Source: Halotalea alkalilenta (lineage in GTDB: Bacteria > Pseudomonadota > Gammaproteobacteria > Pseudomonadales > Halomonadaceae). Taken from it: a DNA stretch of 64,000 bases. A program made the position numbers and the translations under genes. Positions 1 to 64,000 of the stretch are shown here, one piece after another. The notes beneath the pieces were generated by a model. It was not told where the DNA came from and did not search any database. It was given only the letters and a program-made list of their open reading frames with translations. Each line of letters opens with the position of its first letter. Position 1 is the first letter of the stretch. The DNA is taken from NCBI RefSeq assembly GCF_001648175.1, contig NZ_CP015243.1:310001-374000 (forward strand). The letters are read 5' to 3'.

Positions 1-75
1 TTCTACAACGCACGACGCCTGCACTCAACGCTGGGATACGTCAGCCCCATGCAGTTCGAAGCAACCACTTGTTAA
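1..75 (+). CDS. IS3-family transposase (OrfB), C-terminal end only
   Basis: The first 24 codons run in frame from base 1 to a TAA at 73-75. They contain the residues YNARRLHSTLGY followed by SPMQFE, the conserved C-terminal tail of the DDE integrase domain of IS3-family OrfB proteins. The rest of the gene lies left of the window, so it is not possible to say whether the element is intact. The right inverted repeat should lie in the next 30-60 bases (a GC-rich stretch around 90-110 is a candidate), but without the left end it cannot be confirmed. Its position directly beside a toxin-antitoxin pair fits an accessory island edge. Confidence 0.85.
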   Translation, partial: FYNARRLHSTLGYVSPMQFEATTC

Positions 76-141
76 GTTAACCAACCTGTTCGGAGGGGCG
101 GGGCAAGCCCAACAATGAGCCGTTATGGTCTTGGACCAAAC

Positions 142-1422
142 CTATGCCAACCGCGATATCGCCTTCGGCGTACCTTCGAAAACAAATGGGTTGAGGAACA
201 TCCGTGACCAAAACAGCTTGCGATCCACTTCGCTCAACCCGACCTCATCGCAAATGCTTGTCCAGCGCGCACGTACGGTTTCGATGTGATGCGTGATGAT
301 CTCAACGGCTTCGTTTCTTTCCAGCAGAAACTTTGGGGCCGCATCCAGGCAAACGGCTAGATTGCTCATCCGGTTCTCGCCGATGATCAGCATCGCTTGC
401 GTTGCCTCGTTACCTGTCCGGTTCTGAGGGCATATATCGTAGGCTGGTGTCAGCTCCAGTGTGTTGCCGTCCCAGAAAGCAGCGTGGTTTCGTGCATGAT
501 CATCAGTGTTGCCACAGATGATGTTGAAGACTAGTCGGCCAAACAATTCGCGCAGCGTCGTTTCCGGCTCGTCGAAGCGTTGACGAATAATGTCCGAAAG
601 TTCTTCATAGCTCGCGTATCGCGCCATCATCTCATCGAGGCCGAAAAGGGTCAGTACCGAGACCATCAGCCGGCGCTTCCAGCCACCTCTAGCCTTCGAG
701 CGGTCGAAACGCTCGACCAGGAGAGCGTCCTTGCCTAGCGTGTGGTGGAAGCGCACCGGCGCTACATGCAAACCGACCTCCGCAGCCAGCCGCATAGCGA
801 TGTATTCAGCCTTCACAACATTGTAGGTGTCCGTCGAAGACGAGAACTTCGCGATGAATTTTTGTTTCTCTGCTTCGATCATCGCTTTCGGCCGTGCCCC
901 GCCCAGCGAACTGCCATGAAAAAGAGCCTGATCAAGATCGGGCGTCAGCGGCACTCCGTTCTCCACCATTGCTGCTGCGTTCATCAATTCTTCTAGGGGC
1001 GCGGCCTGCGCAAGGCGCGGTACATACTCTGTTGGTGATGCCTGAAAATCGAGACCACCAATCCTGTCTGAACCGGATTCGAGTAGGTATGTCAGTTCAT
1101 CCAGCGCCCCGACATCCGCGTCTTTACTCCTGGTCCCCACCAGTCGATTAAGGATGACACGACGCCCCCATGCGTCTGGTGCCGCGTCGCGTAGCGCACT
1201 CGCCAGCTTCAGCCCCGGCTCAGGAAAAATGGCGCCACGCGTCAGTGGCAGCTCAGGCTCATAGATCGGGATGCAATCGTTCCGCTCAAGGTAGCTGCGG
1301 CCATAGTTGAAGATGAGCTGGTCTTCATCCCGGCTCAGCCGACCCGCGACAACGGGCTCCATCGCATCGGGCAACCAGATCCACACATAGGCTTCGTCGA
1401 CTGCTTTCCTAGAAGTCATCAT
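142..1422 (-). CDS. hipA: HipA-family serine/threonine kinase toxin
   Basis: The 426-residue protein has the usual HipA size (E. coli HipA is 440). Visible features in order are an N-terminal HipA_N-like region (about 10-125), a glycine-rich SSLGGARPKA segment at 171-180, a probable ATP-binding lysine in FIAKF (about 192), VERFDR near 237-242, the catalytic-loop motif NTDDHARN at 305-312 and YDICP at 328-332, which corresponds to the metal-binding segment. All key kinase residues look present, so the toxin is probably active. Known HipA proteins phosphorylate aminoacyl-tRNA synthetases and cause growth arrest; the target here is unknown. Two start codons sit side by side (1422 and 1419). The gene overlaps the hipB stop by 14 bases, which suggests coupled translation. 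Base composition is lower in GC than the neighbours, consistent with recent transfer. Confidence 0.93.
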   Translation of the reverse strand: MMTSRKAVDEAYVWIWLPDAMEPVVAGRLSRDEDQLIFNYGRSYLERNDCIPIYEPELPLTRGAIFPEPGLKLASALRDAAPDAWGRRVILNRLVGTRSKDADVGALDELTYLLESGSDRIGGLDFQASPTEYVPRLAQAAPLEELMNAAAMVENGVPLTPDLDQALFHGSSLGGARPKAMIEAEKQKFIAKFSSSTDTYNVVKAEYIAMRLAAEVGLHVAPVRFHHTLGKDALLVERFDRSKARGGWKRRLMVSVLTLFGLDEMMARYASYEELSDIIRQRFDEPETTLRELFGRLVFNIICGNTDDHARNHAAFWDGNTLELTPAYDICPQNRTGNEATQAMLIIGENRMSNLAVCLDAAPKFLLERNEAVEIITHHIETVRARWTSICDEVGLSEVDRKLFWSRMFLNPFVFEGTPKAISRLA

Positions 1423-1747
1423 TCACCACCTTCTTCGGATGATGAACAGCGCGGGGAAGAAGAGAGAGGATTTTCTCCGCGTTTGCGATGTGAAGCGTCA
1501 TCGCAGATCGATCCGCGGTGAAAAGTGGAACGCCGGCAATGGTGGCGAGCTCAAAAACGGCTCCAATCGCGCATCCCATATCGCCTTGCTCGGCCCGATA
1601 GACCAGGCCGCGTGACACACCTGCGCGCTCTGCCAGTTCCTCTACCGTCAGCTCACGTTCGATTCGCGCATTGCGGATCATCAATCCGAGCAACCGCGCT
1701 GCATCGCGGCTATGGCGGGAGTAAGTGCGTGTGGAGGGTTTCGCCAT
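1409..1747 (-). CDS. hipB: HipB-like XRE antitoxin
   Basis: This 112-residue protein carries a Cro/CI-type helix-turn-helix at about residues 18-73 (LTVEELAERAGVSRGLVYRAE contains the two HTH helices). It is encoded directly upstream of hipA, in the antitoxin-first order typical of hipBA. By analogy it would neutralise HipA and repress its own promoter as a dimer. Two related palindromes lie 47-115 bases upstream of its start and are the obvious operator candidates. The C-terminal tail after the HTH is about 35 residues and ends FHHP-like basic/hydrophobic, as in HipB proteins whose tail inserts into HipA; that role is inferred. Confidence 0.9.
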   Translation of the reverse strand: MAKPSTRTYSRHSRDAARLLGLMIRNARIERELTVEELAERAGVSRGLVYRAEQGDMGCAIGAVFELATIAGVPLFTADRSAMTLHIANAEKILSLLPRAVHHPKKVVNDDF

Positions 1748-1793
1748 GGCTACGCTCCTGTTCCTTTAACGAGGCATATTTCCAATTTTTGAA

Positions 1794-1861
1794 CTATTAA
1801 TAGAGCAATCTTGCTGACGAAAGACTGCGCGGACAAAGGCAATACGATCTATTAATGGATC
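1794..1861. promoter_or_regulatory. hipBA operator region: two related palindromes
   Basis: A perfect 10-bp palindrome, CTATTAATAG, lies at 1794-1803. A second copy of the same core sits inside the near-palindrome GATCTATTAATGGATC at 1846-1861 (one mismatched pair). The centres are 55 bp apart, close to five helical turns, so two HipB dimers could bind one face of the DNA. Both lie just upstream of hipB in an AT-rich island. Function is inferred from position and symmetry. Confidence 0.6.
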
Positions 1862-2007
1862 ATTCTATCCGGTTACGCCTCATTAGCGAAACAAAACATA
1901 AAGGAAAAAGCAGGCCTGCGACCGGCACTGGAGCCGTCGTGGGGTAGAAAAGGGGTGACAACCAAGCGGTCACGACCGATGGCCATCCACGCCAGCCGCA
2001 TCCCCCC

Positions 2008-3033
2008 TCAGCCCTGGCCGCTGCGCAACGCTTCGAGCTCCTCGACCAGCGCGGCGGGAATCTCCACCGCGCCCTCTGTGATCGCTTGCCGGCGTGCGGC
2101 GCGGCGGCGCTCGGAGGGTAGCCGCGCGCCCTGGGCAACGATTTCGGCGAACAGCGCCTCGGCGCGCGTCTGGGCGGCTTCGAGTGAAACGCCGAGAAAC
2201 GCCTGGGGATCGAGGGTGAGAATCAGCTCGCCATGGCAGGGGGCAGCGCCGCGCCCGTGGTCGAAACGCTGCGACTCCAGGCTGGTCATGTCGTCGATCA
2301 GGGGACCGGCGAGCAGTTCGATCATGGTCGCCAGCGCCGATCCCTTGTGCCCACCGAAGCTCAGCATCGCACCGTCCAGCGCGGCCTGCGGATCGAGCGT
2401 CGGCCGGCCTGCGCTATCGACCGCCCAGCCGGGTTCGAGCGGCTTGCCGGCGCGGCGATGCAGCTCGATATCGCCGCGGGCGATCGCGCTGGTGGCGAAA
2501 TCGAACACGTAGGGCTCGGCGTGCGGGCGCGGCCAGGAGAACGCCAGCGGGTTGGTGCCGAACAGCCCGCGCGAGCCGCCGTGAGGCGCGACCCAGGCGT
2601 GGCTCGGCGTCATCGCGATGCCGACCAGCCCCTCGGCGGCGATGCGCTCGACCTCGGGCCAAAGCGCGGTGAAGTGAAAGCAGCGGTTGATCGCCATCGC
2701 CGCGATCCCCTGCCTGCGCGTCTTCTCGATCAGCGCGGGGAGGCCGCGCTCGAAGGCGAGCGGGGAGAAGCCGAACCGCGCGTCGACCTTGACGATCGCG
2801 CTGGCATGGTCGATCACCTCGGGCGCGACATCGCCGCGGGCAAGCCCTTCGCGTACCGCGCTGGCCATGCCGAGCAGCCGGTACACGCCATGGGAGTGGC
2901 AGGCATCGCGCTGAGCGGCATTGATCACCCGGCCGATCGCCTCAGCGTGGTCGGCATCGAAGCCGCTGGCGGCCAGCACGCCGTGGGTCAGGCGCTCGAG
3001 CGCCTCCAGCGTCAGCCGTCTGGTCTCAGCCAT
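2008..3033 (-). CDS. Ldh_2-family NAD(P)H oxidoreductase, DpkA-like imino-acid reductase
   Basis: The 341-residue protein belongs to the malate/L-sulfolactate dehydrogenase (Ldh_2) family. It has the HSHG motif at 46-49, FGTNPLAF at 158-165, FDFATSAIARG near 177-187 and FGGHKGSAL at 226-234. The combination CFHFTALWPEVE (119-130) is typical of the DpkA subgroup, which reduces delta1-piperideine-2-carboxylate and delta1-pyrroline-2-carboxylate in D-lysine, D-proline and hydroxyproline catabolism in pseudomonads. That assignment is by recalled similarity; a malate or ureidoglycolate dehydrogenase is the alternative. The start at 3033 is chosen because GGAG lies 6 bases upstream; an upstream in-frame start at 3084 lacks this. 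It diverges from the FAD-linked dehydrogenase at 3291. Confidence 0.8.
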   Translation of the reverse strand: MAETRRLTLEALERLTHGVLAASGFDADHAEAIGRVINAAQRDACHSHGVYRLLGMASAVREGLARGDVAPEVIDHASAIVKVDARFGFSPLAFERGLPALIEKTRRQGIAAMAINRCFHFTALWPEVERIAAEGLVGIAMTPSHAWVAPHGGSRGLFGTNPLAFSWPRPHAEPYVFDFATSAIARGDIELHRRAGKPLEPGWAVDSAGRPTLDPQAALDGAMLSFGGHKGSALATMIELLAGPLIDDMTSLESQRFDHGRGAAPCHGELILTLDPQAFLGVSLEAAQTRAEALFAEIVAQGARLPSERRRAARRQAITEGAVEIPAALVEELEALRSGQG

Positions 3034-3290
3034 GACGAGCTCCAGCAAAGGGAAAGATCCAGCATATGGCCGCCTCCGCCACAAGGCCAGCCGGCGGCCG
3101 ACGCCATGCTCCGCGCCTACGTCTTTCGGCGCCTACCCACGCCTGTCGACGCATTCTATGCTCTCGTTGTCAGATGACATGACGTCGTCTTCGCCACCAT
3201 CCGCCGAGTGATTCTTTCCCTCTCGCCCGACCCGGCAATCGATCTTTGGATCACTGTATCGCTACGCTCCACGGAGGCTCGACCGACGCA

Positions 3291-4730
3291 ATGGAAGCAG
3301 AAGCGCTCGTCACATCGCTCAGGAACCAGCTCGTCGACCTGCTCGGCCGGGATACCGTGGTCACCGAACCGCACGACCATGAGCCTTACTGCCGGGACTG
3401 GCACGGTGACATGACCAGCGCTGCGGTGGCCGTGCTGCGCCCACGCGATACCGGGGAAGTCGCCGCGGTGGTGCGCGCCTGCCGGACGCTCGATCTCGAT
3501 ATCGTGGCGCAGGGCGGCAATACCGGCCTGGTGCTGGGTGCCCTGCCCGATCGTCCCGAGCGCCAGGTGGTACTTTCGCTCGAGCGGATGCGCCATATCC
3601 GCAGCATCGACGAAGACGACTTCTCGGCGATCGTCGAGGCCGGCTGCGTGCTGGAAGAGCTCAAGCTCAGGCTCGAAGAGAGGGGGCTGTTCTTCCCGCT
3701 GACCTTGGGCGCCCAGGGCAGCTGCCGGATCGGTGGCAACGTCAGCACCAACGCCGGTGGCGTCAACGTGCTGCGCTACGGCATGACGCGCGAACTGGTG
3801 CTGGGCCTCGAGGTAGTGCTCGCCGACGGCAGCGTCTGGGATGGGCTGTCGACGCTGCGCAAGGACAATCGCGGTATCGACCTGAAGCAGCTGTTCATCG
3901 GTGCCGAGGGCACGCTGGGCATCATCACCGCGGTGGCGATCAAGCTCTCGCCGCTGCCCGAGCGGATCGAAACAGCGCTGCTCGGCGTCGGCGACCTGCA
4001 TACGGCGATAGCGCTCTATCGCCACGCCCGGCGGGCATGCTGCGACCTGATCAGCGCGTTCGAATTCATGCCGCCTTCGGCGTTCACCCTGGCGCGCGAA
4101 GCACAGCCTGACCTGCCGCTACCCATCGCCACCGATTACCCCGCCTACGTGCTGATCGAGATTTCGAGCTCCGGCCTGATCGACGCCAAGCAGCTGATGG
4201 AGGGGCTGCTCGAGCAGGCCATGGAGGAATCGCTGGTGCTCGACGGGGTGATCGCGACGTCGCAGGCACAGGCGCGCCAGCTCTGGGCGATCCGCGAGGG
4301 CATGAACGAAGGCCAGGCGCTCAGGGGCCCGCACCTGCGCACCGATATTTCGGTACCGCTGTCACGGCTGGCGGAGTTCGTCGCCGAGATCGGCGCGGAG
4401 CTCGATGACGCGCTGCCGCAGTGCCTGGCGGTGGCCTATGGCCATGTCGGCGACGGCAACGTGCATCTCAACGTGCTGCCTCCGGCGGGTGCAACGCTTG
4501 CGGAGCGCCACGCCTTGATCGGGCAGGCGAAGAAGATGATCAATTTTCGCGTCGATCACTATCACGGCAGCTTCAGCGCCGAGCACGGCATCGGCCGGCT
4601 CAAGCGCGACGAGTTCGAACACTGGATCTCACCGGTCCATCGGCGCCTGCTCGAGGCCTTGAAGCGCGCGATCGACCCCGAGTACCGCCTCAACCCAGGC
4701 TGCCAGCTGCCCTCCATCACCGCGCGCTGA
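3291..4730 (+). CDS. FAD-linked D-2-hydroxyacid dehydrogenase (GlcD/D2HGDH type)
   Basis: The 479-residue protein has an N-terminal FAD_binding_4 domain (VAQGGNTGLV at 72-81, then SNAGGVNVLRYG-type and EGTLGI motifs) and a C-terminal FAD-oxidase domain with YGHVGDGNVHLN and SAEHGIGRLKR. This architecture is shared by D-lactate dehydrogenase (cytochrome), glycolate oxidase GlcD and D-2-hydroxyglutarate dehydrogenase; length and the second motif favour the D2HGDH-like group. Such enzymes oxidise D-2-hydroxyacids and pass electrons to quinone or ETF. The ATG at 3291 is preferred over a TTG at 3246; GGAGG lies about 14 bases before it. The FadR-type regulator 39 bases downstream and the nearby TRAP transporter suggest uptake and oxidation of a hydroxyacid, an inference from context. 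Confidence 0.85.
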   Translation: MEAEALVTSLRNQLVDLLGRDTVVTEPHDHEPYCRDWHGDMTSAAVAVLRPRDTGEVAAVVRACRTLDLDIVAQGGNTGLVLGALPDRPERQVVLSLERMRHIRSIDEDDFSAIVEAGCVLEELKLRLEERGLFFPLTLGAQGSCRIGGNVSTNAGGVNVLRYGMTRELVLGLEVVLADGSVWDGLSTLRKDNRGIDLKQLFIGAEGTLGIITAVAIKLSPLPERIETALLGVGDLHTAIALYRHARRACCDLISAFEFMPPSAFTLAREAQPDLPLPIATDYPAYVLIEISSSGLIDAKQLMEGLLEQAMEESLVLDGVIATSQAQARQLWAIREGMNEGQALRGPHLRTDISVPLSRLAEFVAEIGAELDDALPQCLAVAYGHVGDGNVHLNVLPPAGATLAERHALIGQAKKMINFRVDHYHGSFSAEHGIGRLKRDEFEHWISPVHRRLLEALKRAIDPEYRLNPGCQLPSITAR

Positions 4731-4769
4731 GCCGAGCCCAGTCGCCACCGCGAAGGAGCCGCCCGGACC

Positions 4770-5489
4770 GTGAAGCACTTCGCCCTCATCCATCGCAGCG
4801 GCCAGCTGCCCGCCCAGGTGGCCGCGAAGATCGCCGAGCGCATCGAGCAATGCAGCCTCGCTCCCGGTGACAAGCTACCGACCGAACATGCGCTGGCGAA
4901 AAGCTTCGGCGTCAGCCGCTCGGTGGTGCGCGAAGCCGTCGCCCAGCTGCGCCACGAAGGCTTCGTCCACTCCCGCCAGGGCGTCGGCATCTTCGTCGCC
5001 GACGCGCAGCATCGCCAGTCGATCCGCATCGAGCAGGACGCACTGAGGGACCCACAAAGCTTCTTCGATCTGTTCCAGCTGCGCGTACCGCTCGAGATCG
5101 AGGCCGCAGGGCTGGCCGCCCGCCGTCGATCCGAAGCCCAGCTGGAGGAGATCGAGCGCACCCTGGCCGAGATGAACGGGGTGCACAAATGGACCGAGGA
5201 GGGGATCGTCGCCGACCTCGCTTTCCACCGGACGCTGACGCTCGCGACCAACAATACCTACTTCACCACCTTCCTGGGGTTCATTGCCGAACGCATCGGC
5301 ACCACCATCTCCGCCGCCCGCTCCACCGCGGTGCTCGAGGAGATCGTCGAGATCACCATCGCCGAGCACACCGTAATACGCGACGCCATCGCAGCGAGAG
5401 ACGTGGCGGCCGCGCGAGTCGCCATGCATCGCCATATCGTCAACGCCGCTGGGCGCCTCGGCCTGCGCCTGGAGGATGAACGGCGCTGA
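4770..5489 (+). CDS. GntR-family regulator, FadR/FCD subgroup
   Basis: The 239-residue protein has an N-terminal winged HTH (about 8-75, with KLPTEHALAKSFGVSRSVVREA) and a C-terminal FCD ligand domain (about 90-225), whose conserved Asp/His metal-binding positions appear in FHRTL and the final MHRHI segment. It starts with GTG, with AAGGAG about 12 bases upstream. It follows the hydroxyacid dehydrogenase in the same orientation and converges on the TRAP transporter operon, so it probably controls one or both. FCD regulators usually sense small carboxylic acids. A candidate half-site pair lies upstream of the TRAP operon at 8434-8446. Confidence 0.88.
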   Translation: MKHFALIHRSGQLPAQVAAKIAERIEQCSLAPGDKLPTEHALAKSFGVSRSVVREAVAQLRHEGFVHSRQGVGIFVADAQHRQSIRIEQDALRDPQSFFDLFQLRVPLEIEAAGLAARRRSEAQLEEIERTLAEMNGVHKWTEEGIVADLAFHRTLTLATNNTYFTTFLGFIAERIGTTISAARSTAVLEEIVEITIAEHTVIRDAIAARDVAAARVAMHRHIVNAAGRLGLRLEDERR

Positions 5490-5520
5490 GCCACGGCGGT
5501 GTCCGTGCACCACCGCGGCT
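5489..5520. terminator. Hairpin between convergent gntR and dctP
   Basis: A 13-bp stem with two mismatches and a 6-base loop occupies almost all of the gap between the two convergent genes. There is no long T run on either side, so it may act with Rho or as a simple bidirectional barrier. Confidence 0.5.
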
Positions 5521-5528
5521 GGTGTAGG

Positions 5529-6536
5529 TCAATCGCTTCGCAGCTCGGCGAGGATGGCCTGGACCCGGTCGATGACTTCCGGGCCGATCTGGTCGCGGTG
5601 GCGATCGTAGATCACCTGGGACTTCTCGCGCATCCGCTGCTGCTCCTCCGGCGAGATCTCGTTGACCGCGACCCCGGCCGCCTCGATCTCCTCCTTGGAG
5701 CGCAGGCTCGCTTCACGGATCACTCGGCGCTGGACGTCGCGCCCGACCACGGCGCAATCGCGCAGCGCCTGCTGCTCATCCTCGCTGTAGGTATCCCAGA
5801 TCCGCTTGGAGAACATCACCAAAAACGGAGTGAAGGCGTGGCGGGTCTCGGAAACATAGTCCTGCACCTCGTAGAACTTCGAGGTGTCGATGGTCACGAA
5901 GGGGTTCTCCTGCGCATCGATCGCGCCGGTCTCGAGCGCCGAAAAGATCTCGCCGAATGCCATCGGCGTAGGATTGGCACCGAGGTTCTGGAAGGTATCG
6001 AGGAAGATGTTGTTCTGCATCACGCGGATGCGAGTGCCGGAGAAGTCCTCCCAGCGGGTGATCGGCCGCTGGGAGGAGCTGACGTTGCGAAAGCCGTTCT
6101 CCCAATAGGCAAGGTTGATCAGCCCGACCTGCTCGAGCTCCTGATTGATGAAGTCGCCGAACTCGCCATCGACCACGGCGTCCGCTTCCGCTTCGTCGGC
6201 GAATAGAAACGGCAGGTCGAAGACGCCGAGCGAAGGCACCATGCCCACCAGCGGCGAAGGCGAGGCGACCACGGCCTCCTGGATCCCTGAGCGCAGCGCC
6301 TGGGTCGCCTGGAGATCATCGCCCAGCGCACTGCTCCAGAAGGCGTTGATCCTCATCGCTCCATCCGATTTTTCGGCCAGGCACTCGGTCATCGCCCGTA
6401 CGCCGTCAGCGACCGGATGGTCGGCGGCGATGCCGTTCGAAAGCCGGATGGTGCGATTGCTGAAATCGGCCAAGGCCGGCAGCGATAGGCTCGTCGCCAG
6501 CAGCGATACCACTCCCGTAAGCATCCATCTGTTCAT
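5529..6536 (-). CDS. dctP: TRAP transporter substrate-binding protein (DctP family)
   Basis: This 335-residue periplasmic protein has a signal peptide (about 1-23, cleavage after PALA) and then the DctP fold. It begins with TIRLSNGIAADHPV and has the HFEVSSS/NRRPI-like region (RNVSSSQRPITRWEDFSGTR) containing the conserved Arg that binds the substrate carboxylate. The start at 6536 is set by GGGAG 8 bases upstream; a longer reading frame to 6668 has no such site and would hide the signal peptide. It is the last gene of a dctQ-dctM-dctP operon, 37 bases after dctM. DctP proteins bind C4-dicarboxylates, sugar acids, lactate or other organic acids. The neighbouring hydroxyacid dehydrogenase hints at a 2-hydroxyacid, but the ligand cannot be read from sequence. 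Confidence 0.92.
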   Translation of the reverse strand: MNRWMLTGVVSLLATSLSLPALADFSNRTIRLSNGIAADHPVADGVRAMTECLAEKSDGAMRINAFWSSALGDDLQATQALRSGIQEAVVASPSPLVGMVPSLGVFDLPFLFADEAEADAVVDGEFGDFINQELEQVGLINLAYWENGFRNVSSSQRPITRWEDFSGTRIRVMQNNIFLDTFQNLGANPTPMAFGEIFSALETGAIDAQENPFVTIDTSKFYEVQDYVSETRHAFTPFLVMFSKRIWDTYSEDEQQALRDCAVVGRDVQRRVIREASLRSKEEIEAAGVAVNEISPEEQQRMREKSQVIYDRHRDQIGPEVIDRVQAILAELRSD

Positions 6537-6573
6537 CTTTTCACTCCCGATCATCGAGCATCGTGAGCCGGCC

Positions 6574-7851
6574 TCAACGCAGCCAAGCGAGAGGCACCAG
6601 CACCAATTGCGGGAAGGCGACGAGCAGCAGTAGCACCACCACTTGGGCCGCCAGGAAGGGCGCGACACCCCACACCATCTTGCCCAGCGGCACGCGCGAT
6701 ATGCCGCTGACCACGTTGAGTACCACCCCGACGGGTGGCGTGATCAACGAGATGGCGGTGTTCATCACGAACAGCACCCCGAAGTAGACCGGATCGATGC
6801 CCGCCATGGTGATGATCGGCATCAGTACCGGGGTCAGGATCAGAATCGTCGGGGTGAGATCCAGCGCGGTACCGACCACGAAGACCACCACCATGATCAC
6901 CAGCATCAAAAGCTGCGGCCGGTCGATCAGCGGCTCGATCAGCCCGCTCAGCTCGCCGGGGATGTTCGCGGCGGTGATCAGCCAGGCGGAAACCAGCGCA
7001 GCGGCGACCAGGAACATCACCACGGCCGTGGTCTTGGCCGCGCGCACGACCACGGCGTAAAGGTCAGCGAACGAAAGCTCGCGATAGACGACCATGCCGA
7101 CGAACAGCGCATAGACCGCCGCGATCACCGCCGCCTCGGTGGGCGTGACGACCCCGAAGCGGATCCCACCGATCACGATCACCGGCATGCCCAGCGCCCA
7201 GGCCGCGCGAGCGGATGCGCGCAGCCTTACCTTCATCGGCTGGCGCGGCAGGGTAGCGACCGTGGTCCGACGCACCAGCCACATCCAGGTCACCGCCAGG
7301 GCGACGGCCATCATCAACCCCGGGGCGATGCCGCCCATGAAAAGCTGGGTGATCGATACATTGGCGGCGACCCCGAAGATGATCAGTGCGATCGACGGTG
7401 GGATCACCGGCGCGATGATCCCACCCGCCGCCATCAGTCCCGCCGCGCGCGGCATGTCGTAGCCCGCCTGGCGCATCATCGGGATCAGGATCGCCGCCAG
7501 TGCCGCGGAATCGGCCACCGCCGAGCCCGACAGGCTGGCCATGATAATCGCGGCGACGATCGCCACCAGCCCCAGCCCGCCACGAATGTGACCGACGCAG
7601 GAGAGCGCGAACTCGATGATCCGCTTGGAGAGCCCACCGGCGTTCATCAGCTCGCCGGCGAGAAGGAAGAAGGGGATCGCCAGCAGGGTGAAGGTATCAG
7701 CGCCGGAGATCATGTTCTGGGCGACGATCTGGGCGTTGAAGATGCCCATGTAGTACATCAGCATCGCGCCGCAGAACATCAGTGCGAAGGCGACCGGCAC
7801 GCCGATCGCCATGGCGCCGAGCAGTGAGGCGAGGAAAACGACGATGGTCAC
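6574..7851 (-). CDS. dctM: TRAP transporter large permease (DctM family)
   Basis: The 425-residue protein is almost wholly hydrophobic, with 12 or so membrane helices. Typical DctM sequences are visible: FFLLAGELMNAGGLSKRI near residue 60, the GSAVADSAALAAI scoop-loop segment near 110, and the C-terminal TPPVGVVLNVV motif. It catalyses sodium-driven uptake with the small subunit DctQ and the binding protein DctP. Its start overlaps the dctQ stop by 4 bases (ATGA), indicating coupled translation. Confidence 0.93.
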   Translation of the reverse strand: MTIVVFLASLLGAMAIGVPVAFALMFCGAMLMYYMGIFNAQIVAQNMISGADTFTLLAIPFFLLAGELMNAGGLSKRIIEFALSCVGHIRGGLGLVAIVAAIIMASLSGSAVADSAALAAILIPMMRQAGYDMPRAAGLMAAGGIIAPVIPPSIALIIFGVAANVSITQLFMGGIAPGLMMAVALAVTWMWLVRRTTVATLPRQPMKVRLRASARAAWALGMPVIVIGGIRFGVVTPTEAAVIAAVYALFVGMVVYRELSFADLYAVVVRAAKTTAVVMFLVAAALVSAWLITAANIPGELSGLIEPLIDRPQLLMLVIMVVVFVVGTALDLTPTILILTPVLMPIITMAGIDPVYFGVLFVMNTAISLITPPVGVVLNVVSGISRVPLGKMVWGVAPFLAAQVVVLLLLVAFPQLVLVPLAWLR

Positions 7852-8381
7852 TGCGCGCGCTCCCCGATCAGCTCGTCATCGTACTCATTGGCGAAAGCGG
7901 CGATCTCCGCGTCGGTCACCCGGCCGAGCAGGATGTTCAAGAGCCGCAGCGCGGAGATGATGAAGATCATGCCACCAGTGAAGTAGCCGATGCCGTAGAC
8001 CCAGATCATCGACAGCCCCGAGACCGGCGCGCGCATCGAGGCATTGATGTCGGATTGCTGCCAGGTACCCCAGAAGAAGATCGCCGCGCAGAACATCACC
8101 AGCAGCTGGGTCATCGCCATGCAGACCAGGCGCCCCGTGCGGCCAAATCGCTGCACCAGGGTTTCGATACCGAGATGAGCGTTCTCGCGAAAAGTGACGA
8201 CGGCACCGATGAAGGTCACCCAAACGAAGCAGAAACGCGACAGCTCATCCGACATCATCAAGCCGGAATTGAAGAAGTAACGCATAACGACGTTGGAAAA
8301 AACCATGACCACCATGGCGGTCATCAGGATGACCAGTAAATACTCGAGAAGCTTGTAGAAGATATCGACGGCGATTTTCAT
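7848..8381 (-). CDS. dctQ: TRAP transporter small permease (DctQ family)
   Basis: This 177-residue inner-membrane protein has four hydrophobic helices and the DctQ signature MMSDELSRFCFVWVTFIGAV near residues 42-60. It is the first gene of the three-gene TRAP operon and overlaps dctM by 4 bases. A purine-rich ribosome site (GAGAG) sits about 10 bases before the ATG. The C-terminal tail is charged and probably cytoplasmic. Confidence 0.9.
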   Translation of the reverse strand: MKIAVDIFYKLLEYLLVILMTAMVVMVFSNVVMRYFFNSGLMMSDELSRFCFVWVTFIGAVVTFRENAHLGIETLVQRFGRTGRLVCMAMTQLLVMFCAAIFFWGTWQQSDINASMRAPVSGLSMIWVYGIGYFTGGMIFIISALRLLNILLGRVTDAEIAAFANEYDDELIGERAQ

Positions 8382-8851
8382 AATGATCGACTCTCGTCAT
8401 GTCGGCTGCCGCGAATGGAGAAGAGCGTACTGGTCCATACAATGGATAATGCACATTTCGACACCACCGCACCGGCGGCCCAGCCGCTCCTGGAGGCTCC
8501 GTTCAACCCCCATTCATCGCAAAAAAAGCGGGGTTCGGCGCATTTTCATGCCTCCCAACCTCATCGAGGACGGCCCGCCGGTTCGAAATGAATCTGAAAG
8601 TCCTGGTCAACCAAGAATATCTTTTACCGCCAATATTTTGAGCACGGTGATGTCCCAGTCACCGGGCATCGGGGGACTTTCCCGATCAACGCTTTGCATT
8701 AATCGGGATCGGCCATCGTTAATATTTATAGGCTTGTCAGGATGTCTGATGACTACAAAATCCGTCAATCCAACCCAGGACGAATAAGGGCATCTCTTTA
8801 GTTTATTCTTCTTAAGTCATATCGCATGACGTGCCCACCCAGCCGCCGCGC
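8382..8851. other. 470-bp intergenic region upstream of the TRAP operon
   Basis: No credible coding frame is present on either strand; short frames here lack ribosome sites and coding character. The part nearest dctQ must hold its promoter and includes an inverted repeat at 8434-8446. A weak 6-bp hairpin (8668-8686) and an AT-rich patch near 8690-8820 are the only other structures seen. The stretch also contains the 3' flank of nrdJb, without an obvious intrinsic terminator. Confidence 0.5.
8434..8446. promoter_or_regulatory. Candidate regulator half-site pair upstream of dctQ
   Basis: TCCAT-ACA-ATGGA is a perfect inverted repeat (5-bp arms, 3-bp spacer), 53 bases upstream of the dctQ start. 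The arm length and 3-bp spacer resemble operators of FadR-subgroup GntR proteins. One such regulator is encoded at 4770, so it is the natural candidate. This is inference only. Confidence 0.35.
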
Positions 8852-9601
8852 TCAACCGCACTTGGAATAGCCGCAGTTGAGGCAGGTGTCGCAGCCGTCG
8901 AGGCTGACCACCGCCATCGTCGAGCACTGCGGGCAGAGTGTCGCCCCGCGGGGAAATCCACTCACGGCGTCGTTGCCCGCACCGCTATTGGCTTCGAACT
9001 CGACGCGCTTGTCGTCGAGCCAGGCGCGGACCTCGGCTGAGGGCTGGTCGACCTCGAGCAGGCCGAGAGACTGTAGGTGGCGCTCGATCACCAGGCCGAT
9101 CTCGGCCACGAGCGAAGGCACGTAGAGCCCACCGGGCTTGAGATAGCCGCCGCGCGGATCGAACACCGCGCGCAGCTCCTCGGCGAGAAAGGTGATATCG
9201 CCGCCCTTGCGGAACACCGCCGAGATGATCCGGGTCAGCGCCACGATCCACTGGAAGTGGTCCATGCTCTTCGAGTTGATGAACACCTCGAACGGGCGCC
9301 GCTCCTCGTGCTCGGTGCCGGGGTTGAGCACCAGATCGTTGATGGTGACGTAGAGCGCGTGCTCGTAGAGCGGTGACTTGATCTTGTAGGTCTCGCCAGA
9401 GAGCCGCTCGGGACGCGCCAGGCGCTCGTGCATCTCGGTACGCGGCGAGGCCGGTGCGGCGGCCGCTTGCGCGGTGGGCTCGTCGTCGCGCTGGTCTTCG
9501 ACTACGGAGACCTTGACGATACGCCGGTCGATCCTCTGCACGCCATCGGTGGCGCTTTGCGGCTCGCCCCGTTGCGACATGTCTTTCTCAGTAGCGTCCA
9601 T
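8852..9601 (-). CDS. nrdJb: B12-dependent ribonucleotide reductase, small C-terminal component
   Basis: The 249-residue protein corresponds to the C-terminal part of class II ribonucleotide reductases. It has a TSCPD-type domain (about 70-175, with FEVFINSKSMDHFQWIVALTRI) and a terminal cysteine cluster at C223, C226, C237, C240, C243 and C248 that should bind zinc and/or re-reduce the active site. In pseudomonads and relatives this region is encoded separately from NrdJa, as here. The ATG at 9601 has a strong AAGGAGG 6 bases upstream and overlaps nrdJa by 14 bases; a later ATG at 9580 is less likely. The first 60 residues are polar and low in complexity, probably a linker. Confidence 0.92.
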   Translation of the reverse strand: MDATEKDMSQRGEPQSATDGVQRIDRRIVKVSVVEDQRDDEPTAQAAAAPASPRTEMHERLARPERLSGETYKIKSPLYEHALYVTINDLVLNPGTEHEERRPFEVFINSKSMDHFQWIVALTRIISAVFRKGGDITFLAEELRAVFDPRGGYLKPGGLYVPSLVAEIGLVIERHLQSLGLLEVDQPSAEVRAWLDDKRVEFEANSGAGNDAVSGFPRGATLCPQCSTMAVVSLDGCDTCLNCGYSKCG

Positions 9602-11711
9602 AATAGCCCTCCTTGATGGCGTCATAGAGGTTGGCGGCGGTGTGGGTCTCGCCGTCGTACTCGACCAGCGCGTCGCCGGGCAGCTCGACCGCCTCGCCGT
9701 CGTCGAGTTCGAAGCGGTAGCGGGTGCGGGCGAGATCCTGGCTGCGTACCAGCACGCCCTGGAACGCCGCCGGGTTGAAACGAAAAGTGGTGCAGCCCTT
9801 GAGCCCGCGCCGCCAGGCTTCGAGATAGACATCCTTGAACGCCTCGAACGGGCAGTCGGTCGGCACGTTGACGGTCTTCGAGATCGAGGAGTCGATCCAG
9901 CGCTGCGCCGCCGCCTGGATCGCCACATGGTCCAGCGGCGTGATCTGGCTGCTGTCGACGAAGTAGTCCGGCAGGCCGCGCTCGACGCTCGCCTCATTAT
10001 CGACCAGCGCGCGATAGGCGAGCAGCTCATAGCTGACCACCTCGACCCGCTCCTTGGTCTTGCGCCCCGGGCGGATCAGGTTGCGTGAATAGCTGTGGGC
10101 GAAGCTCGGCTCGATACCGTTGCTGGCGTTGTTGCCGAGCGAGAGTGAGATCGTCCCGGTCGGCGCGATCGAGCTGTGATGGGTGAAGCGCGCGCCCTTT
10201 TCGGCCAGCGCCGCGACCAGTTCGGGGGCCTCCAGCGCGATCCGCTGCATGTAGCGCGAGTAACGCGCATGCAGCACACGTCCCGGCACCAGGTCGCCGA
10301 CCGAGTAACCGTCGTCGATCATCTCCGGGCGCAGCCTGAGCATCTCGGCCGAGACCTCGAATTGCTCCTCGAGCAGCGGTGCCGGTCCTTTCTCCTCGGC
10401 AAGCGTAAGCGCCTCTTCCCAGCCGACCAGGGCGAGCTCGCGTGCCGCCCGCTCAGTGAACTCCACCGCCGCCTCGGAGTCGTAGCGGATCCCGAGCAGC
10501 GCCAGGCACGAACCCAGGCCGAGAAAACCCATGCCATGGCGGCGCTTGCGCAGGATCTCCTCGCGCTGCTCGGCCAGAGGCAGACCGTTGAGCTCGACCA
10601 CGTTGTCGAGCATCCGGGTGAATACCCGCACCACCTCGCGATAGCGCTGCCAGTCGAATCGCGCCCCCGCGCTGAACGGCGCCTCGACGAAGCGGGTCAG
10701 GTCGACCGAGCCGAGCAGGCAGGCCCCGAACGGTGGCAGCGGCTGTTCGCCGCAAGGATTGGTCGCGCGAATCTTCTCGCACCACCAGTTGTTGTTGAAC
10801 TGGTTGACCCGATCGATCAGCACGAAGCCGGGCTCGGCGTAGTCATAGGTCGAGCGCATCAGCTCGTCCCACAGCGCACGGGCGGGTACCTGGGCGTAGA
10901 CCCGGCAGGCGACTAGGCCATCGTCGCGCTCGAGATAGTCGCCGCCTTCCGGCCAGGGCCGCCAGATCACCCACTCGGGGTCGTCGAGATCGAAGCTCTC
11001 GCACTCGTGGCGGTGCAGTGGAAACGAGAGCGGCCAGTCGCCATCGGCCTCGACCGCCTGGAGGAATTCATCCGAAATCAAAAGGCTCAGGTTGAACTGG
11101 CGCAGCCGGCTGTCCTCGCGCTTGGCCTGGATGAACTCGCGTACGTCGGGATGGCTGATGTCGAAGGTGCCCATCTGCGCACCGCGCCTGCCGCCGGCGG
11201 AGCTGATCGTCAGGCACATCCGATCGAACACGTCCATGAACGGCAGCGGCCCCGAGGTCTGAGCGCCGGCGCCGGAAACGAAGGCGCCGCGCGGACGCAG
11301 GGTGGAGAACTCGTAGCCGATGCCACAGCCGGCCTTGAGCGTCAGCCCCGCCTCGCGCAGCCGATCGAGAATCGCTTCCATCGAATCATTGATGGTGCCG
11401 GAAACCGTGCAGTTGATCGTCGAGGTAGCGGGCTTGTAGTGCTCGGCACCCGCGTTGGCGAGGATCCTCCCGGCCGGCACCGCGCCCTGGGCGAGCGCCC
11501 ACTCAAAACGCTCGCCCCAGTGGCTGCGCAGCGCATCGGTCTCCTCCACCGCGGCCAGGGCGGCGGCGACTCGCGCATAAGTGCCATCGACATCGCGATC
11601 GACGGGAGTACCGTCACGGCGTTTGAGTCGGTACTTGCTGTCCCAGATGTCGAGCGATGCAGGCTGCAGGGCCAGCGGCTGCTCGCTTCGGGTCGAGCGT
11701 GTTGCGTCCAT
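9588..11711 (-). CDS. nrdJa: B12-dependent (class II) ribonucleotide reductase, catalytic component
   Basis: The 707-residue protein reduces ribonucleotides using adenosylcobalamin, with or without oxygen. Active-site features are visible: C101 in STINCTVSG, one of the redox pair; NPCGE at 318-322 with the radical Cys320; C331 in PFGACLLGS; and a GCGIGYEFSTLRPRGA substrate-binding stretch at 128-143. The start at 11711 follows a GGGAG site; a longer frame to 11789 would run over the regulatory boxes. It is co-transcribed with nrdJb. Two NrdR boxes lie 60-107 bases upstream, so dNTP-dependent repression by NrdR is predicted. I saw no cobalamin riboswitch in the leader. Confidence 0.94.
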   Translation of the reverse strand: MDATRSTRSEQPLALQPASLDIWDSKYRLKRRDGTPVDRDVDGTYARVAAALAAVEETDALRSHWGERFEWALAQGAVPAGRILANAGAEHYKPATSTINCTVSGTINDSMEAILDRLREAGLTLKAGCGIGYEFSTLRPRGAFVSGAGAQTSGPLPFMDVFDRMCLTISSAGGRRGAQMGTFDISHPDVREFIQAKREDSRLRQFNLSLLISDEFLQAVEADGDWPLSFPLHRHECESFDLDDPEWVIWRPWPEGGDYLERDDGLVACRVYAQVPARALWDELMRSTYDYAEPGFVLIDRVNQFNNNWWCEKIRATNPCGEQPLPPFGACLLGSVDLTRFVEAPFSAGARFDWQRYREVVRVFTRMLDNVVELNGLPLAEQREEILRKRRHGMGFLGLGSCLALLGIRYDSEAAVEFTERAARELALVGWEEALTLAEEKGPAPLLEEQFEVSAEMLRLRPEMIDDGYSVGDLVPGRVLHARYSRYMQRIALEAPELVAALAEKGARFTHHSSIAPTGTISLSLGNNASNGIEPSFAHSYSRNLIRPGRKTKERVEVVSYELLAYRALVDNEASVERGLPDYFVDSSQITPLDHVAIQAAAQRWIDSSISKTVNVPTDCPFEAFKDVYLEAWRRGLKGCTTFRFNPAAFQGVLVRSQDLARTRYRFELDDGEAVELPGDALVEYDGETHTAANLYDAIKEGYYGRY

Positions 11712-11770
11712 CTTTCTCTCCCGGGGAGGATGATCTTCACTGTAGTCGTGATGACAGGATCCGAGGATAT

Positions 11771-11818
11771 ACACATCATATTGGATCAACCTGCCACATC
11801 GGGCACAATATATTGTAA
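11771..11818 (-). promoter_or_regulatory. Pair of NrdR boxes upstream of nrdJa
   Basis: Box 2 at 11803-11818 (core CAATATATTG) matches the NrdR consensus acaCwAtATaTwGtgt closely. Box 1 at 11771-11786 (ACACATCATATTGGAT) is a weaker match. They start 32 bp apart with a 16-bp gap, which is the spacing known for functional NrdR box pairs. The boxes probably overlap the nrdJ promoter. Confidence 0.8.
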
Positions 11819-11961
11819 TTTAACCTAGGTTAACAAGTATCCATTTGGTGCTTTTCTCGATCGCCGCACACTAGACCTTGGTGGAGTCCCGGGGCTTACG
11901 GAATATCGCCGTGTTAGATTAGTATGACTTTTAAACCTCTCTCATCGTCGCGAGATTCGTC

Positions 11962-12600
11962 ATGGACCTAAGCGCCTTCGACACCGCCCTCGTCCAGTGC
12001 CCGCTGGTCGCGATCCTGCGCGGTATCACCCCGGCCGAGATCGACCCGGCCCTCGATGCACTGGTCGAGGCGGGCTTCAAGCTGATCGAAGTGCCGCTCA
12101 ACTCTCCCGATCCATTCATCTCGATCGAGCGCTTGGCCGCGCGGGCCCCGGCCGACGTCGCCGTCGGCGCCGGTACCGTGCTCGACTCAGCCGATGTCCA
12201 CCGCCTGGCGGACATCGGCGCGTCGCTGCTGGTCACCCCCAATGTCGATCTCGAGGTGCTTAAGGCCTCGCGCGAACGTGGCCTTGGTTCGCTGATCGGC
12301 TGCCTCACCCCGAGCGAGGCATTCACCGCGCTCAAGGCCGGCGCGCGCGCGGTGAAGCTGTTTCCCGCCGCACGCTTCGGCACCGGCTACCTCAAGGACA
12401 TCAAATCGGTGCTGCCCAAGCAGGCCCGAGTGATGGCGGTGGGCGGGGTCAGGCTCGACAACATGGCCGAGTGGCATGCGGCCGGCATCCAAGGCTTTGG
12501 ATTCGGCAGCAACCTCTACACCCCGGGCACCGATGCCGCGACCCTGGGCCAGCGCGCGCGTGCGCTGGTCGCGCAGTGGCAGCGGCTCGAGCGCGCCTGA
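11962..12600 (+). CDS. dgoA: 2-dehydro-3-deoxy-6-phosphogalactonate aldolase
   Basis: The 212-residue protein is a class I KDPG/KDPGal aldolase. The Schiff-base lysine is K132 in AVKLFPAARFG and the catalytic glutamate is E43 in LIEVPLN. It splits 2-keto-3-deoxy-6-phosphogalactonate into pyruvate and glyceraldehyde-3-phosphate. Its position at the head of dgoD-dgoK-gal makes the galactonate specificity (DgoA rather than Eda) likely. The operon probably starts in the 250-bp gap shared with divergent nrdJa. No dedicated regulator is next to it. Confidence 0.93.
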   Translation: MDLSAFDTALVQCPLVAILRGITPAEIDPALDALVEAGFKLIEVPLNSPDPFISIERLAARAPADVAVGAGTVLDSADVHRLADIGASLLVTPNVDLEVLKASRERGLGSLIGCLTPSEAFTALKAGARAVKLFPAARFGTGYLKDIKSVLPKQARVMAVGGVRLDNMAEWHAAGIQGFGFGSNLYTPGTDAATLGQRARALVAQWQRLERA

Positions 12601-12669
12601 GCATCCATCGTCCGCCTCACTATGATCAATTCGACCGGCGCCGAGCGCCGTTAGTTTGGAGCCGCATTC

Positions 12670-13818
12670 GTGAAGATAACCAAGCTCAAGACCTGGCAAG
12701 TACCGCCGCGCTGGCTGTTCCTCAAGATCGAAACCGATGAAGGTGTCTACGGTTGGGGCGAGCCGGTGGTCGAGGGCCGTGCGGCAACCGTCGAGGCCGC
12801 CGTCCACGAGCTCGCCGACTATCTCATTGGTCAGGACCCGAGCCGTATCGAGCACCTGTGGAACACCATGTACCGCGCCGGCTTCTATCGCGGCGGACCG
12901 ATACTGATGAGTGCGATCGCCGGGATCGATCAGGCGCTTTGGGACATCAAGGGCCGTGCGCTCGGCGTGCCGGTGTACCAGCTGCTCGGCGGCGCGGTGC
13001 GCGACAAGATGCGGATGTACGCCTGGACCGGCGGCGACCGTCCCGAGGACGTGGGGCGCGGCGCGGCCAAGCTGGTCGAGGCGGGATTCACCGCGTTCAA
13101 GATGAACGGCACCCCAGAGATGCAGATCGTCGACAGCCACGCCAAGATCGACCTGACCATAGCGCGGGTCGCCGAAGCCCGGGAGGCGGTCGGTCCCGAC
13201 GTCGGCATCGGCATCGACTTCCACGGCCGGGTGCACCGGCCAATGGCCAAGGCGCTGCTGCGCGAGCTGGAGCCGTTCCATCCGATGTTCGTCGAGGAGC
13301 CCGTGCTGCCCGAGCACCTGCCATGCCTGAAGCAGATCGCCACCGGCCTCGGCTACCCGATCGCCACCGGCGAGCGGCTGCACACGCGCTATCAGTTCCG
13401 CGACCTGCTGGCCGACGGCATGGTCGACATCGTCCAGCCCGATCTCTCCCACTGCGGTGGGATCTCCGAGGGGCTGAAGATCGCGACCCTCGCCTCCTGC
13501 TACGATGTGGCGCTCGCCCCTCACTGCCCGCTAGGCCCGCTGACGCTGGCCGCCTCGCTGCACCTGGACGCGGTGGCGCACAACGCCTTCATCCAGGAGC
13601 AGAGCATGGGTATCCACTACAATCAGGGCAACGACGTGCTCGACTATCTGGTCGACAAATCGGCGCTGGTGATCGAAGACGGCTTCTGCAAGATCCCCAC
13701 TGGTCCGGGGCTCGGGGTCGAGATCGACGAAGCCTTCGTCGAGGAGCGCGCCAAGGTCGGCCATCGCTGGCGCAACCCGGTGTGGACCCATGAAGACGGC
13801 AGCATCGCCGAATGGTGA
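12670..13818 (+). CDS. dgoD: D-galactonate dehydratase
   Basis: The 382-residue enolase-superfamily enzyme dehydrates D-galactonate to 2-keto-3-deoxygalactonate. All catalytic residues known for E. coli DgoD appear at the same numbers: D183, E209 and E235 as magnesium ligands, with H185 and H285. The conserved N-terminal substrate lid is present (RAGFYRGGP, 69-77). It uses a GTG start with TTGGAG about 9 bases upstream. The spacing of 69 bases from dgoA and the tight link to dgoK support one operon. Confidence 0.96.
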
Positions 13819-13828
13819 GGAGCATCCG

Positions 13829-14752
13829 ATGAGCGGTCATTTGATCGTAGTGGACTGGGGCACGAGCAACTTCCGCGCCTTCCTGGTCGACTCGGAAACC
13901 GGCACCCTGCTCGATGAGCGCACCGCCGCGACCGGCATCCGTGCGCTCTCCACCGAGGAGTTTCCGCACTACTGCGCGCGCGCGCTGCAAGGCTGGCGCG
14001 AAGGCCACGGACGGACACCGGTGTATCTCGCCGGCATGGTCGGCTCCAAGCGCGGCTGGGCCGAGAGCCCACAGCCGAGCCTACCTCTCGATCTCGCCGC
14101 GCTGGCAAGCCAAGTGATCCCCGCACCGGGCCTCGACGACGGCTGGCTCCTGCCCGGGGTGAAGATCGTCGACCCCGACGGCAGCGGCCTGGTCGACGTG
14201 ATGCGTGGCGAGGAGATCCAGATCTTCGGCGCGCTGGCGCTGGCCGCCACGCCGGACGGCGGCGACTGCTGCGCGCCGGGCAGCCACAGCAAGTGGGCGA
14301 GGGTCGAGGATGGCAAGCTGACGCGCTTTCTCACCGCGATGACCGGCGAGCTCTACCACGCGGTGCGCTTCCACACCCTGCCCGGAGAGCCCGCCCGCGA
14401 GGAGAGCGAATTCGATGAGCCGGCGTTCCGGCTCGGACTCGAGCGAGCCGGGGGCGACGGCGGCGTGCTGCATGCGCTGTTCGAGGCACGCTCGCGCCAT
14501 CTCTATGCGGGCCTCGGAGCCGAGCAGGTTGCGAGCTTCATCTCCGGTGCGCTGATCGGCGAGGAGGTGCGAGCGATGCACGACGCACTCCCCGAGGTCG
14601 AAAGACTCAACCTGATCGGCGCTCCAGCGCTGCTCGCCCCCTACGCCATCGCACTCGAGCACCACGGCATCCAGGCATCGAGCTGGAGCGCCCGTGACGC
14701 GACGCTGGCCGGCGTGCGCGCACTCGCGGCGCGCCACCAACGCATTTCCTAG
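13829..14752 (+). CDS. dgoK: 2-keto-3-deoxygalactonokinase
   Basis: The 307-residue protein opens with IVVDWGTSNFRAFLVD, the phosphate-1 motif of the ASKHA-fold DgoK family, and has GSHSKWARV near 150, also characteristic. It phosphorylates 2-keto-3-deoxygalactonate to the substrate of DgoA. The ATG at 13829 lies 10 bases after the dgoD stop with AGGAG between; an upstream in-frame ATG at 13790 is inside dgoD and is rejected. Confidence 0.94.
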   Translation: MSGHLIVVDWGTSNFRAFLVDSETGTLLDERTAATGIRALSTEEFPHYCARALQGWREGHGRTPVYLAGMVGSKRGWAESPQPSLPLDLAALASQVIPAPGLDDGWLLPGVKIVDPDGSGLVDVMRGEEIQIFGALALAATPDGGDCCAPGSHSKWARVEDGKLTRFLTAMTGELYHAVRFHTLPGEPAREESEFDEPAFRLGLERAGGDGGVLHALFEARSRHLYAGLGAEQVASFISGALIGEEVRAMHDALPEVERLNLIGAPALLAPYAIALEHHGIQASSWSARDATLAGVRALAARHQRIS

Positions 14753-14763
14753 GAGCCCTGCGC

Positions 14764-15720
14764 ATGCCCCCGATCAAGCTCGCCCTCGTCGGCCTTGGCA
14801 AGATCGCCCGCGACCAGCACCTGCCAGCGTTGGCAGCCAATCCCGACTATCAGCTCATCGCGCTGGTCAGCCGTAGCATCCACGAGCAGCAGGCGCTGAC
14901 CGTGGCATTCCCCGAGGCCAAGCTCTTCACCGATCTCGACCAACTGCTCGCCAGCGGACTCGAGATCGACGCGGTATCGCTCTGCGCCCCACCCCAGGTA
15001 CGCCACGCCCAGGCCGCCCGAGCGCTCGCCGCCGGCTGTGACGTGATGCTCGAAAAACCGCCGGGCAGCGGGATCAACGACGTCCAGGCGCTGATCCACC
15101 AGGCCGAGCGCCATGGCCGAGTGCTATTCGCCACCTGGCACTCACGCTACGCCCCCCAGGTCGAACCCGCGCGCGCCTGGCTCGAGAGCAAGCGCGTCAC
15201 CGCGCTCAAGGTCAGCTGGCGCGAAGACGTGCGCCACTGGCACTTCAACCAGGAGTGGGTCTGGCAGCCCGGCGGGCTCGGTGTCTTCGACCCCGGAATC
15301 AACGCGCTCTCGATCGTCACCCGGCTGCTCCCCGACGGCCTCTACCTGACCAAGGCCCGGCTCGACTTTCCCAGCAACCGCCAGACCCCGATCGCCGCCC
15401 GGCTCGAAGGAGCGCTAGCCGGCCGCGCCAGCGGCCCGGTCGAGATCGAACTCGACTGGCTCAAGACCGGCGAGCAGAGTTGGGACATCGAGATCGGCAC
15501 CGACCAGGGCCGCATCGAACTGACCCACGGCGGCAGCAGGATGCTGATCGACGGCGAGCAGATCGCCGTGGCTGGAGAGCAGGAGTATCCCGGCCTCTAC
15601 GCCCGCTTCAGTGAACTGGTCGCACGGCGCAAGAGCGACGTCGACCTCACCCCGCTCGCACTTGCCGCCGACGCCTTCCTGCTCGGCGAGCGCCGCGAGG
15701 TCGACGCATTCGAGTGGTGA
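14764..15720 (+). CDS. gal: D-galactose 1-dehydrogenase (Gfo/Idh/MocA family)
   Basis: The 318-residue protein has an N-terminal Rossmann fold (LALVGLGKIARDQHLPAL, 6-23) and the family EKPPG motif near 99-103, followed by a C-terminal Gfo/Idh dimerisation domain. It resembles Pseudomonas fluorescens galactose dehydrogenase, which oxidises D-galactose (and often L-arabinose) to the lactone with NAD(P)+. Only 11 bases separate it from dgoK, so it supplies the first step of the pathway encoded here. The lactonase that should follow is not in the cluster; spontaneous hydrolysis or a gene elsewhere may replace it. L-arabinose dehydrogenase is the close alternative. Confidence 0.88.
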   Translation: MPPIKLALVGLGKIARDQHLPALAANPDYQLIALVSRSIHEQQALTVAFPEAKLFTDLDQLLASGLEIDAVSLCAPPQVRHAQAARALAAGCDVMLEKPPGSGINDVQALIHQAERHGRVLFATWHSRYAPQVEPARAWLESKRVTALKVSWREDVRHWHFNQEWVWQPGGLGVFDPGINALSIVTRLLPDGLYLTKARLDFPSNRQTPIAARLEGALAGRASGPVEIELDWLKTGEQSWDIEIGTDQGRIELTHGGSRMLIDGEQIAVAGEQEYPGLYARFSELVARRKSDVDLTPLALAADAFLLGERREVDAFEW

Positions 15721-15755
15721 AAGCGAGCGAGCGAGCGACGAACCAGGCACCGGGT

Positions 15756-16481
15756 TCATGGAAATCGCCCGCGCAGCCATTCGCTGTCTTTCGAATCGAC
15801 ACCCAGCGGATCGCCCGTGAGCTCAGCGCATAGCTTTTCCAGGTAGCCGAGCATGAACTCGGCATTGTGCCGCGCCAGCCGCCGTCCAGCGCTGGTACGC
15901 ATGGTGCCGGGCAGGCGCAGCAGCTTGGTCTGGAAATGGTCGACCGCGTAGCGCGTATCGTCGAACGCCCTGTTTCGGGCCAGTGGGTCATCGGGGTCGA
16001 ACAGCGCGCGATCGAGCTGGCCACTGACGTGAAACACCCGGGCGATACCTATCGCGCCGAGCGCTTCGAGGCGGTCGGCGTCCTGGACGATACGCGCTTC
16101 CAAAGTACGCGGCTCGATCCCGGCGCTGAAGCTGTGCGCCTCGATCGCGTGCGCCACCGCAGGGAGGAGCTCAGGGGGGAAATCGGCGCAGCGGCTGGTG
16201 AGCAGCCCTATCGCCTCGCGGGCGGCGAGGCGCGATGAATGATGCCGCTGGGGGTGATCCTTCGGCAGGCTGACCAGATCATGGAAGTAGCAAGCTGCCG
16301 CCACCACCCTTGCGTCGGCACCGGACTCCTCCTCCATCAACCGCTGGGCGGTGCGCCACACCCGGCGGAAATGACCGAGGTCGTGGGCGCCGTCGAGGGT
16401 GGGAATCTCGCCCAGCAGGGCTTCGAAACGAGTGGGCCAGTCTGCGCTCGAGCGACTTGCTCCTCGGGGCTGATCGGTCAT
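15756..16481 (-). CDS. HD-domain phosphohydrolase (YedJ-like)
   Basis: The 241-residue protein has the HD superfamily metal motif: H near 33-36 (HDLGHFRRVWRTA), the HD pair in ACYFHDLVSLPKD near 65-75, and a later Asp in VQDADRLEALGAIGIARVF. The arrangement matches the YedJ/YpgQ group of cytoplasmic metal-dependent phosphohydrolases, some of which act on nucleotides. GGAG lies 6 bases before the ATG. It is convergent with gal and divergent from the UshA-like gene, whose product also acts on nucleotides; a shared role is possible but not shown. Confidence 0.85.
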   Translation of the reverse strand: MTDQPRGASRSSADWPTRFEALLGEIPTLDGAHDLGHFRRVWRTAQRLMEEESGADARVVAAACYFHDLVSLPKDHPQRHHSSRLAAREAIGLLTSRCADFPPELLPAVAHAIEAHSFSAGIEPRTLEARIVQDADRLEALGAIGIARVFHVSGQLDRALFDPDDPLARNRAFDDTRYAVDHFQTKLLRLPGTMRTSAGRRLARHNAEFMLGYLEKLCAELTGDPLGVDSKDSEWLRGRFP

Positions 16482-16592
16482 CTGTGCTCCAGGAAAGACA
16501 TGCTAGGGTGGCAACGCGCCAGTAGCGCGATGGCGCTATAGCGACGACCACTATCAACGATAACGACGATCAACGCTGGGAACGCTCCACAC

Positions 16593-18200
16593 ATGCGCTC
16601 GTACAGGATCATTGCACTCCTCGTTTCGCTTTGGGCACTCACCGCCTGCGCCCATTCCCCGACGACCGCCAGCGAGCCGGTACGGTTCACCGTGCTGCAC
16701 ACCAACGATCACCATGGCCGCTTCTGGCGCAATGACGATGGAGAGTACGGCCTCTCCGCGCAGAAGACCCTGGTCGATTCGATCCGCGCCGAGGTCCAGG
16801 CGCAAGGCGGCCAAGTGTTGCTGCTCTCCGGCGGCGATATCAATACCGGCGTGCCGGCCTCGGACCTGCAGGACGCCGAGCCGGACTTTCGCGGCATGAG
16901 GATGATCGGCTACGACGCCATGGCGCTCGGCAACCATGAGTTCGACAATCCACCCGAGGTGCTCGCCCGCCAGGCCGAGTGGGCTGGCTTTCCGCTGCTC
17001 TCGGCCAACATCTACCATGCCGGTAGCGGGCAACACGCCTACCAGCCCTATGCGCTGTTCGATCTCGGCGGCATCGAGGTGGCAGTGATCGGCTTGACCA
17101 CCGAGGACACCCCCAGGCTGGTCAATGGCAGCAACACCACGGGGCTCGAGTTTCGCGATCCCAAGCAGGAAGCGCGCCGGATGATCGACCAGCTCGAGCG
17201 CGAGGCGAAACCGGATGTGATCATCGCCGCGACCCACATGGGTCATTACGATAACGGCGAGCACGGCGCCAATGCACCAGGCGATGTCGAGCTGGCACGC
17301 TCGCTGCCCGCGGGGGCGCTATCGATGATCGTCGGCGGCCACTCGCAGAATCCGGTATGCATGGAGGAGGAGAACCGCAAGGATCCCGACTACCTGCCCG
17401 GCACGCCCTGCGCGCCGGATCGCCAGAATGGCACCTGGATCGTCCAGGCCCATGAATGGGGCAAATACGTCGGCCGTGCGGATTTCGTCTACCGCGACGG
17501 CACGCTCGAGCTCGAACGCTACCGGCTGATTCCGGTCAATCTCGGCCATGAGGTCGAGGGTAACTGGGTGCTGTTCGAATCCCTCATTCCCGAATCGGCC
17601 GACATGCTCGCCCTGCTGGCCCCTTATCAGGAGCGAGCGGGCGAAGAACTGCAGCGCCGGGTCGGCGAAGTCGATGCCAGGCTCGAGGGCAATCGCACCC
17701 AGGTGCGCTCGCGCCAGACCGACCTCGCCCAGCTGATTCTCGCCGCTTTCATCGAACGTGCCGATGCCGATCTCGCGGTGCTCAACGGCGGCGGTATCCG
17801 CGACTCGATCGAGGCCGGCGAGATCAGCTACGAAGATCTGCTTCGGGTCCATCCATTCGCCAATCAGCTGGCCTACGTGGATCTCGACGGTGCCGAGCTC
17901 GCCGAGTACCTCGCCACGGTCAGTGCGATCCCGCCCGGCAGCGGCGGCTACGCCCAGCTGCGCGGCGTTGGCCGGCTCGAGGATGGACGCTTCACGATAG
18001 ACGGTGGGCCACTCGACCCAGAACGCCGCTATCGGCTGGCGACGCTCGACTTCGCCGCGCAGGGCGGCGACGGCTATCCCGCGCTCAGCCAGCATCCCAG
18101 CTACGTCGATACCGGCTTCACCGACGCCCAGGTGGTACGCGACTATGTCGAGCGCCACAATCCGCTACGCGCCGCGGACTTCGCGCCCGCTGGGCTTTGA
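16593..18200 (+). CDS. ushA: UshA-like 5'-nucleotidase / UDP-sugar hydrolase lipoprotein
   Basis: The 535-residue protein has a lipoprotein signal (LTAC, Cys19), then a metallophosphatase domain with HTNDHHGRF (36-44), GGDINTG, GNHEFDNP, ATHMGHY and GGHSQ. A C-terminal 5'-nucleotidase domain follows, with NGGGIRDSIEAGEISYEDL that binds the substrate base. It should hydrolyse periplasmic nucleotides and UDP-sugars to nucleosides. Unlike E. coli UshA, which is soluble, this one appears to be lipid-anchored. A strong hairpin follows at 18207. Confidence 0.93.
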   Translation: MRSYRIIALLVSLWALTACAHSPTTASEPVRFTVLHTNDHHGRFWRNDDGEYGLSAQKTLVDSIRAEVQAQGGQVLLLSGGDINTGVPASDLQDAEPDFRGMRMIGYDAMALGNHEFDNPPEVLARQAEWAGFPLLSANIYHAGSGQHAYQPYALFDLGGIEVAVIGLTTEDTPRLVNGSNTTGLEFRDPKQEARRMIDQLEREAKPDVIIAATHMGHYDNGEHGANAPGDVELARSLPAGALSMIVGGHSQNPVCMEEENRKDPDYLPGTPCAPDRQNGTWIVQAHEWGKYVGRADFVYRDGTLELERYRLIPVNLGHEVEGNWVLFESLIPESADMLALLAPYQERAGEELQRRVGEVDARLEGNRTQVRSRQTDLAQLILAAFIERADADLAVLNGGGIRDSIEAGEISYEDLLRVHPFANQLAYVDLDGAELAEYLATVSAIPPGSGGYAQLRGVGRLEDGRFTIDGGPLDPERRYRLATLDFAAQGGDGYPALSQHPSYVDTGFTDAQVVRDYVERHNPLRAADFAPAGL

Positions 18201-18206
18201 AAGCGA

Positions 18207-18235
18207 CCACGCCCGCGACGACGTCGCGGGCGTGG
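18207..18235. terminator. Perfect 13-bp hairpin between convergent genes
   Basis: Perfect 13-bp GC-rich stem with a 3-base GAC loop, 6 bases after the ushA stop and 23 bases before the SDR stop. It lacks a long T run on either strand but its position suggests a bidirectional terminator. Confidence 0.7.
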
Positions 18236-18258
18236 CGGAGACTGATTGAATTGAGCGC

Positions 18259-19110
18259 TCAGCAGTTGAGCACGGTGCCGCCGTTGAGGTGGATGGTCTG
18301 GCCGCTCATGTACGAGCTCTCGACGCTGGCGAGGTAAACGTAGGCCGGAGCGATCTCCGAAGGTTGGCCGGCGCGCTTCATCGGCGTCTGGGCACCGAAG
18401 GTAGTGACGCTCTCGTCGCCCATCGTCGACGGGATCAAAGGTGTCCAGATCGGTCCCGGCGCGACCGCGTTGATCCGGATGCCCTGCTCGGCCAACGGCT
18501 CGGCGAGCGAACGCACCAGCCCCTGGATCGCCCCCTTGGTCGCCGAGTAGTCGATCAGCCCGGGGTTGCCCTTGAACGCGTTGATCGAGGAGGTGCAGAT
18601 GATCGTATCCCCCTCGCCAAGATGATCGAGCGCCGCCTTGATGGTGTAGAAGTGGCTGAAGATATTGGTGCGGAAAGTGCTCTCCAGCTGCTCGTCGCTG
18701 ATCTCGCGAATGTCGTCGAGCTGCATCTGTTCGGCTGCGTTGTTGACCAGTACGTTGAGCGCGCCGAACTCGCTCACCGTGCGCTCGACCAGCTCGCGGC
18801 AGAACGAAGGCTTGCGCACATCGCCTGGCAGCAGCAGGCACTGGGCGCCCTCACGCTCGACCATGTCGCGGGTCGCCTCGGCGTCCTCGGTCTCGGATAG
18901 ATAGTTGATCGCCACCGCTGCGCCTTCGCGGGCGAAGTGCACCGCCACTGCGCGACCGATACCGCTATCGCCACCGGTGATCAGCGCGACCTTGCCGGCG
19001 AGCTTGCCGGTGCCCTGGTAGCTGTCGCGAATCACCTCTGGCAGCGGAGTCATCTCCGACTCGATGCCCGGCGGGGTCTGCGGCTGGCTTTGAAACGTTC
19101 GTTCGCTCAT
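18259..19110 (-). CDS. Short-chain dehydrogenase, YghA / GSP39 type
   Basis: The 283-residue SDR has an N-terminal extension of about 38 residues, then the cofactor motif TGGDSGIGRAVA (45-56), NNAAEQ, the catalytic Ser in CTSSINAF and the YSATKG motif (Tyr about 188), and PGPIWTPLIPS. The extension and motifs match the general-stress SDR group (Bacillus YdaD/GSP39, E. coli YghA), which are NADP-dependent and of uncertain substrate. GGGAG precedes the ATG. It appears monocistronic, ended by the hairpin at 18207. Confidence 0.9.
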   Translation of the reverse strand: MSERTFQSQPQTPPGIESEMTPLPEVIRDSYQGTGKLAGKVALITGGDSGIGRAVAVHFAREGAAVAINYLSETEDAEATRDMVEREGAQCLLLPGDVRKPSFCRELVERTVSEFGALNVLVNNAAEQMQLDDIREISDEQLESTFRTNIFSHFYTIKAALDHLGEGDTIICTSSINAFKGNPGLIDYSATKGAIQGLVRSLAEPLAEQGIRINAVAPGPIWTPLIPSTMGDESVTTFGAQTPMKRAGQPSEIAPAYVYLASVESSYMSGQTIHLNGGTVLNC

Positions 19111-19255
19111 CGTGCAATCTCCCTATTGCGGATGAATGGATAGCCTGACTGGCTCCACTAACCCTAGGAGAGTCCAGCCCAAGCGCAAGCCCACGGCGAC
19201 CTCGCATCGCAAATCGCCCAGGCCGCCAGCCTCCATGCCGGCGTGGAGGAGCGCC

Positions 19256-19795
19256 TTAGTTGGCGCGTATCTCGATCGGGCAGATGAAAAGCCCGGCCGG
19301 CTCGGCCTGCTCCTCCCAGGGACGATGGTAGATCAACCGCAGGCTGCCCTGGCCGGCCCGCATCGCCTCGAAGCGCCAGTCGTAGACCAGCGGCGCACCG
19401 ACCGCATCTGAGTCCGAGGCTTCATCGGCACGCGGTGCGCTGAGCAGGCGCAGCCCTTCGGGGCGATCATCGAGCTGCCACAGGTAACCGGTGCTTGGAT
19501 TGCCGGGCAGAAGTAGCGACAGCCGCTCTCCCGTGGTCAGCACCAGCGGCTCGCAGCGCCCCTGGTCGTCGACGGTCAACACCTGGTCGGCATCGATCGT
19601 ATAGGCGCTCGGGTCGCCCGCCCCCGCCCCGCGCGACTGATCCATCAGTTCAGGGTCGGCGAAGGCCGGGCGCGGAGCGTCACCGACCGCAACCGGCGCC
19701 TCGTCGCCACCACCGCCGAGCAGCGCACAGCCGCCCAGGCCAAGCAAACCGAATACCGTCATTGCCTGGAGCATCGCCTTGCATCGTTGATTCAT
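19256..19795 (-). CDS. Chagasin-like (I42 family) protease-inhibitor lipoprotein
   Basis: The 179-residue protein has a lipoprotein signal with LGGC (Cys23), a low-complexity region, then a C-terminal domain with NPSTGYLW and RLIYHRPWE, the two inhibitory loops of chagasin-family inhibitors of papain-like cysteine proteases. The protein would sit in the cell envelope. The start at 19795 gives a normal signal peptide; an earlier frame to 19969 runs into duplicated DNA. Its promoter must lie near the tandem repeat that begins at 19867. Confidence 0.82.
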   Translation of the reverse strand: MNQRCKAMLQAMTVFGLLGLGGCALLGGGGDEAPVAVGDAPRPAFADPELMDQSRGAGAGDPSAYTIDADQVLTVDDQGRCEPLVLTTGERLSLLLPGNPSTGYLWQLDDRPEGLRLLSAPRADEASDSDAVGAPLVYDWRFEAMRAGQGSLRLIYHRPWEEQAEPAGLFICPIEIRAN

Positions 19796-19866
19796 CCGCC
19801 ACATCCCTTGTCGATAACCTGACGCGCCCTGCGCACACCATGTATTGCGTGCGTGGGAGGGTAAGC

Positions 19867-20156
19867 GAAGCGATCGATGACGTCGACCGCTCGTTCGGCC
19901 TTGCCGAAAAGCGGCGCCGCTCCCATGCTGTGGGCTCGCGTTGTCATCGCCCTCATATCTCACGGTCATCCAGATGACGCTGCAACAGCTCAGCTACTTT
20001 CTCGCCGCGATGAAGCGATCGATGACGTCGACCGCTCGTTCGGCCTTGCCGAAAAGCGGCGCCGCTCCCATGCTGTGGGCTCGCGTTGTCACCGCTCCCA
20101 TATCTCACGGTCATCCAGATGACGCTGCAACAGCTCAGCTACTTTCTCGCCGCGAT
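19867..20156. repeat. 145-bp tandem duplication covering the lysR promoter and start
   Basis: Copy 1 is 19867-20011 and copy 2 is 20012-20156. They differ at only three bases, all in the stretch before the lysR start codon. Each copy contains the putative lysR leader, its ATG (19974 and 20119) and the first dozen codons. As 145 is not a multiple of three, the copy-1 start is out of frame with the rest of lysR. Confidence 0.95.
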
Positions 20157-21042
20157 CGAGCACGGCACCTTGTCCAAGGCCGCCGAGGCGCTGCGCCTGT
20201 CGCAGCCGAGCCTCTCCGAACAGATCATCCGGCTCGAGGAGTCGCTCGGGGCGACGCTGTTCGTACGCACCAACCGCCGGCTGCAGCTCACCGAGGCCGG
20301 GCGCAGGCTGGAGCCGTTCGCCCAGGCAACGCTCAGCGCGGCGCGCCAGGGGCACGATGCGGTGCAGTCGTATCGCTCGCTCAGCGGCGGGGTGGCGAGC
20401 TTCGGCACCTTCGGCAGCGCCCATCACTATTTCCTCACCGAGCTGGTCACCGTGTTCCGCCAGCGCTACCCGGAAATGCGGCTGAGACTGCTCGGCTACA
20501 ACTCCTCCGAGGTCGCTCGCGCGGTCAGCGACGGCGAGCTGGAGGCGGGATTGGTGATGCTGCCCGTCGACGAGCGCAACCTGAAGGTGAACGAACCGGT
20601 GTGGTCGGCGCGGGTCGGCTATCTGAGCGCGGACCCGGCGCGGCTCGAGGGCGCCAAGACCATCGAGGACCTTGCCCGCGCACCGCTGATCCTGACCGAA
20701 GCGCGCTGGTGCCATGGCGATCCGGTGCGCCGGTTGCTCAATGCCCGAGCCCACGCGGCGGGCGTCGCGCTCGAGGCATTGATCGAGGTCGAACACCAGG
20801 CCACCGGCTTCGAACTCGCCGCCCGGGGCCTGGGCGACATGATCGCGACTCGGCCGATCCTCCATCACCTCGGCTACCAGGATCGACTCGGCTGGGTGCC
20901 GATCGAACCACCGCTGTTCGAGGTGTTCGCCTTCATCCAGCGCCACGACACCCCCATCTCACCTGCTACCCGGGTGCTGATCGCGCTGATGCGCGAGCAG
21001 CTGGAGAACATCCAGCGCCGCTATGCCGAGCTCGAGCGTTAG
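20119..21042 (+). CDS. LysR-family transcriptional regulator
   Basis: The 307-residue protein begins MTLQQLSYFLAAIEHGT, a classic LysR HTH (residues 1-60, with LSKAAEALRLSQPSLSEQI), and continues with a LysR substrate-binding domain. It lies 98 bases upstream of dld in the same direction and probably regulates it. The start at 20119 lies in the second copy of a tandem duplication; the first copy has the same ATG at 19974 but in another frame. No strong ribosome site precedes either ATG. Confidence 0.9.
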   Translation: MTLQQLSYFLAAIEHGTLSKAAEALRLSQPSLSEQIIRLEESLGATLFVRTNRRLQLTEAGRRLEPFAQATLSAARQGHDAVQSYRSLSGGVASFGTFGSAHHYFLTELVTVFRQRYPEMRLRLLGYNSSEVARAVSDGELEAGLVMLPVDERNLKVNEPVWSARVGYLSADPARLEGAKTIEDLARAPLILTEARWCHGDPVRRLLNARAHAAGVALEALIEVEHQATGFELAARGLGDMIATRPILHHLGYQDRLGWVPIEPPLFEVFAFIQRHDTPISPATRVLIALMREQLENIQRRYAELER

Positions 21043-21140
21043 CCCGGCGTACATGCCCCGGTTGGAGATTTCGCCACGGCAGGCCAGTATGTAGACAGCC
21101 CCAAGGCACCGTTCACCTTCGCAGTGGAGCCCGTCCGATC

Positions 21141-22928
21141 ATGTCCGAACAGCATGCGACCCTTTCGACCTCCCCTTTCACCGCCTCACCCTCCGACGCC
21201 CGCCAGCGGCTGCTCGAGCGCCTCAAGGCGATCGTCGGCCCGCGGGAGACGCTCACCGACGCGCGCAGCACGCGACGCTATCGCAAGGGCTTCCGCTTCG
21301 GCGAGGGCCGTGCGCTGGCGGTGGTGCGCCCCGGCTCGCTGATCGAACAGTGGCGGGTGGTGAAGGCCTGCGTCGAGGCGGACGTGATCGTGATCATGCA
21401 GGCCGCCAACACCGGGCTGACCGGCGGCTCGACCCCGGATGGCAACGACTACGACCGCGACATCGTGATCATCAGCACCCTGCGCATGGACCGCCTGCAC
21501 CTGATCCGCGACGCACGCCAGGTGATCTGTTTCCCCGGCGCGACCCTCTACGGCCTCGAACGCGCACTGCGCCCGCTCGACCGCGAGCCGCACTCGGTGA
21601 TCGGCTCCTCCTGCATCGGCGCCTCGGTATTCGGCGGGGTATCGAACAACTCAGGCGGTGCGCTGGTCCAGCGCGGCCCCGCCTACACCGAGCTTGCGCT
21701 CTACGCCCAGCTCAATGCCGACGGCCAGCTCGAGCTGGTCAACCATCTCGGCATCCGGCTCGGCGACGAGCCGGAGGAGATCCTCGCCCGGCTCGAACGC
21801 GGAGACTTCAAGGACGAGGACATCTCAAGCGATGCGGGCGCCGCCTCCGACCCCGAGTACCGCGACCATGTCCGCGAGATCGATGCCGAGACCCCGGCGC
21901 GGTTCAACGCCGACCCACGGCGCCTGCACGAAGCCTCGGGCTGCGCCGGCAAGCTTGCGCTGTTCGCGGTGCGACTCGACACCTTCCCGGCGGCCAAGGG
22001 CGCCAAGGTGTTCTATATCGGCACCAACTCGACCGCGGAACTCACCGAGCTGCGCCGCGCGCTGCTCGCCCCGGGACGCGAGCTGCCGATCGCCGGCGAG
22101 TACCTGCACCGCGACGCCTTCGACATCGCCGAGACCTACGGCAAAGACACCTTCCTGATGATCCAGCGCTTCGGCACCGACCGGATGCCGGCGATCTTCG
22201 CTTTCAAAGGCGCCGTCGACGCCTTCTTCGAGCGCTTGAAGATCTTCCCCGACCAGATCACCGACCGCGTCGGCCAGTGGCTCTCGCGGCTCTTTCCCAG
22301 CCACCTGCCCGCACGCATGAAGGAGTACCGCGATCGCTTCGAGCATCACCTGATGCTCAAGGTCCCCGCGGAGGAAGTCGCATCGACCCGCGCACTGCTC
22401 GGCGAGCTATTCCCCGGCACAGGCGGAGCGTTCTTCGAATGCAACGACGAAGAGGGCAGCAAGGCCTTCCTCCATCGCTTCGCCGCCGCCGGCGCAGCGA
22501 TCCGCTACCGCACCATGCACGCTCGCGAAGTCGAAGACATCGTCGCCCTCGACATCGCGCTCAAGCGCAACGAACGCGACTGGTTCGAGACCCTGCCGGC
22601 CGAGATCGAATCCAAACTGGTCAAGAAGCTCTACTACGGCCACTTCCTCTGCCACGTCTTCCACCAGGACTACGTCGTCGCCAAGGGCACCGACTGCCTC
22701 GCTCTCGAGCACCAGATGTGGGCACTGCTCGACCAGCGCGGCGCCGAATACCCCGCCGAGCACAACGTCGGCCACCTCTACCGCGCTAAACCCGCGCTGC
22801 GCGAGTTCTACCAAAAGCTCGACCCCTGCAACTGCCTCAACCCCGGCATCGGCCAAACGCCCAAGGCGAAGCATTGGGGGCATGCACCGGCCAAAGCGGC
22901 CGCAAGCGACGAACCGGTCAACGGATAG
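21141..22928 (+). CDS. dld: Quinone-dependent D-lactate dehydrogenase
   Basis: The 595-residue protein matches E. coli Dld in length and order: an FAD_binding_4 domain with MQAANTGLTGGSTPDG (about 89-104) and SSCIGASVFGGVSNNSGGALV, then the Dld membrane-binding C-terminal domain with HFLCHVFHQDYV and the ending DPCNCLNPGIGQT. It oxidises D-lactate to pyruvate at the inner membrane and feeds electrons to ubiquinone. It is a second, different D-2-hydroxyacid dehydrogenase from that at 3291. The LysR gene just upstream is its likely regulator. Confidence 0.95.
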   Translation: MSEQHATLSTSPFTASPSDARQRLLERLKAIVGPRETLTDARSTRRYRKGFRFGEGRALAVVRPGSLIEQWRVVKACVEADVIVIMQAANTGLTGGSTPDGNDYDRDIVIISTLRMDRLHLIRDARQVICFPGATLYGLERALRPLDREPHSVIGSSCIGASVFGGVSNNSGGALVQRGPAYTELALYAQLNADGQLELVNHLGIRLGDEPEEILARLERGDFKDEDISSDAGAASDPEYRDHVREIDAETPARFNADPRRLHEASGCAGKLALFAVRLDTFPAAKGAKVFYIGTNSTAELTELRRALLAPGRELPIAGEYLHRDAFDIAETYGKDTFLMIQRFGTDRMPAIFAFKGAVDAFFERLKIFPDQITDRVGQWLSRLFPSHLPARMKEYRDRFEHHLMLKVPAEEVASTRALLGELFPGTGGAFFECNDEEGSKAFLHRFAAAGAAIRYRTMHAREVEDIVALDIALKRNERDWFETLPAEIESKLVKKLYYGHFLCHVFHQDYVVAKGTDCLALEHQMWALLDQRGAEYPAEHNVGHLYRAKPALREFYQKLDPCNCLNPGIGQTPKAKHWGHAPAKAAASDEPVNG

Positions 22929-23172
22929 CGTTCGAATCACCGGTGCCTGGCCGACCTGCCCGCCGTTCGTGGTGAGCCGAGCCTTCATCATCATCGCCGT
23001 CTCGCGAGAGGCCAGGAGGCGAGAGTCGAACCACGATCCAGCCGCCTCGGGCGAATTGGTCCAGCCCGCGAATCCCTGCTGAGAGCTGAATGCTCGCCAT
23101 CGAGCTGTCGACTATCGACTTTCCATCGTTGCTACCTCGCACACCCGCATGGGGCGTTGCTTGTCGGCCCTC

Positions 23173-23209
23173 TAACCAACTGATAGGTTATAGATATATC
23201 AACTGATAG
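23173..23209. promoter_or_regulatory. Repeat cluster upstream of the Xre/RES pair
   Basis: Two AACTGATAG direct repeats (23178-23186 and 23201-23209) start 23 bp apart, and TAACC/GGTTA form an inverted repeat around the first (23173-23190). The AT-rich block sits just before the antitoxin ribosome site and is a probable autoregulatory operator. Confidence 0.5.
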
Positions 23210-23222
23210 AACGGAGGTAGCG

Positions 23223-23672
23223 ATGGTCACCTCGCTCGAGCAGGATCAAACTGGTCGCGATACCGGCACCAGCTTCTGGAAGAGGGTGGGCATCCCTCCC
23301 CGTGGCGCAGGACTGCACCAAGCCTTGCGGGATGGCATCCCCTACACGGTCTATACGCGGCTGGCCTCGATGGCGGGCTTGGAACACAAGGAGCTGGCCA
23401 AATATGTCGTCATTCCCCAGGCCACACTGCAGCGCCGGGCCAAGCTAGGCCGGTTCAAACAGGACGAGGGCGACAGGCTATACCGCTTCGCCGAAGTGCT
23501 GGAGGCAGCGACGGCGCTGTTCGAGGGGGACAAGGAGGGGGCGCGGCAATGGCTTCTTCATCCCGTCCGCGGCCTCGGGGGCAGGCGACCCGTCGAGATG
23601 CTCGCTACCTCGGCCGAAGTCGAGGCCGTGCTGGAGCTGATCGGCCGCCTGGAGCATGGCGTAGTGGCATGA
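23223..23672 (+). CDS. Xre/MbcA/ParS-type antitoxin (DUF2384)
   Basis: The 149-residue protein has an N-terminal HTH-like region and a C-terminal toxin-binding domain (about 85-145, with RLYRFAEVLEAATALFEGDKEGARQWL and the ending motif GRRPVEML). This is the antitoxin type paired with RES-domain toxins. GGAGG lies 6 bases before the ATG. It overlaps the toxin start by 4 bases. By family it binds and blocks the toxin and represses the promoter. Confidence 0.9.
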   Translation: MVTSLEQDQTGRDTGTSFWKRVGIPPRGAGLHQALRDGIPYTVYTRLASMAGLEHKELAKYVVIPQATLQRRAKLGRFKQDEGDRLYRFAEVLEAATALFEGDKEGARQWLLHPVRGLGGRRPVEMLATSAEVEAVLELIGRLEHGVVA

Positions 23673-24133
23673 ACGAGATCCATGCTTACCGCTTGATCAA
23701 GAAGAAGTGGCAGGCGAGCGCCTTCGACGGAGAAGGAGCGCGTCTCTTCGGCGGACGCTGGAACAGCCGGGGAAAGTCTTGTGTGTACTTGGCCAGCTCC
23801 GAGTCGTTGGCGATGCTGGAGGTGATGGTGCATCTCAACGATTACGGCCTGCTGCGACATTACGCGATTCTGCAGGTGCGGCTCCCGGAAGACGCCATCA
23901 TTCACCTACCCATCGACCAATTGCCGGATGACTGGCGGGATGAACCGGCCCCACCCTCAACGGCGGAGCTCGGCGATGGCTGGCTGGGAGGTGGCAGCAG
24001 CCTGGCACTGGCCGTACCGAGCGTGGTGGTCCCCCGGGAGCTCAATTACCTGCTCAATCCCACGCACCCACTATTCAAACAGATCGCCGCCGATGCTACG
24101 GAAATCGACTTCCAGCCAGACGCTCGCCTTTGA
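23669..24133 (+). CDS. RES-domain toxin (NAD+-degrading family)
   Basis: The 154-residue protein contains the RES motif order: Arg in YRLIK (8), GGRWNSRGKSCVYLA (28-42) with conserved Arg, and SSESLAMLEVMVHL (43-56) with Ser and Glu. Known RES toxins deplete NAD+ and stop growth. The ATG overlaps the antitoxin stop (ATGA), the usual arrangement in this two-gene system. The length is standard, and all three key residue types are present, so it looks functional. Confidence 0.92.
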   Translation: MNEIHAYRLIKKKWQASAFDGEGARLFGGRWNSRGKSCVYLASSESLAMLEVMVHLNDYGLLRHYAILQVRLPEDAIIHLPIDQLPDDWRDEPAPPSTAELGDGWLGGGSSLALAVPSVVVPRELNYLLNPTHPLFKQIAADATEIDFQPDARL

Positions 24134-24513
24134 GCGATGAGGCGCAGTTCTCCACAGCCTGACTCCAGCCATAGCCTCCCCCTATACGAACCATTCCATT
24201 CGCCCCCTTCATCCCCTGGAAGGCCGGCGGGATAGTGATTCCATCGCTATCCCGTCGACAAGATTCCAATAGGGGGAGACGTGGGCACCACTGCGCGCTA
24301 TTGCATCATCGGCGCTAGAGCCGGTTTTCCTCTCCATGACGGCCCGCATCGAAAGATAGCGGGCTCGTCGCGTCGCTCCACCAAAGTCTCATTCCCATAC
24401 TCGATCAGAATTGATTCGAGTCAATGAGTGAGAGCCGGCGACGCCCTAGCGTAGGAATTTCCTCTCATCAGGAACGAATGATCGCAAAACAAGGATAAAT
24501 AAACGGAGGCGAT
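24134..24513. other. 380-bp non-coding region
   Basis: No supported gene. A perfect 8-bp inverted repeat with an 11-base loop at 24228-24254 follows the RES gene at a distance but has no T run. The final 100 bases are AT-rich and should contain the promoter of the small membrane protein gene. Confidence 0.4.
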
Positions 24514-24846
24514 ATGAATCCCTTTCTGCACGGTAGCTTATACGGACTGATCATTTGCGCCGTCATTGCCGTACTGGTGGCGCTCTCCCTCTTACTCAAC
24601 CGGCTGGGCAGCATGACGAAAGACAAGCTAGGCAAGGAGGACGACATTCTTTGGGTGGCAGCGGCCATCGGCCTGGGTGTCGGCGCTTATGGGGTCACTC
24701 TGGTCGCGGCACTGCTGATGGAATCCGACCTGCCGGCGAGAATCACCGCGGCGTTGGGCTCCGCGGCGCTCGTCTTTAGTCTTTTCCTCTGGCTCGTCTC
24801 GGTCCATGAAAAGAAGAGATCGTATGCGGTGACGAAAAAGATCTGA
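24514..24846 (+). CDS. Small three-helix membrane protein of unknown function
   Basis: The 110-residue protein has three hydrophobic helices (about 8-30, 44-67, 75-96) and a basic C-terminus (EKKRSYAVTKKI). I do not recognise a family. GGAGG stands 7 bases before the ATG, and codon use is like the neighbours, so it is likely translated. It is alone: the RES gene is 380 bases upstream and glpQ converges on it. The positive tail is probably cytoplasmic. Confidence 0.75.
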   Translation: MNPFLHGSLYGLIICAVIAVLVALSLLLNRLGSMTKDKLGKEDDILWVAAAIGLGVGAYGVTLVAALLMESDLPARITAALGSAALVFSLFLWLVSVHEKKRSYAVTKKI

Positions 24847-24855
24847 GGCATGAAA

Positions 24856-24880
24856 ACGCCCGCGCTGATTGCGCGGGCGT
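24856..24880 (-). terminator. Intrinsic terminator for glpQ, probably bidirectional
   Basis: A perfect 10-bp GC stem with a 5-base loop. On the minus strand it is followed directly by TTTT, giving a classic intrinsic terminator for glpQ, 30 bases past its stop. Confidence 0.8.
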
Positions 24881-24910
24881 CGTCGTCTATGGCGAAGCGA
24901 TATCGATGAA

Positions 24911-26029
24911 TCAGTAGCCCAGCCGTTCGAGGATCGCGTCGATCGGCTCCGCGGGCGGGCGGCCATAGAAGGCGAGCAGCGCGTCGGTGCGGTTGGTGAA
25001 GAAACCGTCGACGCCACCTGCCTGCACCCGGGCGAAGTCCACTTCGTCATCGACGGTGTAGGGATGGATCAGCAGCCCGCGTTGGTGGGCCGCGCGATTC
25101 ATCCACGGCTGGACCAAGTCGGGGTAGCTCTGCTCGCCACCGGCAGCCAGCGCAACCGAGGGGCCGACGCCGATCGCACCCTGCGCCTTGGCCCAATCGA
25201 GCCAAGCGAGGTAGTCCTCCGGTGAACGGACCCGCTGGGCCGCATAGTAGCGTGCCGGATCCTCGCCCTCACCCATCGCTGGGCCGTCCGCGGCGGGGAT
25301 GTAGCCATCGCCGAGCCATAGCAGCAGGATCTTCGGCACCTCCGGCATCTCACGCTGCAGCGCCTCGAGGCTGGCTTTTTCGAAGGTCTGCAGCACCACC
25401 CGCCCAGGCATCGCCGCTACGTTCACCGCACCCTCGCCCTCGGCACGCGGTGCCAGCCAGCCCCGGCTGGCGAGTTTCTCGCGCAGCTCACGCTCGATAC
25501 CAGGGAACTGGCCTGGCTGCTTGGTCTCGATGTAGAGACCGGGGCGGTTGACGCCGCCCTCGGCGATATCGATCACCTCATCGAGGGTCAGGATCTCGAG
25601 CCCGGCGAAGGCATCTCGCGCCCGCTCGGCAAACGCATGGTTGAACCAGGAGCCGGCATCGAGCGACTTGAGCTCCTCGAGGGTGAACGCACTCACCGGC
25701 GCATCCACACGGTCAGGGAAGCGCTCGGCCACGTCGCTGGTGCGACCCAGGGTGTCATCGTGCACTGCCACCAGTACTCCATCGGCGGTGCGCTGAAGAT
25801 CGAGCTCGAGATAATCCGCCCCCTGCTCGCGCGCCAGCAGATAGGCCGCCCGGGTCGACTCGGGTGCATCGAACGACGCCCCGCGATGGGCGATCACCGC
25901 CGGACGCGGCAGTCCCAGCCGCTCGGCCAGGGCGATCCCGCCCTCTTCCCTTGGCAGCTCGCCCGGCGTCTGCGCCCCCGCCGTCGAGATCCCAAGACAG
26001 ATCAAGGCCATCGTCATCATTGTTCTCAT
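24911..26029 (-). CDS. glpQ: Periplasmic glycerophosphodiester phosphodiesterase
   Basis: The 372-residue protein has a signal peptide (about 1-19, STAGA) and a GDPD domain beginning VIAHRGASFDAPEST (H48 catalytic), then YLELDLQ and VAVHDDTLGRT (second catalytic His), and a late GVDGFFTNR segment. It cleaves glycerophosphodiesters to glycerol-3-phosphate and an alcohol outside the cytoplasm. The ATG at 26029 has GGAG 7 bases upstream. No glpT-type transporter is beside it. Confidence 0.93.
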   Translation of the reverse strand: MRTMMTMALICLGISTAGAQTPGELPREEGGIALAERLGLPRPAVIAHRGASFDAPESTRAAYLLAREQGADYLELDLQRTADGVLVAVHDDTLGRTSDVAERFPDRVDAPVSAFTLEELKSLDAGSWFNHAFAERARDAFAGLEILTLDEVIDIAEGGVNRPGLYIETKQPGQFPGIERELREKLASRGWLAPRAEGEGAVNVAAMPGRVVLQTFEKASLEALQREMPEVPKILLLWLGDGYIPAADGPAMGEGEDPARYYAAQRVRSPEDYLAWLDWAKAQGAIGVGPSVALAAGGEQSYPDLVQPWMNRAAHQRGLLIHPYTVDDEVDFARVQAGGVDGFFTNRTDALLAFYGRPPAEPIDAILERLGY

Positions 26030-26107
26030 CAAAAGGCTCCTGAGGGTGGGTAGCGGTAGCGCTCGTCAGCAGTGTAACGAAGGCTATCGACGAAACCACC
26101 GCAGCGG

Positions 26108-27436
26108 CTAGAGCCAGTGCTGGGCGCGAATCCGCTCACCATCCTCGAAGCGCGACAGCCGAAACGGCCGAGGGTCGACGATCGGCTCGTCCTGGGTCAC
26201 CAGGTCGGCGACCAACCGACCCGCGGCAGGGGCAATGCCGAAGCCGTGGCCGGAGAAGCCGGTGGCGACGAAGGCGCCCGGCAACCGCTCGACGGGCGAG
26301 ATCACCGGAATCGCATCCGGCATGGTATCGATCAGCCCTCCCCAGCTCTGCGCCACTTCGAGACCGGCGAAGCCGGGCACCGCGCTGCGGAGCCGCTCGA
26401 TCATCGCGGCCAGCGCCGGTGCGTGCGGGGCCGGGTCGAGCACCCGCAGGCGTTCATAGATCGATACCGCATCCGCGCGGCCGGGGCGCCAGTGGAAGGC
26501 CTCGTCGAAGCTACGCGCGCCGACCCTGAGGCTCAGGCTACGGTGCTCGACCCGATAGGCGGGCAGGAACAGGCGAGCGAAACGCAGGTTGTCCGGGGTC
26601 AGCTCGACCAGATTGGTCGCCGAGCTGGCGATCGTCCAGCCGCCGTCCAGGCGCTTGCGGAACGCCACACCGCCGAGGCTGACACAGGGTTCGATCGGCA
26701 GTTCGAGCGGCCGGGTGCGAAGCACCGAGGACAGCACCTTGAGCTGCGGCAGACGTTCGCCGACGCCCTGGAGCAGCAGCCGCGACCAGGCACCGCCGGC
26801 GACCACTACCGCCTGGCAGTCGATCGCGCCATGCTCGGTGACCACTTGGCCGACCCGACCCGCTTGACGCTCGATGGTACGCACCGCGCAGTGCTGCTGC
26901 AGGTTGAGCCCTCGCTCGATCGCCGCCATCGCCATTGCCGGCGCCGCCTTCTGCGGTTCGGCGCGGCCGTCGGCGGGCGTCTCCAGCGCGCCGGCCAAGG
27001 GTTCGGCGAGCCCCGGCACGCGCTCGACCACCTCTGCAGGCGACAGCATCCGGCTGTCGAAGCCATGCTCGCGCGCATGTTCGAGCCAGCGCAGATGGCG
27101 GTCGCGCTGCTGCTCGTCGCGCGAGGCGTAGAGGATGCCGTGACGACGAAAACCGGTCTCCCGGCCCAGCCGCGCATCCATGCCCTCCCACATCCGCATG
27201 CTCGCCTCGATCAACGCCAGCTCGCGAAGATCACGGCCGGTACGCCGGCACCAGCCCCAATTGCGACTCGACTGCTCGGCGGCGATGGAGCCTTTCTCGA
27301 GCAACACGGTTTCGATCCCTTTCTCCACCAGCGCAAGGGCGGTCGCGACCCCCACGATACCTCCTCCGATCACCACCACCTCTGCGCGACGCGGCATGCG
27401 ATCGGAAGAGGGCACTACATCGACGAGCGGCCCCAT
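26108..27436 (-). CDS. DAO-family FAD-dependent amine/amino-acid oxidoreductase
   Basis: The 442-residue protein has a dinucleotide-binding motif VVVIGGGIVGVATALAL (20-36) and an FAD-contact segment EQSSRNWGWCRRTGRD (54-69). The C-terminal SGHGFGIAPAAGRL motif is typical of glycine oxidase, D-amino acid dehydrogenase and sarcosine oxidase relatives. The substrate cannot be named. It is the third gene of a minus-strand operon with iclR and an SDR (47 bases after the SDR), so these probably act on one compound. Two further family members lie at 32415 and 33766, across the IclR/ABC transporter divide. Confidence 0.85.
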   Translation of the reverse strand: MGPLVDVVPSSDRMPRRAEVVVIGGGIVGVATALALVEKGIETVLLEKGSIAAEQSSRNWGWCRRTGRDLRELALIEASMRMWEGMDARLGRETGFRRHGILYASRDEQQRDRHLRWLEHAREHGFDSRMLSPAEVVERVPGLAEPLAGALETPADGRAEPQKAAPAMAMAAIERGLNLQQHCAVRTIERQAGRVGQVVTEHGAIDCQAVVVAGGAWSRLLLQGVGERLPQLKVLSSVLRTRPLELPIEPCVSLGGVAFRKRLDGGWTIASSATNLVELTPDNLRFARLFLPAYRVEHRSLSLRVGARSFDEAFHWRPGRADAVSIYERLRVLDPAPHAPALAAMIERLRSAVPGFAGLEVAQSWGGLIDTMPDAIPVISPVERLPGAFVATGFSGHGFGIAPAAGRLVADLVTQDEPIVDPRPFRLSRFEDGERIRAQHWL

Positions 27437-27483
27437 CGGACATCCTCGTTATTGTCGTTGACGAATTGACGGCACCCGAAGCC

Positions 27484-28209
27484 TCAGTAGGCGTCTTCGA
27501 CCGTCCAGTTGACCGGAATCTCGCTGATGCTGGCGCTGCTCGGCAGTTCCAGCACGGTGCGTACGATCCGTGCCAGGTCTTCGGGCTGGGTCATTTGCTC
27601 GGGCGCGACCTCGGTCAGCGCAGTGCCCATGTCGGTGGCGACGAAGCCGGGACAGATCGCGGTCGAGCGAATCCTGTGGGGTTCGCCGCACTTGCGCAGT
27701 CCATGGGCGAGCGCCAGTACGGCGAACTTGCTCATCGAGTAAAGACTCGAGCGCTCCGCTTTGACCCGCTTGGCGGATAGCGAGGCCAAGGTGACGATCC
27801 GCCCCTCGCCGCCAGCTACCAGGTGGGGCCAGAGCTTGCGGGTCAGCCGCATCGGCGCTTTGACGTTGACGTCGAAGGTGGCGTCGAAATCCTCATCACT
27901 GGCTTCGAGCACCGAAAGCGGGTTCATCACCCCAGCGTTATGGACCACCGCGTCCAGCCGTCCGAAGCGCGCCAGGGTCTGATCGATCCAGGCTTCATCG
28001 GTACTGGGGTCGAGCGCATCGTAGCGACAGGCGATCACCGGCAGCGATGCATCGAGCACGACCTCCTCGGGGCGTCGGCAGCCGAGACTCACCGCCCAGC
28101 CGTGGCTGAGCAGTTCTTGCGCGATCGCAGCGCCAATGCCGCGGCTGGCACCGCTGATCATCGCCACGCGGGGCGCCCCGGCGGCGGTATCGATGGTCGT
28201 CATGGTCAT
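27484..28209 (-). CDS. Short-chain dehydrogenase/reductase
   Basis: The 241-residue classical SDR has the NAD(P) motif SGASRGIGAAIA (about 18-29), NAGVMNPL (NNAG variant), the catalytic Ser in LASLSAKR and YSMSKFA (Tyr/Lys). The start at 28209 has AGGAG 7 bases upstream, while the frame extends to 28236 without one. It sits between iclR and the flavin oxidase, suggesting it reduces or oxidises the carbonyl or alcohol linked to the oxidase reaction. Confidence 0.88.
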   Translation of the reverse strand: MTMTTIDTAAGAPRVAMISGASRGIGAAIAQELLSHGWAVSLGCRRPEEVVLDASLPVIACRYDALDPSTDEAWIDQTLARFGRLDAVVHNAGVMNPLSVLEASDEDFDATFDVNVKAPMRLTRKLWPHLVAGGEGRIVTLASLSAKRVKAERSSLYSMSKFAVLALAHGLRKCGEPHRIRSTAICPGFVATDMGTALTEVAPEQMTQPEDLARIVRTVLELPSSASISEIPVNWTVEDAY

Positions 28210-28239
28210 ACGAGCACTCCTGATCGGGTCGAACACGCC

Positions 28240-29058
28240 TCAGTGCTGGCCGAGTACGCGCTCTGGGGAAGTGAGCCTGCGATCCAGCGGGTTGAGATAC
28301 GGCTCGATGAGCGCGATCTCCTCGCGCAGCAGAGCGACATAGCGCTCTATCAGTTCAGGATTCAGCCGTGCGGACAGGAAGGTCAGGCTGAGCGAGGCGA
28401 TCGGCCCGGTCTCGACCACGTGCAACGGCATCGAGATCCCAGCGACGCCGGGCAGCAGTTCGCCGCTGTCGAGCGCATAGCCCTGTACGCGCGTCTGCTC
28501 GATCAACTGCCACAGCCTTCCGTCGCTGAGTGCCGGATAGGCAGCGATCCGCGGACGGTTGCGCGCGACGATCTCCTCGCACTGCTCCTGGGGCAGGAAA
28601 GCGAGCATCGCCAGGCTGCCGGGCCCGACGCCGAGCGGTACCGAGCCACCGATCGACCCGGTGAGGGTCTGCAGCAGGCAGTCGCCATCGTAGCGATCGA
28701 TGCACACCGAATCATCGCCATCGCGCGCCATCAGCATCGCGGTCTCACCCGTCGTGCGGCGCATCCGTTCGAGCGCCGGCTGGCACTGGCTGCGCAGTCC
28801 CGGACCGTTGGCGGCCTTGGCGCCAAAGACCATCAGCTTGGTCCCGAGCCGATAGCGGCGGCCCTCCGGGTCGCGATTGAGCAACCCATGCTCGACCAGG
28901 GCATTGAGAATCCGATGGCAGGTCGGCTTGTTGAGGTTCGAACGCTCACACAGCGATTTCAGCGTCTCGCCCTCGCTACTGCCATCGGCGACCAGATCGA
29001 GCAACGCAACGGCACGATCGAGCAGCTGAGCGCCGCTCTTGGCACGAGGTATGGTCAT
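28240..29058 (-). CDS. IclR-family transcriptional regulator
   Basis: The 272-residue protein has an N-terminal winged HTH (about 10-72, TLKSLCERSNLNKPTCHRIL) and a C-terminal IclR effector domain (about 85-265, with GVAGISMPL). It is divergent from the amino-acid ABC operon, with a 17-bp inverted repeat in between. It likely controls both the transporter and its own operon (SDR and oxidase). GGAGAGG lies before the ATG at 29058. Confidence 0.92.
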   Translation of the reverse strand: MTIPRAKSGAQLLDRAVALLDLVADGSSEGETLKSLCERSNLNKPTCHRILNALVEHGLLNRDPEGRRYRLGTKLMVFGAKAANGPGLRSQCQPALERMRRTTGETAMLMARDGDDSVCIDRYDGDCLLQTLTGSIGGSVPLGVGPGSLAMLAFLPQEQCEEIVARNRPRIAAYPALSDGRLWQLIEQTRVQGYALDSGELLPGVAGISMPLHVVETGPIASLSLTFLSARLNPELIERYVALLREEIALIEPYLNPLDRRLTSPERVLGQH

Positions 29059-29073
29059 TTCTGCCTCTCCAAA

Positions 29074-29090
29074 ATTCCATAATATGGAAT
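29074..29090. promoter_or_regulatory. Candidate IclR operator
   Basis: ATTCCAT-AAT-ATGGAAT is a perfect inverted repeat with 7-bp arms, 16 bases upstream of iclR and in the divergent promoter region. The TGGAAT/ATTCCA arms resemble known IclR-family operators. A further TGGAAT half-site lies at 29115-29120. Confidence 0.65.
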
Positions 29091-29282
29091 ATACAATCGA
29101 CTTGTGCCGTGATGTGGAATTTTTCTTGACGCAAGAATTAGCATATCGGACGCTAAAGTGCCAATCACAACCATCGATCACCCAACCCGCCACCCTGGTC
29201 GAGGCACTGGATCACTGCGCTTGTGACTCGATCACCCCATGCATGGCGACCCTGATAGCAACAACAAAAGGATCTAAGCATC

Positions 29283-30107
29283 ATGTCATTGCGTAACGCA
29301 CTGCTCGCAAGCCTCTCCGGTGTCCTGCTGCTCGGCTCCCTCGGTGCCCACGCCGATACGCTCGAAGACATCAAGGCGCGTGGCGTGCTCACCGTCGGGA
29401 TCAAGAACGACTACCAGCCCTACGGCTACCTCAACGACGAAGGCCAGAACGTCGGCTTCGAAATCGAGCTCGCCCGCTACATCGCAGCCGAGCTGCTCGG
29501 CTCCCCGGACAAGATCGAGCTGGTGCCCGTGGTTGCGGCCAACCGTACCGAGTTCCTCAACACCGGCCGTATCGACCTGGTGATGGCTACCCTCGGCGTC
29601 ACCCCTGAACGCGAGAAAGTGATCGACTTCACCGTGCCGTACGTCTCCGCCGCCGGCGCTTCGATACTGGCGCGCAAGGAGGCCAAGTTCACTCAGTGGG
29701 AACAGCTGCGCGGCCAGAACGTCTGCGGTATCCAGGGCTCGTTCTTCAACAAGACGGTAACCGAGCAGTACGGCATCCGGCTGGTCAACTTCACCGCCCT
29801 GCCGGAAGCCTATCGGGGGCTCAAGGACAATCGCTGCGTAGCGATGGCGTTCGATGACATGAGCCTGCGCAAGAAGCTCGAGGAGCCGGGCTGGGAAGAT
29901 TACAAAATCGCCGTCGAGCCCTATGAGTACCTGCCGATGGCCGGCGGCGTGCGCAAAGGTGACGAAGCCTTCCTCGAGGCGGTCAACGCCGCGATCGTCA
30001 AGGCTGAGGGCGAGAACAAACTGATCGAGTGGGAACGGGACTACGACATGCCCGCCTCCGAATACATCGCCCAGCGCGCCGAAGCCGCACGCTCGGCCAG
30101 CGAATGA
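29283..30107 (+). CDS. Polar amino-acid ABC transporter, substrate-binding protein
   Basis: The 274-residue protein has a signal peptide (1-24, LGAHA) and an SBP family 3 domain beginning LEDIKARGVLTVGIKNDYQPYGYLND. It has the typical YSxP-like FTVPYVSAAG and DDMSLRKKL segments. It would deliver an amino acid or small cationic or amide compound to the permeases directly downstream. Expression probably depends on the IclR operator region upstream. Confidence 0.92.
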   Translation: MSLRNALLASLSGVLLLGSLGAHADTLEDIKARGVLTVGIKNDYQPYGYLNDEGQNVGFEIELARYIAAELLGSPDKIELVPVVAANRTEFLNTGRIDLVMATLGVTPEREKVIDFTVPYVSAAGASILARKEAKFTQWEQLRGQNVCGIQGSFFNKTVTEQYGIRLVNFTALPEAYRGLKDNRCVAMAFDDMSLRKKLEEPGWEDYKIAVEPYEYLPMAGGVRKGDEAFLEAVNAAIVKAEGENKLIEWERDYDMPASEYIAQRAEAARSASE

Positions 30108-30118
30108 TCGGGTAGCAC

Positions 30119-30835
30119 ATGTTCGGATTAGACTTCACTTGGCTGCTCGATCCGACCTACCAGGGATGGTTGGTCGAAGGGGTGTGGATCACCTTGCAAC
30201 TCGCGGCGGTGTCGTCGCTGGCAGCGTTGGTGATCGGTCTGTTCGGTGCGCTGGGGCTGACTTTGCGGCTCTGGTGGCTGGATGCGCTGATCGAGCTGTT
30301 CGTCGAGGTGTTCCGCAACACCCCGCCGCTTTTGCAGATGCTGTTTTTCTACTTCACCCTGACCCAGCTCGGCTTCACCGTCGAAGATCCAGTGACCGGG
30401 TTGCAACAGCCGCTGTTCAACGCCTTCTTCTCGGCGTCGGTATCGCTCAGCCTGTTCGGTGGCGCGCTCTGCGTCGAGGCCTTTCGTTCAGGGCTCGACG
30501 CCGTACCGAAAGCGACCCTGGAGGCTGCGCGCTCGCTCGGCTACGGTCGCTGGGCGCTGTTTCGTCGCGTGCAGGCACCGATCGCCACACGGATCTGCCT
30601 GCCGGGGCTGACCAACGTGCTCACCAACCTGTTCAAGACCACCTCCCAAGCCTCGGTGATCACCGTACCGGAGCTGATGTACGCCGCGGGCCAGGTCTAC
30701 AACGATACCTTCCGTACCCTGGAGATGATGCTGCTGGTGCTGGTGATCTACGTGGCCCTGGTCAGCCTGCTGAGCTGGGCACTGCTTCGTCTCGAGCGGC
30801 TGTTCGCTTATCCAGGCTACGGACAGGGGGTGTGA
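30119..30835 (+). CDS. Amino-acid ABC transporter permease 1
   Basis: The 238-residue membrane protein has five or six helices and the HisMQ-type signatures EVFRNTPPLLQMLFFYF near 64-80 and the EAA loop EAFRSGLDAVPKATLEAARSLG near 120. It lies 11 bases after the binding-protein gene and pairs with the next permease to form the channel. Confidence 0.92.
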   Translation: MFGLDFTWLLDPTYQGWLVEGVWITLQLAAVSSLAALVIGLFGALGLTLRLWWLDALIELFVEVFRNTPPLLQMLFFYFTLTQLGFTVEDPVTGLQQPLFNAFFSASVSLSLFGGALCVEAFRSGLDAVPKATLEAARSLGYGRWALFRRVQAPIATRICLPGLTNVLTNLFKTTSQASVITVPELMYAAGQVYNDTFRTLEMMLLVLVIYVALVSLLSWALLRLERLFAYPGYGQGV

Positions 30836-30836
30836 G

Positions 30837-31649
30837 ATGGTGATCAATCCAAGCTACGAACAGCGCAAACGCCTGCTGCTGATCGGTATCCTGCTGGCGG
30901 TGATCGCCCTGGTACTGGGCGACGCCGTCCGCGGTGGCTCAGCCGAGTGGAGCCGGGTGATCGCTCGGCTGCCGCTGCTGTTGACCGGTAGCGCCCAGGG
31001 CTGGCCGATCACCGGTGGCTTCCTGCTCAACGTGGTCATGGGTATCGCATCGATGGCGATCGCCACCGCGGTCGGCACGCTGCTGGGACTGTCCCTGCTG
31101 GCCCGGCGCAAGCTGGTTCGCCAGCCCGCGTTCGTGGTGATGAACTTCCTGCGCAACGCGCCCTGGTTGGTGGTGCTGTTCGCGATGCTCTACCTGCTGC
31201 CCTATCGGCTCACCCTGCTCGGCGTCACGTTCGAATTCTCGCCGCTGGCCAAGGCGATCATCGGCTTGAGCCTGCCTACCGCGGCGAACTTCGCCGAGGT
31301 GATCCGCGGCGCGGTGCAGTCGGTGCACGCCGGCCAGTGGGAATCGGCGCGCTCGCTCGGCTACAGCACCGCACAGATCTACCGCCGGGTGATCCTGCCC
31401 CAGGCGTTTCGCCGCATGATCCCAGGCTGGATGAACCTCTATGCGCTGCTGATGATCGCGACCTCGCTGGCCACCGTCACCGGGGTGCAGGAGGTCGTCA
31501 CCCTGCTGCGCACCACGCTTTCGATGGAGAGCGAAACCACGCTCGTCTACTTCTACCTGGCGGTGCTGGCGATGTTCTTCGCGTACTGCTACCCGATCGC
31601 TCTGCTCGCCCGTCGACTGGAGAACAAGACCAAGGGAGATTCGCTATGA
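30837..31649 (+). CDS. Amino-acid ABC transporter permease 2
   Basis: The 270-residue membrane protein has the matching FLRNAPWLVVLFAMLYLLPY segment and an EAA loop ending AGQWESARSLGYS. Its start almost touches the stop of permease 1 and its stop overlaps the ATPase start by 4 bases (ATGA). It is longer than permease 1 because of an N-terminal extension with an extra helix. Confidence 0.92.
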   Translation: MVINPSYEQRKRLLLIGILLAVIALVLGDAVRGGSAEWSRVIARLPLLLTGSAQGWPITGGFLLNVVMGIASMAIATAVGTLLGLSLLARRKLVRQPAFVVMNFLRNAPWLVVLFAMLYLLPYRLTLLGVTFEFSPLAKAIIGLSLPTAANFAEVIRGAVQSVHAGQWESARSLGYSTAQIYRRVILPQAFRRMIPGWMNLYALLMIATSLATVTGVQEVVTLLRTTLSMESETTLVYFYLAVLAMFFAYCYPIALLARRLENKTKGDSL

Positions 31650-32395
31650 CCTCACGCAGCGAAGCGCTGATCGAGCTCGACGGTGTACGCAAGTCGTTCG
31701 GCGATACCGAAGTGCTCAAGGGCATCTCGCTCAACGTCGGCAAGGGCGAGGCGGTCTGCGTGATCGGTCCGTCCGGCTCCGGCAAGTCGACGATCCTGCG
31801 CACCATCAACGGCCTGCTGCCCGTCGACGAGGGCTTCATCCGGGTCGGCGAGCATCGTGTCCATGAGTTGCGCAGCGACCGGGAGATGCGCCCGCTGCGC
31901 CGCCAAGTGGCGATGGTGTTCCAGCAGTACAACCTGTTCCCCCATCGCACCGTGCTCGAGAACGTCGCCATGGCACCGGTCCAGGTGCTTGGCCACGACC
32001 CCGAGGAGGTACGCGAGCGTGCGGTCCGACTGCTCGCCAAGGTGCACCTGGATGGCAAGGAGTCGCGCTATCCCGGCGAACTCTCCGGCGGCCAGCAGCA
32101 GCGCGTAGCGATCGCCCGGGCCCTGGCGATGCAGCCGGAGGTCATCTTGTTCGATGAGGTCACCGCGGCGCTCGACCCGGAGACGGTGAAGGGCGTGCTG
32201 GAGACCATCCGCGAACTCGTCGTGGAGGGCATGACCTGCGTGCTGGTGACGCACGAGATGCGCTTCGCTCGCGAAGTCTCCCACCGGGTCTGCTTCACCG
32301 ACCATGGCCGGATCGTCGAGTCCGCGCCGCCCGCCGAGCTGTTCGACGCCCCGCAGGATCCACGCACCCGCGAATTTCTCGCCCAGGTGCTGTGA
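31646..32395 (+). CDS. Amino-acid ABC transporter ATP-binding protein
   Basis: The 249-residue protein has Walker [10 protein letters not shown] (about 42-50), a Q-loop in FQQYNLFPH, the signature LSGGQQQR, Walker [14 protein letters not shown] and the H-loop VTHEM. All are intact. The ATG at 31646 overlaps permease 2. The downstream flavin oxidase starts 19 bases after its stop, tying import to oxidation. Confidence 0.95.
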
Positions 32396-32414
32396 CTTGC
32401 CGAAGAGAATCCAG

Positions 32415-33728
32415 ATGGTCAGAGATGACGCAGTATTCAGCGATGATTTCGTCAAGCGCCCCTACTGGTGGGACGCCGCCCCGCCGGAAACCTGTCTCGA
32501 CGCGCTACCCACCGAGGTCGACGTCGCCATCGTCGGCTCCGGCTATGCCGGCCTGAACGCGGCGATCGAGCTCGCCCGGCACGGGCGGCGCGTAGTGGTG
32601 CTCGACGCCGACGAGCTCGGCAGCGGCGCCAGCACCCGGACCGGCGGAATGGTCAGCAGCGGCCAGAAGCTGGTGGTCGGCGGCGCGATCAAAGGCATCG
32701 CTCCCGAACTGTTCCAGCGCATGATCGAGGATTCGATCGCCTCGTTCGCCTTCATCCAGCAGCTGGTCGAGGAGCAAAAGCTCGACGCCGATCTCGAGAT
32801 CAAGGGTCGCTACTTCGGCGCCCACGCGGCGAGCCATCTGCCGAGGCTTTATCAAATGGGCGATATCCTCGCCCGGGTCACCGGGGTCAAGGTGCATCGC
32901 TTCAATCGCGACGACCAGCACCAGGTGATCGGCTCGGACTACTACCACGGCGGTATCCTGGTCGACGACTACGGCGGCCTTCACCCGGCCAAGTACCATC
33001 GCGCGCTGCGCGAGCTGGCCCGGCGCCACGGCGCCGAGCTGCGCTCCCACGCCCGGGTGCTGGAGATCAAGCCGGCAAGCCGCGGCAAGGTGGTACTCAC
33101 CCAGCGCGGTGCGATCGAGGCCCGCGAAGTGCTGGTCTGCACCAACGGCTACACCGACGCCACGCCAACGCCGTCGCTGGCGCGCCGGGTGGTGCCGGTG
33201 CGCAGCTACCAGATCGCCACCGAGCCGCTGCCGCCGGAGCTGATCGAGCGGCTGGTGCCGGGCGGGCGAATGATCACCGACAGCCGTCGCGACCTGATCT
33301 ACAGCCGCCCCTCTCCGGACGGCAGCCGGCTGCTGTTCGGCTCGCGTCCCGGCCTCTACGAGATCGACGAGCGCCAGGCCGCGCTCAAGCTTCGCGCACG
33401 CATGCTCGAGGTCTGGCCGGAGCTCGCCGACTACCGGCTCAGCCATGCCTGGAGCGGCAAGGTAGCGATGACGGTCGACAAGACCGCCCACGTCGGCGCG
33501 ATGGATGAGGCGCACTATGCGCTGGGTTGCAACGGCAACGGCGTGGCGCTGATGAGCTGGCTCGGCTACCGGCTGGCGCAGAAACTGCTCGAAAGCGCGC
33601 CACGACCGCTCTCGTTCGACCGCGAGAAATTCCAGCGGCTGCCGTTCTACGACGGGCGGCCCTGGTTCCTGCCGCTGGCGAGCGGTTGGTACCGGCTACG
33701 CGATGGGATCGAACGGCGCTGGCGGTGA
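32415..33728 (+). CDS. DAO-family FAD oxidoreductase (PuuB-like)
   Basis: The 437-residue protein has an N-terminal segment YWWDAAP before the FAD motif [18 protein letters not shown] (about 38-55), then [16 protein letters not shown] and a C-terminal [14 protein letters not shown]. This layout matches gamma-glutamylputrescine oxidase and related amine oxidases. It is 19 bases downstream of the ABC ATPase and so probably oxidises the imported compound or its product. The exact substrate is open; no other puu genes are present. Confidence 0.82.
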
Positions 33729-33765
33729 GCCGAGACGCCGCGGCCATGGGAACAGGGAGCAGGCA

Positions 33766-34941
33766 ATGCAGACGATACGCACGGATGTAGTGGTGGTAGG
33801 GCTCGGTGCCATGGGTGCGGCCATCACCGACCAGCTCGCCCGCCGCGGAGTCGCAGTGGTCGGGGTGGATCGCTTCGCCCCCCCGCATGATCGCGGCTCC
33901 AGCCACGGCGAGACCAGGATCACGCGCCAGGCCGTCGGCGAAGGCGCCGCCTACGTCCCGTTCGTGCTGGCATCGCACCGTCACTGGCGCGAGCTCGAGA
34001 GCGCATGCGGCGAGTCGTTGTTCGAAGCCTGCGGTGCGGTGGTGATCGCCGGTGCGGCCGGTCGCGGCTCGCATCACGGCAAGCAGGACTTTTTCGCCAC
34101 CACGGTCGCGACCGCCGAGCGCTTCGCCATCGAGCACCGCTGCCTCGAGCGTGATGAGCTGGTCGCCCGCTTCCCTCAGTTCGCCGGGATGCATCGCGAC
34201 CAGCATGCCTACTTCGAGCCCGGTGGCGGCTATCTGCGCCCAGAGCGCTGCATCGCCGCGCAGCTGGCGCGGGCCGAACGCGCCAGCGCAACGCTTTTGC
34301 TGGATACCAAGGTGGAGCGGATCGACAACCGCTCCGGTGGCGTTCGGGTGACCACCGACAAGGCGGTCATCGAAGCCGACCGGGCAGTGGTCGCCGCCGG
34401 CGCCTGGGCAACCGACCTGCTCGGCGCGCCGTTCGAGCGCCTGCTGACGGTACGCCGCCAGACCCTGCACTGGTTCGGCCTCGAGGCGGACGCACGCTTT
34501 CCTGCCGATTCACCGGTTCACATCTGGATGCACGGCGCGGGAGACGCGGACTACTTCTATGGCTTTCCGCCGCTACCGGGAGAGCGAAGCGTCAAGGTAG
34601 CCACCGAACAGGACCGGGTCGCCACCCATGCCGACCAGCTGGATCGCCAGGTTGCGGCGACGGAGTCGCAGGCGCTGTTCGATGCCCACCTGCGCGGACG
34701 CCTCGCCGGGGTCTCCTCCCGCGTGGTCGACGCCGCCGCCTGCCTCTATACCGTCACCCCGGACCAAGGCTTCATCCTCGACGACCATCCCACCATGCCC
34801 GGCGTTTTCGTCGTCTCGGCCTGCTCGGGGCACGGGTTCAAGCATTCGGCGGGTATCGGTCAAGCGGTCGCGGAGCGGCTCTGCGGTGCTGAGAGCGAAT
34901 TCGACCTCGCCCCCTTCGCGCTGGAGCGCTTCGACACCTAG
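33766..34941 (+). CDS. Monomeric sarcosine oxidase / N-methyltryptophan oxidase family
   Basis: The 391-residue protein has VVVVGLGAMGAAITDQLA (8-25) and GSSHGETRITRQA (45-57), the hallmark of SoxA/SolA. A Cys in AACLYTVTPD (about 328) corresponds to the covalent FAD attachment site, and SGHGFKHSAGIG ends the FAD domain. It should remove methyl groups from N-methyl amino acids, releasing formaldehyde and H2O2. It lies 37 bases after the PuuB-like gene. The formaldehyde link may explain the alcohol/aldehyde dehydrogenase nearby, but that is inference. Confidence 0.87.
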   Translation: MQTIRTDVVVVGLGAMGAAITDQLARRGVAVVGVDRFAPPHDRGSSHGETRITRQAVGEGAAYVPFVLASHRHWRELESACGESLFEACGAVVIAGAAGRGSHHGKQDFFATTVATAERFAIEHRCLERDELVARFPQFAGMHRDQHAYFEPGGGYLRPERCIAAQLARAERASATLLLDTKVERIDNRSGGVRVTTDKAVIEADRAVVAAGAWATDLLGAPFERLLTVRRQTLHWFGLEADARFPADSPVHIWMHGAGDADYFYGFPPLPGERSVKVATEQDRVATHADQLDRQVAATESQALFDAHLRGRLAGVSSRVVDAAACLYTVTPDQGFILDDHPTMPGVFVVSACSGHGFKHSAGIGQAVAERLCGAESEFDLAPFALERFDT

Positions 34942-34960
34942 CAGTGCCGAAGAGCAGTGA

Positions 34961-35857
34961 TCATCGCCGTTCTCTGGTCGGGCTGACCCCGAAGTATTGC
35001 TTGTACTCGCGGGAAAACTGCGAGCTGCTGCGATAGCCCACAGCGCTCGCCGCCTGGGCGACCTGGCAGGCGTGCTCGGCCAGCAGCGCACGCGCCTTGA
35101 GCAGCCGCAGCCGCTTGAGGTACTGGAGCGGCGCAAGCTGGGTGGTCACCTTGAAGTGGTGATGGAAGTGGGATGCGCTCATGTTCGCGGCGCGGGCCAG
35201 CCTGTCGACGTTGAGCGACTCAGCGTAGTGTTCGTGGAGAAAGCGCAGCGCCTCCGCAATCCGTGGATAGTGGCCGCCGTCGAGCACCAAGCGACGCAGC
35301 GCCTCGCCTTGGGCACCGCGCAGGGCGGCGAAGATCACCTCTCTCAGCCTTGCTGCGCCGAGCGCACGGCACAGCACCGGATCGAACAAACAGTCGACCA
35401 GCCGCGACAGGGCCTCACCGAACTCGGCATCGATCGCCACTGCAGCCATTGGCTCGGGCGCCGGATCTTCCCTGCGTCCCGGCAGCTGGGCGGCGAGCTC
35501 GACGAGCGATGCCCTATCGAGGCGAATCGCGAGCCCGAGCAGCGGCGCCTGCGTACTTGCATGGGTCTCGCACTCGAACGGCAACGGCATGGCCTGGACC
35601 AGATAATGTCCGGCACCGTAGTGGATCACTCGATCACCGAGAAAGCCGATCTTGCCCCCCTGGACGATCACCACCAGTCCGGCGTTGTAGATCAGCGGCG
35701 TGCGGCGCTGGGCGCAGCGGCTGACGAGCAGCTCGACATCTTCGAGCATGGAGGGCTTGAAACCTCCCCTATCGGCAAGCGAGGCGAGGCGAGGCGCCAG
35801 ACGAGCAGCGTAGTCGGCCGCCACCGAGGGCGGTGCGGAATGTTCCAGGATGGTCAT
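34961..35857 (-). CDS. AraC-family regulator
   Basis: The 298-residue protein has an AraC_N-type cupin domain (about 20-170) and a C-terminal double HTH (about 195-290, ending GYRSSSQFSREYKQYFGVSPTRER). The layout is that of YqhC, which activates an aldehyde-reducing alcohol dehydrogenase gene; here too an alcohol dehydrogenase gene is divergent, 226 bases away. It is convergent with the sarcosine-oxidase-like gene. Aldehyde-responsive activation is a reasonable prediction. Confidence 0.9.
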   Translation of the reverse strand: MTILEHSAPPSVAADYAARLAPRLASLADRGGFKPSMLEDVELLVSRCAQRRTPLIYNAGLVVIVQGGKIGFLGDRVIHYGAGHYLVQAMPLPFECETHASTQAPLLGLAIRLDRASLVELAAQLPGRREDPAPEPMAAVAIDAEFGEALSRLVDCLFDPVLCRALGAARLREVIFAALRGAQGEALRRLVLDGGHYPRIAEALRFLHEHYAESLNVDRLARAANMSASHFHHHFKVTTQLAPLQYLKRLRLLKARALLAEHACQVAQAASAVGYRSSSQFSREYKQYFGVSPTRERR

Positions 35858-35876
35858 TGCATCAACCTCTATTTCC

Positions 35877-35889
35877 GTTACACCGTAAC
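35877..35889. promoter_or_regulatory. Small inverted repeat in araC/adh divergent promoter
   Basis: GTTAC-ACC-GTAAC, a perfect 5-3-5 inverted repeat just upstream of the araC start; a further GTTAC occurs near 36000 closer to the dehydrogenase gene. It could be an autoregulatory site; evidence is weak. Confidence 0.3.
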
Positions 35890-36083
35890 ATCATGCAGGA
35901 AAAACACCGTCCTATCCGCTCTTGAAGTGGGAATTCCATAGGATCAGGCAAAAAGAACGCAGGATCCAACATGGCGGTGCGGGCACTCGGCAACCACACT
36001 GTTACTTACTGGGAGGCGGCCTTTGTATCTGCACCCTATTCACCCTTCGGGCCGGTTGCCCGTTGCTCTGCCAGGAAACCAAT

Positions 36084-37142
36084 ATGTCCAATACTCGATC
36101 CTACGCTGCACTTTCCGCCACCACGCCACTCGAGCCGTTCAGCTTCGATCGCCGTGCGCCGCGCCCCGACGACGTGGCAATCGAAATCCTCTACTGCGGG
36201 GTCTGCCATAGCGATCTGCATTTCGTCCGCGACGACTGGGGCTTCAGCACTTATCCGGTGGTGCCGGGCCACGAGATCGTCGGCCGGGTCACCGCGGTGG
36301 GCGACAAGGTCGAAGGCTTCAAGGTCGGTGAGATCGTCGGCGTCGGCTGCATGGTCGACTCCTGCCGCCACTGCGAGGCTTGTGAAAGGGGACTCGAGCA
36401 GTACTGCCTCGAAGGCTTCACCATGACCTATGGCAGCCCCGACCGCCACGATGGCACCACGACCCAGGGCGGCTATTCGGACAAGATCGTGGTCAGCGAG
36501 CGCTTCGTCGTCCACATGCCCGAGGGCATCGATCTCAAATCCGCCGCGCCGATTCTCTGCGCCGGGATCACCACCTACTCTCCGCTCAAACACCATGGCG
36601 TCAAGGCTGGTCACAAGATCGGCGTGATCGGCATGGGCGGCCTCGGCCACATGGGGGTCAAGCTGGCCAAGGCGCTCGGCGCCGAGGTGACCCTGTTCAC
36701 GCGCTCCCAGTCGAAGGTCGCGGAAGCCAAGCACCAGGGTGCCGACCATGTCGTTGTCTCCACCGACGAGGCGCAGATGGAAGCGGTCGCCGGGACCTTC
36801 GACTTCATGCTCGATACCATCCCGGTACAGCACGACCTGAACCCCTACCTCAAGGCGCTCAAGTTCGACGGCACTCACATCTTGGTCGGCCTGATCGAAC
36901 CGATCGAACCGGCGATCCACTCCTTCGAACTGGTGTTCAAGCGCCGCGTGGTCGCGGGTTCACTGATCGGTGGGCTTCCCGAGACCCAGGAGCTGCTCGA
37001 CTTCTGCGCCGAGCATGGCATTGGCTGCGATGTCGAAGTGATCGACATTCAGAACATCAACGAAGCGTTCGAGCGGATGCAGAAAGGCGACGTCAAATAT
37101 CGCTTCGTGATCGACATGCAGTCGTTGAAGAACGCTGCCTGA
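36084..37142 (+). CDS. Zinc-dependent alcohol dehydrogenase, CAD/YahK type
   Basis: The 352-residue protein has catalytic zinc ligands in GVCHSDLHF (Cys about 37) and PGHEIVGRV (His-Glu about 60). The structural zinc Cys quartet lies in CRHCEACERGLEQYC, and GMGGLGHMGVKLAK is the NADP-binding motif. It is close to YahK and cinnamyl-alcohol-type reductases, which reduce broad aldehydes with NADPH. The start at 36084 follows AGGAAA; the longer frame to 35922 lacks coding sense. It is likely controlled by the divergent AraC regulator. Confidence 0.92.
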   Translation: MSNTRSYAALSATTPLEPFSFDRRAPRPDDVAIEILYCGVCHSDLHFVRDDWGFSTYPVVPGHEIVGRVTAVGDKVEGFKVGEIVGVGCMVDSCRHCEACERGLEQYCLEGFTMTYGSPDRHDGTTTQGGYSDKIVVSERFVVHMPEGIDLKSAAPILCAGITTYSPLKHHGVKAGHKIGVIGMGGLGHMGVKLAKALGAEVTLFTRSQSKVAEAKHQGADHVVVSTDEAQMEAVAGTFDFMLDTIPVQHDLNPYLKALKFDGTHILVGLIEPIEPAIHSFELVFKRRVVAGSLIGGLPETQELLDFCAEHGIGCDVEVIDIQNINEAFERMQKGDVKYRFVIDMQSLKNAA

Positions 37143-37160
37143 TCGTCGCGCATGGTGAAT

Positions 37161-37189
37161 CGGCATCGCGTCATAGCGACGCGGTGCCG
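37161..37189. terminator. Hairpin between convergent adh and ogt
   Basis: A 12-bp stem (one G-U pair) with a 5-base loop starts 18 bases after the dehydrogenase stop and overlaps the last codons of ogt. There is no T run; probable bidirectional terminator. Confidence 0.5.
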
Positions 37190-37680
37190 AACAGATCGCG
37201 CTCGAGCGGCACGCCTTCGAGTTCGAGCAGGTAACGTTTGACCGGCAGCCCACCGCCGAAGCCGGTGAGGCTGCCGTCAGTGCCGATCACCCGGTGGCAG
37301 GGCAGCACGATCGGCAGCGGATTACGGCCGTTCGCGGCACCCACCGCACGCACCGCGCGAGGGGCATCGATCCTCGCTGCGAGCCCGGCATAGCTGAGCG
37401 TCTCGCCATAGCCGATGGTCGCAAGCGCGCTCCACACCCGGCGCTGGAACTCAGTGCCCCGCGGCGCGAGCTTGAGCTCGAAGCGCCGGCGTCCCTGGTT
37501 GAAGTATTCATCGAGCTGGGTCCGCGCCAGATCGAGCAGCGGATGCTCACCCTCTCGCCAATCGTCTCCCAGCCGATAAGGATGGCGGGGATGCTCGAAC
37601 TCGATCAGCCGGAGCCCTTCGTCGTCTGCGGCCAGCAGCAGCCTACCGACGGGACTGCGGATGTACGTATAGAACGTCAT
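37171..37680 (-). CDS. ogt: Methylated-DNA-protein cysteine methyltransferase
   Basis: The 169-residue protein has the DNA-binding HTH segment (YAGLAARIDAPRAVRAVG) and the active-site motif LPCHRVIG with the methyl-accepting Cys. It transfers the alkyl group from O6-alkylguanine to itself. The start at 37680 is set by AAGGAG 8 bases upstream. It follows the Ada/AlkA fusion by 31 bases, so the two form a DNA alkylation-repair operon. Confidence 0.95.
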   Translation of the reverse strand: MTFYTYIRSPVGRLLLAADDEGLRLIEFEHPRHPYRLGDDWREGEHPLLDLARTQLDEYFNQGRRRFELKLAPRGTEFQRRVWSALATIGYGETLSYAGLAARIDAPRAVRAVGAANGRNPLPIVLPCHRVIGTDGSLTGFGGGLPVKRYLLELEGVPLERDLFGTASL

Positions 37681-37711
37681 GCTGATTTCTCCTTGCGAAA
37701 TGCGCCGCGCC

Positions 37712-39250
37712 TCACGATGAGCCGCCGAGTGCCGATGGGCGCGGTCGAGGGGCCCGCCTGGCTGGAGCTGGAGCACAGAGCTGCGCCTCGCGCCAGAGCT
37801 GGATCACCGCGTAACCGCGCCACGGCCGTATCGCTTCGAAGCGCGCGATCAGCGCCTTGGCGGTAATGCGTGCGCCTGGACCCGCGATGCTTCTCTGCAC
37901 GATGAGGTCTTCAGCGGGCAGCGCATCGGGATGGCCGAGACCGCGCAGCGCGATGTAGTGGGCGGTCCAGGGTCCGATTCCCGGAAGCCGGACCCAGCGG
38001 GCGGCAAACTCCTCCAGCGACCGTTCGACGCGAAAATCCACCTGCCCCTCGAGCAGCGCCGCCGCCATGGCGCGCAGTGCCGCTGCGCGAGCGCGAGTCA
38101 GTCCGAGCGCGTCCAGATCACCCTCGGCGAGCGCTTCGGGGGGCGGAAACAGGCGCTCGAGCCCGGGCGCGAAAGGTTCGGCCAGAGCGACACCAAAGCG
38201 CTGCACCAGCCGGCTGGTCAAGGTGCGCGCGGCGCTGACACTGATCCTCTGGCCGATCACCGCGCGTACCGCGATCTCGAAACCGTCCCAGCCGCTCGGC
38301 AGGCGCAGCCCAGGGCGGCGCTCGACCAGCGGCGCAAGTCTTGGGTCCCGCGCCAGCACCTCGGCGATGGCATAGGGATCGGCGTCGAGATCGAACATCC
38401 GCCGCAGCCGAGTGACGATCTCCAAGAGCTTCGTGGTCGCCGCGCCGTGCAGTTCCAGGCGCAGCGCATGGGCGCCATCCGGCCAGGCGCTGACACGCAG
38501 CCAGCCAGGCTGCTGAAGGTTGCCGACCACCCGGGCGTAGCTCGACGCATCGACCCGTTCGATACCGGGCAGCGCGCGGCCGCGCAGGAAATCGAGCATC
38601 GCCTCGAAATCGTAAGGGGGACGGTAGCCGAGCCGCAGGGTCAGCGTCGTCGCTGCGCCGTCAGCCGCCCGCGAGCGACCGCGCAGCTCGCGTGGGGCGA
38701 TACGGTAGGCATCGAGAAAGGCGGCGTTGAACCGTCGCTGGCTGCCGAACCCCGCCGCCAGCGCTATTTCAGTGATCGGCAGCCGCGTCTCGGTCAGCAA
38801 CTGCTTGGCGAACAGCAGCCGCCGCGTACCATGCACCTGGCTCGGTGTAGCACCGAGGCGCTCGACGAACAGCCGCCGCAGCTGCCGCTCGCTTAAGCTT
38901 AGCCGCTCGGCCAGGTGCGCCAGCGGTCGTTCGGCAAGTACCCCTTCATCGATCAGCTTCAGCGCCCTTGCCAAGCGAGAGTCACCGCGCCGCCAGGCCC
39001 CACCGCCCGGTGCAAGCTCAGGCCGACAGCGCAGGCAAGGGCGGTATCCCGCCGCCTCGGCTGCCGCGGCGCTGGCGTAGTAGCTCACGTTCTCCGCCTT
39101 CGGCGCCGGGGCGGGACACATCGGCCGGCAGTAGATCCCGGTGCTGACGACCGCGGTGAAGAAACGTCCGTCGAAGCGCGGATCGCGGCTCAGTCTCGCC
39201 CGCTCGCAAACCTCCAAGCTGGGCAGCATGTCATCGATGGTCATGTTCAT
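37712..39250 (-). CDS. Ada zinc domain / AraC HTH / AlkA glycosylase fusion
   Basis: The 512-residue protein joins three modules. An Ada-type zinc domain has C41, C45, C72 and C75, whose first Cys accepts methyl from phosphotriesters. An AraC-type HTH follows (about 88-190). AlkA comes last (AlkA_N about 200-310, then HhH-GPD with LPGIGPW at 422-428 and catalytic D448). It would sense methyl damage, activate transcription and excise 3-methyladenine in one chain. The O6-methyltransferase module of E. coli Ada is absent here and instead encoded by the downstream ogt. ATG at 39250 is preferred over 39244 by distance from GGGAGAG. Confidence 0.94.
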   Translation of the reverse strand: MNMTIDDMLPSLEVCERARLSRDPRFDGRFFTAVVSTGIYCRPMCPAPAPKAENVSYYASAAAAEAAGYRPCLRCRPELAPGGGAWRRGDSRLARALKLIDEGVLAERPLAHLAERLSLSERQLRRLFVERLGATPSQVHGTRRLLFAKQLLTETRLPITEIALAAGFGSQRRFNAAFLDAYRIAPRELRGRSRAADGAATTLTLRLGYRPPYDFEAMLDFLRGRALPGIERVDASSYARVVGNLQQPGWLRVSAWPDGAHALRLELHGAATTKLLEIVTRLRRMFDLDADPYAIAEVLARDPRLAPLVERRPGLRLPSGWDGFEIAVRAVIGQRISVSAARTLTSRLVQRFGVALAEPFAPGLERLFPPPEALAEGDLDALGLTRARAAALRAMAAALLEGQVDFRVERSLEEFAARWVRLPGIGPWTAHYIALRGLGHPDALPAEDLIVQRSIAGPGARITAKALIARFEAIRPWRGYAVIQLWREAQLCAPAPARRAPRPRPSALGGSS

Positions 39251-39394
39251 CGCTCGACGGTAGCACTCTCCCTGAGGGCTAACTAGCCGGATCCGGACAT
39301 CATTGCCGAGAAAGCGAAACTTTCCCCGGCGCACCATGTCGCACCCCCTGTGGCACCACACCGCTCATCCATGCAGCCAAGGCGAACTTGCCCC

Positions 39395-40951
39395 ATGCAG
39401 CGCAGAGACTTCATTCGTACCGCGGCGTCGATGTTCGCCGCCTGCGGGCTTCCAAGCGGCGCGCTACTGGCGGCGAACGTGAAGGTCGGCCCCGCCGACG
39501 GCGAAGCGCAACCGTTCGATTTCGATCGACTGAAGGCGCTGGCCGCCAAGCTCGCCGAATCCCCCTATCGACCCGACGAGCCGCCGCTGCCCAACGCGCT
39601 GACCCACCTGACCCCACAGCGCTACCAGCGGATCAAGTACCGTCGTGACCAAGCGCTGTGGCACGGCCGCGACGGCGAGCTCGAGGCGCAGTTCTTCCAT
39701 GTGGGAATGGGCTTCAAGCAACGGGTACGGGTCCACGAGCTGGATCCGGCCAGCGGGCTGGCACGCGAGATCCACTTTCACCCTTGGCTGTTCGACTACG
39801 CAGGCGCCGACCTCGACCCCACGACGCTGACCGGCGACTACGGCTTCGCCGGGGTCAGGATTCGAAGGCGGCCGCATCTCGACTACCAGGACCAGGTCTC
39901 GTTCCTCGGCGCCAGCTACTTCCGCGCGATCGACGACAGCCTGCAGTTCGGCCTCTCCGCGCGTGGCCTTGCGATCGACGCGGGTGACGGCTACGGCGAG
40001 GAGTTTCCCAACTTCACCCGCTTCTGGCTCGAAACCCCGCCGCCCGACTCGACCCGACTGACCCTCTATGCGCTGCTCGAGTCACCAAGCCTTACCGGTG
40101 CCTATCGTTTCGTGATCGATTGCCAGGTCGAGGGCGTGAAGATGGACATTACGCCGGAGCTCTACCTGCGCCATGACATCGACCGCCTTGGCGTCGCGCC
40201 GATGACCAGCATGTTCGCCGTCGGCAAGACCCAGCCGATGGCGGTCGACACTTTCCATGCTCAACTGCACGACTCGGACCGGCTGTCGATCCAACGCAGC
40301 GACGGCGAGTGGATCTGCCGGCCGCTGCGCAACCCTCGTCGCCTCGCCCGCCAGCGCTTCGAGGACGACGAGACCCCGCGCGGGTTCGGGCTGATCCAGG
40401 CCGACCACGATTTCGCCAACTACCAGGACACCGAGGATCGCTACGATCTACGTCCGAGCCTTTGGGTCGAACCGCTCGGCGATTGGGGCAAGGGCGCCAT
40501 CGAACTGCTCGAGCTGCCGACCCGAGGCGAGACCTCCGACAACATCGGCGCCTATTGGATACCCGCCGCACCGACCCGCGCCGGCGACCGGCTGCGGCTG
40601 CCCTACCGCTTGCACTGGAGCGCTCTGCCACCGGTGACGACCGAGCTCGCCCGGGTCCATGCTTCGTTCGCCGGTGCGGCTCAGGCCCCCGGGGTACGTC
40701 GCTTCGCGGTCGATTTCAGCGGCGCACTCGACGAGCTCGGCCAAGGCGAACGGATCACCCCCCGGCTCGAGGCCTCCCATGGCCACCTCGAGGATATCCG
40801 GCTGATCGAGTCGCCAGCGCGCGACGCCTGCCGGGTGCAGTTCGACTGGCGCGCCGACGACGATCCCGGCCCGGTGACCCTGTGGCTGAGCCTGCGCGCC
40901 GGGGACAGAGCGGCGAGCGAAACCTGGTGCTATCGCTTCGAGATGGCCTGA
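39395..40951 (+). CDS. opgD: Periplasmic glucan biosynthesis protein D
   Basis: The 518-residue protein has a twin-arginine signal (RRDFIRTA, Arg3-Arg4) with a hydrophobic stretch, then the OpgG/MdoG-like fold with conserved FHVGMGFKQRV, NFTRFWLE and GEWICRPLRNPR. It shapes osmoregulated periplasmic glucans made by OpgH. OpgG and OpgH are not in the window, so it acts from a separate locus as in E. coli. It is divergent from the DNA repair operon. Confidence 0.93.
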   Translation: MQRRDFIRTAASMFAACGLPSGALLAANVKVGPADGEAQPFDFDRLKALAAKLAESPYRPDEPPLPNALTHLTPQRYQRIKYRRDQALWHGRDGELEAQFFHVGMGFKQRVRVHELDPASGLAREIHFHPWLFDYAGADLDPTTLTGDYGFAGVRIRRRPHLDYQDQVSFLGASYFRAIDDSLQFGLSARGLAIDAGDGYGEEFPNFTRFWLETPPPDSTRLTLYALLESPSLTGAYRFVIDCQVEGVKMDITPELYLRHDIDRLGVAPMTSMFAVGKTQPMAVDTFHAQLHDSDRLSIQRSDGEWICRPLRNPRRLARQRFEDDETPRGFGLIQADHDFANYQDTEDRYDLRPSLWVEPLGDWGKGAIELLELPTRGETSDNIGAYWIPAAPTRAGDRLRLPYRLHWSALPPVTTELARVHASFAGAAQAPGVRRFAVDFSGALDELGQGERITPRLEASHGHLEDIRLIESPARDACRVQFDWRADDDPGPVTLWLSLRAGDRAASETWCYRFEMA

Positions 40952-40957
40952 AGGCCC

Positions 40958-41497
40958 TCAATCCCCGGTCTTGGCGGCGAGCTCGGGAAACATCACGTCA
41001 GTGAAGCCGAAATAGCGGAAATCCGTGATCCTCGAGGGATACAGCCGGCCAAGCAGGTGGTCGTGCTCGTGCTGCACCACCCTGGCATGGAAGCCCTCGG
41101 CGATCCGATCGATCGGCTCACCCTCCGGGTCGACGCCCTGATAGCGAATCCGCGCATGGCGCTCGACCAACCCGCGCATCCCGGGGATCGACAGGCAACC
41201 CTCCCAGCCAGCCTCGAGCACGCCATCCTGCGGGGTGATCATCGGATTGAGCAGCGCCGTCGGCGCTACCGCCTCGGCCTCGGGATAGCGCTCGCTCGAA
41301 TCGAAGCCGAACACCATCAGCTGCAGGTCGACGCCGATCTGCGGTGCAGCCAGCCCCACTCCCCCCGCCGCCCGCATGGTGTCGAACATGTCGGCGACCA
41401 GCTCGCGCAGTTCATCGCTTGCCAACATCTCGACCGGCACCGGCGGCGCCACACGCAGCAGCCGCTCGTCTCCCATCCTGAGAATCTCGCGAATCAT
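40958..41497 (-). CDS. def: Peptide deformylase
   Basis: The 179-residue protein has all three deformylase motifs: [10 protein letters not shown] (46-55), EGCLSIP (99-105, Cys101) and HEHDH (143-147), which together bind the metal. It removes formyl from new proteins. There is no fmt next to it, so it may be an additional copy to the housekeeping gene. ATG at 41497 has GGAG 8 bases away; the in-frame GTG at 41506 is too close to the ribosome site. Confidence 0.95.
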
Positions 41498-41656
41498 CCT
41501 CTTCACTCCTGTTTCGGTGTCACTGCTCGCCGCGGTTCATTGCAGTGTCGTCGACCCGCGGGACAGGCTCAATCCGCGCAGCCAGCCGCCGAAAGCTCTC
41601 CTATGCCCACAGTACGAAATAGGATTGCAAACCGTGACCCAATACATCACACTCGT

Positions 41657-41935
41657 ATGATCGTCAGCTTTCGCCACAAGGGGATGGCCCAGTTCTACAC
41701 CACCGGCTCGACCCGCGGTATCCGGGCGGACCAGGCAAGGCGCCTGGCGCGCATACTGGCGTTTCTCGACCGTGCCGCCACACCGAGCGATCTGGACCTG
41801 CCCGGCTGGCGATTGCATCCGCTCAAGGGCGAGCTGCAAGGCCACTGGTCGATCTCGGTGAACGGCCAATGGCGGGTGATCTTTCGCTTCGTCGACAATG
41901 ACGTGGAGCTGGTCGATCTACTCGATTACCACTGA
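41657..41935 (+). CDS. higB: HigB-type mRNA interferase toxin
   Basis: The 92-residue protein is of the RelE/HigB family (plasmid maintenance killer), with the motif WRLHPLKGELQGHWSISVNGQWRV split by the expected beta strands and a final RFVDNDVELVDLLDYH. The toxin-first order and the XRE gene 17 bases downstream match higBA. It cleaves mRNA on the ribosome by family knowledge. Ribosome site before the ATG is weak, as often in this family. Confidence 0.92.
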   Translation: MIVSFRHKGMAQFYTTGSTRGIRADQARRLARILAFLDRAATPSDLDLPGWRLHPLKGELQGHWSISVNGQWRVIFRFVDNDVELVDLLDYH

Positions 41936-41952
41936 TACAGGCGGATAAAAAG

Positions 41953-42246
41953 ATGGTCATGTTCGATCCTCCCCACCCCGGTGAAACCCTGCGCGAGGAC
42001 GTGCTGCCGGCCCTCGGCATCAGCATCGCCGAGCTCGCGCGCCGGCTCGGCTTCGCCCGCGAGACCCTGTCACGGATCATTCATGGCCGGGCACCGATCA
42101 GCCCCGATCTCGCGGTGCGGCTCGAGCGCGCGGGGATTGGCCGCGCCCGCACCTGGCTCGGGGTGCAGATCGACTACGACCTCCGTCAGGCCGAGCGCCG
42201 CCCCCAGCCACCGATCGAGCCCTTCGCCCGCCTCAGCCTAGGCTGA
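41953..42246 (+). CDS. higA: HigA-type antitoxin
   Basis: The 97-residue protein opens with PPHPGETLREDVLPALGIS, the HigA/VapI signature, followed by an HTH (IAELARRLGFARETLSRIIHG). It would bind HigB and repress the operon. Its stop codon lies inside a 26-bp perfect palindrome. A second possible ATG lies at 41959. Confidence 0.93.
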   Translation: MVMFDPPHPGETLREDVLPALGISIAELARRLGFARETLSRIIHGRAPISPDLAVRLERAGIGRARTWLGVQIDYDLRQAERRPQPPIEPFARLSLG

Positions 42247-42252
42247 GGCGGG
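42227..42252. terminator. 26-bp perfect palindrome over the higA stop
   Basis: The palindrome has two 12-bp arms around a central TA, with the higA stop codon inside the right arm; the cyclase gene ends 10 bases further on. It can form a very strong hairpin in either transcript and probably ends both convergent genes. There is no T run. Confidence 0.65.
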
Positions 42253-42262
42253 ACGAGCACGA

Positions 42263-43201
42263 TCACGGCGTCGGGCGCATCACCCCCTGGGCGTCGCGCT
42301 TGAGCGGGGCGGGCTGGACCGGCAGCGGTGCGCCGGGCACCTGCTCGACGCTTTCGCCTTCGGGCCAGTCGGGCGGGGCGATGGCGACGTAGCGCGCGAA
42401 GCCGCCGGTGCCGCCGAGCGGCTTGGCGAAGCCGATCGAGATCAGCGCACCGGCCTCGGGCACCTTGTCGAGGTTGGCGACCCCCTCGGCCTGGGCGAAA
42501 TTGTTGTGCATCAGCCACTCCTCGCCCTCGAGCGTCGGAGTCGTGTCGGTATCCAGCGGCTCATGGCCGTGGAACAGGATATGGCGCTCGAGGTGGAGGA
42601 ACTTCAATGCCTCGAGACCGACACCGGGGAAGGGCTTTTGGTTGAAGCGCTCGCGCTCGTCCCAGCGCTTGTACCAGTCGGAGCGCACCATCACCACCGC
42701 GCCCTCGGGAATGCGCCCGTGGCGCGACTCCCACGCCTCGATGTCGGAAACCTGGAGGTGATAGCCGGGATCAGCGGCAACCTTCTGGCTCACGTCGATC
42801 ACGACCAGCGGTCGCAAGGCATAGGTCGCCGGCAGGTCGCTGATCGTCGCACCGAGGGGATTCCAGTGCGCGGGCGGGTCGAGCTGGGTGCCGTACTGGT
42901 CGGTCGGCAGCTGGTAAGCGCTGGCGACGACGCCGTGCTTCTCGTAGCTGTACTCCTCGCCCTTGGCGACGAAGCCCGGGATATCCGCGCTGGCCACGGC
43001 GGGCTTGAACACTGCGTTATCGAAGCCGGGCCAGACCGCCTGCTCGGGCTCGAAGGCGTGGGTCAGGTCGATGTACTTGGCACTTTTCAGCGAGCGTTCG
43101 TAGAGCGTCCACAGCGAAGTATCGTCGTCGGCCCAGCTCGGGACGCTCGATAGCGCGAACAGCGCCAACGCCCAGACTGACGTAGAGCATGCATTGCGCA
43201 C
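42263..43201 (-). CDS. Secreted cyclase-family metal hydrolase
   Basis: The 312-residue protein has a signal peptide (about 1-24, PSWA) and then a cyclase/kynurenine-formamidase-type domain: YIDLTHAFEP, the metal motif TQLDPPAHW (HxGTHxDxPxH variant) and FHGHEPLDTD. Members hydrolyse amides or act on isatin and similar compounds. Here the first motif His of HxGTHxDxPxH is changed (YGTQLDPPAH), so metal binding may differ. The GTG at 43201 has AAGGAG 7 bases upstream and gives a clean signal; the ATG at 43225 precedes the ribosome site. Confidence 0.83.
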   Translation of the reverse strand: MRNACSTSVWALALFALSSVPSWADDDTSLWTLYERSLKSAKYIDLTHAFEPEQAVWPGFDNAVFKPAVASADIPGFVAKGEEYSYEKHGVVASAYQLPTDQYGTQLDPPAHWNPLGATISDLPATYALRPLVVIDVSQKVAADPGYHLQVSDIEAWESRHGRIPEGAVVMVRSDWYKRWDERERFNQKPFPGVGLEALKFLHLERHILFHGHEPLDTDTTPTLEGEEWLMHNNFAQAEGVANLDKVPEAGALISIGFAKPLGGTGGFARYVAIAPPDWPEGESVEQVPGAPLPVQPAPLKRDAQGVMRPTP

Positions 43202-43323
43202 CGTTGTTCTCCTTGTCGATAGCATACCGCCCGACCCGCACCACAGCGTACGAGCCCCGGCAGAACCGGATCATAAGCCTATTCGCCATGACGATTGCTA
43301 CCGCGAACCACGCTCACCACGAG

Positions 43324-44934
43324 TCAGACCGGGTGGCGCGGCTCCGCCGCGAGCAAGGCGGCGGTGTAGGCGTGCTGCGGAGCATTCAACACACTCTCGG
43401 CGTCACCGCTCTCGACGATCCCGCCACCTTGCATCACCGCCACACGATCAGCGAAATGGCGAGCCAGGCCGAGATCATGGGTGATGAACAGCATGCTCAG
43501 GCCCAGCTGTTCGCTCAGCCGTGCAAGCAGGGTAACCACCTGGGCACGCACCGTTGCATCCAGCGCCGATACCGCTTCATCGGCGACCAACAGCTCAGGC
43601 TCCAGCGCCAGGGCTCGCGCGATCGCAAGCCGCTGGCGCTGCCCCCCGGAAAAAGCGTGGGGCCTGCGGCTAGCTGCCTGCACATCGAGGCCTACCAGTT
43701 CGAGCAGCTCTGCGACGCGATCGCGGGCTCGTGCCCCCCTGGCGATGCCGTGCACCAGCATCACCTCTTCGATGGCGTCACCCACCCGCATGCGCGGATT
43801 GAGACTGGCAAAAGGATCCTGGAACACCACCTGCATGCGTTGGCGCAACCACTGGCGCTGCACACCCCTGGCGTTGAGCACGTCGATGCCATCGAAGGTC
43901 ACGCTGCCACCGCTCGCGGGAGTGAGATTGAGCACGCAGCGCCCAAGCGTACTCTTGCCCGAGCCCGATTCGCCGACCAGCGCCAGCGTCTCGCCACGGT
44001 GGATATCCAGATCGACCGCGTGCAGCACCTGGAGCTCGTTGCTCGCCCCGAAGAAGCGGCGGCGGCTGGGGTAGCTCTTGCTCAAGCCCCGCACCCGCAA
44101 CAGTGGCTCGCCCAGCGCGCTGGTATCCATCCGCGCCCGGGTCGGGAAGGCGCTGCCGCCGGGAAGGGCGGCGATCAGGCCGCGGGTGTAGTCATGGGCG
44201 GGAGATGCGAGCACTGCCGAGACCTCGCCCGACTCCACGATCTCGCCCTTGCGCATCACCACCATCCGATCCGCGACCTCAGCCACCACGCCCAGGTCAT
44301 GGGTCACCATCAGCACCCCCATACCCTGGCTATCGCGCAGTTCACCGATCAGCTCGAGCAGTTGCCGCTGCAAGGTGACGTCCAGGGCGGTAGTGGGCTC
44401 GTCGGCGATCAGCAGCCGCGGTTCGCAAGCAATCGCGATCGCGATCATCACCCGCTGGCGCATGCCGCCGGACAGCTCATGGATGTACTGCCGCGCACGC
44501 CGCTCCGGCTGGTTGATACCGACACGCTCGAGCAGGCGTATCGCTTGGCGATGCGCCTGCCGCCACTGCTCGCCACAATGGCGTACGCGCACCTCGGCGA
44601 TCTGCTCGCCGATGCGCAGCACCGGATTGAGCGCGCTCATCGGCTCCTGGAAGACGAAACCGATGCGTGCTCCGCGCAGTTTGGCGAGGGTGGCCGGCTG
44701 GTCGAGCGCGTAGCTCTCGCCGTCGAAGGTCATTCGCCCCGCTCGAACCCTGACCGTACTCGGCAATAGCCCCACCAGCGACAAGGCCGAGAGCGTCTTG
44801 CCTGATCCCGACTCACCGACCAAGGCCAGCGTACGCCCTGCCTCCACCTCAAAGTGGACGCCAGCGACCAACGCAGAATGCTCGCCATCGACGCCTATCT
44901 CCAGGCCTTCGACCCGCAGCAGCGATGTACTCAC
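43324..44934 (-). CDS. Peptide ABC transporter, fused double ATP-binding protein
   Basis: The 536-residue protein contains two complete ABC ATPase domains in tandem. Domain 1 has Walker A GESGSGKT, LSGGMRQR and LLIADEPTTALD. Domain 2 has GESGSGKST, FSGGQRQR and LLVADEAVSALD. The fusion is like GsiA and YejF. It uses a GTG start overlapping the rhodanese stop by 4 bases (GTGA). It is the last gene of the operon whose first genes encode the binding protein and permeases, an unusual separation of the transporter parts. Confidence 0.92.
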   Translation of the reverse strand: MSTSLLRVEGLEIGVDGEHSALVAGVHFEVEAGRTLALVGESGSGKTLSALSLVGLLPSTVRVRAGRMTFDGESYALDQPATLAKLRGARIGFVFQEPMSALNPVLRIGEQIAEVRVRHCGEQWRQAHRQAIRLLERVGINQPERRARQYIHELSGGMRQRVMIAIAIACEPRLLIADEPTTALDVTLQRQLLELIGELRDSQGMGVLMVTHDLGVVAEVADRMVVMRKGEIVESGEVSAVLASPAHDYTRGLIAALPGGSAFPTRARMDTSALGEPLLRVRGLSKSYPSRRRFFGASNELQVLHAVDLDIHRGETLALVGESGSGKSTLGRCVLNLTPASGGSVTFDGIDVLNARGVQRQWLRQRMQVVFQDPFASLNPRMRVGDAIEEVMLVHGIARGARARDRVAELLELVGLDVQAASRRPHAFSGGQRQRLAIARALALEPELLVADEAVSALDATVRAQVVTLLARLSEQLGLSMLFITHDLGLARHFADRVAVMQGGGIVESGDAESVLNAPQHAYTAALLAAEPRHPV

Positions 44935-45752
44935 CTGGGATCGACTCCAGACGCGCGCTCGGCCCACTCGTGCCACGAGCCGACGAACACCTTGAGCTTG
45001 GAAAAGCCCGCCATGCGCAGCGCGTAGAACACGGTGGCGGCACGCGCGCCACGGTGGCAATAGAGGATCAGCGTCTGCCTGGGGTCGAGCCCGGCCTCGG
45101 TGGCCCGGGCGAGAATCTCGCTCGGACTGCGGTAGCTGCCGCCTTGCAGTACGTCCTCCCAGAACAGGTGCACGCTGCCAGGAATCCGGCCACCGCGAGC
45201 GCAGCAAGGGTGCACGAACTCCCCCTGGTACTCGCTGAAACGCCGCACATCGACCACCACCGTCTCCACGCCATCGGCGGCGGTGACCTCGTCGTAGCTT
45301 GCGATCGACTCCGCCCTCCAGGCGGCAGGTGCCACGGCGCGCCGCTCGAGCGCAATCGTCGAGCTCGCGCCAGCTCCTGGGGCCAGCTCGCCTGCGATGG
45401 CATGCCAGGCATCGATGCCGCCATCGAGGATCCGCCCATTGGGTAGGCCAAGCAGCTCGTGGAACCACAGCGCCCTCGGCGACACCATCCCGGTCGCGGT
45501 TTCGAAATAGATGGTTTGCGTGGCGGAGAAAGCGCCGATCTCCGCCAGCGCCTGCGCTGCAGCGGCCACCAGGTGCTGGATTCCTTCGTCATCGCTGCGA
45601 TCGATGAATACGCTGTAGGCATCGAGATGCACCGCACCAGGCAGCGTCGAGGCCCGCCATGCATCGGCCGAGCGTACATCGACGAGCAGCGTGCCAGGGC
45701 GAGCCAGGCGGCTGGCAAGCTGGGCGGCATCGATGATAGAAGCGCTATTCAT
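44931..45752 (-). CDS. Two-domain rhodanese (thiosulfate/3-mercaptopyruvate sulfurtransferase)
   Basis: The 273-residue protein has two rhodanese domains (about 5-125 and 145-270). The active Cys232 lies in YCHRGARA at the second domain. It moves sulfur from thiosulfate or 3-mercaptopyruvate to cyanide or thiols. The loop CHRGAR differs from CGSGVT of SseA-type enzymes, leaving the donor uncertain. Being between an ornithine-cyclodeaminase relative and the ATPase in a tightly overlapped operon, next to a D-cysteine desulfhydrase-like gene, it points to sulfur from an imported substrate. Confidence 0.88.
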   Translation of the reverse strand: MNSASIIDAAQLASRLARPGTLLVDVRSADAWRASTLPGAVHLDAYSVFIDRSDDEGIQHLVAAAAQALAEIGAFSATQTIYFETATGMVSPRALWFHELLGLPNGRILDGGIDAWHAIAGELAPGAGASSTIALERRAVAPAAWRAESIASYDEVTAADGVETVVVDVRRFSEYQGEFVHPCCARGGRIPGSVHLFWEDVLQGGSYRSPSEILARATEAGLDPRQTLILYCHRGARAATVFYALRMAGFSKLKVFVGSWHEWAERASGVDPR

Positions 45753-46753
45753 GGCGATTCTCCAGGCAGGGTAAGAAGCGCTTGCCAGCTGCCCACCTCG
45801 AGGCGTTCCGCCGCCTCGAGCAGCCGGGCAGCCAGCGCGATATCGAACAGGTTGAGCCCAAAGCTCGAGAAATAGACCGAGCTTCCCGGCACGGGTCGCC
45901 AGCGCCCGGCGACCAGGTCCGCAAGCGTTGCGGCCAGGCGCGCTGGTTCGAAACGCCCTGCGCGGTGCATCTGGAACAGGCTCTTGGCGCTGGTGAGACG
46001 AAATTCGCCCCAAAGATCGACCAGCACGGCGTCGAAACGCTCGATTGCCGCGAAGCTGACCTCGTTGCGCCCGATCTGGAGCACCAGCCGGTCCGCCGCC
46101 ACCGCATCCTCGCCCACCAGGGGGCGTTCGGCGTTGGTGCAGCACAGCAGCGCATCCACACCCTTGCATGCCTCTTCCAAGCTAGCGGCGACCACCAGCT
46201 CGAATGGCCAGGCGCGCTGGGTGGCCCACGCCAGCGCTGACGGGGTGCGATTCCATATCGTCACCCGTTCGATGCCGGGAAAGCGCCCGGCAAGCATCGA
46301 CAGGTGGGTACGCGCCTGGAACCCTGCCCCCAGCACGGTCACCCGGGTGAGCGGGCCGGGCGCTGCGTACTCGAGCGCGAGCGCGCTGACCGCCGCAGTG
46401 CGAACCGCCGTCAGCAGGCCGCTCTCGACCAGCCCACGCGGCCTTCCATCGAGATGGTTGACCAAGGTGGTCGAGTAGGACGAGGGCTGGCCCACACCCT
46501 GGGGCGGAAGATGCAGGCTCCACTTGAGCCCGACGGCATCGAACCTTCCGCCCACCCAGGCCGGTAGGCCATAGGCATAGCCGGGCCTGTCGTCGGTCGC
46601 CAGGGGGAGCACGCACTCAGGCGACATGCGAGCCTGGCCGGCCTCGAAAAGCGCCAGAACGTCGACGATATCCGCCATCGCGGCGTCGAAATCCCCTCCG
46701 CCAAGGGAGGTGACCTGGGCACGGTCAAGACAGCGCACGCCCAGTGTGGTCAT
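45749..46753 (-). CDS. Ornithine cyclodeaminase / mu-crystallin family protein
   Basis: The 334-residue protein has the Rossmann motif VLGAGFQARTHLSML (about 147-161) and the family layout of a substrate-binding N-terminal half and an NAD(P)-binding C-terminal half. Family members are ornithine cyclodeaminase, alanine dehydrogenase and ketimine reductases, some of which act on sulfur-containing cyclic ketimines. The conserved ornithine-binding residues cannot be confirmed, so cyclodeaminase activity is not claimed. Both ends overlap neighbours by 4 bases. Confidence 0.87.
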   Translation of the reverse strand: MTTLGVRCLDRAQVTSLGGGDFDAAMADIVDVLALFEAGQARMSPECVLPLATDDRPGYAYGLPAWVGGRFDAVGLKWSLHLPPQGVGQPSSYSTTLVNHLDGRPRGLVESGLLTAVRTAAVSALALEYAAPGPLTRVTVLGAGFQARTHLSMLAGRFPGIERVTIWNRTPSALAWATQRAWPFELVVAASLEEACKGVDALLCCTNAERPLVGEDAVAADRLVLQIGRNEVSFAAIERFDAVLVDLWGEFRLTSAKSLFQMHRAGRFEPARLAATLADLVAGRWRPVPGSSVYFSSFGLNLFDIALAARLLEAAERLEVGSWQALLTLPGESP

Positions 46754-47760
46754 TGCCGCCGGCCTTCCAGCAACCGCTCCGAGAAGGGGTAGAGCGCGGG
46801 GCTGCCACCGCAGTGGACGAACAGCACTTGCTGCCCTTGGGCGATGCGCCCCTTGGCGCACAGGTCGATCAGCGCGCTCATCGCCTTGCCGGTATAGACC
46901 GGATCGAGCAGTATCCCCTCGTCCTTGGCCAGCCGATGTATCGCCTCGACCCCGTCGTCGCTGGGCAGACCGTAACCGGGGCCGACATAGCCGTCCTCGA
47001 CCTGGATTTCTTCAGCGGCGAAGCGCAGGGGCTGCTCGAGCAGTTCGGCGCAGTCGCTCGCCATCGCAGCGATCCGGCTCTGGAACCAAGCGGCATCGCG
47101 GCTCACGCTGACCCCGATCACCTTGGTCTGCGGCCAGTAGAGCCGGGCACCGACGATCAGTCCGGCGAGCGTCCCGCCGGAGCCAGCCGGCGCGAGCACG
47201 ATGTCGGGCGGCGACCACTGCATCCGGGCGTACTGCTCGGCGAGTTCGGCCACCGCACGCACGTAGCCCAGCGCACCGAGCGGCGTGGCGCCACCCAGCG
47301 GGATGATGAACGGTACCTTTCCTTGCTCCCTCGCCCGCTCCGCGTGGGCTTGCATGCACGGCTCGACCTGCTCGAAGTAGGCCTGGGGATCGAGGTACTC
47401 GATCGTGGCACCGAACAGCTCGTCGAGCAGCAGGTTGCCCTCGCGCTGCTGCGGTGCGTTGCCGCGCAGCACCAGTACCGCCTCGAGGCCGAAGCGCCGC
47501 GCCGCTGCGGCGACCATCCTGGCGTGGTTGGACTGGTGCCCACCGGTGGTGATCAATACCTCGGCGCCGGCCGCGCGCGCCTCTGCCAGCAGGTACTCGA
47601 GCTTGCGCACCTTGTTGCCGCCGCCGCCAAAACCGGTGTAGTCGTCGCGCTTCATGCGCACATCGACGCCGAGCGCAGCGGAGAGACGCGGCAGCTCATC
47701 GATCGGGGTGGGTAGGAAGCCCAGCTCGACGCGGGCGAAGTCTTCGTGGCTGAGTGCCAT
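46750..47760 (-). CDS. PLP enzyme, D-cysteine desulfhydrase / ACC deaminase family
   Basis: The 336-residue protein has the PLP lysine K50 in GGGGNKVRKLEY, the phosphate and substrate loop GGHQSNHAR (73-81, Ser77) and a C-terminal DPVYTGKAM and HCGGSPALYPF. This group contains D-cysteine desulfhydrase, ACC deaminase and L-cysteate sulfo-lyase (CuyA). The motif LDPVYTGKAM favours the desulfhydrase side, giving pyruvate, ammonia and sulfide (or sulfite if cysteate). AAGGAGG precedes the ATG. It is 24 bases after the M20 gene. Confidence 0.88.
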   Translation of the reverse strand: MALSHEDFARVELGFLPTPIDELPRLSAALGVDVRMKRDDYTGFGGGGNKVRKLEYLLAEARAAGAEVLITTGGHQSNHARMVAAAARRFGLEAVLVLRGNAPQQREGNLLLDELFGATIEYLDPQAYFEQVEPCMQAHAERAREQGKVPFIIPLGGATPLGALGYVRAVAELAEQYARMQWSPPDIVLAPAGSGGTLAGLIVGARLYWPQTKVIGVSVSRDAAWFQSRIAAMASDCAELLEQPLRFAAEEIQVEDGYVGPGYGLPSDDGVEAIHRLAKDEGILLDPVYTGKAMSALIDLCAKGRIAQGQQVLFVHCGGSPALYPFSERLLEGRRQ

Positions 47761-47784
47761 GGCGTAACCCCTCCTTGGGGTGTA

Positions 47785-49125
47785 TCAGGACTGGCGATGC
47801 GATGGGAAAGAGCTAGGGAAGCGCGCCAGCCAATCGGTCAACGAAGCGACCAGCCGATCGATTCCATCGAGCTCGATGTATTCGTCGATGCCATGTGCGT
47901 TGCCCCCGCGGCCCAGCCCTCCGATCACGAAGGCGTGGCTCACTCCGGCGAAGGCATGGGCTGGGGCGGCACCCGGCGACCACGGCCAGCACAGTGGCTC
48001 GACCCCCGCTGCACGGTAGCTGGCGATGAGCTCCAGGAACCCCGGGGCATCGGGGCTGAACGCGATACCGGGGAAGCATTCATCGACCTGGATGGCTGCA
48101 GCCGGGCGGGCCCGAATCACAGCGGCGACCCGATCGAGGAGCTGCGAAATCTCAGCACCCGGAGCGACCCGCAGGTCGAAGCGCGCCTCGGCCACCGCGG
48201 GGATGGTCGCCTTGCCGGGGAGCGGATGGCTGGTGAGCTCGCTGAGATTGAGCTGGTGGGCGCACAGCAGGCGGTGCAGCAAGGCCGCGCGATCGCCCGG
48301 CAGGGAGAAACGCTCGGTATGGCGGAATTCGAGTTCACGCTCGGGCTCGAAGCTCGCTGCTAGCTGATCGAACACCGGCACCAGCGACGCGGGCAGCGCT
48401 ACTTCACCGAGTGCCCCATCGCGCAGCGGCGCCAGCGCCTCGATCAGCTCCCAGCATGGATTGCCGATCCACGGTGAATTGCTCGAGTGAATCGCCTGGC
48501 GCGGACCGCCCCAGGCGCCGCCTTCCACCCGGACCCGCCCATGTACTATCCCCTTGAAGCCGTAATAGACCCGCGGCGGTCCGCCCGCGTATTCGCATAG
48601 CGATGGGAAGAGCGTGGCCTCGGCCGAGCGCACCGGCGTGTCGCCGCGGAGGTAGTCACGCAGGTTGCGGCTCCCGCTCTCCTCCTCGCCCTCGATGAGC
48701 AGCTCGAGATTGACGCCAAGCCCACCCTGCTCGAGCAGATGGCGCACCGCGACCAGCATCGCCGCCAATGGCCCCTTGTTGTTCTCCGCCCCCCGGCCGA
48801 TGTAGCGCGGACGCGGGGCATCGAGGTCCAGGCCACCGCGAAACGGCGGTAGCAGCCATCCCGACTCATCCGCCGGCATCACGTCGTACATGTTGTAGAG
48901 CTGCAGGGTGACCGGTGCGCCGAGATCGATACGCGCATGCACCACCGGCGGAAACGCATGGCGCCCTTCATCCACGATGGTGGCGCCCAGGACGGTGGAG
49001 AGATGCTCCTCCAGGCAGCGCGCCATGCGGGTCAACCCCTCCCGGTCACCCGCCACCGAGTGGATCGGCGTCCATTCATCGAGCAGCTCGAGCACCTGCG
49101 CCCTCAGCCGTGCCGCCGTGTTCAA
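47785..49125 (-). CDS. M20-family metallopeptidase relative with altered metal motif
   Basis: The 446-residue protein has the M20 fold: the YNMYDVMP segment (77-84), RGAENNKG (111-118), EGEEESGS (145-152, with the catalytic Glu) and a late NAHGIDEY. In typical M20 dipeptidases the first is GHYDVxP and the second GRGAxDDKG. Here the His ligand is Met79 and the bridging Asp is Asn115, so one or both zinc sites should be changed. A coherent subfamily with this pattern may exist. It starts with TTG, overlapping the permease stop (TTGA), with GAGG 8 bases upstream. It may deacylate or cleave an imported peptide. Confidence 0.82.
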   Translation of the reverse strand: MNTAARLRAQVLELLDEWTPIHSVAGDREGLTRMARCLEEHLSTVLGATIVDEGRHAFPPVVHARIDLGAPVTLQLYNMYDVMPADESGWLLPPFRGGLDLDAPRPRYIGRGAENNKGPLAAMLVAVRHLLEQGGLGVNLELLIEGEEESGSRNLRDYLRGDTPVRSAEATLFPSLCEYAGGPPRVYYGFKGIVHGRVRVEGGAWGGPRQAIHSSNSPWIGNPCWELIEALAPLRDGALGEVALPASLVPVFDQLAASFEPERELEFRHTERFSLPGDRAALLHRLLCAHQLNLSELTSHPLPGKATIPAVAEARFDLRVAPGAEISQLLDRVAAVIRARPAAAIQVDECFPGIAFSPDAPGFLELIASYRAAGVEPLCWPWSPGAAPAHAFAGVSHAFVIGGLGRGGNAHGIDEYIELDGIDRLVASLTDWLARFPSSFPSHRQS

Positions 49126-50039
49126 AGGCGTATCCTCGGATTGAGCAGCGCATAGAGCAGATCGACCAACAGGTTGACCAGCACGAAGATCGCCGCGGCG
49201 AACAGCACGATCACCTGCACCAGCGGCAGATCCCGATTCTGTATGGCCTGCACCGCCAGGCGGCCGATCCCAGGCCAGGAGAAGATCACCTCGGTGACCA
49301 GGGCGCCGCCCAGCAGCGCCGCGAACTCCATCGCTTGGACCGTGATCACGGGAATCAACGCGTTACGCAGGGCATGGCGGCGTATCACTCGCCATTCGGA
49401 CAACCCCTTCGCCCGAGCGGTGCGCACATAGTCCTGCCCCAGCGCGTCGATCAGGCTGTCGCGCACCAGCCGAGTCACCGCGCTCATGTAGTAGGCACCC
49501 AACGCCACGGCGGGCAGGATCAAATGCCGGAGTTCGCCATATCCGCCGGTGGGCAGCAGACGCCAGTGCAACGAGAAGAGCAGAATCAGCAAAAGGCCAA
49601 GCCAGAACACCGGCAGTGCCTGCCCCATCAGCGCAATGCAGCGGGCGAAGAAGTCGATCGCGCTACCAGGGCGCAGCGCCGCGACGACGCCGAGAAAGAA
49701 ACCCAGCAGCGTACTCCAGCTCAGTGCCGCCAACGCCAGCAGCAAGGTGGCGGGAAGGCGCTCGACGATCAGCTCCAGCACCGGGCGTTGGAAGCGTAGC
49801 GAGACACCGAAATCGCCTTGCAGTAGTCGCGACAGGTAATCGATGTACTGCACCCACAGCGGGCGGTCGAAGCCCATCGCTTGGCGAAAGGCTGCGATCT
49901 CCTCGAAGCTCGCCTCTGGAGGCAGCATCAATGCAGCCGGATCACCACCGAGGTGCAGCGCATAGAACACCACCACCGTGACGCCCAGCATCACGAGCAG
50001 CGACTGCAGCAACCGATGAACTACGTAGCGCGCGTTCAA
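49122..50039 (-). CDS. Peptide ABC transporter permease (DppB type)
   Basis: The 305-residue membrane protein has six helices, an N-terminal RRLLQSLLVMLGVTVVVF-type segment, and the EAA loop with DYVRTARAKGLSEWRVIRRHALRNALIPV. The start is TTG at 50039, the only in-frame codon with a ribosome site (GAGGTGAT, 7 bases); it lies 4 bases after the stop of the second permease gene. Upstream ATG codons in frame run into that gene. Confidence 0.9.
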   Translation of the reverse strand: MNARYVVHRLLQSLLVMLGVTVVVFYALHLGGDPAALMLPPEASFEEIAAFRQAMGFDRPLWVQYIDYLSRLLQGDFGVSLRFQRPVLELIVERLPATLLLALAALSWSTLLGFFLGVVAALRPGSAIDFFARCIALMGQALPVFWLGLLLILLFSLHWRLLPTGGYGELRHLILPAVALGAYYMSAVTRLVRDSLIDALGQDYVRTARAKGLSEWRVIRRHALRNALIPVITVQAMEFAALLGGALVTEVIFSWPGIGRLAVQAIQNRDLPLVQVIVLFAAAIFVLVNLLVDLLYALLNPRIRL

Positions 50040-50043
50040 GTCA

Positions 50044-50892
50044 TCACCTCGGTTTGATCCGATAGCGACGCGCCAAGGCATCACCGAAGAAATTGCATCC
50101 AACCACGAGCGCTGCGATCAGCACGCCCGGCCAGATCACCAGCCAATCGGCGACCAGCAGGTAGGAACGTCCTTCGCCGATCAGGTTGCCCAGGGTCGGC
50201 GCCGGCGGCTGGATACCCATGCCGAGAAAACCCACCGACGCCTCGAGCACCACCAGGCGCGGCAGATCGAGGGTGAACAGCACGAGCTGGGCGCCGAACA
50301 GGTTGGGCAGCAGGTGTCGCAACAGCGTCCGGTAGAGCGGCAGGCCCAGCGCCTTGGTCGCCTCCATGTACTCGAGCTCACGCAGTTCGAGGGTGCGCGC
50401 CCGCGCGACCCGCGCATAGATCGCCCAACCGGTGAGCCCAAGCACCGCGACCAGATTGCCAATGCCCGGCCCGATCACCGACACCAGCAGCAGGATGAGA
50501 AGAATGAAAGGAATCGCCAGCTGGATGTCGACCAGACGCATGATCAGCGCATCGACCCAGCCACCGAAGTACCCGGCAAGCATGCCCACCGTCGTACCTA
50601 TCAGTAGCGAAATCATTCCAGCGCAGAGGACGATCGCCACCGACAACCGGCCACCCTCGAGCAGACGGGCGAGTAGATCGCGCCCGAGCTGGTCGGTGCC
50701 GAGTGGATGCCATACATCGCCACTCGACGAAAGCGGGGGCGAGAAGCTCGAGAGCAGATCCGCCTCCAGCGGATCCAGCGGCCAGAGCCACGGGCCGACC
50801 AGCGTGACCAGCGCGATCAACCCCAGCAAGCCGCCGCTCAGCCATAGATCCATCTCCCGCCGGCCCAGCATGAGCGTCAACGCCCCCCTCAT
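50044..50892 (-). CDS. Peptide ABC transporter permease (DppC type)
   Basis: The 282-residue membrane protein has the DppC layout: a first helix, a periplasmic stretch with HPLGTDQLGRDLLARLLEGGRLS, and the EAA loop REYMEATKALG-like region. It overlaps the binding-protein stop by 4 bases (ATGA). It forms the channel with the DppB-type partner. Confidence 0.92.
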   Translation of the reverse strand: MRGALTLMLGRREMDLWLSGGLLGLIALVTLVGPWLWPLDPLEADLLSSFSPPLSSSGDVWHPLGTDQLGRDLLARLLEGGRLSVAIVLCAGMISLLIGTTVGMLAGYFGGWVDALIMRLVDIQLAIPFILLILLLVSVIGPGIGNLVAVLGLTGWAIYARVARARTLELRELEYMEATKALGLPLYRTLLRHLLPNLFGAQLVLFTLDLPRLVVLEASVGFLGMGIQPPAPTLGNLIGEGRSYLLVADWLVIWPGVLIAALVVGCNFFGDALARRYRIKPR

Positions 50893-52397
50893 GGGTTGAA
50901 GCCCAAGTCGAACAGCGGGATGCGCGCATCGGCCCGGCCTTCGAAGCGCACGCCATTGGCGACGCCGTAGAGGCTGTCTTCCTGGTAGAGGGTGAGCAGC
51001 AGGCGCTGGTCGACCACTCGCTGCTGCACCGCCGCGAGTAGCTCGATGCGCTCCTGCTCATCGAGCATCTGGCGACTGCGATCGAGCAGTTGGTCGAGCT
51101 CGGCGTCGCGCACGGTCGAGTAAGGCTCGCCGGAGCGCAGGATGGGATAGAGCGCCGCGTCGGCATCCAGTGTCTGGGTGGATCCCCAGCCCAACATGTA
51201 GATCGGTGCCTGGCTTCCCGATGGCACCTGCTGGGTATAGACCGACCACTCAGGGATCTCGAGGGAGACCTTCACACCGATCTGGCCAAAAGCCTGCGCC
51301 AGGTACTGCCCTACGTCAGCGCTCGCGTTGTAGCGGCGTGGCGCTTGCATACGAATCTCGAAGCCATCGCCATAGCCCGCCTCCGCCAGCAATTGCCGAG
51401 CGCGCTCAGGGTCGTAGTCCGGAGCCGGAAGCTCTAGATAGCCATGATCGAGCGGGCTGGCCTGGCTGCCATGCACGGTGGCGAACCCTCGCAGCAGGCG
51501 GCTGACCACCGCTTGTCGATCGATCGCAAGCGACAGCGCCTCCCTGACCCGCGGATCGTCGAGCGGGGGTTCGTCGCTCTTGAGTCCAAGATAGAGGGTG
51601 AGCCCACCATTCTCGACCCGATCCAAGCGCAGCTCAGGATTCGACTCGATCACCTGGGCCAGGTCCGCCGGGATGCTTTCAGCGAGCTGGACCTCTCCCG
51701 AGAGCAAAGCGGCTACCCGGGCGGTGGCTTCCGGAATCGGCCTCCAGATCACGCGCTCAAGCTCTGGGGCGCCCCGCCAGTAATCGGGGTTGGCGACCAT
51801 GGTCAGATGGTCGTCACGCACGAACTCAGCCACCCGGTAGGGACCCGTACCCACCGGCGCGGAGGCGAATTTCTGCTCGCCGGCCTCTCGCAAGTAGCCC
51901 GGCGGGACGATGTAGGCCGGATAGCGGCTGAGCCTCGACGGCAGCAGCGGATCGGGCCCGGTGGTATGGAAGCGAACGGTATCGGCGTCGACGATCTCGA
52001 CCTCGGAGATGGTGCGTACATAGCTGATCGTCGGCGCATTGGCGGCGGGGTCGAGGATCCGGTCGAAGGTGAACTTGACCGCTTCGGCATCGAATGGCTC
52101 GCCGTTGTGGAATTTCACCCCGGGACGCAGCTCGAACTCCCACGTCTGGTCGTCTATCACCCGCCACTCGGTGGCCAGGCCTGGTGCCAAACGCATCTGG
52201 TCATCGCGCATCACCAAGGTGTCGAACACGTTGTCGACCAGCGTCGCCGCTTCACGCAGGAAACCTGGGTCGAGCGCCGCCGGTGCGGTGGCCTGGGCGA
52301 TGGTCAGCTCACTGGCCCGAGCATGGTCCGGCACCGACACCAGCGCGATCGGCAAGCAAAACGCCAACAACCTGGTCCATCCAAAGGGGGAATGCAT
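50889..52397 (-). CDS. Peptide ABC transporter substrate-binding protein (SBP_bac_5)
   Basis: The 502-residue protein has a signal peptide (about 1-28, HARA) and the SBP family 5 fold, with the early motif LVDNVFDTLVMRDDQM and the region GTGPYRV. It is the first gene of the minus-strand operon that runs to 43324. GGAGG stands about 10 bases before the ATG. Ligands of the family include di- and oligopeptides, glutathione, nickel and opines. With the desulfhydrase and rhodanese downstream a cysteine-containing compound is a fair guess. Confidence 0.9.
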   Translation of the reverse strand: MHSPFGWTRLLAFCLPIALVSVPDHARASELTIAQATAPAALDPGFLREAATLVDNVFDTLVMRDDQMRLAPGLATEWRVIDDQTWEFELRPGVKFHNGEPFDAEAVKFTFDRILDPAANAPTISYVRTISEVEIVDADTVRFHTTGPDPLLPSRLSRYPAYIVPPGYLREAGEQKFASAPVGTGPYRVAEFVRDDHLTMVANPDYWRGAPELERVIWRPIPEATARVAALLSGEVQLAESIPADLAQVIESNPELRLDRVENGGLTLYLGLKSDEPPLDDPRVREALSLAIDRQAVVSRLLRGFATVHGSQASPLDHGYLELPAPDYDPERARQLLAEAGYGDGFEIRMQAPRRYNASADVGQYLAQAFGQIGVKVSLEIPEWSVYTQQVPSGSQAPIYMLGWGSTQTLDADAALYPILRSGEPYSTVRDAELDQLLDRSRQMLDEQERIELLAAVQQRVVDQRLLLTLYQEDSLYGVANGVRFEGRADARIPLFDLGFNP

Positions 52398-52461
52398 GCT
52401 ATCGAGCCTCCAGGAAATAGAGGGTGCGAACGGGGTGGTCGGGAACGACGCGCTGGTTTCG

Positions 52462-52481
52462 ATATAGAATATATTCTGTAT
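52462..52481. promoter_or_regulatory. Near-perfect operator palindrome in gntR / peptide-operon promoter
   Basis: A perfect 12-bp palindrome AGAATATATTCT lies at 52466-52477, extended to 20 bp with one mismatched pair per arm. It sits between the divergent binding-protein gene (start 52397) and gntR (start 52557) and is the likely site for the GntR product. Confidence 0.75.
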
Positions 52482-52556
52482 TTCGATGCCATCACAAGTT
52501 ACTTTAGCGCCGGAAACCATCGATTCCGGCGGCAGCTGCTTTCAGCAAGGATCAAT

Positions 52557-53231
52557 ATGGAACGACCGAATACAGGCAGGTTCGCCCAGGCACCCAAAGG
52601 CGGCCTGAGCGGCTACGTCGAGCGCACGCTCAAGCAAGCGTTGATCGAAGGCAAACTGCTTCCTGGCGAGCGGCTGGTGGCCAAAGACCTTGCCGCCCAG
52701 TTGGATGTCAGCCCAACGCCGGTACGCGAAGCGCTGCTCAAGCTGGTCGCGTACGGCGCCCTGGAGATCAGCCCGGCCCAGTCATTCCAGGTGCCGGTGA
52801 TCACACGGGCACAGTACGCAGAGATCGCGCTGATACGCGAAGCGATCGAAAGCCTGGCGACTTCGCATGCCGCCAGGGTGATCGATACCCAACGCATCGA
52901 TCAGCTGGCGTCGCTGGATGAACGCTACAAGGCGGCGAGGCGGCGCGGTAAGAGCGCAGAGGCACTACAGCTCAATCGAGAATTTCGTTTCTGCCTCTAC
53001 GAGGCTGCACAAATGCCGATACTGATGGCGCAGATCGAGCAGCTATGGCTCAGGGTCGGGCCCTGTTTGCACCATATCTTCCCGATCGACGAAGACAATC
53101 CGTTCGAAGCCCACAACTACGACAAGCTGGTCTGTGCGCTGCGCGAGCACGACAGCGAGGCAGCGGCGACGCTGATCGCCAAGGCGGTGCGCGAGGGTAC
53201 CGAGATCATTCTGGAGCGACTCGGCCAATAA
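52557..53231 (+). CDS. GntR-family regulator, FCD subgroup
   Basis: The 224-residue protein has a winged HTH (about 15-80, KDLAAQLDVSPTPVREALLKL) and an FCD ligand domain (about 90-215). The start at 52557 follows AAGGA. It is divergent from the peptide/sulfur operon and likely represses it, releasing on binding a catabolic intermediate. The palindrome at 52462-52481 is the expected target. Confidence 0.92.
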   Translation: MERPNTGRFAQAPKGGLSGYVERTLKQALIEGKLLPGERLVAKDLAAQLDVSPTPVREALLKLVAYGALEISPAQSFQVPVITRAQYAEIALIREAIESLATSHAARVIDTQRIDQLASLDERYKAARRRGKSAEALQLNREFRFCLYEAAQMPILMAQIEQLWLRVGPCLHHIFPIDEDNPFEAHNYDKLVCALREHDSEAAATLIAKAVREGTEIILERLGQ

Positions 53232-53356
53232 ATCGCAAGCGTCCGGGCGACCGGCGCCTGCCTGACCGCCGATCGATGAACTCGCCTCGGCGCCAGGGCT
53301 GCATTAAGCGCGCAGTCTTCCTACCACTCACTTCCCATCACGGCACCAGCCGCCGT

Positions 53357-54004
53357 TCACAGGTCATGGACCAGCGCATCGATCGACTGCGTGCCGCTGA
53401 CCAAGTCGAACGCTTTGCAACGTGCATTGTCGGCGTCGAGCACCGCGCCTGCGACCTGGGCGACATCGGCCCGAGGAATGCTGCGCTCGCCGTCGGCGCT
53501 TGGCTCGGTCGCGACCCGGCCTTTGGCGGGTTCGTCGGTGAGACGCCCAGGCCGAATGATGGTGTAGTCGAGGCCGCTCACCAGCAGGAGGCGGTCGGCA
53601 TAGTGCTTGGCGACGTAGTAGGGCTTGATCTCCGGGTTCCAATCCTCCCGACGGTCGGCGCCGAAGGCGCTGATCATCACGAAGCGCCGGATGCCGCAGG
53701 CGCTCGCGGCTTCCATACACTTGACCGCACCGTCGAGATCGATCAGCAAGGTCTTGTCGAAGCCAGTGGCCCCGCCGGAGCCTGCGCTGAAGATCACCGC
53801 GTCACAGCCACGCATTCCCTTGCAGAGCGCGGCCACATCGTCCTCCAAGTCCACCCGCCGGGCCTCGATGCCGCGGCGATGATAGCTTTCGAGCTGTTCG
53901 GTGCGCCTGACCTGCGCGACAGGGGTGTGGTTGGACTGGGTGTGCAGTTGGGCAACGATCCGCTGGCCGATCTGGCCGGCGGCACCAATGACCAGGGTCT
54001 TCAT
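53357..54004 (-). CDS. NAD(P)-binding NmrA/YwnB-like protein
   Basis: The 215-residue protein is an atypical SDR with the motif VIGAAGQIGQRIVAQL (5-20), a short sugar-free core and YYVAKHYADRLL (Tyr/Lys) then YTIIRPGRL. This is the group of small NAD(P)H-binding proteins (YwnB, YtfG-like) of unclear substrate. It is convergent with gntR. Start at 54004 rather than the longer frame because of sense of the Rossmann N-terminus. Confidence 0.85.
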   Translation of the reverse strand: MKTLVIGAAGQIGQRIVAQLHTQSNHTPVAQVRRTEQLESYHRRGIEARRVDLEDDVAALCKGMRGCDAVIFSAGSGGATGFDKTLLIDLDGAVKCMEAASACGIRRFVMISAFGADRREDWNPEIKPYYVAKHYADRLLLVSGLDYTIIRPGRLTDEPAKGRVATEPSADGERSIPRADVAQVAGAVLDADNARCKAFDLVSGTQSIDALVHDL

Positions 54005-54276
54005 GGCGAAATCCTCTTCTGCGCCAGAGTGACGTTTCAGCATAGAGCGCGTTGGCGAAAACCGATCGGCACCCGCGCGGATCTACAGCCTCAGTATGGG
54101 TGAGCCTGTACTTGGCGCCCGGCGCACTTGCACCATGGTCTTGCCAGCACAGGGTTTAATCCTTCGCTCATTTCCTTCTCTTCAGCTTGGCGTAGAACTA
54201 ACGCCCAGGGTGCAGTGCCGCGTGCATTGCACTCCATCCAGCCGGAAGCTGCGGCAATGCCACGGAGAGCATGATC

Positions 54277-55662
54277 ATGACCCAACAGGACGGCGTCGAA
54301 CATACCCCGCTGAAGCGCGTGATGGGCCCCAAGCTGCTGCTGCTGTTCATCGTCGGCGACATTCTCGGCACCGGGATCTACGCACTCACCGGTGAAGTCG
54401 CCGCCGAGGTCGGCGGTGCCGCCTGGCTGCCCTTCCTGGTGGCCTTCGGGGTGGCGCTCCTGACCGCCTTCTCCTATCTCGAGCTGGTCACCAAGTATCC
54501 CAAGGCCGCCGGGGCGGCACTCTACGTGCACAAGGCTTTCGGCGTGCACTTCATCACCTTCATCGTCTGCTTCACCGTGATGTGCTCCGGTCTGACCTCA
54601 GCCGCCACCGCCTCGCGGGCGTTCTCGGCCAACCTGTTCGTCGCCGTTGGCGTCGATGCGGGTGCGGGTCTGGTAACACTCGGTGCGCTGGGTTTCATGC
54701 TGCTGGTGATGCTGGTCAATTTTCGCGGCGCCTCCGAGAGCGTGAAGACCAACGTGGTGCTGACCCTGATCGAGCTCAGCGGCCTGCTGCTGGTGATCCT
54801 GGTCGGCATCTATGCGATCAGCGGCGGCCAGGCGGACTTCTCCAGGGTAGTGGCGTTCGATACCCCCGAGGACAAGAGTGTGTTCCTCGCCGTCACCTCG
54901 GCGACCGCGCTGGCTTTCTTCGCCATGGTCGGCTTCGAGGATTCGGTCAACATGGCCGAGGAGACCCATGATCCATCGCGGATCTTTCCGAAGATCATGC
55001 TCACCGGGCTCGGGATCACCGCCTTCATCTACGTGCTGGTATCGATCTGCGCGGTCGCGCTGGTACCAGTGGGCGAACTCGCCGCCAGCAGCACGCCCTT
55101 GGTGCTGGTGGTCGAGCGCGGCGCGCCGGGGCTGCCTGTCGGCGCGCTGATGCCGATCATCTCGATGTTCGCGGTGGCCAACTCGGCGCTGATCAACATG
55201 ATGATGGCAAGCCGGCTGCTCTATGGCATGGCCCGCCAGGGCGTGCTGCCGCACTTCCTCTCCCATGTCCACAGCACCACGCAGACACCCTGGAGCGCGA
55301 TCCTGTTCACTACCGCGCTGGCGCTCGGACTCATCGTCTTCGTCTCCAACGTAAGCTCCCAGGCAGTCAGCGTGCTGGGAGGCACTACCGCGCTGCTGCT
55401 GCTCGGTGTATTCGCCTTCGTCAATGCAGCGGTCCTGGTGCTGCGCCGCGACCGGGTCGCGCACGAGCACTTCAAGATCAATCGGCTGTTTCCCTGCCTC
55501 GGGGTGCTGGTCTGCCTGTTTTTGGTCACCCCCTGGACCGGACGCGACCCATTCCAGTACGAGGTCGCCGGCTGGCTGCTCGCCCTTGGCGTTGTGATGT
55601 GGGGGGTGACGCTGATCACTCATCGCCGGCGTGCACGGCTCGATCCCGGCCGGCTGGAGTAA
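54277..55662 (+). CDS. APC-family amino-acid permease
   Basis: The 461-residue membrane protein has 12 predicted helices, with the unwound helix-1 motif GDILGTGIYALTGEV near 28-42 and a helix-6 segment FFAMVGFEDSVNMAEE near 216-231, both typical of APC amino-acid permeases. The ATG at 54277 is 9 bases after GGAG; the ATG at 54271 is only 3 bases away. The substrate is unknown. It is followed by a DUF3817 gene 68 bases on. Confidence 0.9.
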   Translation: MTQQDGVEHTPLKRVMGPKLLLLFIVGDILGTGIYALTGEVAAEVGGAAWLPFLVAFGVALLTAFSYLELVTKYPKAAGAALYVHKAFGVHFITFIVCFTVMCSGLTSAATASRAFSANLFVAVGVDAGAGLVTLGALGFMLLVMLVNFRGASESVKTNVVLTLIELSGLLLVILVGIYAISGGQADFSRVVAFDTPEDKSVFLAVTSATALAFFAMVGFEDSVNMAEETHDPSRIFPKIMLTGLGITAFIYVLVSICAVALVPVGELAASSTPLVLVVERGAPGLPVGALMPIISMFAVANSALINMMMASRLLYGMARQGVLPHFLSHVHSTTQTPWSAILFTTALALGLIVFVSNVSSQAVSVLGGTTALLLLGVFAFVNAAVLVLRRDRVAHEHFKINRLFPCLGVLVCLFLVTPWTGRDPFQYEVAGWLLALGVVMWGVTLITHRRRARLDPGRLE

Positions 55663-55730
55663 ATCCCGATCCGGCGGTGCGTGCCTGGGCTACAATCGGC
55701 GTCTTCGCCCACACCGCCCAAGGACCAGAC

Positions 55731-56084
55731 ATGCAAGGCACGCCCTCGGACCCGACCCACCGCCAGCCGCAGGCGGGCCTCGCACCGGCTCGCCTGCGCC
55801 GCCTGCGTCTCGCCGCGCTGATCGAAGGCACCACCCTGGTGGCCCTGCTGCTGCTCGCCGTTCCGCTCAAGCATCTCGCCGGGCTGCCCGGCGCCGTCTC
55901 ACTGATTGGCCCGATACACGGCGTAGCCTTCCTCGGCTATCTCGCCCTGGTGCTTCACGCCTATGCCGGTGGCGGCTGGCGAGCCGGCGAGATCGCGCGC
56001 CTGATCATCGCCGCCTTCATCCCCTTCGGCGCTTGGTTCTCGATCCGCCAGCTCAAGCGCAAACAGGCAAAAGCGTATGCCTAG
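55731..56084 (+). CDS. DUF3817-family membrane protein
   Basis: The 117-residue protein has a polar N-terminus and then a region with RLRLAALIEGTTL, a hydrophobic helix, LKHLAGLPGAVSLIGPIHGVAFL and two more helices, which is the pattern of DUF3817. The function is not known. It is small, close to the permease gene in the same direction, and converges with a LysR gene. Confidence 0.82.
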   Translation: MQGTPSDPTHRQPQAGLAPARLRRLRLAALIEGTTLVALLLLAVPLKHLAGLPGAVSLIGPIHGVAFLGYLALVLHAYAGGGWRAGEIARLIIAAFIPFGAWFSIRQLKRKQAKAYA

Positions 56085-56142
56085 CGCCCACCCCGATCGA
56101 TGAGATGTCCCGCCGTCCAGGCCAGCCCTAGCTACCAGGGTC

Positions 56143-57066
56143 TCAGCCCGCTCGAGGCGCAGCGACGCTGAAGCTCGAACGCGCCAGCTCCACGAACGCG
56201 GCGACCCCGGCCGGTAGCGTCCTGCCGGCAAGGGTGAGAATCTCGATGAAGCGGGCGCCGAGCTCGGTCTCATCGATCGGGATCACTCGATAGCGCTCGG
56301 CGTCGGTGCGATGGCGCACGGTGAGTTCGGCGCATAGCGCAATGCCGCCACCGTCGAGGGCGAAGTGGATCAGGGCATTGAGATAGTTGCTGGTGAAGAC
56401 CGGCTCGAGCAGCACCCCTTGCCGCGCGCAGGCCAGGTCGAACAGCTGGCGAACCGAGGTGTGGCCATGGGGCAGCGCCAGCGGATAAGCGACGATATCG
56501 GAGAGCGCGAGTCTCTCGCGGCCGGCCAACGGGTGGTCGTGAGCGACCAGCGCGTGGATCGGCGCCGCGGCACGCGCCTCGACCCGTACCTCGCGTCGCG
56601 GCCGGTGGTTGTTGGTGAAACCGATGTCGACCTCGCCTTCGCTAACCAGCCGAGTGACCTCCTCGACCGCACAGCTGTTCAAATCGACGTTGACCCCTGG
56701 GTGGTCGGCGAGAAACAGCCGGACCAGATGCGGGAGAAAATCGATCGCCATGCCCTCGACGCTGGCGAGCCGGACCCTGCCGATCTGACGCGCCTCGAGC
56801 GCGGCGATCTCCTCCATCAACCGCTGGGCCTCGAGGCGCTCGCGGCGCACGTGTGTGGCGAGCAGCTCGCCGGCGCCGCTGGGCACCATGCCCTTGGCCC
56901 GGCGCTCGAACAGCCGGGCGCCGAGCTCTTCCTCGAGCCGCGAGATCTGACGGCTGATCGCCGAGGGCGCGACGTTCAGCTGCGCCGACGCCCGGTTGAT
57001 CGAGCCGTGCTTGACCACCTCGAGGAAGTAGCGCAGCGCGGTCTCTTGGAGCGATCGCGTGTCCAT
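56143..57066 (-). CDS. LysR-family transcriptional regulator
   Basis: The 307-residue protein begins with a LysR HTH (residues 5-66, NRASAQLNVAPSAISRQISRLEEEL) and has the LysR effector domain. It is divergent from the binding protein, amidase and dehydrogenase cluster and probably activates it. The gap of 171 bases contains the shared promoters. Confidence 0.93.
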   Translation of the reverse strand: MDTRSLQETALRYFLEVVKHGSINRASAQLNVAPSAISRQISRLEEELGARLFERRAKGMVPSGAGELLATHVRRERLEAQRLMEEIAALEARQIGRVRLASVEGMAIDFLPHLVRLFLADHPGVNVDLNSCAVEEVTRLVSEGEVDIGFTNNHRPRREVRVEARAAAPIHALVAHDHPLAGRERLALSDIVAYPLALPHGHTSVRQLFDLACARQGVLLEPVFTSNYLNALIHFALDGGGIALCAELTVRHRTDAERYRVIPIDETELGARFIEILTLAGRTLPAGVAAFVELARSSFSVAAPRAG

Positions 57067-57237
57067 CTTGCGTTCTCGTCACAGGCATTGCCGTGCAGGC
57101 AACGGGGGAGTGTCCAAATTGATCTAACGACAATACCCGCGATCTCGCTAGGATCAAATCCTCCCCCGCTCTCTGCTTCTCTGACCTGCGGTGGAACACC
57201 GAGCTTCGACTCCAATCACAAGATAGGAAGCCCGAAC

Positions 57238-58830
57238 ATGTCTTCATTGTCCTTCCCACGTACCTGGCGGCACTGGCTACCCGTTGCGGCAATCACGCTG
57301 CTGATCTCCTTGCCCGCCGAAGCCACTACCCTGCGCACGGTGATGCATTCCGCGCTGCGCACCCTCGATCCGGTGGCAAGCAGCGCGACCATCGTGCGCA
57401 ACCACGGCTACATGGTGTTCGACACCCTGCTGGGGGTCGACGACCAGCTCGAACCGCGCCCGCAGATGGCCGACTGGCAGGTCTCCGACGATGGCCTCAC
57501 CTACACCTTCACCCTGCGCCCGGACCTCAAGTGGCATGACGGCACGCCGGTGACGGCGGCCGACTGCATCGCTTCGATCAAACGCTGGGCGAGCTACGAC
57601 GCCGGGGGCCGGGTGATGATGACCAAGGTCGCCGCGCTCACCCCGCTCAATGATCAAAGCTTCGAGCTGCGTCTCGATGCACCGTTCGGCGAGGTGCTCA
57701 ACCTGCTCGCCAAGCCCTCTGCGGTGCCCGCCTTCATGATGCCGGAGCGGCTGGCTTCGACCCCGTTCGGAGAGATGATCCCCGAGCAGATCGGCTCCGG
57801 GCCGTTCCGCTTCGTCGCCGACGAATTCCAGCCCGGCGTGGTGGTGGTTTACGAGAAGTTCGACGACTACGTGCCGCGCAGCGAGCCCGCCAACGGCACC
57901 GCCGGCGGTAAGCAGGTCAACGTCGACCGGGTCGAGTGGGTCAACATGCCCGACGCCCAGACCGCGATCAACGCCCTGCTCTCTGGCGACGTCGACTACA
58001 TCGAGCGCGCACCGATCGACCTGCTGATGCTGCTCGAGAACCAGGACGGCATCCACACCGAGGTGCTCGACCGGCTCGGGATGCAGATCGAGGCGCGCAT
58101 GAACTTCCTCCATCCGCCCTTCGACGACGTACGGATCCGCCGCGCCGCACTGCTCGCCATCGGCCAGCAGGACGTACTCGACGCGCTGATCGGCGATCCG
58201 CGCTATTACCAGGCGTGCGCGGCGATCTTCGGCTGCGGCACGCCCTATGCCTCCGAGAGCGGTGGCGAAACGCTGCTCAGCGGCGGCGACATCGAAAGGG
58301 CGCGCCAGCTGCTCGAAGAAGCCGGCTACGATGGCACACCGGTGGTGATCCTGCAGCCCACCGACGTCGCCACCCTCGCCCCCCAGCCGGTAGTGGTCGC
58401 CGACGCCCTGCGCCGGGCAGGCTTCAACGTCCAGCTCGAACCGATGGACTGGCAGACCGTGGTCAGCCGCCGCGCGAGCCAAGCAGCGCCGGCGCAGGGC
58501 GGTTGGAACCTGTTCATCACCAATTCGAACATCGACAGCATCTGGAATCCGTTGATCAACTCGCTGCTCACCGCAAGCGGCAGCGAGAGCAGCTGGTTCG
58601 GCTGGCCGACCGACCCGGATCTCGAGCAGCTGCGCGCCGACTTCGCCAGCGCCGAGGATGAAGCGGATCGCGTCGATATCAGCGAGCGGGTCCAGCGTCA
58701 CGCGCTCGACCAGGTGATCTACGTCCCGCTCGGCCAGTTCCGTAATGTCGCCGCCTGGCGCGATGCGCTCGACAACGTGCTCAGCGGACCAGTGACCGCA
58801 TTCTGGCAGCTGGACAAGCAAGACGACTGA
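57238..58830 (+). CDS. Peptide-type ABC substrate-binding protein without permeases
   Basis: The 530-residue protein has a signal peptide (about 1-28, PAEA) and an SBP family 5 domain with LKWHDGTPVTAADCIASIKRW and late W-rich segments. No permease or ATPase gene lies beside it: the next genes are an amidase and a DadA-like dehydrogenase. It may use another transporter. AGGAAG precedes the ATG by 9 bases. Confidence 0.9.
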   Translation: MSSLSFPRTWRHWLPVAAITLLISLPAEATTLRTVMHSALRTLDPVASSATIVRNHGYMVFDTLLGVDDQLEPRPQMADWQVSDDGLTYTFTLRPDLKWHDGTPVTAADCIASIKRWASYDAGGRVMMTKVAALTPLNDQSFELRLDAPFGEVLNLLAKPSAVPAFMMPERLASTPFGEMIPEQIGSGPFRFVADEFQPGVVVVYEKFDDYVPRSEPANGTAGGKQVNVDRVEWVNMPDAQTAINALLSGDVDYIERAPIDLLMLLENQDGIHTEVLDRLGMQIEARMNFLHPPFDDVRIRRAALLAIGQQDVLDALIGDPRYYQACAAIFGCGTPYASESGGETLLSGGDIERARQLLEEAGYDGTPVVILQPTDVATLAPQPVVVADALRRAGFNVQLEPMDWQTVVSRRASQAAPAQGGWNLFITNSNIDSIWNPLINSLLTASGSESSWFGWPTDPDLEQLRADFASAEDEADRVDISERVQRHALDQVIYVPLGQFRNVAAWRDALDNVLSGPVTAFWQLDKQDD

Positions 58831-58852
58831 CTCCGACGAGAGAGGTATCCCG

Positions 58853-60343
58853 ATGGAACCCTGTGATCTCAGTGCCAGCCAGGCGCGCCGGCTGATCGGC
58901 ACCAAGCGGCTCTCGCCGGTCGAGCTGGCGCAAAGCTGCATCGCGCGAGTCGAGGCGGTCAACCCGGCGGTCAACGCGCTGGTCAGCCTCGATTTCGAGC
59001 GCCTGAATGAGGCGGCTCGGGAGGCCGAGCGGCAGGTCCAGGCCGGAGAGCCGCTCGGCGCGCTGCACGGCCTGCCGCTGGCGGTCAAGGACATGGTCGA
59101 TGTGGCGGGTCTGCCTACCACCTACGGCAGCCCCGCCTATGCCGACAATGTCGCCCGCGCGGACGACCCGATGATCGCCCAGCTGCGCAGTGCCGGTGCC
59201 ATCGTGATGAGCAAGAGCAACAATCCCGAGTGGAGCGCTGGTGGCAACACCCGCAACGCAGTGTATGGGGCGACCGGCAACCCCTTCGACCCGAGCCGCT
59301 CGGCGGCGGGCTCCTCCGGGGGCTCGGCCGCCGCACTGGCCTGCGGGATGGTCCCGCTGGCCACCGGTTCGGACACCGGCGGCAGCCTGCGCAACCCGGC
59401 GGCGTTCTGCGGCGTGGTCGGCTTTCGCCCCTCCCCTGGCGTCGTGCCGGGCCACGGTCGCGGCATGGCGCTGCTGCCGCTCTCCACCAGCGGGCCGATG
59501 GCCCGCTGCGTCGAGGATGTCGGCCTGATGCTCTCGCAGATGATCCGCCCCGACCGCCGCGACCCCTGGGTCTCGGTGGTCGAGGGTCGTGGCCACTACC
59601 AGGGCGAGGCGTTCACCCGCCTGCCGAACGTCGATCTCTGCTCGGCCCGGATCGCGGTGACCCATGACTTCGGCTTCGCGCTGACCGAGCGCCGGATGCG
59701 TGCCACCTTCGATGCCAAGCTCGCCCGCTTCTCCTCGGTGTTCGCCCGGGTCGAACAGACCCACCCAGACTGCGCTGGCGCCGATGACACCTTCGCGGTG
59801 CTGCGCGCCCTGCTGTTCTCTGGCCCGCACCGCCGGCTGCTCGAATCGCGCCCGGAGCTGGTCGGTCCCAACATCCGCGCCAATATCGAGGAGGCCTCGC
59901 GCTACGACGCCTTCGACGTGGTTCGTGCGCTCGAGCAGCAGACCACGCTGTACCGCGGCTGGCAGCGCTTCTTCGAAGATCACGACTTCATCCTCGCCCC
60001 CGCGGTGACCATCGCGCCACGCGACTGGCACGAGCTCTATCCCACCGAGATCGACGGCCAACCGACCGAGAGCTATTACCATTGGCTGGGAATGGCCTAC
60101 GCCTCGACCCTGGCGGGCCATCCCTCGATCAGCCTGCCGCTCGGGGTCGATGAGCAGGGATTGCCGTTCGGGCTCCAGATCATCGGCCGCCGCGGCGAAG
60201 ACCTCGCCACCCTCGGCTTCGCGCAGGCGCTCGAACGGCTGTGCGCCGGGGATTCAGAACTCGCCGCACCCCGCCCCGACATCGCCGCGCTCGCCCGCGC
60301 ACCGCGGCTGAGCGAGAGCGCGGATTTCTACGGTTTCGGCTGA
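58853..60343 (+). CDS. Amidase-signature hydrolase
   Basis: The 496-residue protein has the amidase Ser-Ser-Lys triad: K79 in LAVKDMVDV, S154 in AGSSGGSAA and S178 in DTGGSLR. It hydrolyses a C-N amide bond; the specific amide is unknown (family members include aryl-acylamidase, 6-aminohexanoate and indoleacetamide hydrolases). It starts 22 bases after the binding-protein gene. It may convert an imported amide to an amine/amino acid for the downstream DadA-like enzyme. Confidence 0.92.
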   Translation: MEPCDLSASQARRLIGTKRLSPVELAQSCIARVEAVNPAVNALVSLDFERLNEAAREAERQVQAGEPLGALHGLPLAVKDMVDVAGLPTTYGSPAYADNVARADDPMIAQLRSAGAIVMSKSNNPEWSAGGNTRNAVYGATGNPFDPSRSAAGSSGGSAAALACGMVPLATGSDTGGSLRNPAAFCGVVGFRPSPGVVPGHGRGMALLPLSTSGPMARCVEDVGLMLSQMIRPDRRDPWVSVVEGRGHYQGEAFTRLPNVDLCSARIAVTHDFGFALTERRMRATFDAKLARFSSVFARVEQTHPDCAGADDTFAVLRALLFSGPHRRLLESRPELVGPNIRANIEEASRYDAFDVVRALEQQTTLYRGWQRFFEDHDFILAPAVTIAPRDWHELYPTEIDGQPTESYYHWLGMAYASTLAGHPSISLPLGVDEQGLPFGLQIIGRRGEDLATLGFAQALERLCAGDSELAAPRPDIAALARAPRLSESADFYGFG

Positions 60344-60393
60344 GAAGTTCCGTTTGCGCAGCGCTCACGGTCGATGCGAAGGTGGAGCCAACG

Positions 60394-61674
60394 ATGATCG
60401 CCGCCGAGCGGGCGCAAGGAGATAGCGAAGTGGCCAAGCCTGAAGTGATCGTACTCGGTGGCGGGATGATCGGTGTCTGCACTGCGCTGCAGCTGCGCCT
60501 GCGCGGTGCCGAGGTGGTCCTGGTCGACCGTCGGGCGCCGGGGCTCGAGACCTCGTACGGCAACGCCGGGATCATTCAACGCGAGGCGGTCGAGCCCTAT
60601 GCCTTCCCGCGCAATCTGGCTGCGATACTCAAGGTCGCGCGCAAGGGCGGCGTCGACGTCAACTACCACTTCACCGCGTTGCCGAGGCTCGCGCCCCAGC
60701 TGGCGCGCTACTGGTGGAGCTCGGCGCCGCGGCGCTATCCGCGCGCGGTCGAGGCCTATGCGCGCCTGATCGCGCACTCGATCGACGAACATGCGCCGCT
60801 GATCGAGCGCTCGGGTGCCACCGCGCTGATCCAGCAGCGCGGCTGGCGCCAGGCGTTTCGCAACCCGGCGCTACTCGAGCGCGAGCTCGAGGACGCCCAG
60901 CGGCTGGAGCGGGATTTCGGCGTTACCCACCAAGCGCTGGATGCCGATGCGCTGGCGAGCGCCGAACCCGCGCTGCGCGAGCGCCTCGCCGGCGCGGTGC
61001 ATTGGACCCAGCCGTGGACGGTGCGCGACCCAGGCGCCTTGGTGGAGCACTATGCCGAGCTCTACCAGCGTCTCGGCGGCGGCCTGGTCGAAGGCGATGC
61101 CGCCACGCTGCGCAGCGAGAACGGCGGCTGGCGGGTCGATACCGTCGATGGACCGATAGCGGCCGCCCAAGCGGTGGTCGCGCTCGGCCCCTGGTCGGCG
61201 CAGCTGACCAGCCAGCTCGGCTATCGTCTGCCGCTGTTCGTCAAGCGCGGCTATCACCGCCACTATTCGAGCGACGGCCCGACGCTCGAGATGCCGCTGC
61301 TCGACACCGACAACGGGGTGATGCTCGCGCCGATGGCGCGCGGGCTGAGGCTGACCACCGGCGCCGAATTCGCCCAGCTCGGCGCGCCCTCCTCGCCGGT
61401 GCAGCTGATCAAGGCCGAACGTATCGCCCGTCGGCTGCTGCCGCTCACAACCGCGCTCGAGCAGACACCCTGGCTCGGCAACCGCCCCTGCACCCCCGAC
61501 ATGCTGCCGGTGATCGGCCCCGCCCCGCGCCATCGCGGGCTGTGGTTCCATTTCGGCCACGCGCACCAAGGGTTCACCCTGGGCCCAGCGAGCGGAAGGC
61601 TGCTCGCCGAGCTGATCCTCGGCGAGCAGCCTTATCTCGATCCCACCCCCTACAAAGTCGAGCGGCTACTTTAG
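60394..61674 (+). CDS. D-amino-acid dehydrogenase-like FAD protein (DadA family)
   Basis: The 426-residue protein has EVIVLGGGMIGVCTALQL (about 16-33), TSYGNAGIIQREAVEPYAFP near 50, a WxRDP-type region VRDPGALVEHY and the late FGHAHQGFTLGPASGRL. This is the DadA pattern for D-amino acid oxidation to ketoacids. A second start, GTG at 60430 with AAGGAG 8 bases upstream, is about as likely as the ATG at 60394 with GGTGGAG; the GTG fits the family N-terminus better. It is the third gene of the LysR-linked cluster and needs an acceptor such as quinone. Confidence 0.85.
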   Translation: MIAAERAQGDSEVAKPEVIVLGGGMIGVCTALQLRLRGAEVVLVDRRAPGLETSYGNAGIIQREAVEPYAFPRNLAAILKVARKGGVDVNYHFTALPRLAPQLARYWWSSAPRRYPRAVEAYARLIAHSIDEHAPLIERSGATALIQQRGWRQAFRNPALLERELEDAQRLERDFGVTHQALDADALASAEPALRERLAGAVHWTQPWTVRDPGALVEHYAELYQRLGGGLVEGDAATLRSENGGWRVDTVDGPIAAAQAVVALGPWSAQLTSQLGYRLPLFVKRGYHRHYSSDGPTLEMPLLDTDNGVMLAPMARGLRLTTGAEFAQLGAPSSPVQLIKAERIARRLLPLTTALEQTPWLGNRPCTPDMLPVIGPAPRHRGLWFHFGHAHQGFTLGPASGRLLAELILGEQPYLDPTPYKVERLL

Positions 61675-61863
61675 CGCCGCTCGTTTTCAATCCTGCGCCT
61701 TTCTAACCCTGTACTTCGATCAAATGATCACCCAATGATCTAATACCTTAAGCGTATCCCTGCGCCCGGAAGCCAGCAATATTGCGGGCGCTCTCCCTTC
61801 CGCTGACCAAAGTCTACGTTGTGATCGACGCGGCCTTGGCGTTTATGTCTGATCGAACGCCTA

Positions 61864-61892
61864 TTCATATGATCGATGCTCAAGCATATGAA
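61864..61892. promoter_or_regulatory. Inverted repeat upstream of sugar ABC operon
   Basis: TTCATATG (61864-61871) and CATATGAA (61885-61892) form a perfect inverted repeat with a 13-bp spacer, centres 21 bp apart (two turns). It is 57 bases upstream of the sugar-binding protein gene. A repressor or activator dimer could bind; the protein is not in the window. Nearby GATC-rich repeats (about 61713-61741) add to the region. Confidence 0.5.
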
Positions 61893-61948
61893 AACAGGCA
61901 GGTGGCGCCGCACCAAGCGCCGCATCTCTCGTCGCCGCGGAGGTTGCC

Positions 61949-62902
61949 ATGAAGAGTCGAATCATCCCGCTGTTGCTTGCCGGCGCGCTGTTCGCCACAC
62001 CCGCGTTCGCCCAGCAGGGCCCTGGCCAGCAAAAAGCCGACAGCTACCGCTTCGTGCTGGTGCCCAAGGTGGTCCATCCCTGGTTCGACAAGGTCAACCA
62101 GGGCGCCCAGCAGGCAGCCGCGGCGATCGAGGCGCAGAGCGGCTCCAAGGTGGAGATCCAGTACTCGGCGCCTCAGAGCGCCAGCGTCGCCGAACAAAAC
62201 GAGATCATCGAGCGGGCGATCTCGACGCGCCCGGACGGCATCATCGTCGACCTGCTCGACCCGAGCGGCAACCGCTCGGTGCTCGAGGAGGCAGCGGAAC
62301 AGGGCATCCCGGTCACCCTGTTCGACTCGATCAATCCGGAGGGGATGAGCCTCACCACCGTCGGCAGCGACTTCTGCGAGCAGGCCAACATGGCCGCCAA
62401 TCGGCTGGTCGAGCTGCTCGGTGGCGAGGGCAAGGTAGCGATCATGATGGGCGTGCCGACCGCGCCGAACCACGCCGAGCGCGCGCGCTGCGCCAGGGCC
62501 ACGTTCGACGCCCACGAAGGCATCGAGGTGGTCGCCACCGGAGTCGACAACGACGACATCAACACCGCCCAGCAGCAGGCCTCGGCGATCATGCAGGCGC
62601 ATCCCGACCTCGACGGCTGGGTCGCCGCCGACGCCGCCGGGCCGGTAGGAATCGGCCAGGCGATCAAGGAGGCCGACAAGGTAGGCGAAGTCCAGCTGGT
62701 CGGCCTCGACGATCTCAACCAGATGCTGGTGCTGATCCAGGAAGGCGTCGCCGACTCCTCATCGGCCTCGCGCCCGACGATGCAGGGCTACTGGTCGGTG
62801 ATCAACATGTGGCAGCAGGCCACCGGCGCGCTGCCACCGAACCATATCGACACCGGCAACGTGATGATCACCCCGGAAAATGTCGAATCCTTCATGCAGT
62901 GA
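61949..62902 (+). CDS. Ribose-type sugar ABC substrate-binding protein
   Basis: The 317-residue protein has a signal peptide (1-21, PAFA) and the Peripla_BP_4 fold of RbsB-like proteins: FVLVPKVVHPWFDKVNQGA, DGIIVDLLDP, and DDLNQMLVLIQEG near the hinge. The ligand may be a pentose, galactose or polyol. The ATPase follows 55 bases later. The oxidative galactose genes are 46 kb away, so a link is only a possibility. Confidence 0.9.
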   Translation: MKSRIIPLLLAGALFATPAFAQQGPGQQKADSYRFVLVPKVVHPWFDKVNQGAQQAAAAIEAQSGSKVEIQYSAPQSASVAEQNEIIERAISTRPDGIIVDLLDPSGNRSVLEEAAEQGIPVTLFDSINPEGMSLTTVGSDFCEQANMAANRLVELLGGEGKVAIMMGVPTAPNHAERARCARATFDAHEGIEVVATGVDNDDINTAQQQASAIMQAHPDLDGWVAADAAGPVGIGQAIKEADKVGEVQLVGLDDLNQMLVLIQEGVADSSSASRPTMQGYWSVINMWQQATGALPPNHIDTGNVMITPENVESFMQ

Positions 62903-62957
62903 TGAGCGCCACCGCGCGGACGAGGCCGCTCGTCCGCGCCCGGGGAGGAATCGAACG

Positions 62958-64000
62958 ATGGCCTATCTGCGTATCGAGGGAGTGGGCAAGGAGTTTCCAG
63001 GGGTCAAGGCGCTCGACGACGTGAGCCTCGAGCTCTCGCTCGGCGAGGTGCACACCCTGGCGGGGGAGAACGGCGCGGGCAAGTCGACGCTGGTGAAGAT
63101 CCTCACCGGCACCGAGCGGCCGACCCAGGGCCGGGTGCTGATCGACGGCCGCGATCCGCAGCAGGAAGGCGCGCTGTTCAAGACCATCGCCTACGTGCCG
63201 CAGGAGATCAATCTGTTCACCAACCTGAGCGTGGCGGAGAACCTGTTCATGCCGTTCTCCCGCTCCCATGCCGGCCGCTGGCTGTTCGACCGGCGCGGAC
63301 TCGAAGCGCGCACCCGGCCCTGGCTCGAGCGCTTCAAGATCGCCGCGCAGCCGAGCGACAAGGTACGCGACATCTCGATCTCGGATCAGCAGCTGCTGCA
63401 GATCGCCCGCGCCTGCACCCAGGAGACGATGAAGGTACTGATCCTCGACGAGCCGACCTCCTCGTTGACCGACACCGAGGTGGCGAGGGTATTCGAGGTG
63501 GTGCGCGAGGTGATCGCGGCGAACTGCGCGGTGGTGTTCATCTCGCACAAGTTCGACGAAATGTTCGAGATCAGCGATGTGATCAGCGTGCTGCGCAATG
63601 GACGCAAGATCGCCACCCGACCGGCCGGCGAGCTCGATCATCGCCAATTGGTGACGCTGATGTCGGGCCAGGAGGTCGACATCACCGCGCGGATGCAGCC
63701 CGAGGGTCCGCTCGGCGACACCCTGCTGAAGGTGGAAGGGCTCTGCGGTCAGGGTTTCGAAGAGGTCTCGTTCGAGCTGCGCCGCGGTGAGATTCTCGGC
63801 TTCGCCGGTCTGGTTGGCGCCAGGCGCTCAGAAGTGATGCAGACGCTGTTCGGCTTCCTCCCCGCCCGCGCCGGACGCGCCACGCTCGCCGGGGAGCCGT
63901 GGCGGCTGGGCGACCCGCACTACTCGGTGTCCCATGGGCTTTTCTATCTCTCCGAGGAGCGCAAGTACCACGGCATCTTTCCCGGCCAGAGCGTGCGCCG
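62958..64000 (+). CDS. Sugar ABC transporter, double ATPase (RbsA type), 3' end missing
   Basis: The frame is open from ATG at 62958 to the window end (347 codons of an expected 500). Walker A GENGAGKST (about 36-44), Walker B LILDEPTSSLTD and ISHKFDE define the first ATPase domain; GEILGFAGLVGARRSE opens the second. The gene runs off the right edge. GGAGG lies 10 bases before the ATG. Permease genes should follow. Confidence 0.93.
   Translation, partial: MAYLRIEGVGKEFPGVKALDDVSLELSLGEVHTLAGENGAGKSTLVKILTGTERPTQGRVLIDGRDPQQEGALFKTIAYVPQEINLFTNLSVAENLFMPFSRSHAGRWLFDRRGLEARTRPWLERFKIAAQPSDKVRDISISDQQLLQIARACTQETMKVLILDEPTSSLTDTEVARVFEVVREVIAANCAVVFISHKFDEMFEISDVISVLRNGRKIATRPAGELDHRQLVTLMSGQEVDITARMQPEGPLGDTLLKVEGLCGQGFEEVSFELRRGEILGFAGLVGARRSEVMQTLFGFLPARAGRATLAGEPWRLGDPHYSVSHGLFYLSEERKYHGIFPGQSVR

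Follow-up and report, generated by a model that had tools for sequence, protein, structure and literature searches.

An eight-gene operon of Halotalea alkalilenta conserved with an operator-like site and a possible role in the uptake and desulfuration of a cysteine-derived compound

Gene content and layout of the operon

The window analysed here is a stretch of 64,000 nucleotides of the Halotalea alkalilenta genome (contig NZ_CP015243.1), which holds an eight-gene operon on its minus strand (43324-52397; Table 1). The initial annotation had described this operon, with 4-base overlaps at most junctions, and had assigned its products to families; the coordinates of all eight genes and, at the Pfam level, the families were confirmed. 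Five of the seven junctions are 4-base overlaps, and the remaining two are gaps of 4 bases (PermC/PermB) and 24 bases (M20/PLP).

Table 1. Features of the operon and its surroundings (positions in the window)
Feature	Position	Strand	Assignment or remark
SBP_bac_5 substrate-binding protein (SBP)	50889..52397	-	Pfam SBP_bac_5, 319.6 bits
DppC-type permease (PermC)	50044..50892	-	BPD_transp_1; 4-base overlap with SBP
DppB-type permease (PermB)	49122..50039	-	BPD_transp_1 and BPD_transp_1_N; TTG start assumed
M20-fold protein, three of five canonical metal ligands replaced (M79, N115, P174)	47785..49125	-	Pfam Peptidase_M20
PLP enzyme, D-cysteine desulfhydrase family (beta-eliminating lyase family)	46750..47760	-	Pfam PALP; TIGR01275
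OCD-family NAD(P) dehydrogenase, nearest SbnB	45749..46753	-	Pfam OCD_Mu_crystall
Two-domain rhodanese, active loop C232-HRGAR, extra H-x-C-C motif	44931..45752	-	Pfam Rhodanese, two stretches
Fused double ABC ATPase	43324..44934	-	Two ABC_tran stretches; GTG start assumed
Divergent GntR/FCD regulator	52554..53231	+	Pfam GntR and FCD
Operator-like palindrome ATAGAATATATTCTGT (plus-strand sequence)	52464..52479		Family matrix, 17.9 bits
Putative cyclase (PF04199), membership unproven	42263..43225	-	98 bases downstream of the ATPase gene

The transporter has the same parts as the Gsi importer (GsiABCD), namely an SBP_bac_5 binder, two permeases and a fused double ATPase. However, none of the four subunits comes near its Gsi equivalog cut-off (SBP 187 against 594 bits, PermB 279 against 463, PermC 172 against 484 and ATPase 515.9 against 1077), and its identity as a glutathione importer was rejected on these scores. 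The best PDB chains for the SBP were, in order of rank, 5u4o, YliB (GsiB, 1uqw), AgaA (6hlx), heme-binding protein A (3m8u) and AccA (8ch1). AgaA is an opine binder, and AccA binds agrocinopine.

The M20-fold protein shows the M20 fold and matches the Pfam model. The metal ligands of this family, as in carboxypeptidase G2, are His, a bridging Asp, Glu, Asp/Glu and His; here M79, N115 and P174 stand at the places of the first His, the Asp and the Asp/Glu, while E149 and H411 are kept. The three replacements are invariant in all 31 aligned sequences and set the protein apart from M20 metallopeptidases such as Sso-CP2, carnosinase and DUG1, which makes ordinary M20 peptidase action, as considered in the initial annotation, doubtful. 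The gene context of the next-nearest M20 proteins, read from ORF lists and compared with the operon proteins, gave no functional clue.

The OCD-family enzyme had been read as a cyclic-ketimine reductase, but both its sequence profile and its fold place it nearest to SbnB, although far below the SbnB equivalog cut-off (TIGR03944; 125.5 against 326.9 bits). SbnB carries out the NAD-dependent oxidation of an N-substituted glutamate. As in diaminopropionate synthesis by SbnA/SbnB, an OCD-family enzyme lies next to a PLP enzyme; in contrast to that system, the PLP enzyme here belongs to the D-cysteine desulfhydrase family, with SbnA absent from its listed models, and the operon also holds importer and sulfurtransferase genes.

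Conservation of the gene set

A scan anchored on the OCD gene, with one genome per species, recovered 71 loci with the gene set at varying completeness in alpha- and gammaproteobacteria, so the possibility raised at the outset that the genes are not conserved together elsewhere does not hold. Among the 60 loci with enough flank for counting, the M20 gene is present in 60, the SBP in 57, the GntR gene in 56, the ATPase in 55, and the PLP and rhodanese genes in 52 each. In the phylum, the OCD gene occurs in four of 398 genomes, the source genome included, and at a threshold of at least 367 bits the M20 gene occurs in the identical four. Judged from this distribution, the association of the eight genes is more than chance. 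A conjugative-type plasmid carries the set as well. In two annotated plasmid records its genes have only generic names, and a literature search turned up no description of a pathway that combines these genes. The only one of the 71 loci in which a relative of the putative cyclase was seen is that of Halotalea (L010).

The PLP enzyme and the sulfurtransferases

The PLP enzyme passes the TIGR01275 subfamily cut-off of the D-cysteine desulfhydrase family (305.8 against 289.4 bits), and it scores highest with the models of CuyA and XcbE. However, it lies under every equivalog or exception cut-off listed, including those of the D-cysteate sulfo-lyase CuyA (328.3 against 450), ACC deaminase (TIGR01274; 224.9 against 392), XcbE and all three D-cysteine desulfhydrase equivalogs. 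The 25 operon members share 56-67% identity with the PLP enzyme of the window, and the other relatives in the 12 genomes checked share 37-47%. Of 53 aligned rhodanese rows, 51 show CHRGAR as the active loop, and the other two show CGSGVT, the loop of 3-mercaptopyruvate sulfurtransferase. The rhodanese of the window scores well below the 3-mercaptopyruvate sulfurtransferase (SseA type) equivalog cut-off (PRK11493; 85.2 against 250 bits), and it differs from that type by its loop and by the H-x-C-C motif.

A protein of the 3-mercaptopyruvate-sulfurtransferase type (RHO2) nevertheless stands in for the rhodanese at eight of the 71 loci. It is never found beside the rhodanese in any of the 71 (two changes on the tree), carries CGSGVT in the seven sequences read, and scores 199-238 bits in the six scored, all below the model cut-off of 250. 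By comparison of the loci, a protein of this type can take the place of the sulfurtransferase. The PLP and rhodanese genes occur together in 51 of the 60 loci and are both missing in seven, with each alone in one; their joint absence goes back to few events, namely two independent pairs that are both in agreement (p 0.5 in a sign test). The PLP gene is missing in eight of the 60 loci, in one of which (L069) it lies just past the end of the stretch, and no PLP relative at E <= 1e-40 was found in four of the 12 genomes checked, so that import, M20 and OCD functions can exist without desulfuration. In Acetobacter (L075), the PLP and sulfurtransferase genes form an adjacent, co-directional pair.

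The GntR regulator and its operator-like site

The spacer between the GntR and SBP genes contains a palindromic, operator-like site, and the divergent GntR probably controls the operon; neither the regulator nor the palindrome had figured in the initial annotation. The palindrome of the window scores 17.9 bits against the family matrix, compared with a median of 25.5 bits over 59 spacers, and the best spacer site exceeds the 99th percentile of the null in 53 of the 59 sequences. Outside the spacer, all 41 sites of at least 18 bits (1.17 Mb scanned) precede the estimated start of an ATPase, PLP or RHO2 gene by no more than 200 bases, and 10 column-shuffled matrices yielded no site.

The exact 15-base operator occurs 29 times in 14 of 22 whole genomes and is absent from the other eight. 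Twenty-six of these sites were assigned to the promoters of SBP/GntR or PLP/ATPase, 24 from their spacing and two by presumption. Of the remaining three, two are at sulfurtransferase genes, one of which is located on a separate contig, and the third is at a Dpp-type transporter. A looser pattern, searched in seven genomes, also matched places unrelated to the gene set; its further matches in Bosea and Inquilinus genomes gave no lead, and a reversed control pattern likewise gave 0-3 matches per strand in these genomes. The operator offers a practical means of searching for additional members.

As shown by comparison, the genes are inherited together and have an operator-like site in common. RHO2 bears the operator in two genomes, in one of them as the gene on another contig. 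Because the operator is shared by split-off genes and the rhodanese is exchanged for another sulfurtransferase, the PLP enzyme and the sulfurtransferase are, on this comparative evidence, assigned to one sulfur-handling regulon. The sulfur chemistry suggested in the initial annotation is in this way upheld for the conserved system, by the co-occurrence of PLP and rhodanese genes, the rhodanese exchange and the operator on split-off PLP, ATPase and sulfurtransferase genes.

In the source genome, one canonical operator lies at a PxpABC-type 5-oxoprolinase operon that has its own GntR relative. This relative is the second best in the genome (35% identity), is encoded about 1 kb from the operon end and probably controls that operon, and because of this the site was rejected as proof of a 5-oxoproline step.

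Proposed function and alternatives

Import and desulfuration of a sulfur compound is considered a rather likely role of the system. Here it is proposed, as a reading towards which we lean somewhat, that the genes form a GntR-controlled regulon for the uptake and desulfuration of a small cysteine-derived conjugate. GntR would bind the operator-like site, and the SBP, permeases and ATPase would carry the compound in; the M20-fold protein may bind or open it, probably not through standard two-metal hydrolysis. The SbnB-like enzyme would then use NAD(P) to oxidize a C-N bond, the PLP enzyme would beta-eliminate the sulfur-bearing group to leave pyruvate and ammonia, and the sulfurtransferase would receive the sulfur, most simply as 3-mercaptopyruvate. 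In a concrete form, which covers the enzymes except the M20-fold protein, the OCD product would be a ketimine or keto acid, for example S-(2-carboxy-2-oxoethyl)cysteine, the open form of lanthionine ketimine; the beta-lyase would split this product into 3-mercaptopyruvate, pyruvate and ammonia.

The hand-over of 3-mercaptopyruvate is put forward tentatively. Lanthionine- or thiazolidine-type amino acids are candidate substrates, the lanthionine type in particular being quite doubtful; for a penicillin-type substrate, nothing useful was found in the literature. It is conceivable, if rather unlikely, that the genes represent a new catabolic route for organosulfur compounds. A cysteine-derived thioether or cyclic amino acid would be imported and opened by an SbnB-like dehydrogenase, a PLP beta-lyase would release 3-mercaptopyruvate as the thiol, and its sulfur would pass to a sulfurtransferase with the new CHRGAR loop. 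The M20-fold partner would function without the standard metal site and would stand for a wider, unexplored M20 branch. The gene set points to a sulfur compound met often enough for bacteria to keep a dedicated system. The identity of this compound can be approached directly by way of the binding protein and the effector of GntR, and the role of an M20-fold protein without its metal ligands is likewise directly approachable.

The neighbouring HyuAB, BisC, FAD-oxidase and SDR genes are regarded as accessory, and the lanthionine form does not explain them. Cysteine-synthase/cystathionine-lyase-like and luciferase-type monooxygenase neighbours were not counted as parts because none carries an operator of at least 12 bits in the loci scanned. 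A metallophore or siderophore reading was rejected, a TonB receptor in Acetobacter (L075) being its sole support.

Some of these neighbours bear on other explanations. The breakdown of D-cysteine, or of a peptide containing it, would make the PLP enzyme a true D-cysteine desulfhydrase giving sulfide, which the rhodanese would detoxify unless it used 3-mercaptopyruvate from a side reaction, for example of the FAD oxidase of some loci. The subfamily score of the PLP enzyme, a D-amino/sarcosine-oxidase-type FAD gene in 19 of the 71 loci and the operator at a second, Dpp-type importer in one genome agree with this; the failure at all three desulfhydrase equivalogs, the M20 protein without ordinary peptidase ligands and an SbnB-like enzyme left without a role make it unlikely on balance. 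The SbnB-like enzyme does find a role in opine-type catabolism, where it would split a sulfur amino acid conjugated as a secondary amine (an N-substituted glutamate or a comparable compound) and HyuAB would open lactam forms. Besides the nearness to SbnB, this draws on AgaA and AccA, third and fifth among the PDB relatives of the SBP, and on HyuA, which is present in 21 of the 71 loci with 10 changes on a 61-row tree and lies inside the operon at L050. However, HyuA was not found in the other 50 loci, the OCD score is far under the SbnB cut-off and the sulfur-bearing half is left unspecified, and we hold this explanation to be decidedly doubtful.

Use of plant gamma-glutamyl or S-alkylcysteine (sulfoxide) compounds, in which a BisC-type reductase would remove the S-oxide, the PLP enzyme would cleave S-alkylcysteine and HyuAB would handle 5-oxoproline, appears very improbable. 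Many of the loci come from plant-associated genera, and a BisC-family gene accompanies 15 of the 71, co-directional with GntR in Rhizobium; but this gene is confined to Rhizobiales and Acetobacteraceae loci, and the OCD enzyme and the 3-mercaptopyruvate-type sulfurtransferase are left without a role. That the PLP enzyme is an ACC deaminase or another sulfur-free deaminase, with the rhodanese incidental, is suggested by the shared superfamily and by the 224.9 bits scored against the model of ACC deaminase. This reading, given hardly any weight, was rejected on the model scores, that for ACC deaminase lying below the cut-off of 392, and on sulfurtransferase co-membership: the rhodanese co-occurs with the PLP enzyme and is replaced in eight loci by another sulfurtransferase, which itself bears the operator in two genomes.

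Organization and conservation of the gene set

The eight operon genes encode an SBP_bac_5 binding protein (SBP), two permeases (PermC and PermB), an M20-fold protein (M20), a D-cysteine-desulfhydrase-family enzyme (PLP), an SbnB-like dehydrogenase (OCD), a rhodanese and a fused double ABC ATPase, and they were confirmed at the positions of the initial annotation, whose 4-base overlaps at most junctions apply to 5/7. The same region is found in Halotalea alkalilenta DSM 17697, with 94-99% protein identity. The putative cyclase gene beyond the operon may be co-transcribed with it in Halotalea.

Features of the operon region in the window (G000:C1:310001-374000; genome size 4.39 Mb)
Feature	Position	Strand	Remark
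Operon (eight genes)	43324-52397	-	
GntR/FCD regulator (GntR)	52554-53231	+	divergent from the operon; Pfam GntR and FCD
Operator, weaker variant	52464-52479	palindrome	family matrix match
Putative cyclase (PF04199)	42263-43225	-	signal-peptide-like start; 98 bases past the operon
HigB-like toxin domain (PF05015)	41666-41935	+	80.3 bits; adjoins a peptide deformylase gene

OCD was found in two of 58 related genomes (the genome itself and a genus mate; E <= 1e-20) and in 4/398 phylum genomes, own genome counted (E <= 1e-30). The same four phylum genomes have M20, each with at least 367 bits, and the next-best M20 matches are in seven further genomes with at most 126 bits. Like the operon M20, the next-nearest M20-fold proteins of the phylum genomes (L085-L091) have neither the His nor the Asp of the canonical metal site (MYDV, N-Q-K-G motifs); their genes are not accompanied by the rest of the operon set, several have export-signal-like N-termini, and they are possibly a large metal-less M20 branch.

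The search for PLP, OCD, rhodanese, M20 and SBP_bac_5 in other genomes, proposed with the initial annotation, showed them conserved together, with varying completeness, in 71 loci, retrieved by an alignment-based scan anchored on OCD in a collection with one genome for each species, including Enterobacterales, Rhizobiales, Rhodobacterales, Acetobacteraceae, Inquilinus, Bosea, others and some MAGs. With presence called by bit-score thresholds set for this analysis, the 60 loci having > 6 kb on each side of OCD (eleven shorter ones excluded) contain M20 (60/60), SBP, PermC and PermB (57 each), GntR (56), ATPase (55), PLP (52), the operon-type rhodanese (44) and RHO2, a 3-mercaptopyruvate-sulfurtransferase-type protein (8). 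No ABC importer genes were seen in the Acetobacter loci L072, L075 and L076; in L075, the operon genes have a TonB-dependent receptor and an MFS transporter as neighbours. A complete copy is present on the Pantoea sp. At-9b plasmid pPAT9B02, typed as conjugative. Two copies titled Mycobacterium sp. KBS0706 (L022) and Anaerolineae MAG (L050) cluster with the Inquilinus copy on the tree, and these records are probably mislabelled or misbinned.

Sulfurtransferase exchange and PLP pairing

The operon sulfurtransferase is an exchangeable component. The loop CHRGAR is present in 51/53 aligned rhodanese rows, including that of the window, the exceptions being L014 and L016 with CGSGVT, which we take to be the 3-mercaptopyruvate sulfurtransferase signature. 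This loop was also found in the seven RHO2 proteins read (L023 left out). RHO2, a distant rhodanese relative, replaces the operon type in eight loci, the two never occur together in any of the 71, and the type switches twice on the tree. Against the NCBI 3-mercaptopyruvate-sulfurtransferase model, six RHO2 proteins score 199-238 bits, below the cut-off of 250, and four operon-type rhodaneses 67-87 bits.

PLP and rhodanese are a pair, both present in 51 and both absent in 7 of the 60 loci, with one locus of each mixed kind; the PLP gene of the rhodanese-only locus (L069) lies just outside the fetched stretch. Joint absence occurs in Jiella (five loci) and one Cedecea/Buttiauxella pair. Two independent pairs can be drawn from the supported branches of the OCD+M20 tree, or three if every branch is used; the two agree (sign test p 0.5, significance being out of reach with two pairs). 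PLP and the sulfurtransferase of Acetobacter L075 are encoded on one strand, the former gene running into the latter.

Operator and regulon

A palindromic operator, AnGATATATnATATATCnT, was derived from 59 GntR/SBP spacers, 53 of which have a best site above the 99th percentile of 1141 random windows, a test that is partly circular as the matrix was trained on the same spacers and in which the random windows contain some true second sites. Independently, 1,172,603 bases outside the spacers (58 loci) contain 41 sites of at least 18 bits, all within 200 bases upstream of an estimated gene start (30 bases inside allowed), with ATPase and/or PLP as targets of 40 and RHO2 of one; ten column-shuffled matrices gave no sites anywhere.

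The exact 15-base operator has 29 sites in 14/22 whole genomes (about 120 Mb by listed sizes) and is absent from eight, including all five Enterobacterales tried, in which the sites are variants of this form; the reversed operator gave no sites in the 22 genomes. By spacing, 24/29 were assigned as SBP/GntR plus PLP/ATPase pairs, and two single sites are presumed to be SBP/GntR. The remaining three sites precede RHO2 in Chelatococcus, a run of Dpp-type transporter genes in Jiella mangrovi and, immediately, a RHO2-type gene (65% identity to the L021 protein) in Aureimonas AU4, on a contig other than that of the operon, whose locus showed no rhodanese. From this site distribution, the operon genes and the split-off PLP, ATPase and RHO2 genes appear to constitute one regulon. 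In the five Jiella loci that lack both PLP and rhodanese, the operator has been lost or has decayed: four show no site of at least 12 bits, and L019 has one of 12.2 bits. In the PLP-less Cedecea/Buttiauxella pair, the operator is missing in L020 and kept in L027.

A looser pattern (seven genomes) also matched other places. The sole other canonical operator in the window's genome precedes a PxpABC-type 5-oxoprolinase operon (L160, G000:C1:2143001-2162000) whose genes also encode a class-III aminotransferase and an APH-type kinase. About 1 kb from the end of this 5-oxoprolinase operon lies the second-ranking relative of the operon GntR in the genome.

Proposed pathway and accessory genes

In the least forced reading, a cysteine-derived conjugate would be imported, opened by OCD (and M20) and then subjected to beta-elimination by PLP, with sulfur transfer as the final step. 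Because the rhodanese swaps with the 3-mercaptopyruvate-sulfurtransferase type, 3-mercaptopyruvate is suggested as the sulfur carrier; on chemical grounds, a beta-lyase could deliver it if the thioether partner were already oxidised, as in open lanthionine ketimine. The existence of PLP-less relatives implies that import, M20 and OCD can occur without desulfuration.

Accessory genes, their families assigned from one or two representatives each, include HyuA (21 of the 71 loci) and HyuB (20), SDR (21), a FAD D-amino/sarcosine-type oxidase (19) and a BisC-type S/N-oxide reductase (15), with fewest changes on a 61-row tree of 10 for HyuA, 6 for the FAD oxidase, 5 for SDR and 3 for BisC. L050 has HyuAB within the operon. 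In Rhizobium sp. NFR07 (L043), HyuAB is located after PLP, SDR and the FAD oxidase after the ATPase, and BisC after GntR, and each shares the strand of a promoter that carries an operator (co-direction only). The best site at HyuA itself is weak (12.7 bits, L053). These genes hint at a lactam, secondary amine or S-oxide in some substrates.

Near the operon, the Enterobacterales loci L032, L036, L030 and L025 have cystathionine-lyase-/cysteine-synthase-like genes, luciferase-type monooxygenases or a DASS anion symporter, with no operator site of at least 12 bits at these genes in the loci scanned.

A literature search found no published pathway with this gene set. PMC4048297 mentions that some strains have M20 peptidase genes in the vicinity of acdS, and that a LysR gene is close to acdS in a set of strains that includes Pantoea sp. 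At-9b; these neighbourhoods may be related loci. In PMC11423573, the genes listed as induced by isethionate include those for a rhodanese and an ornithine cyclodeaminase, whose locus tags are far apart.
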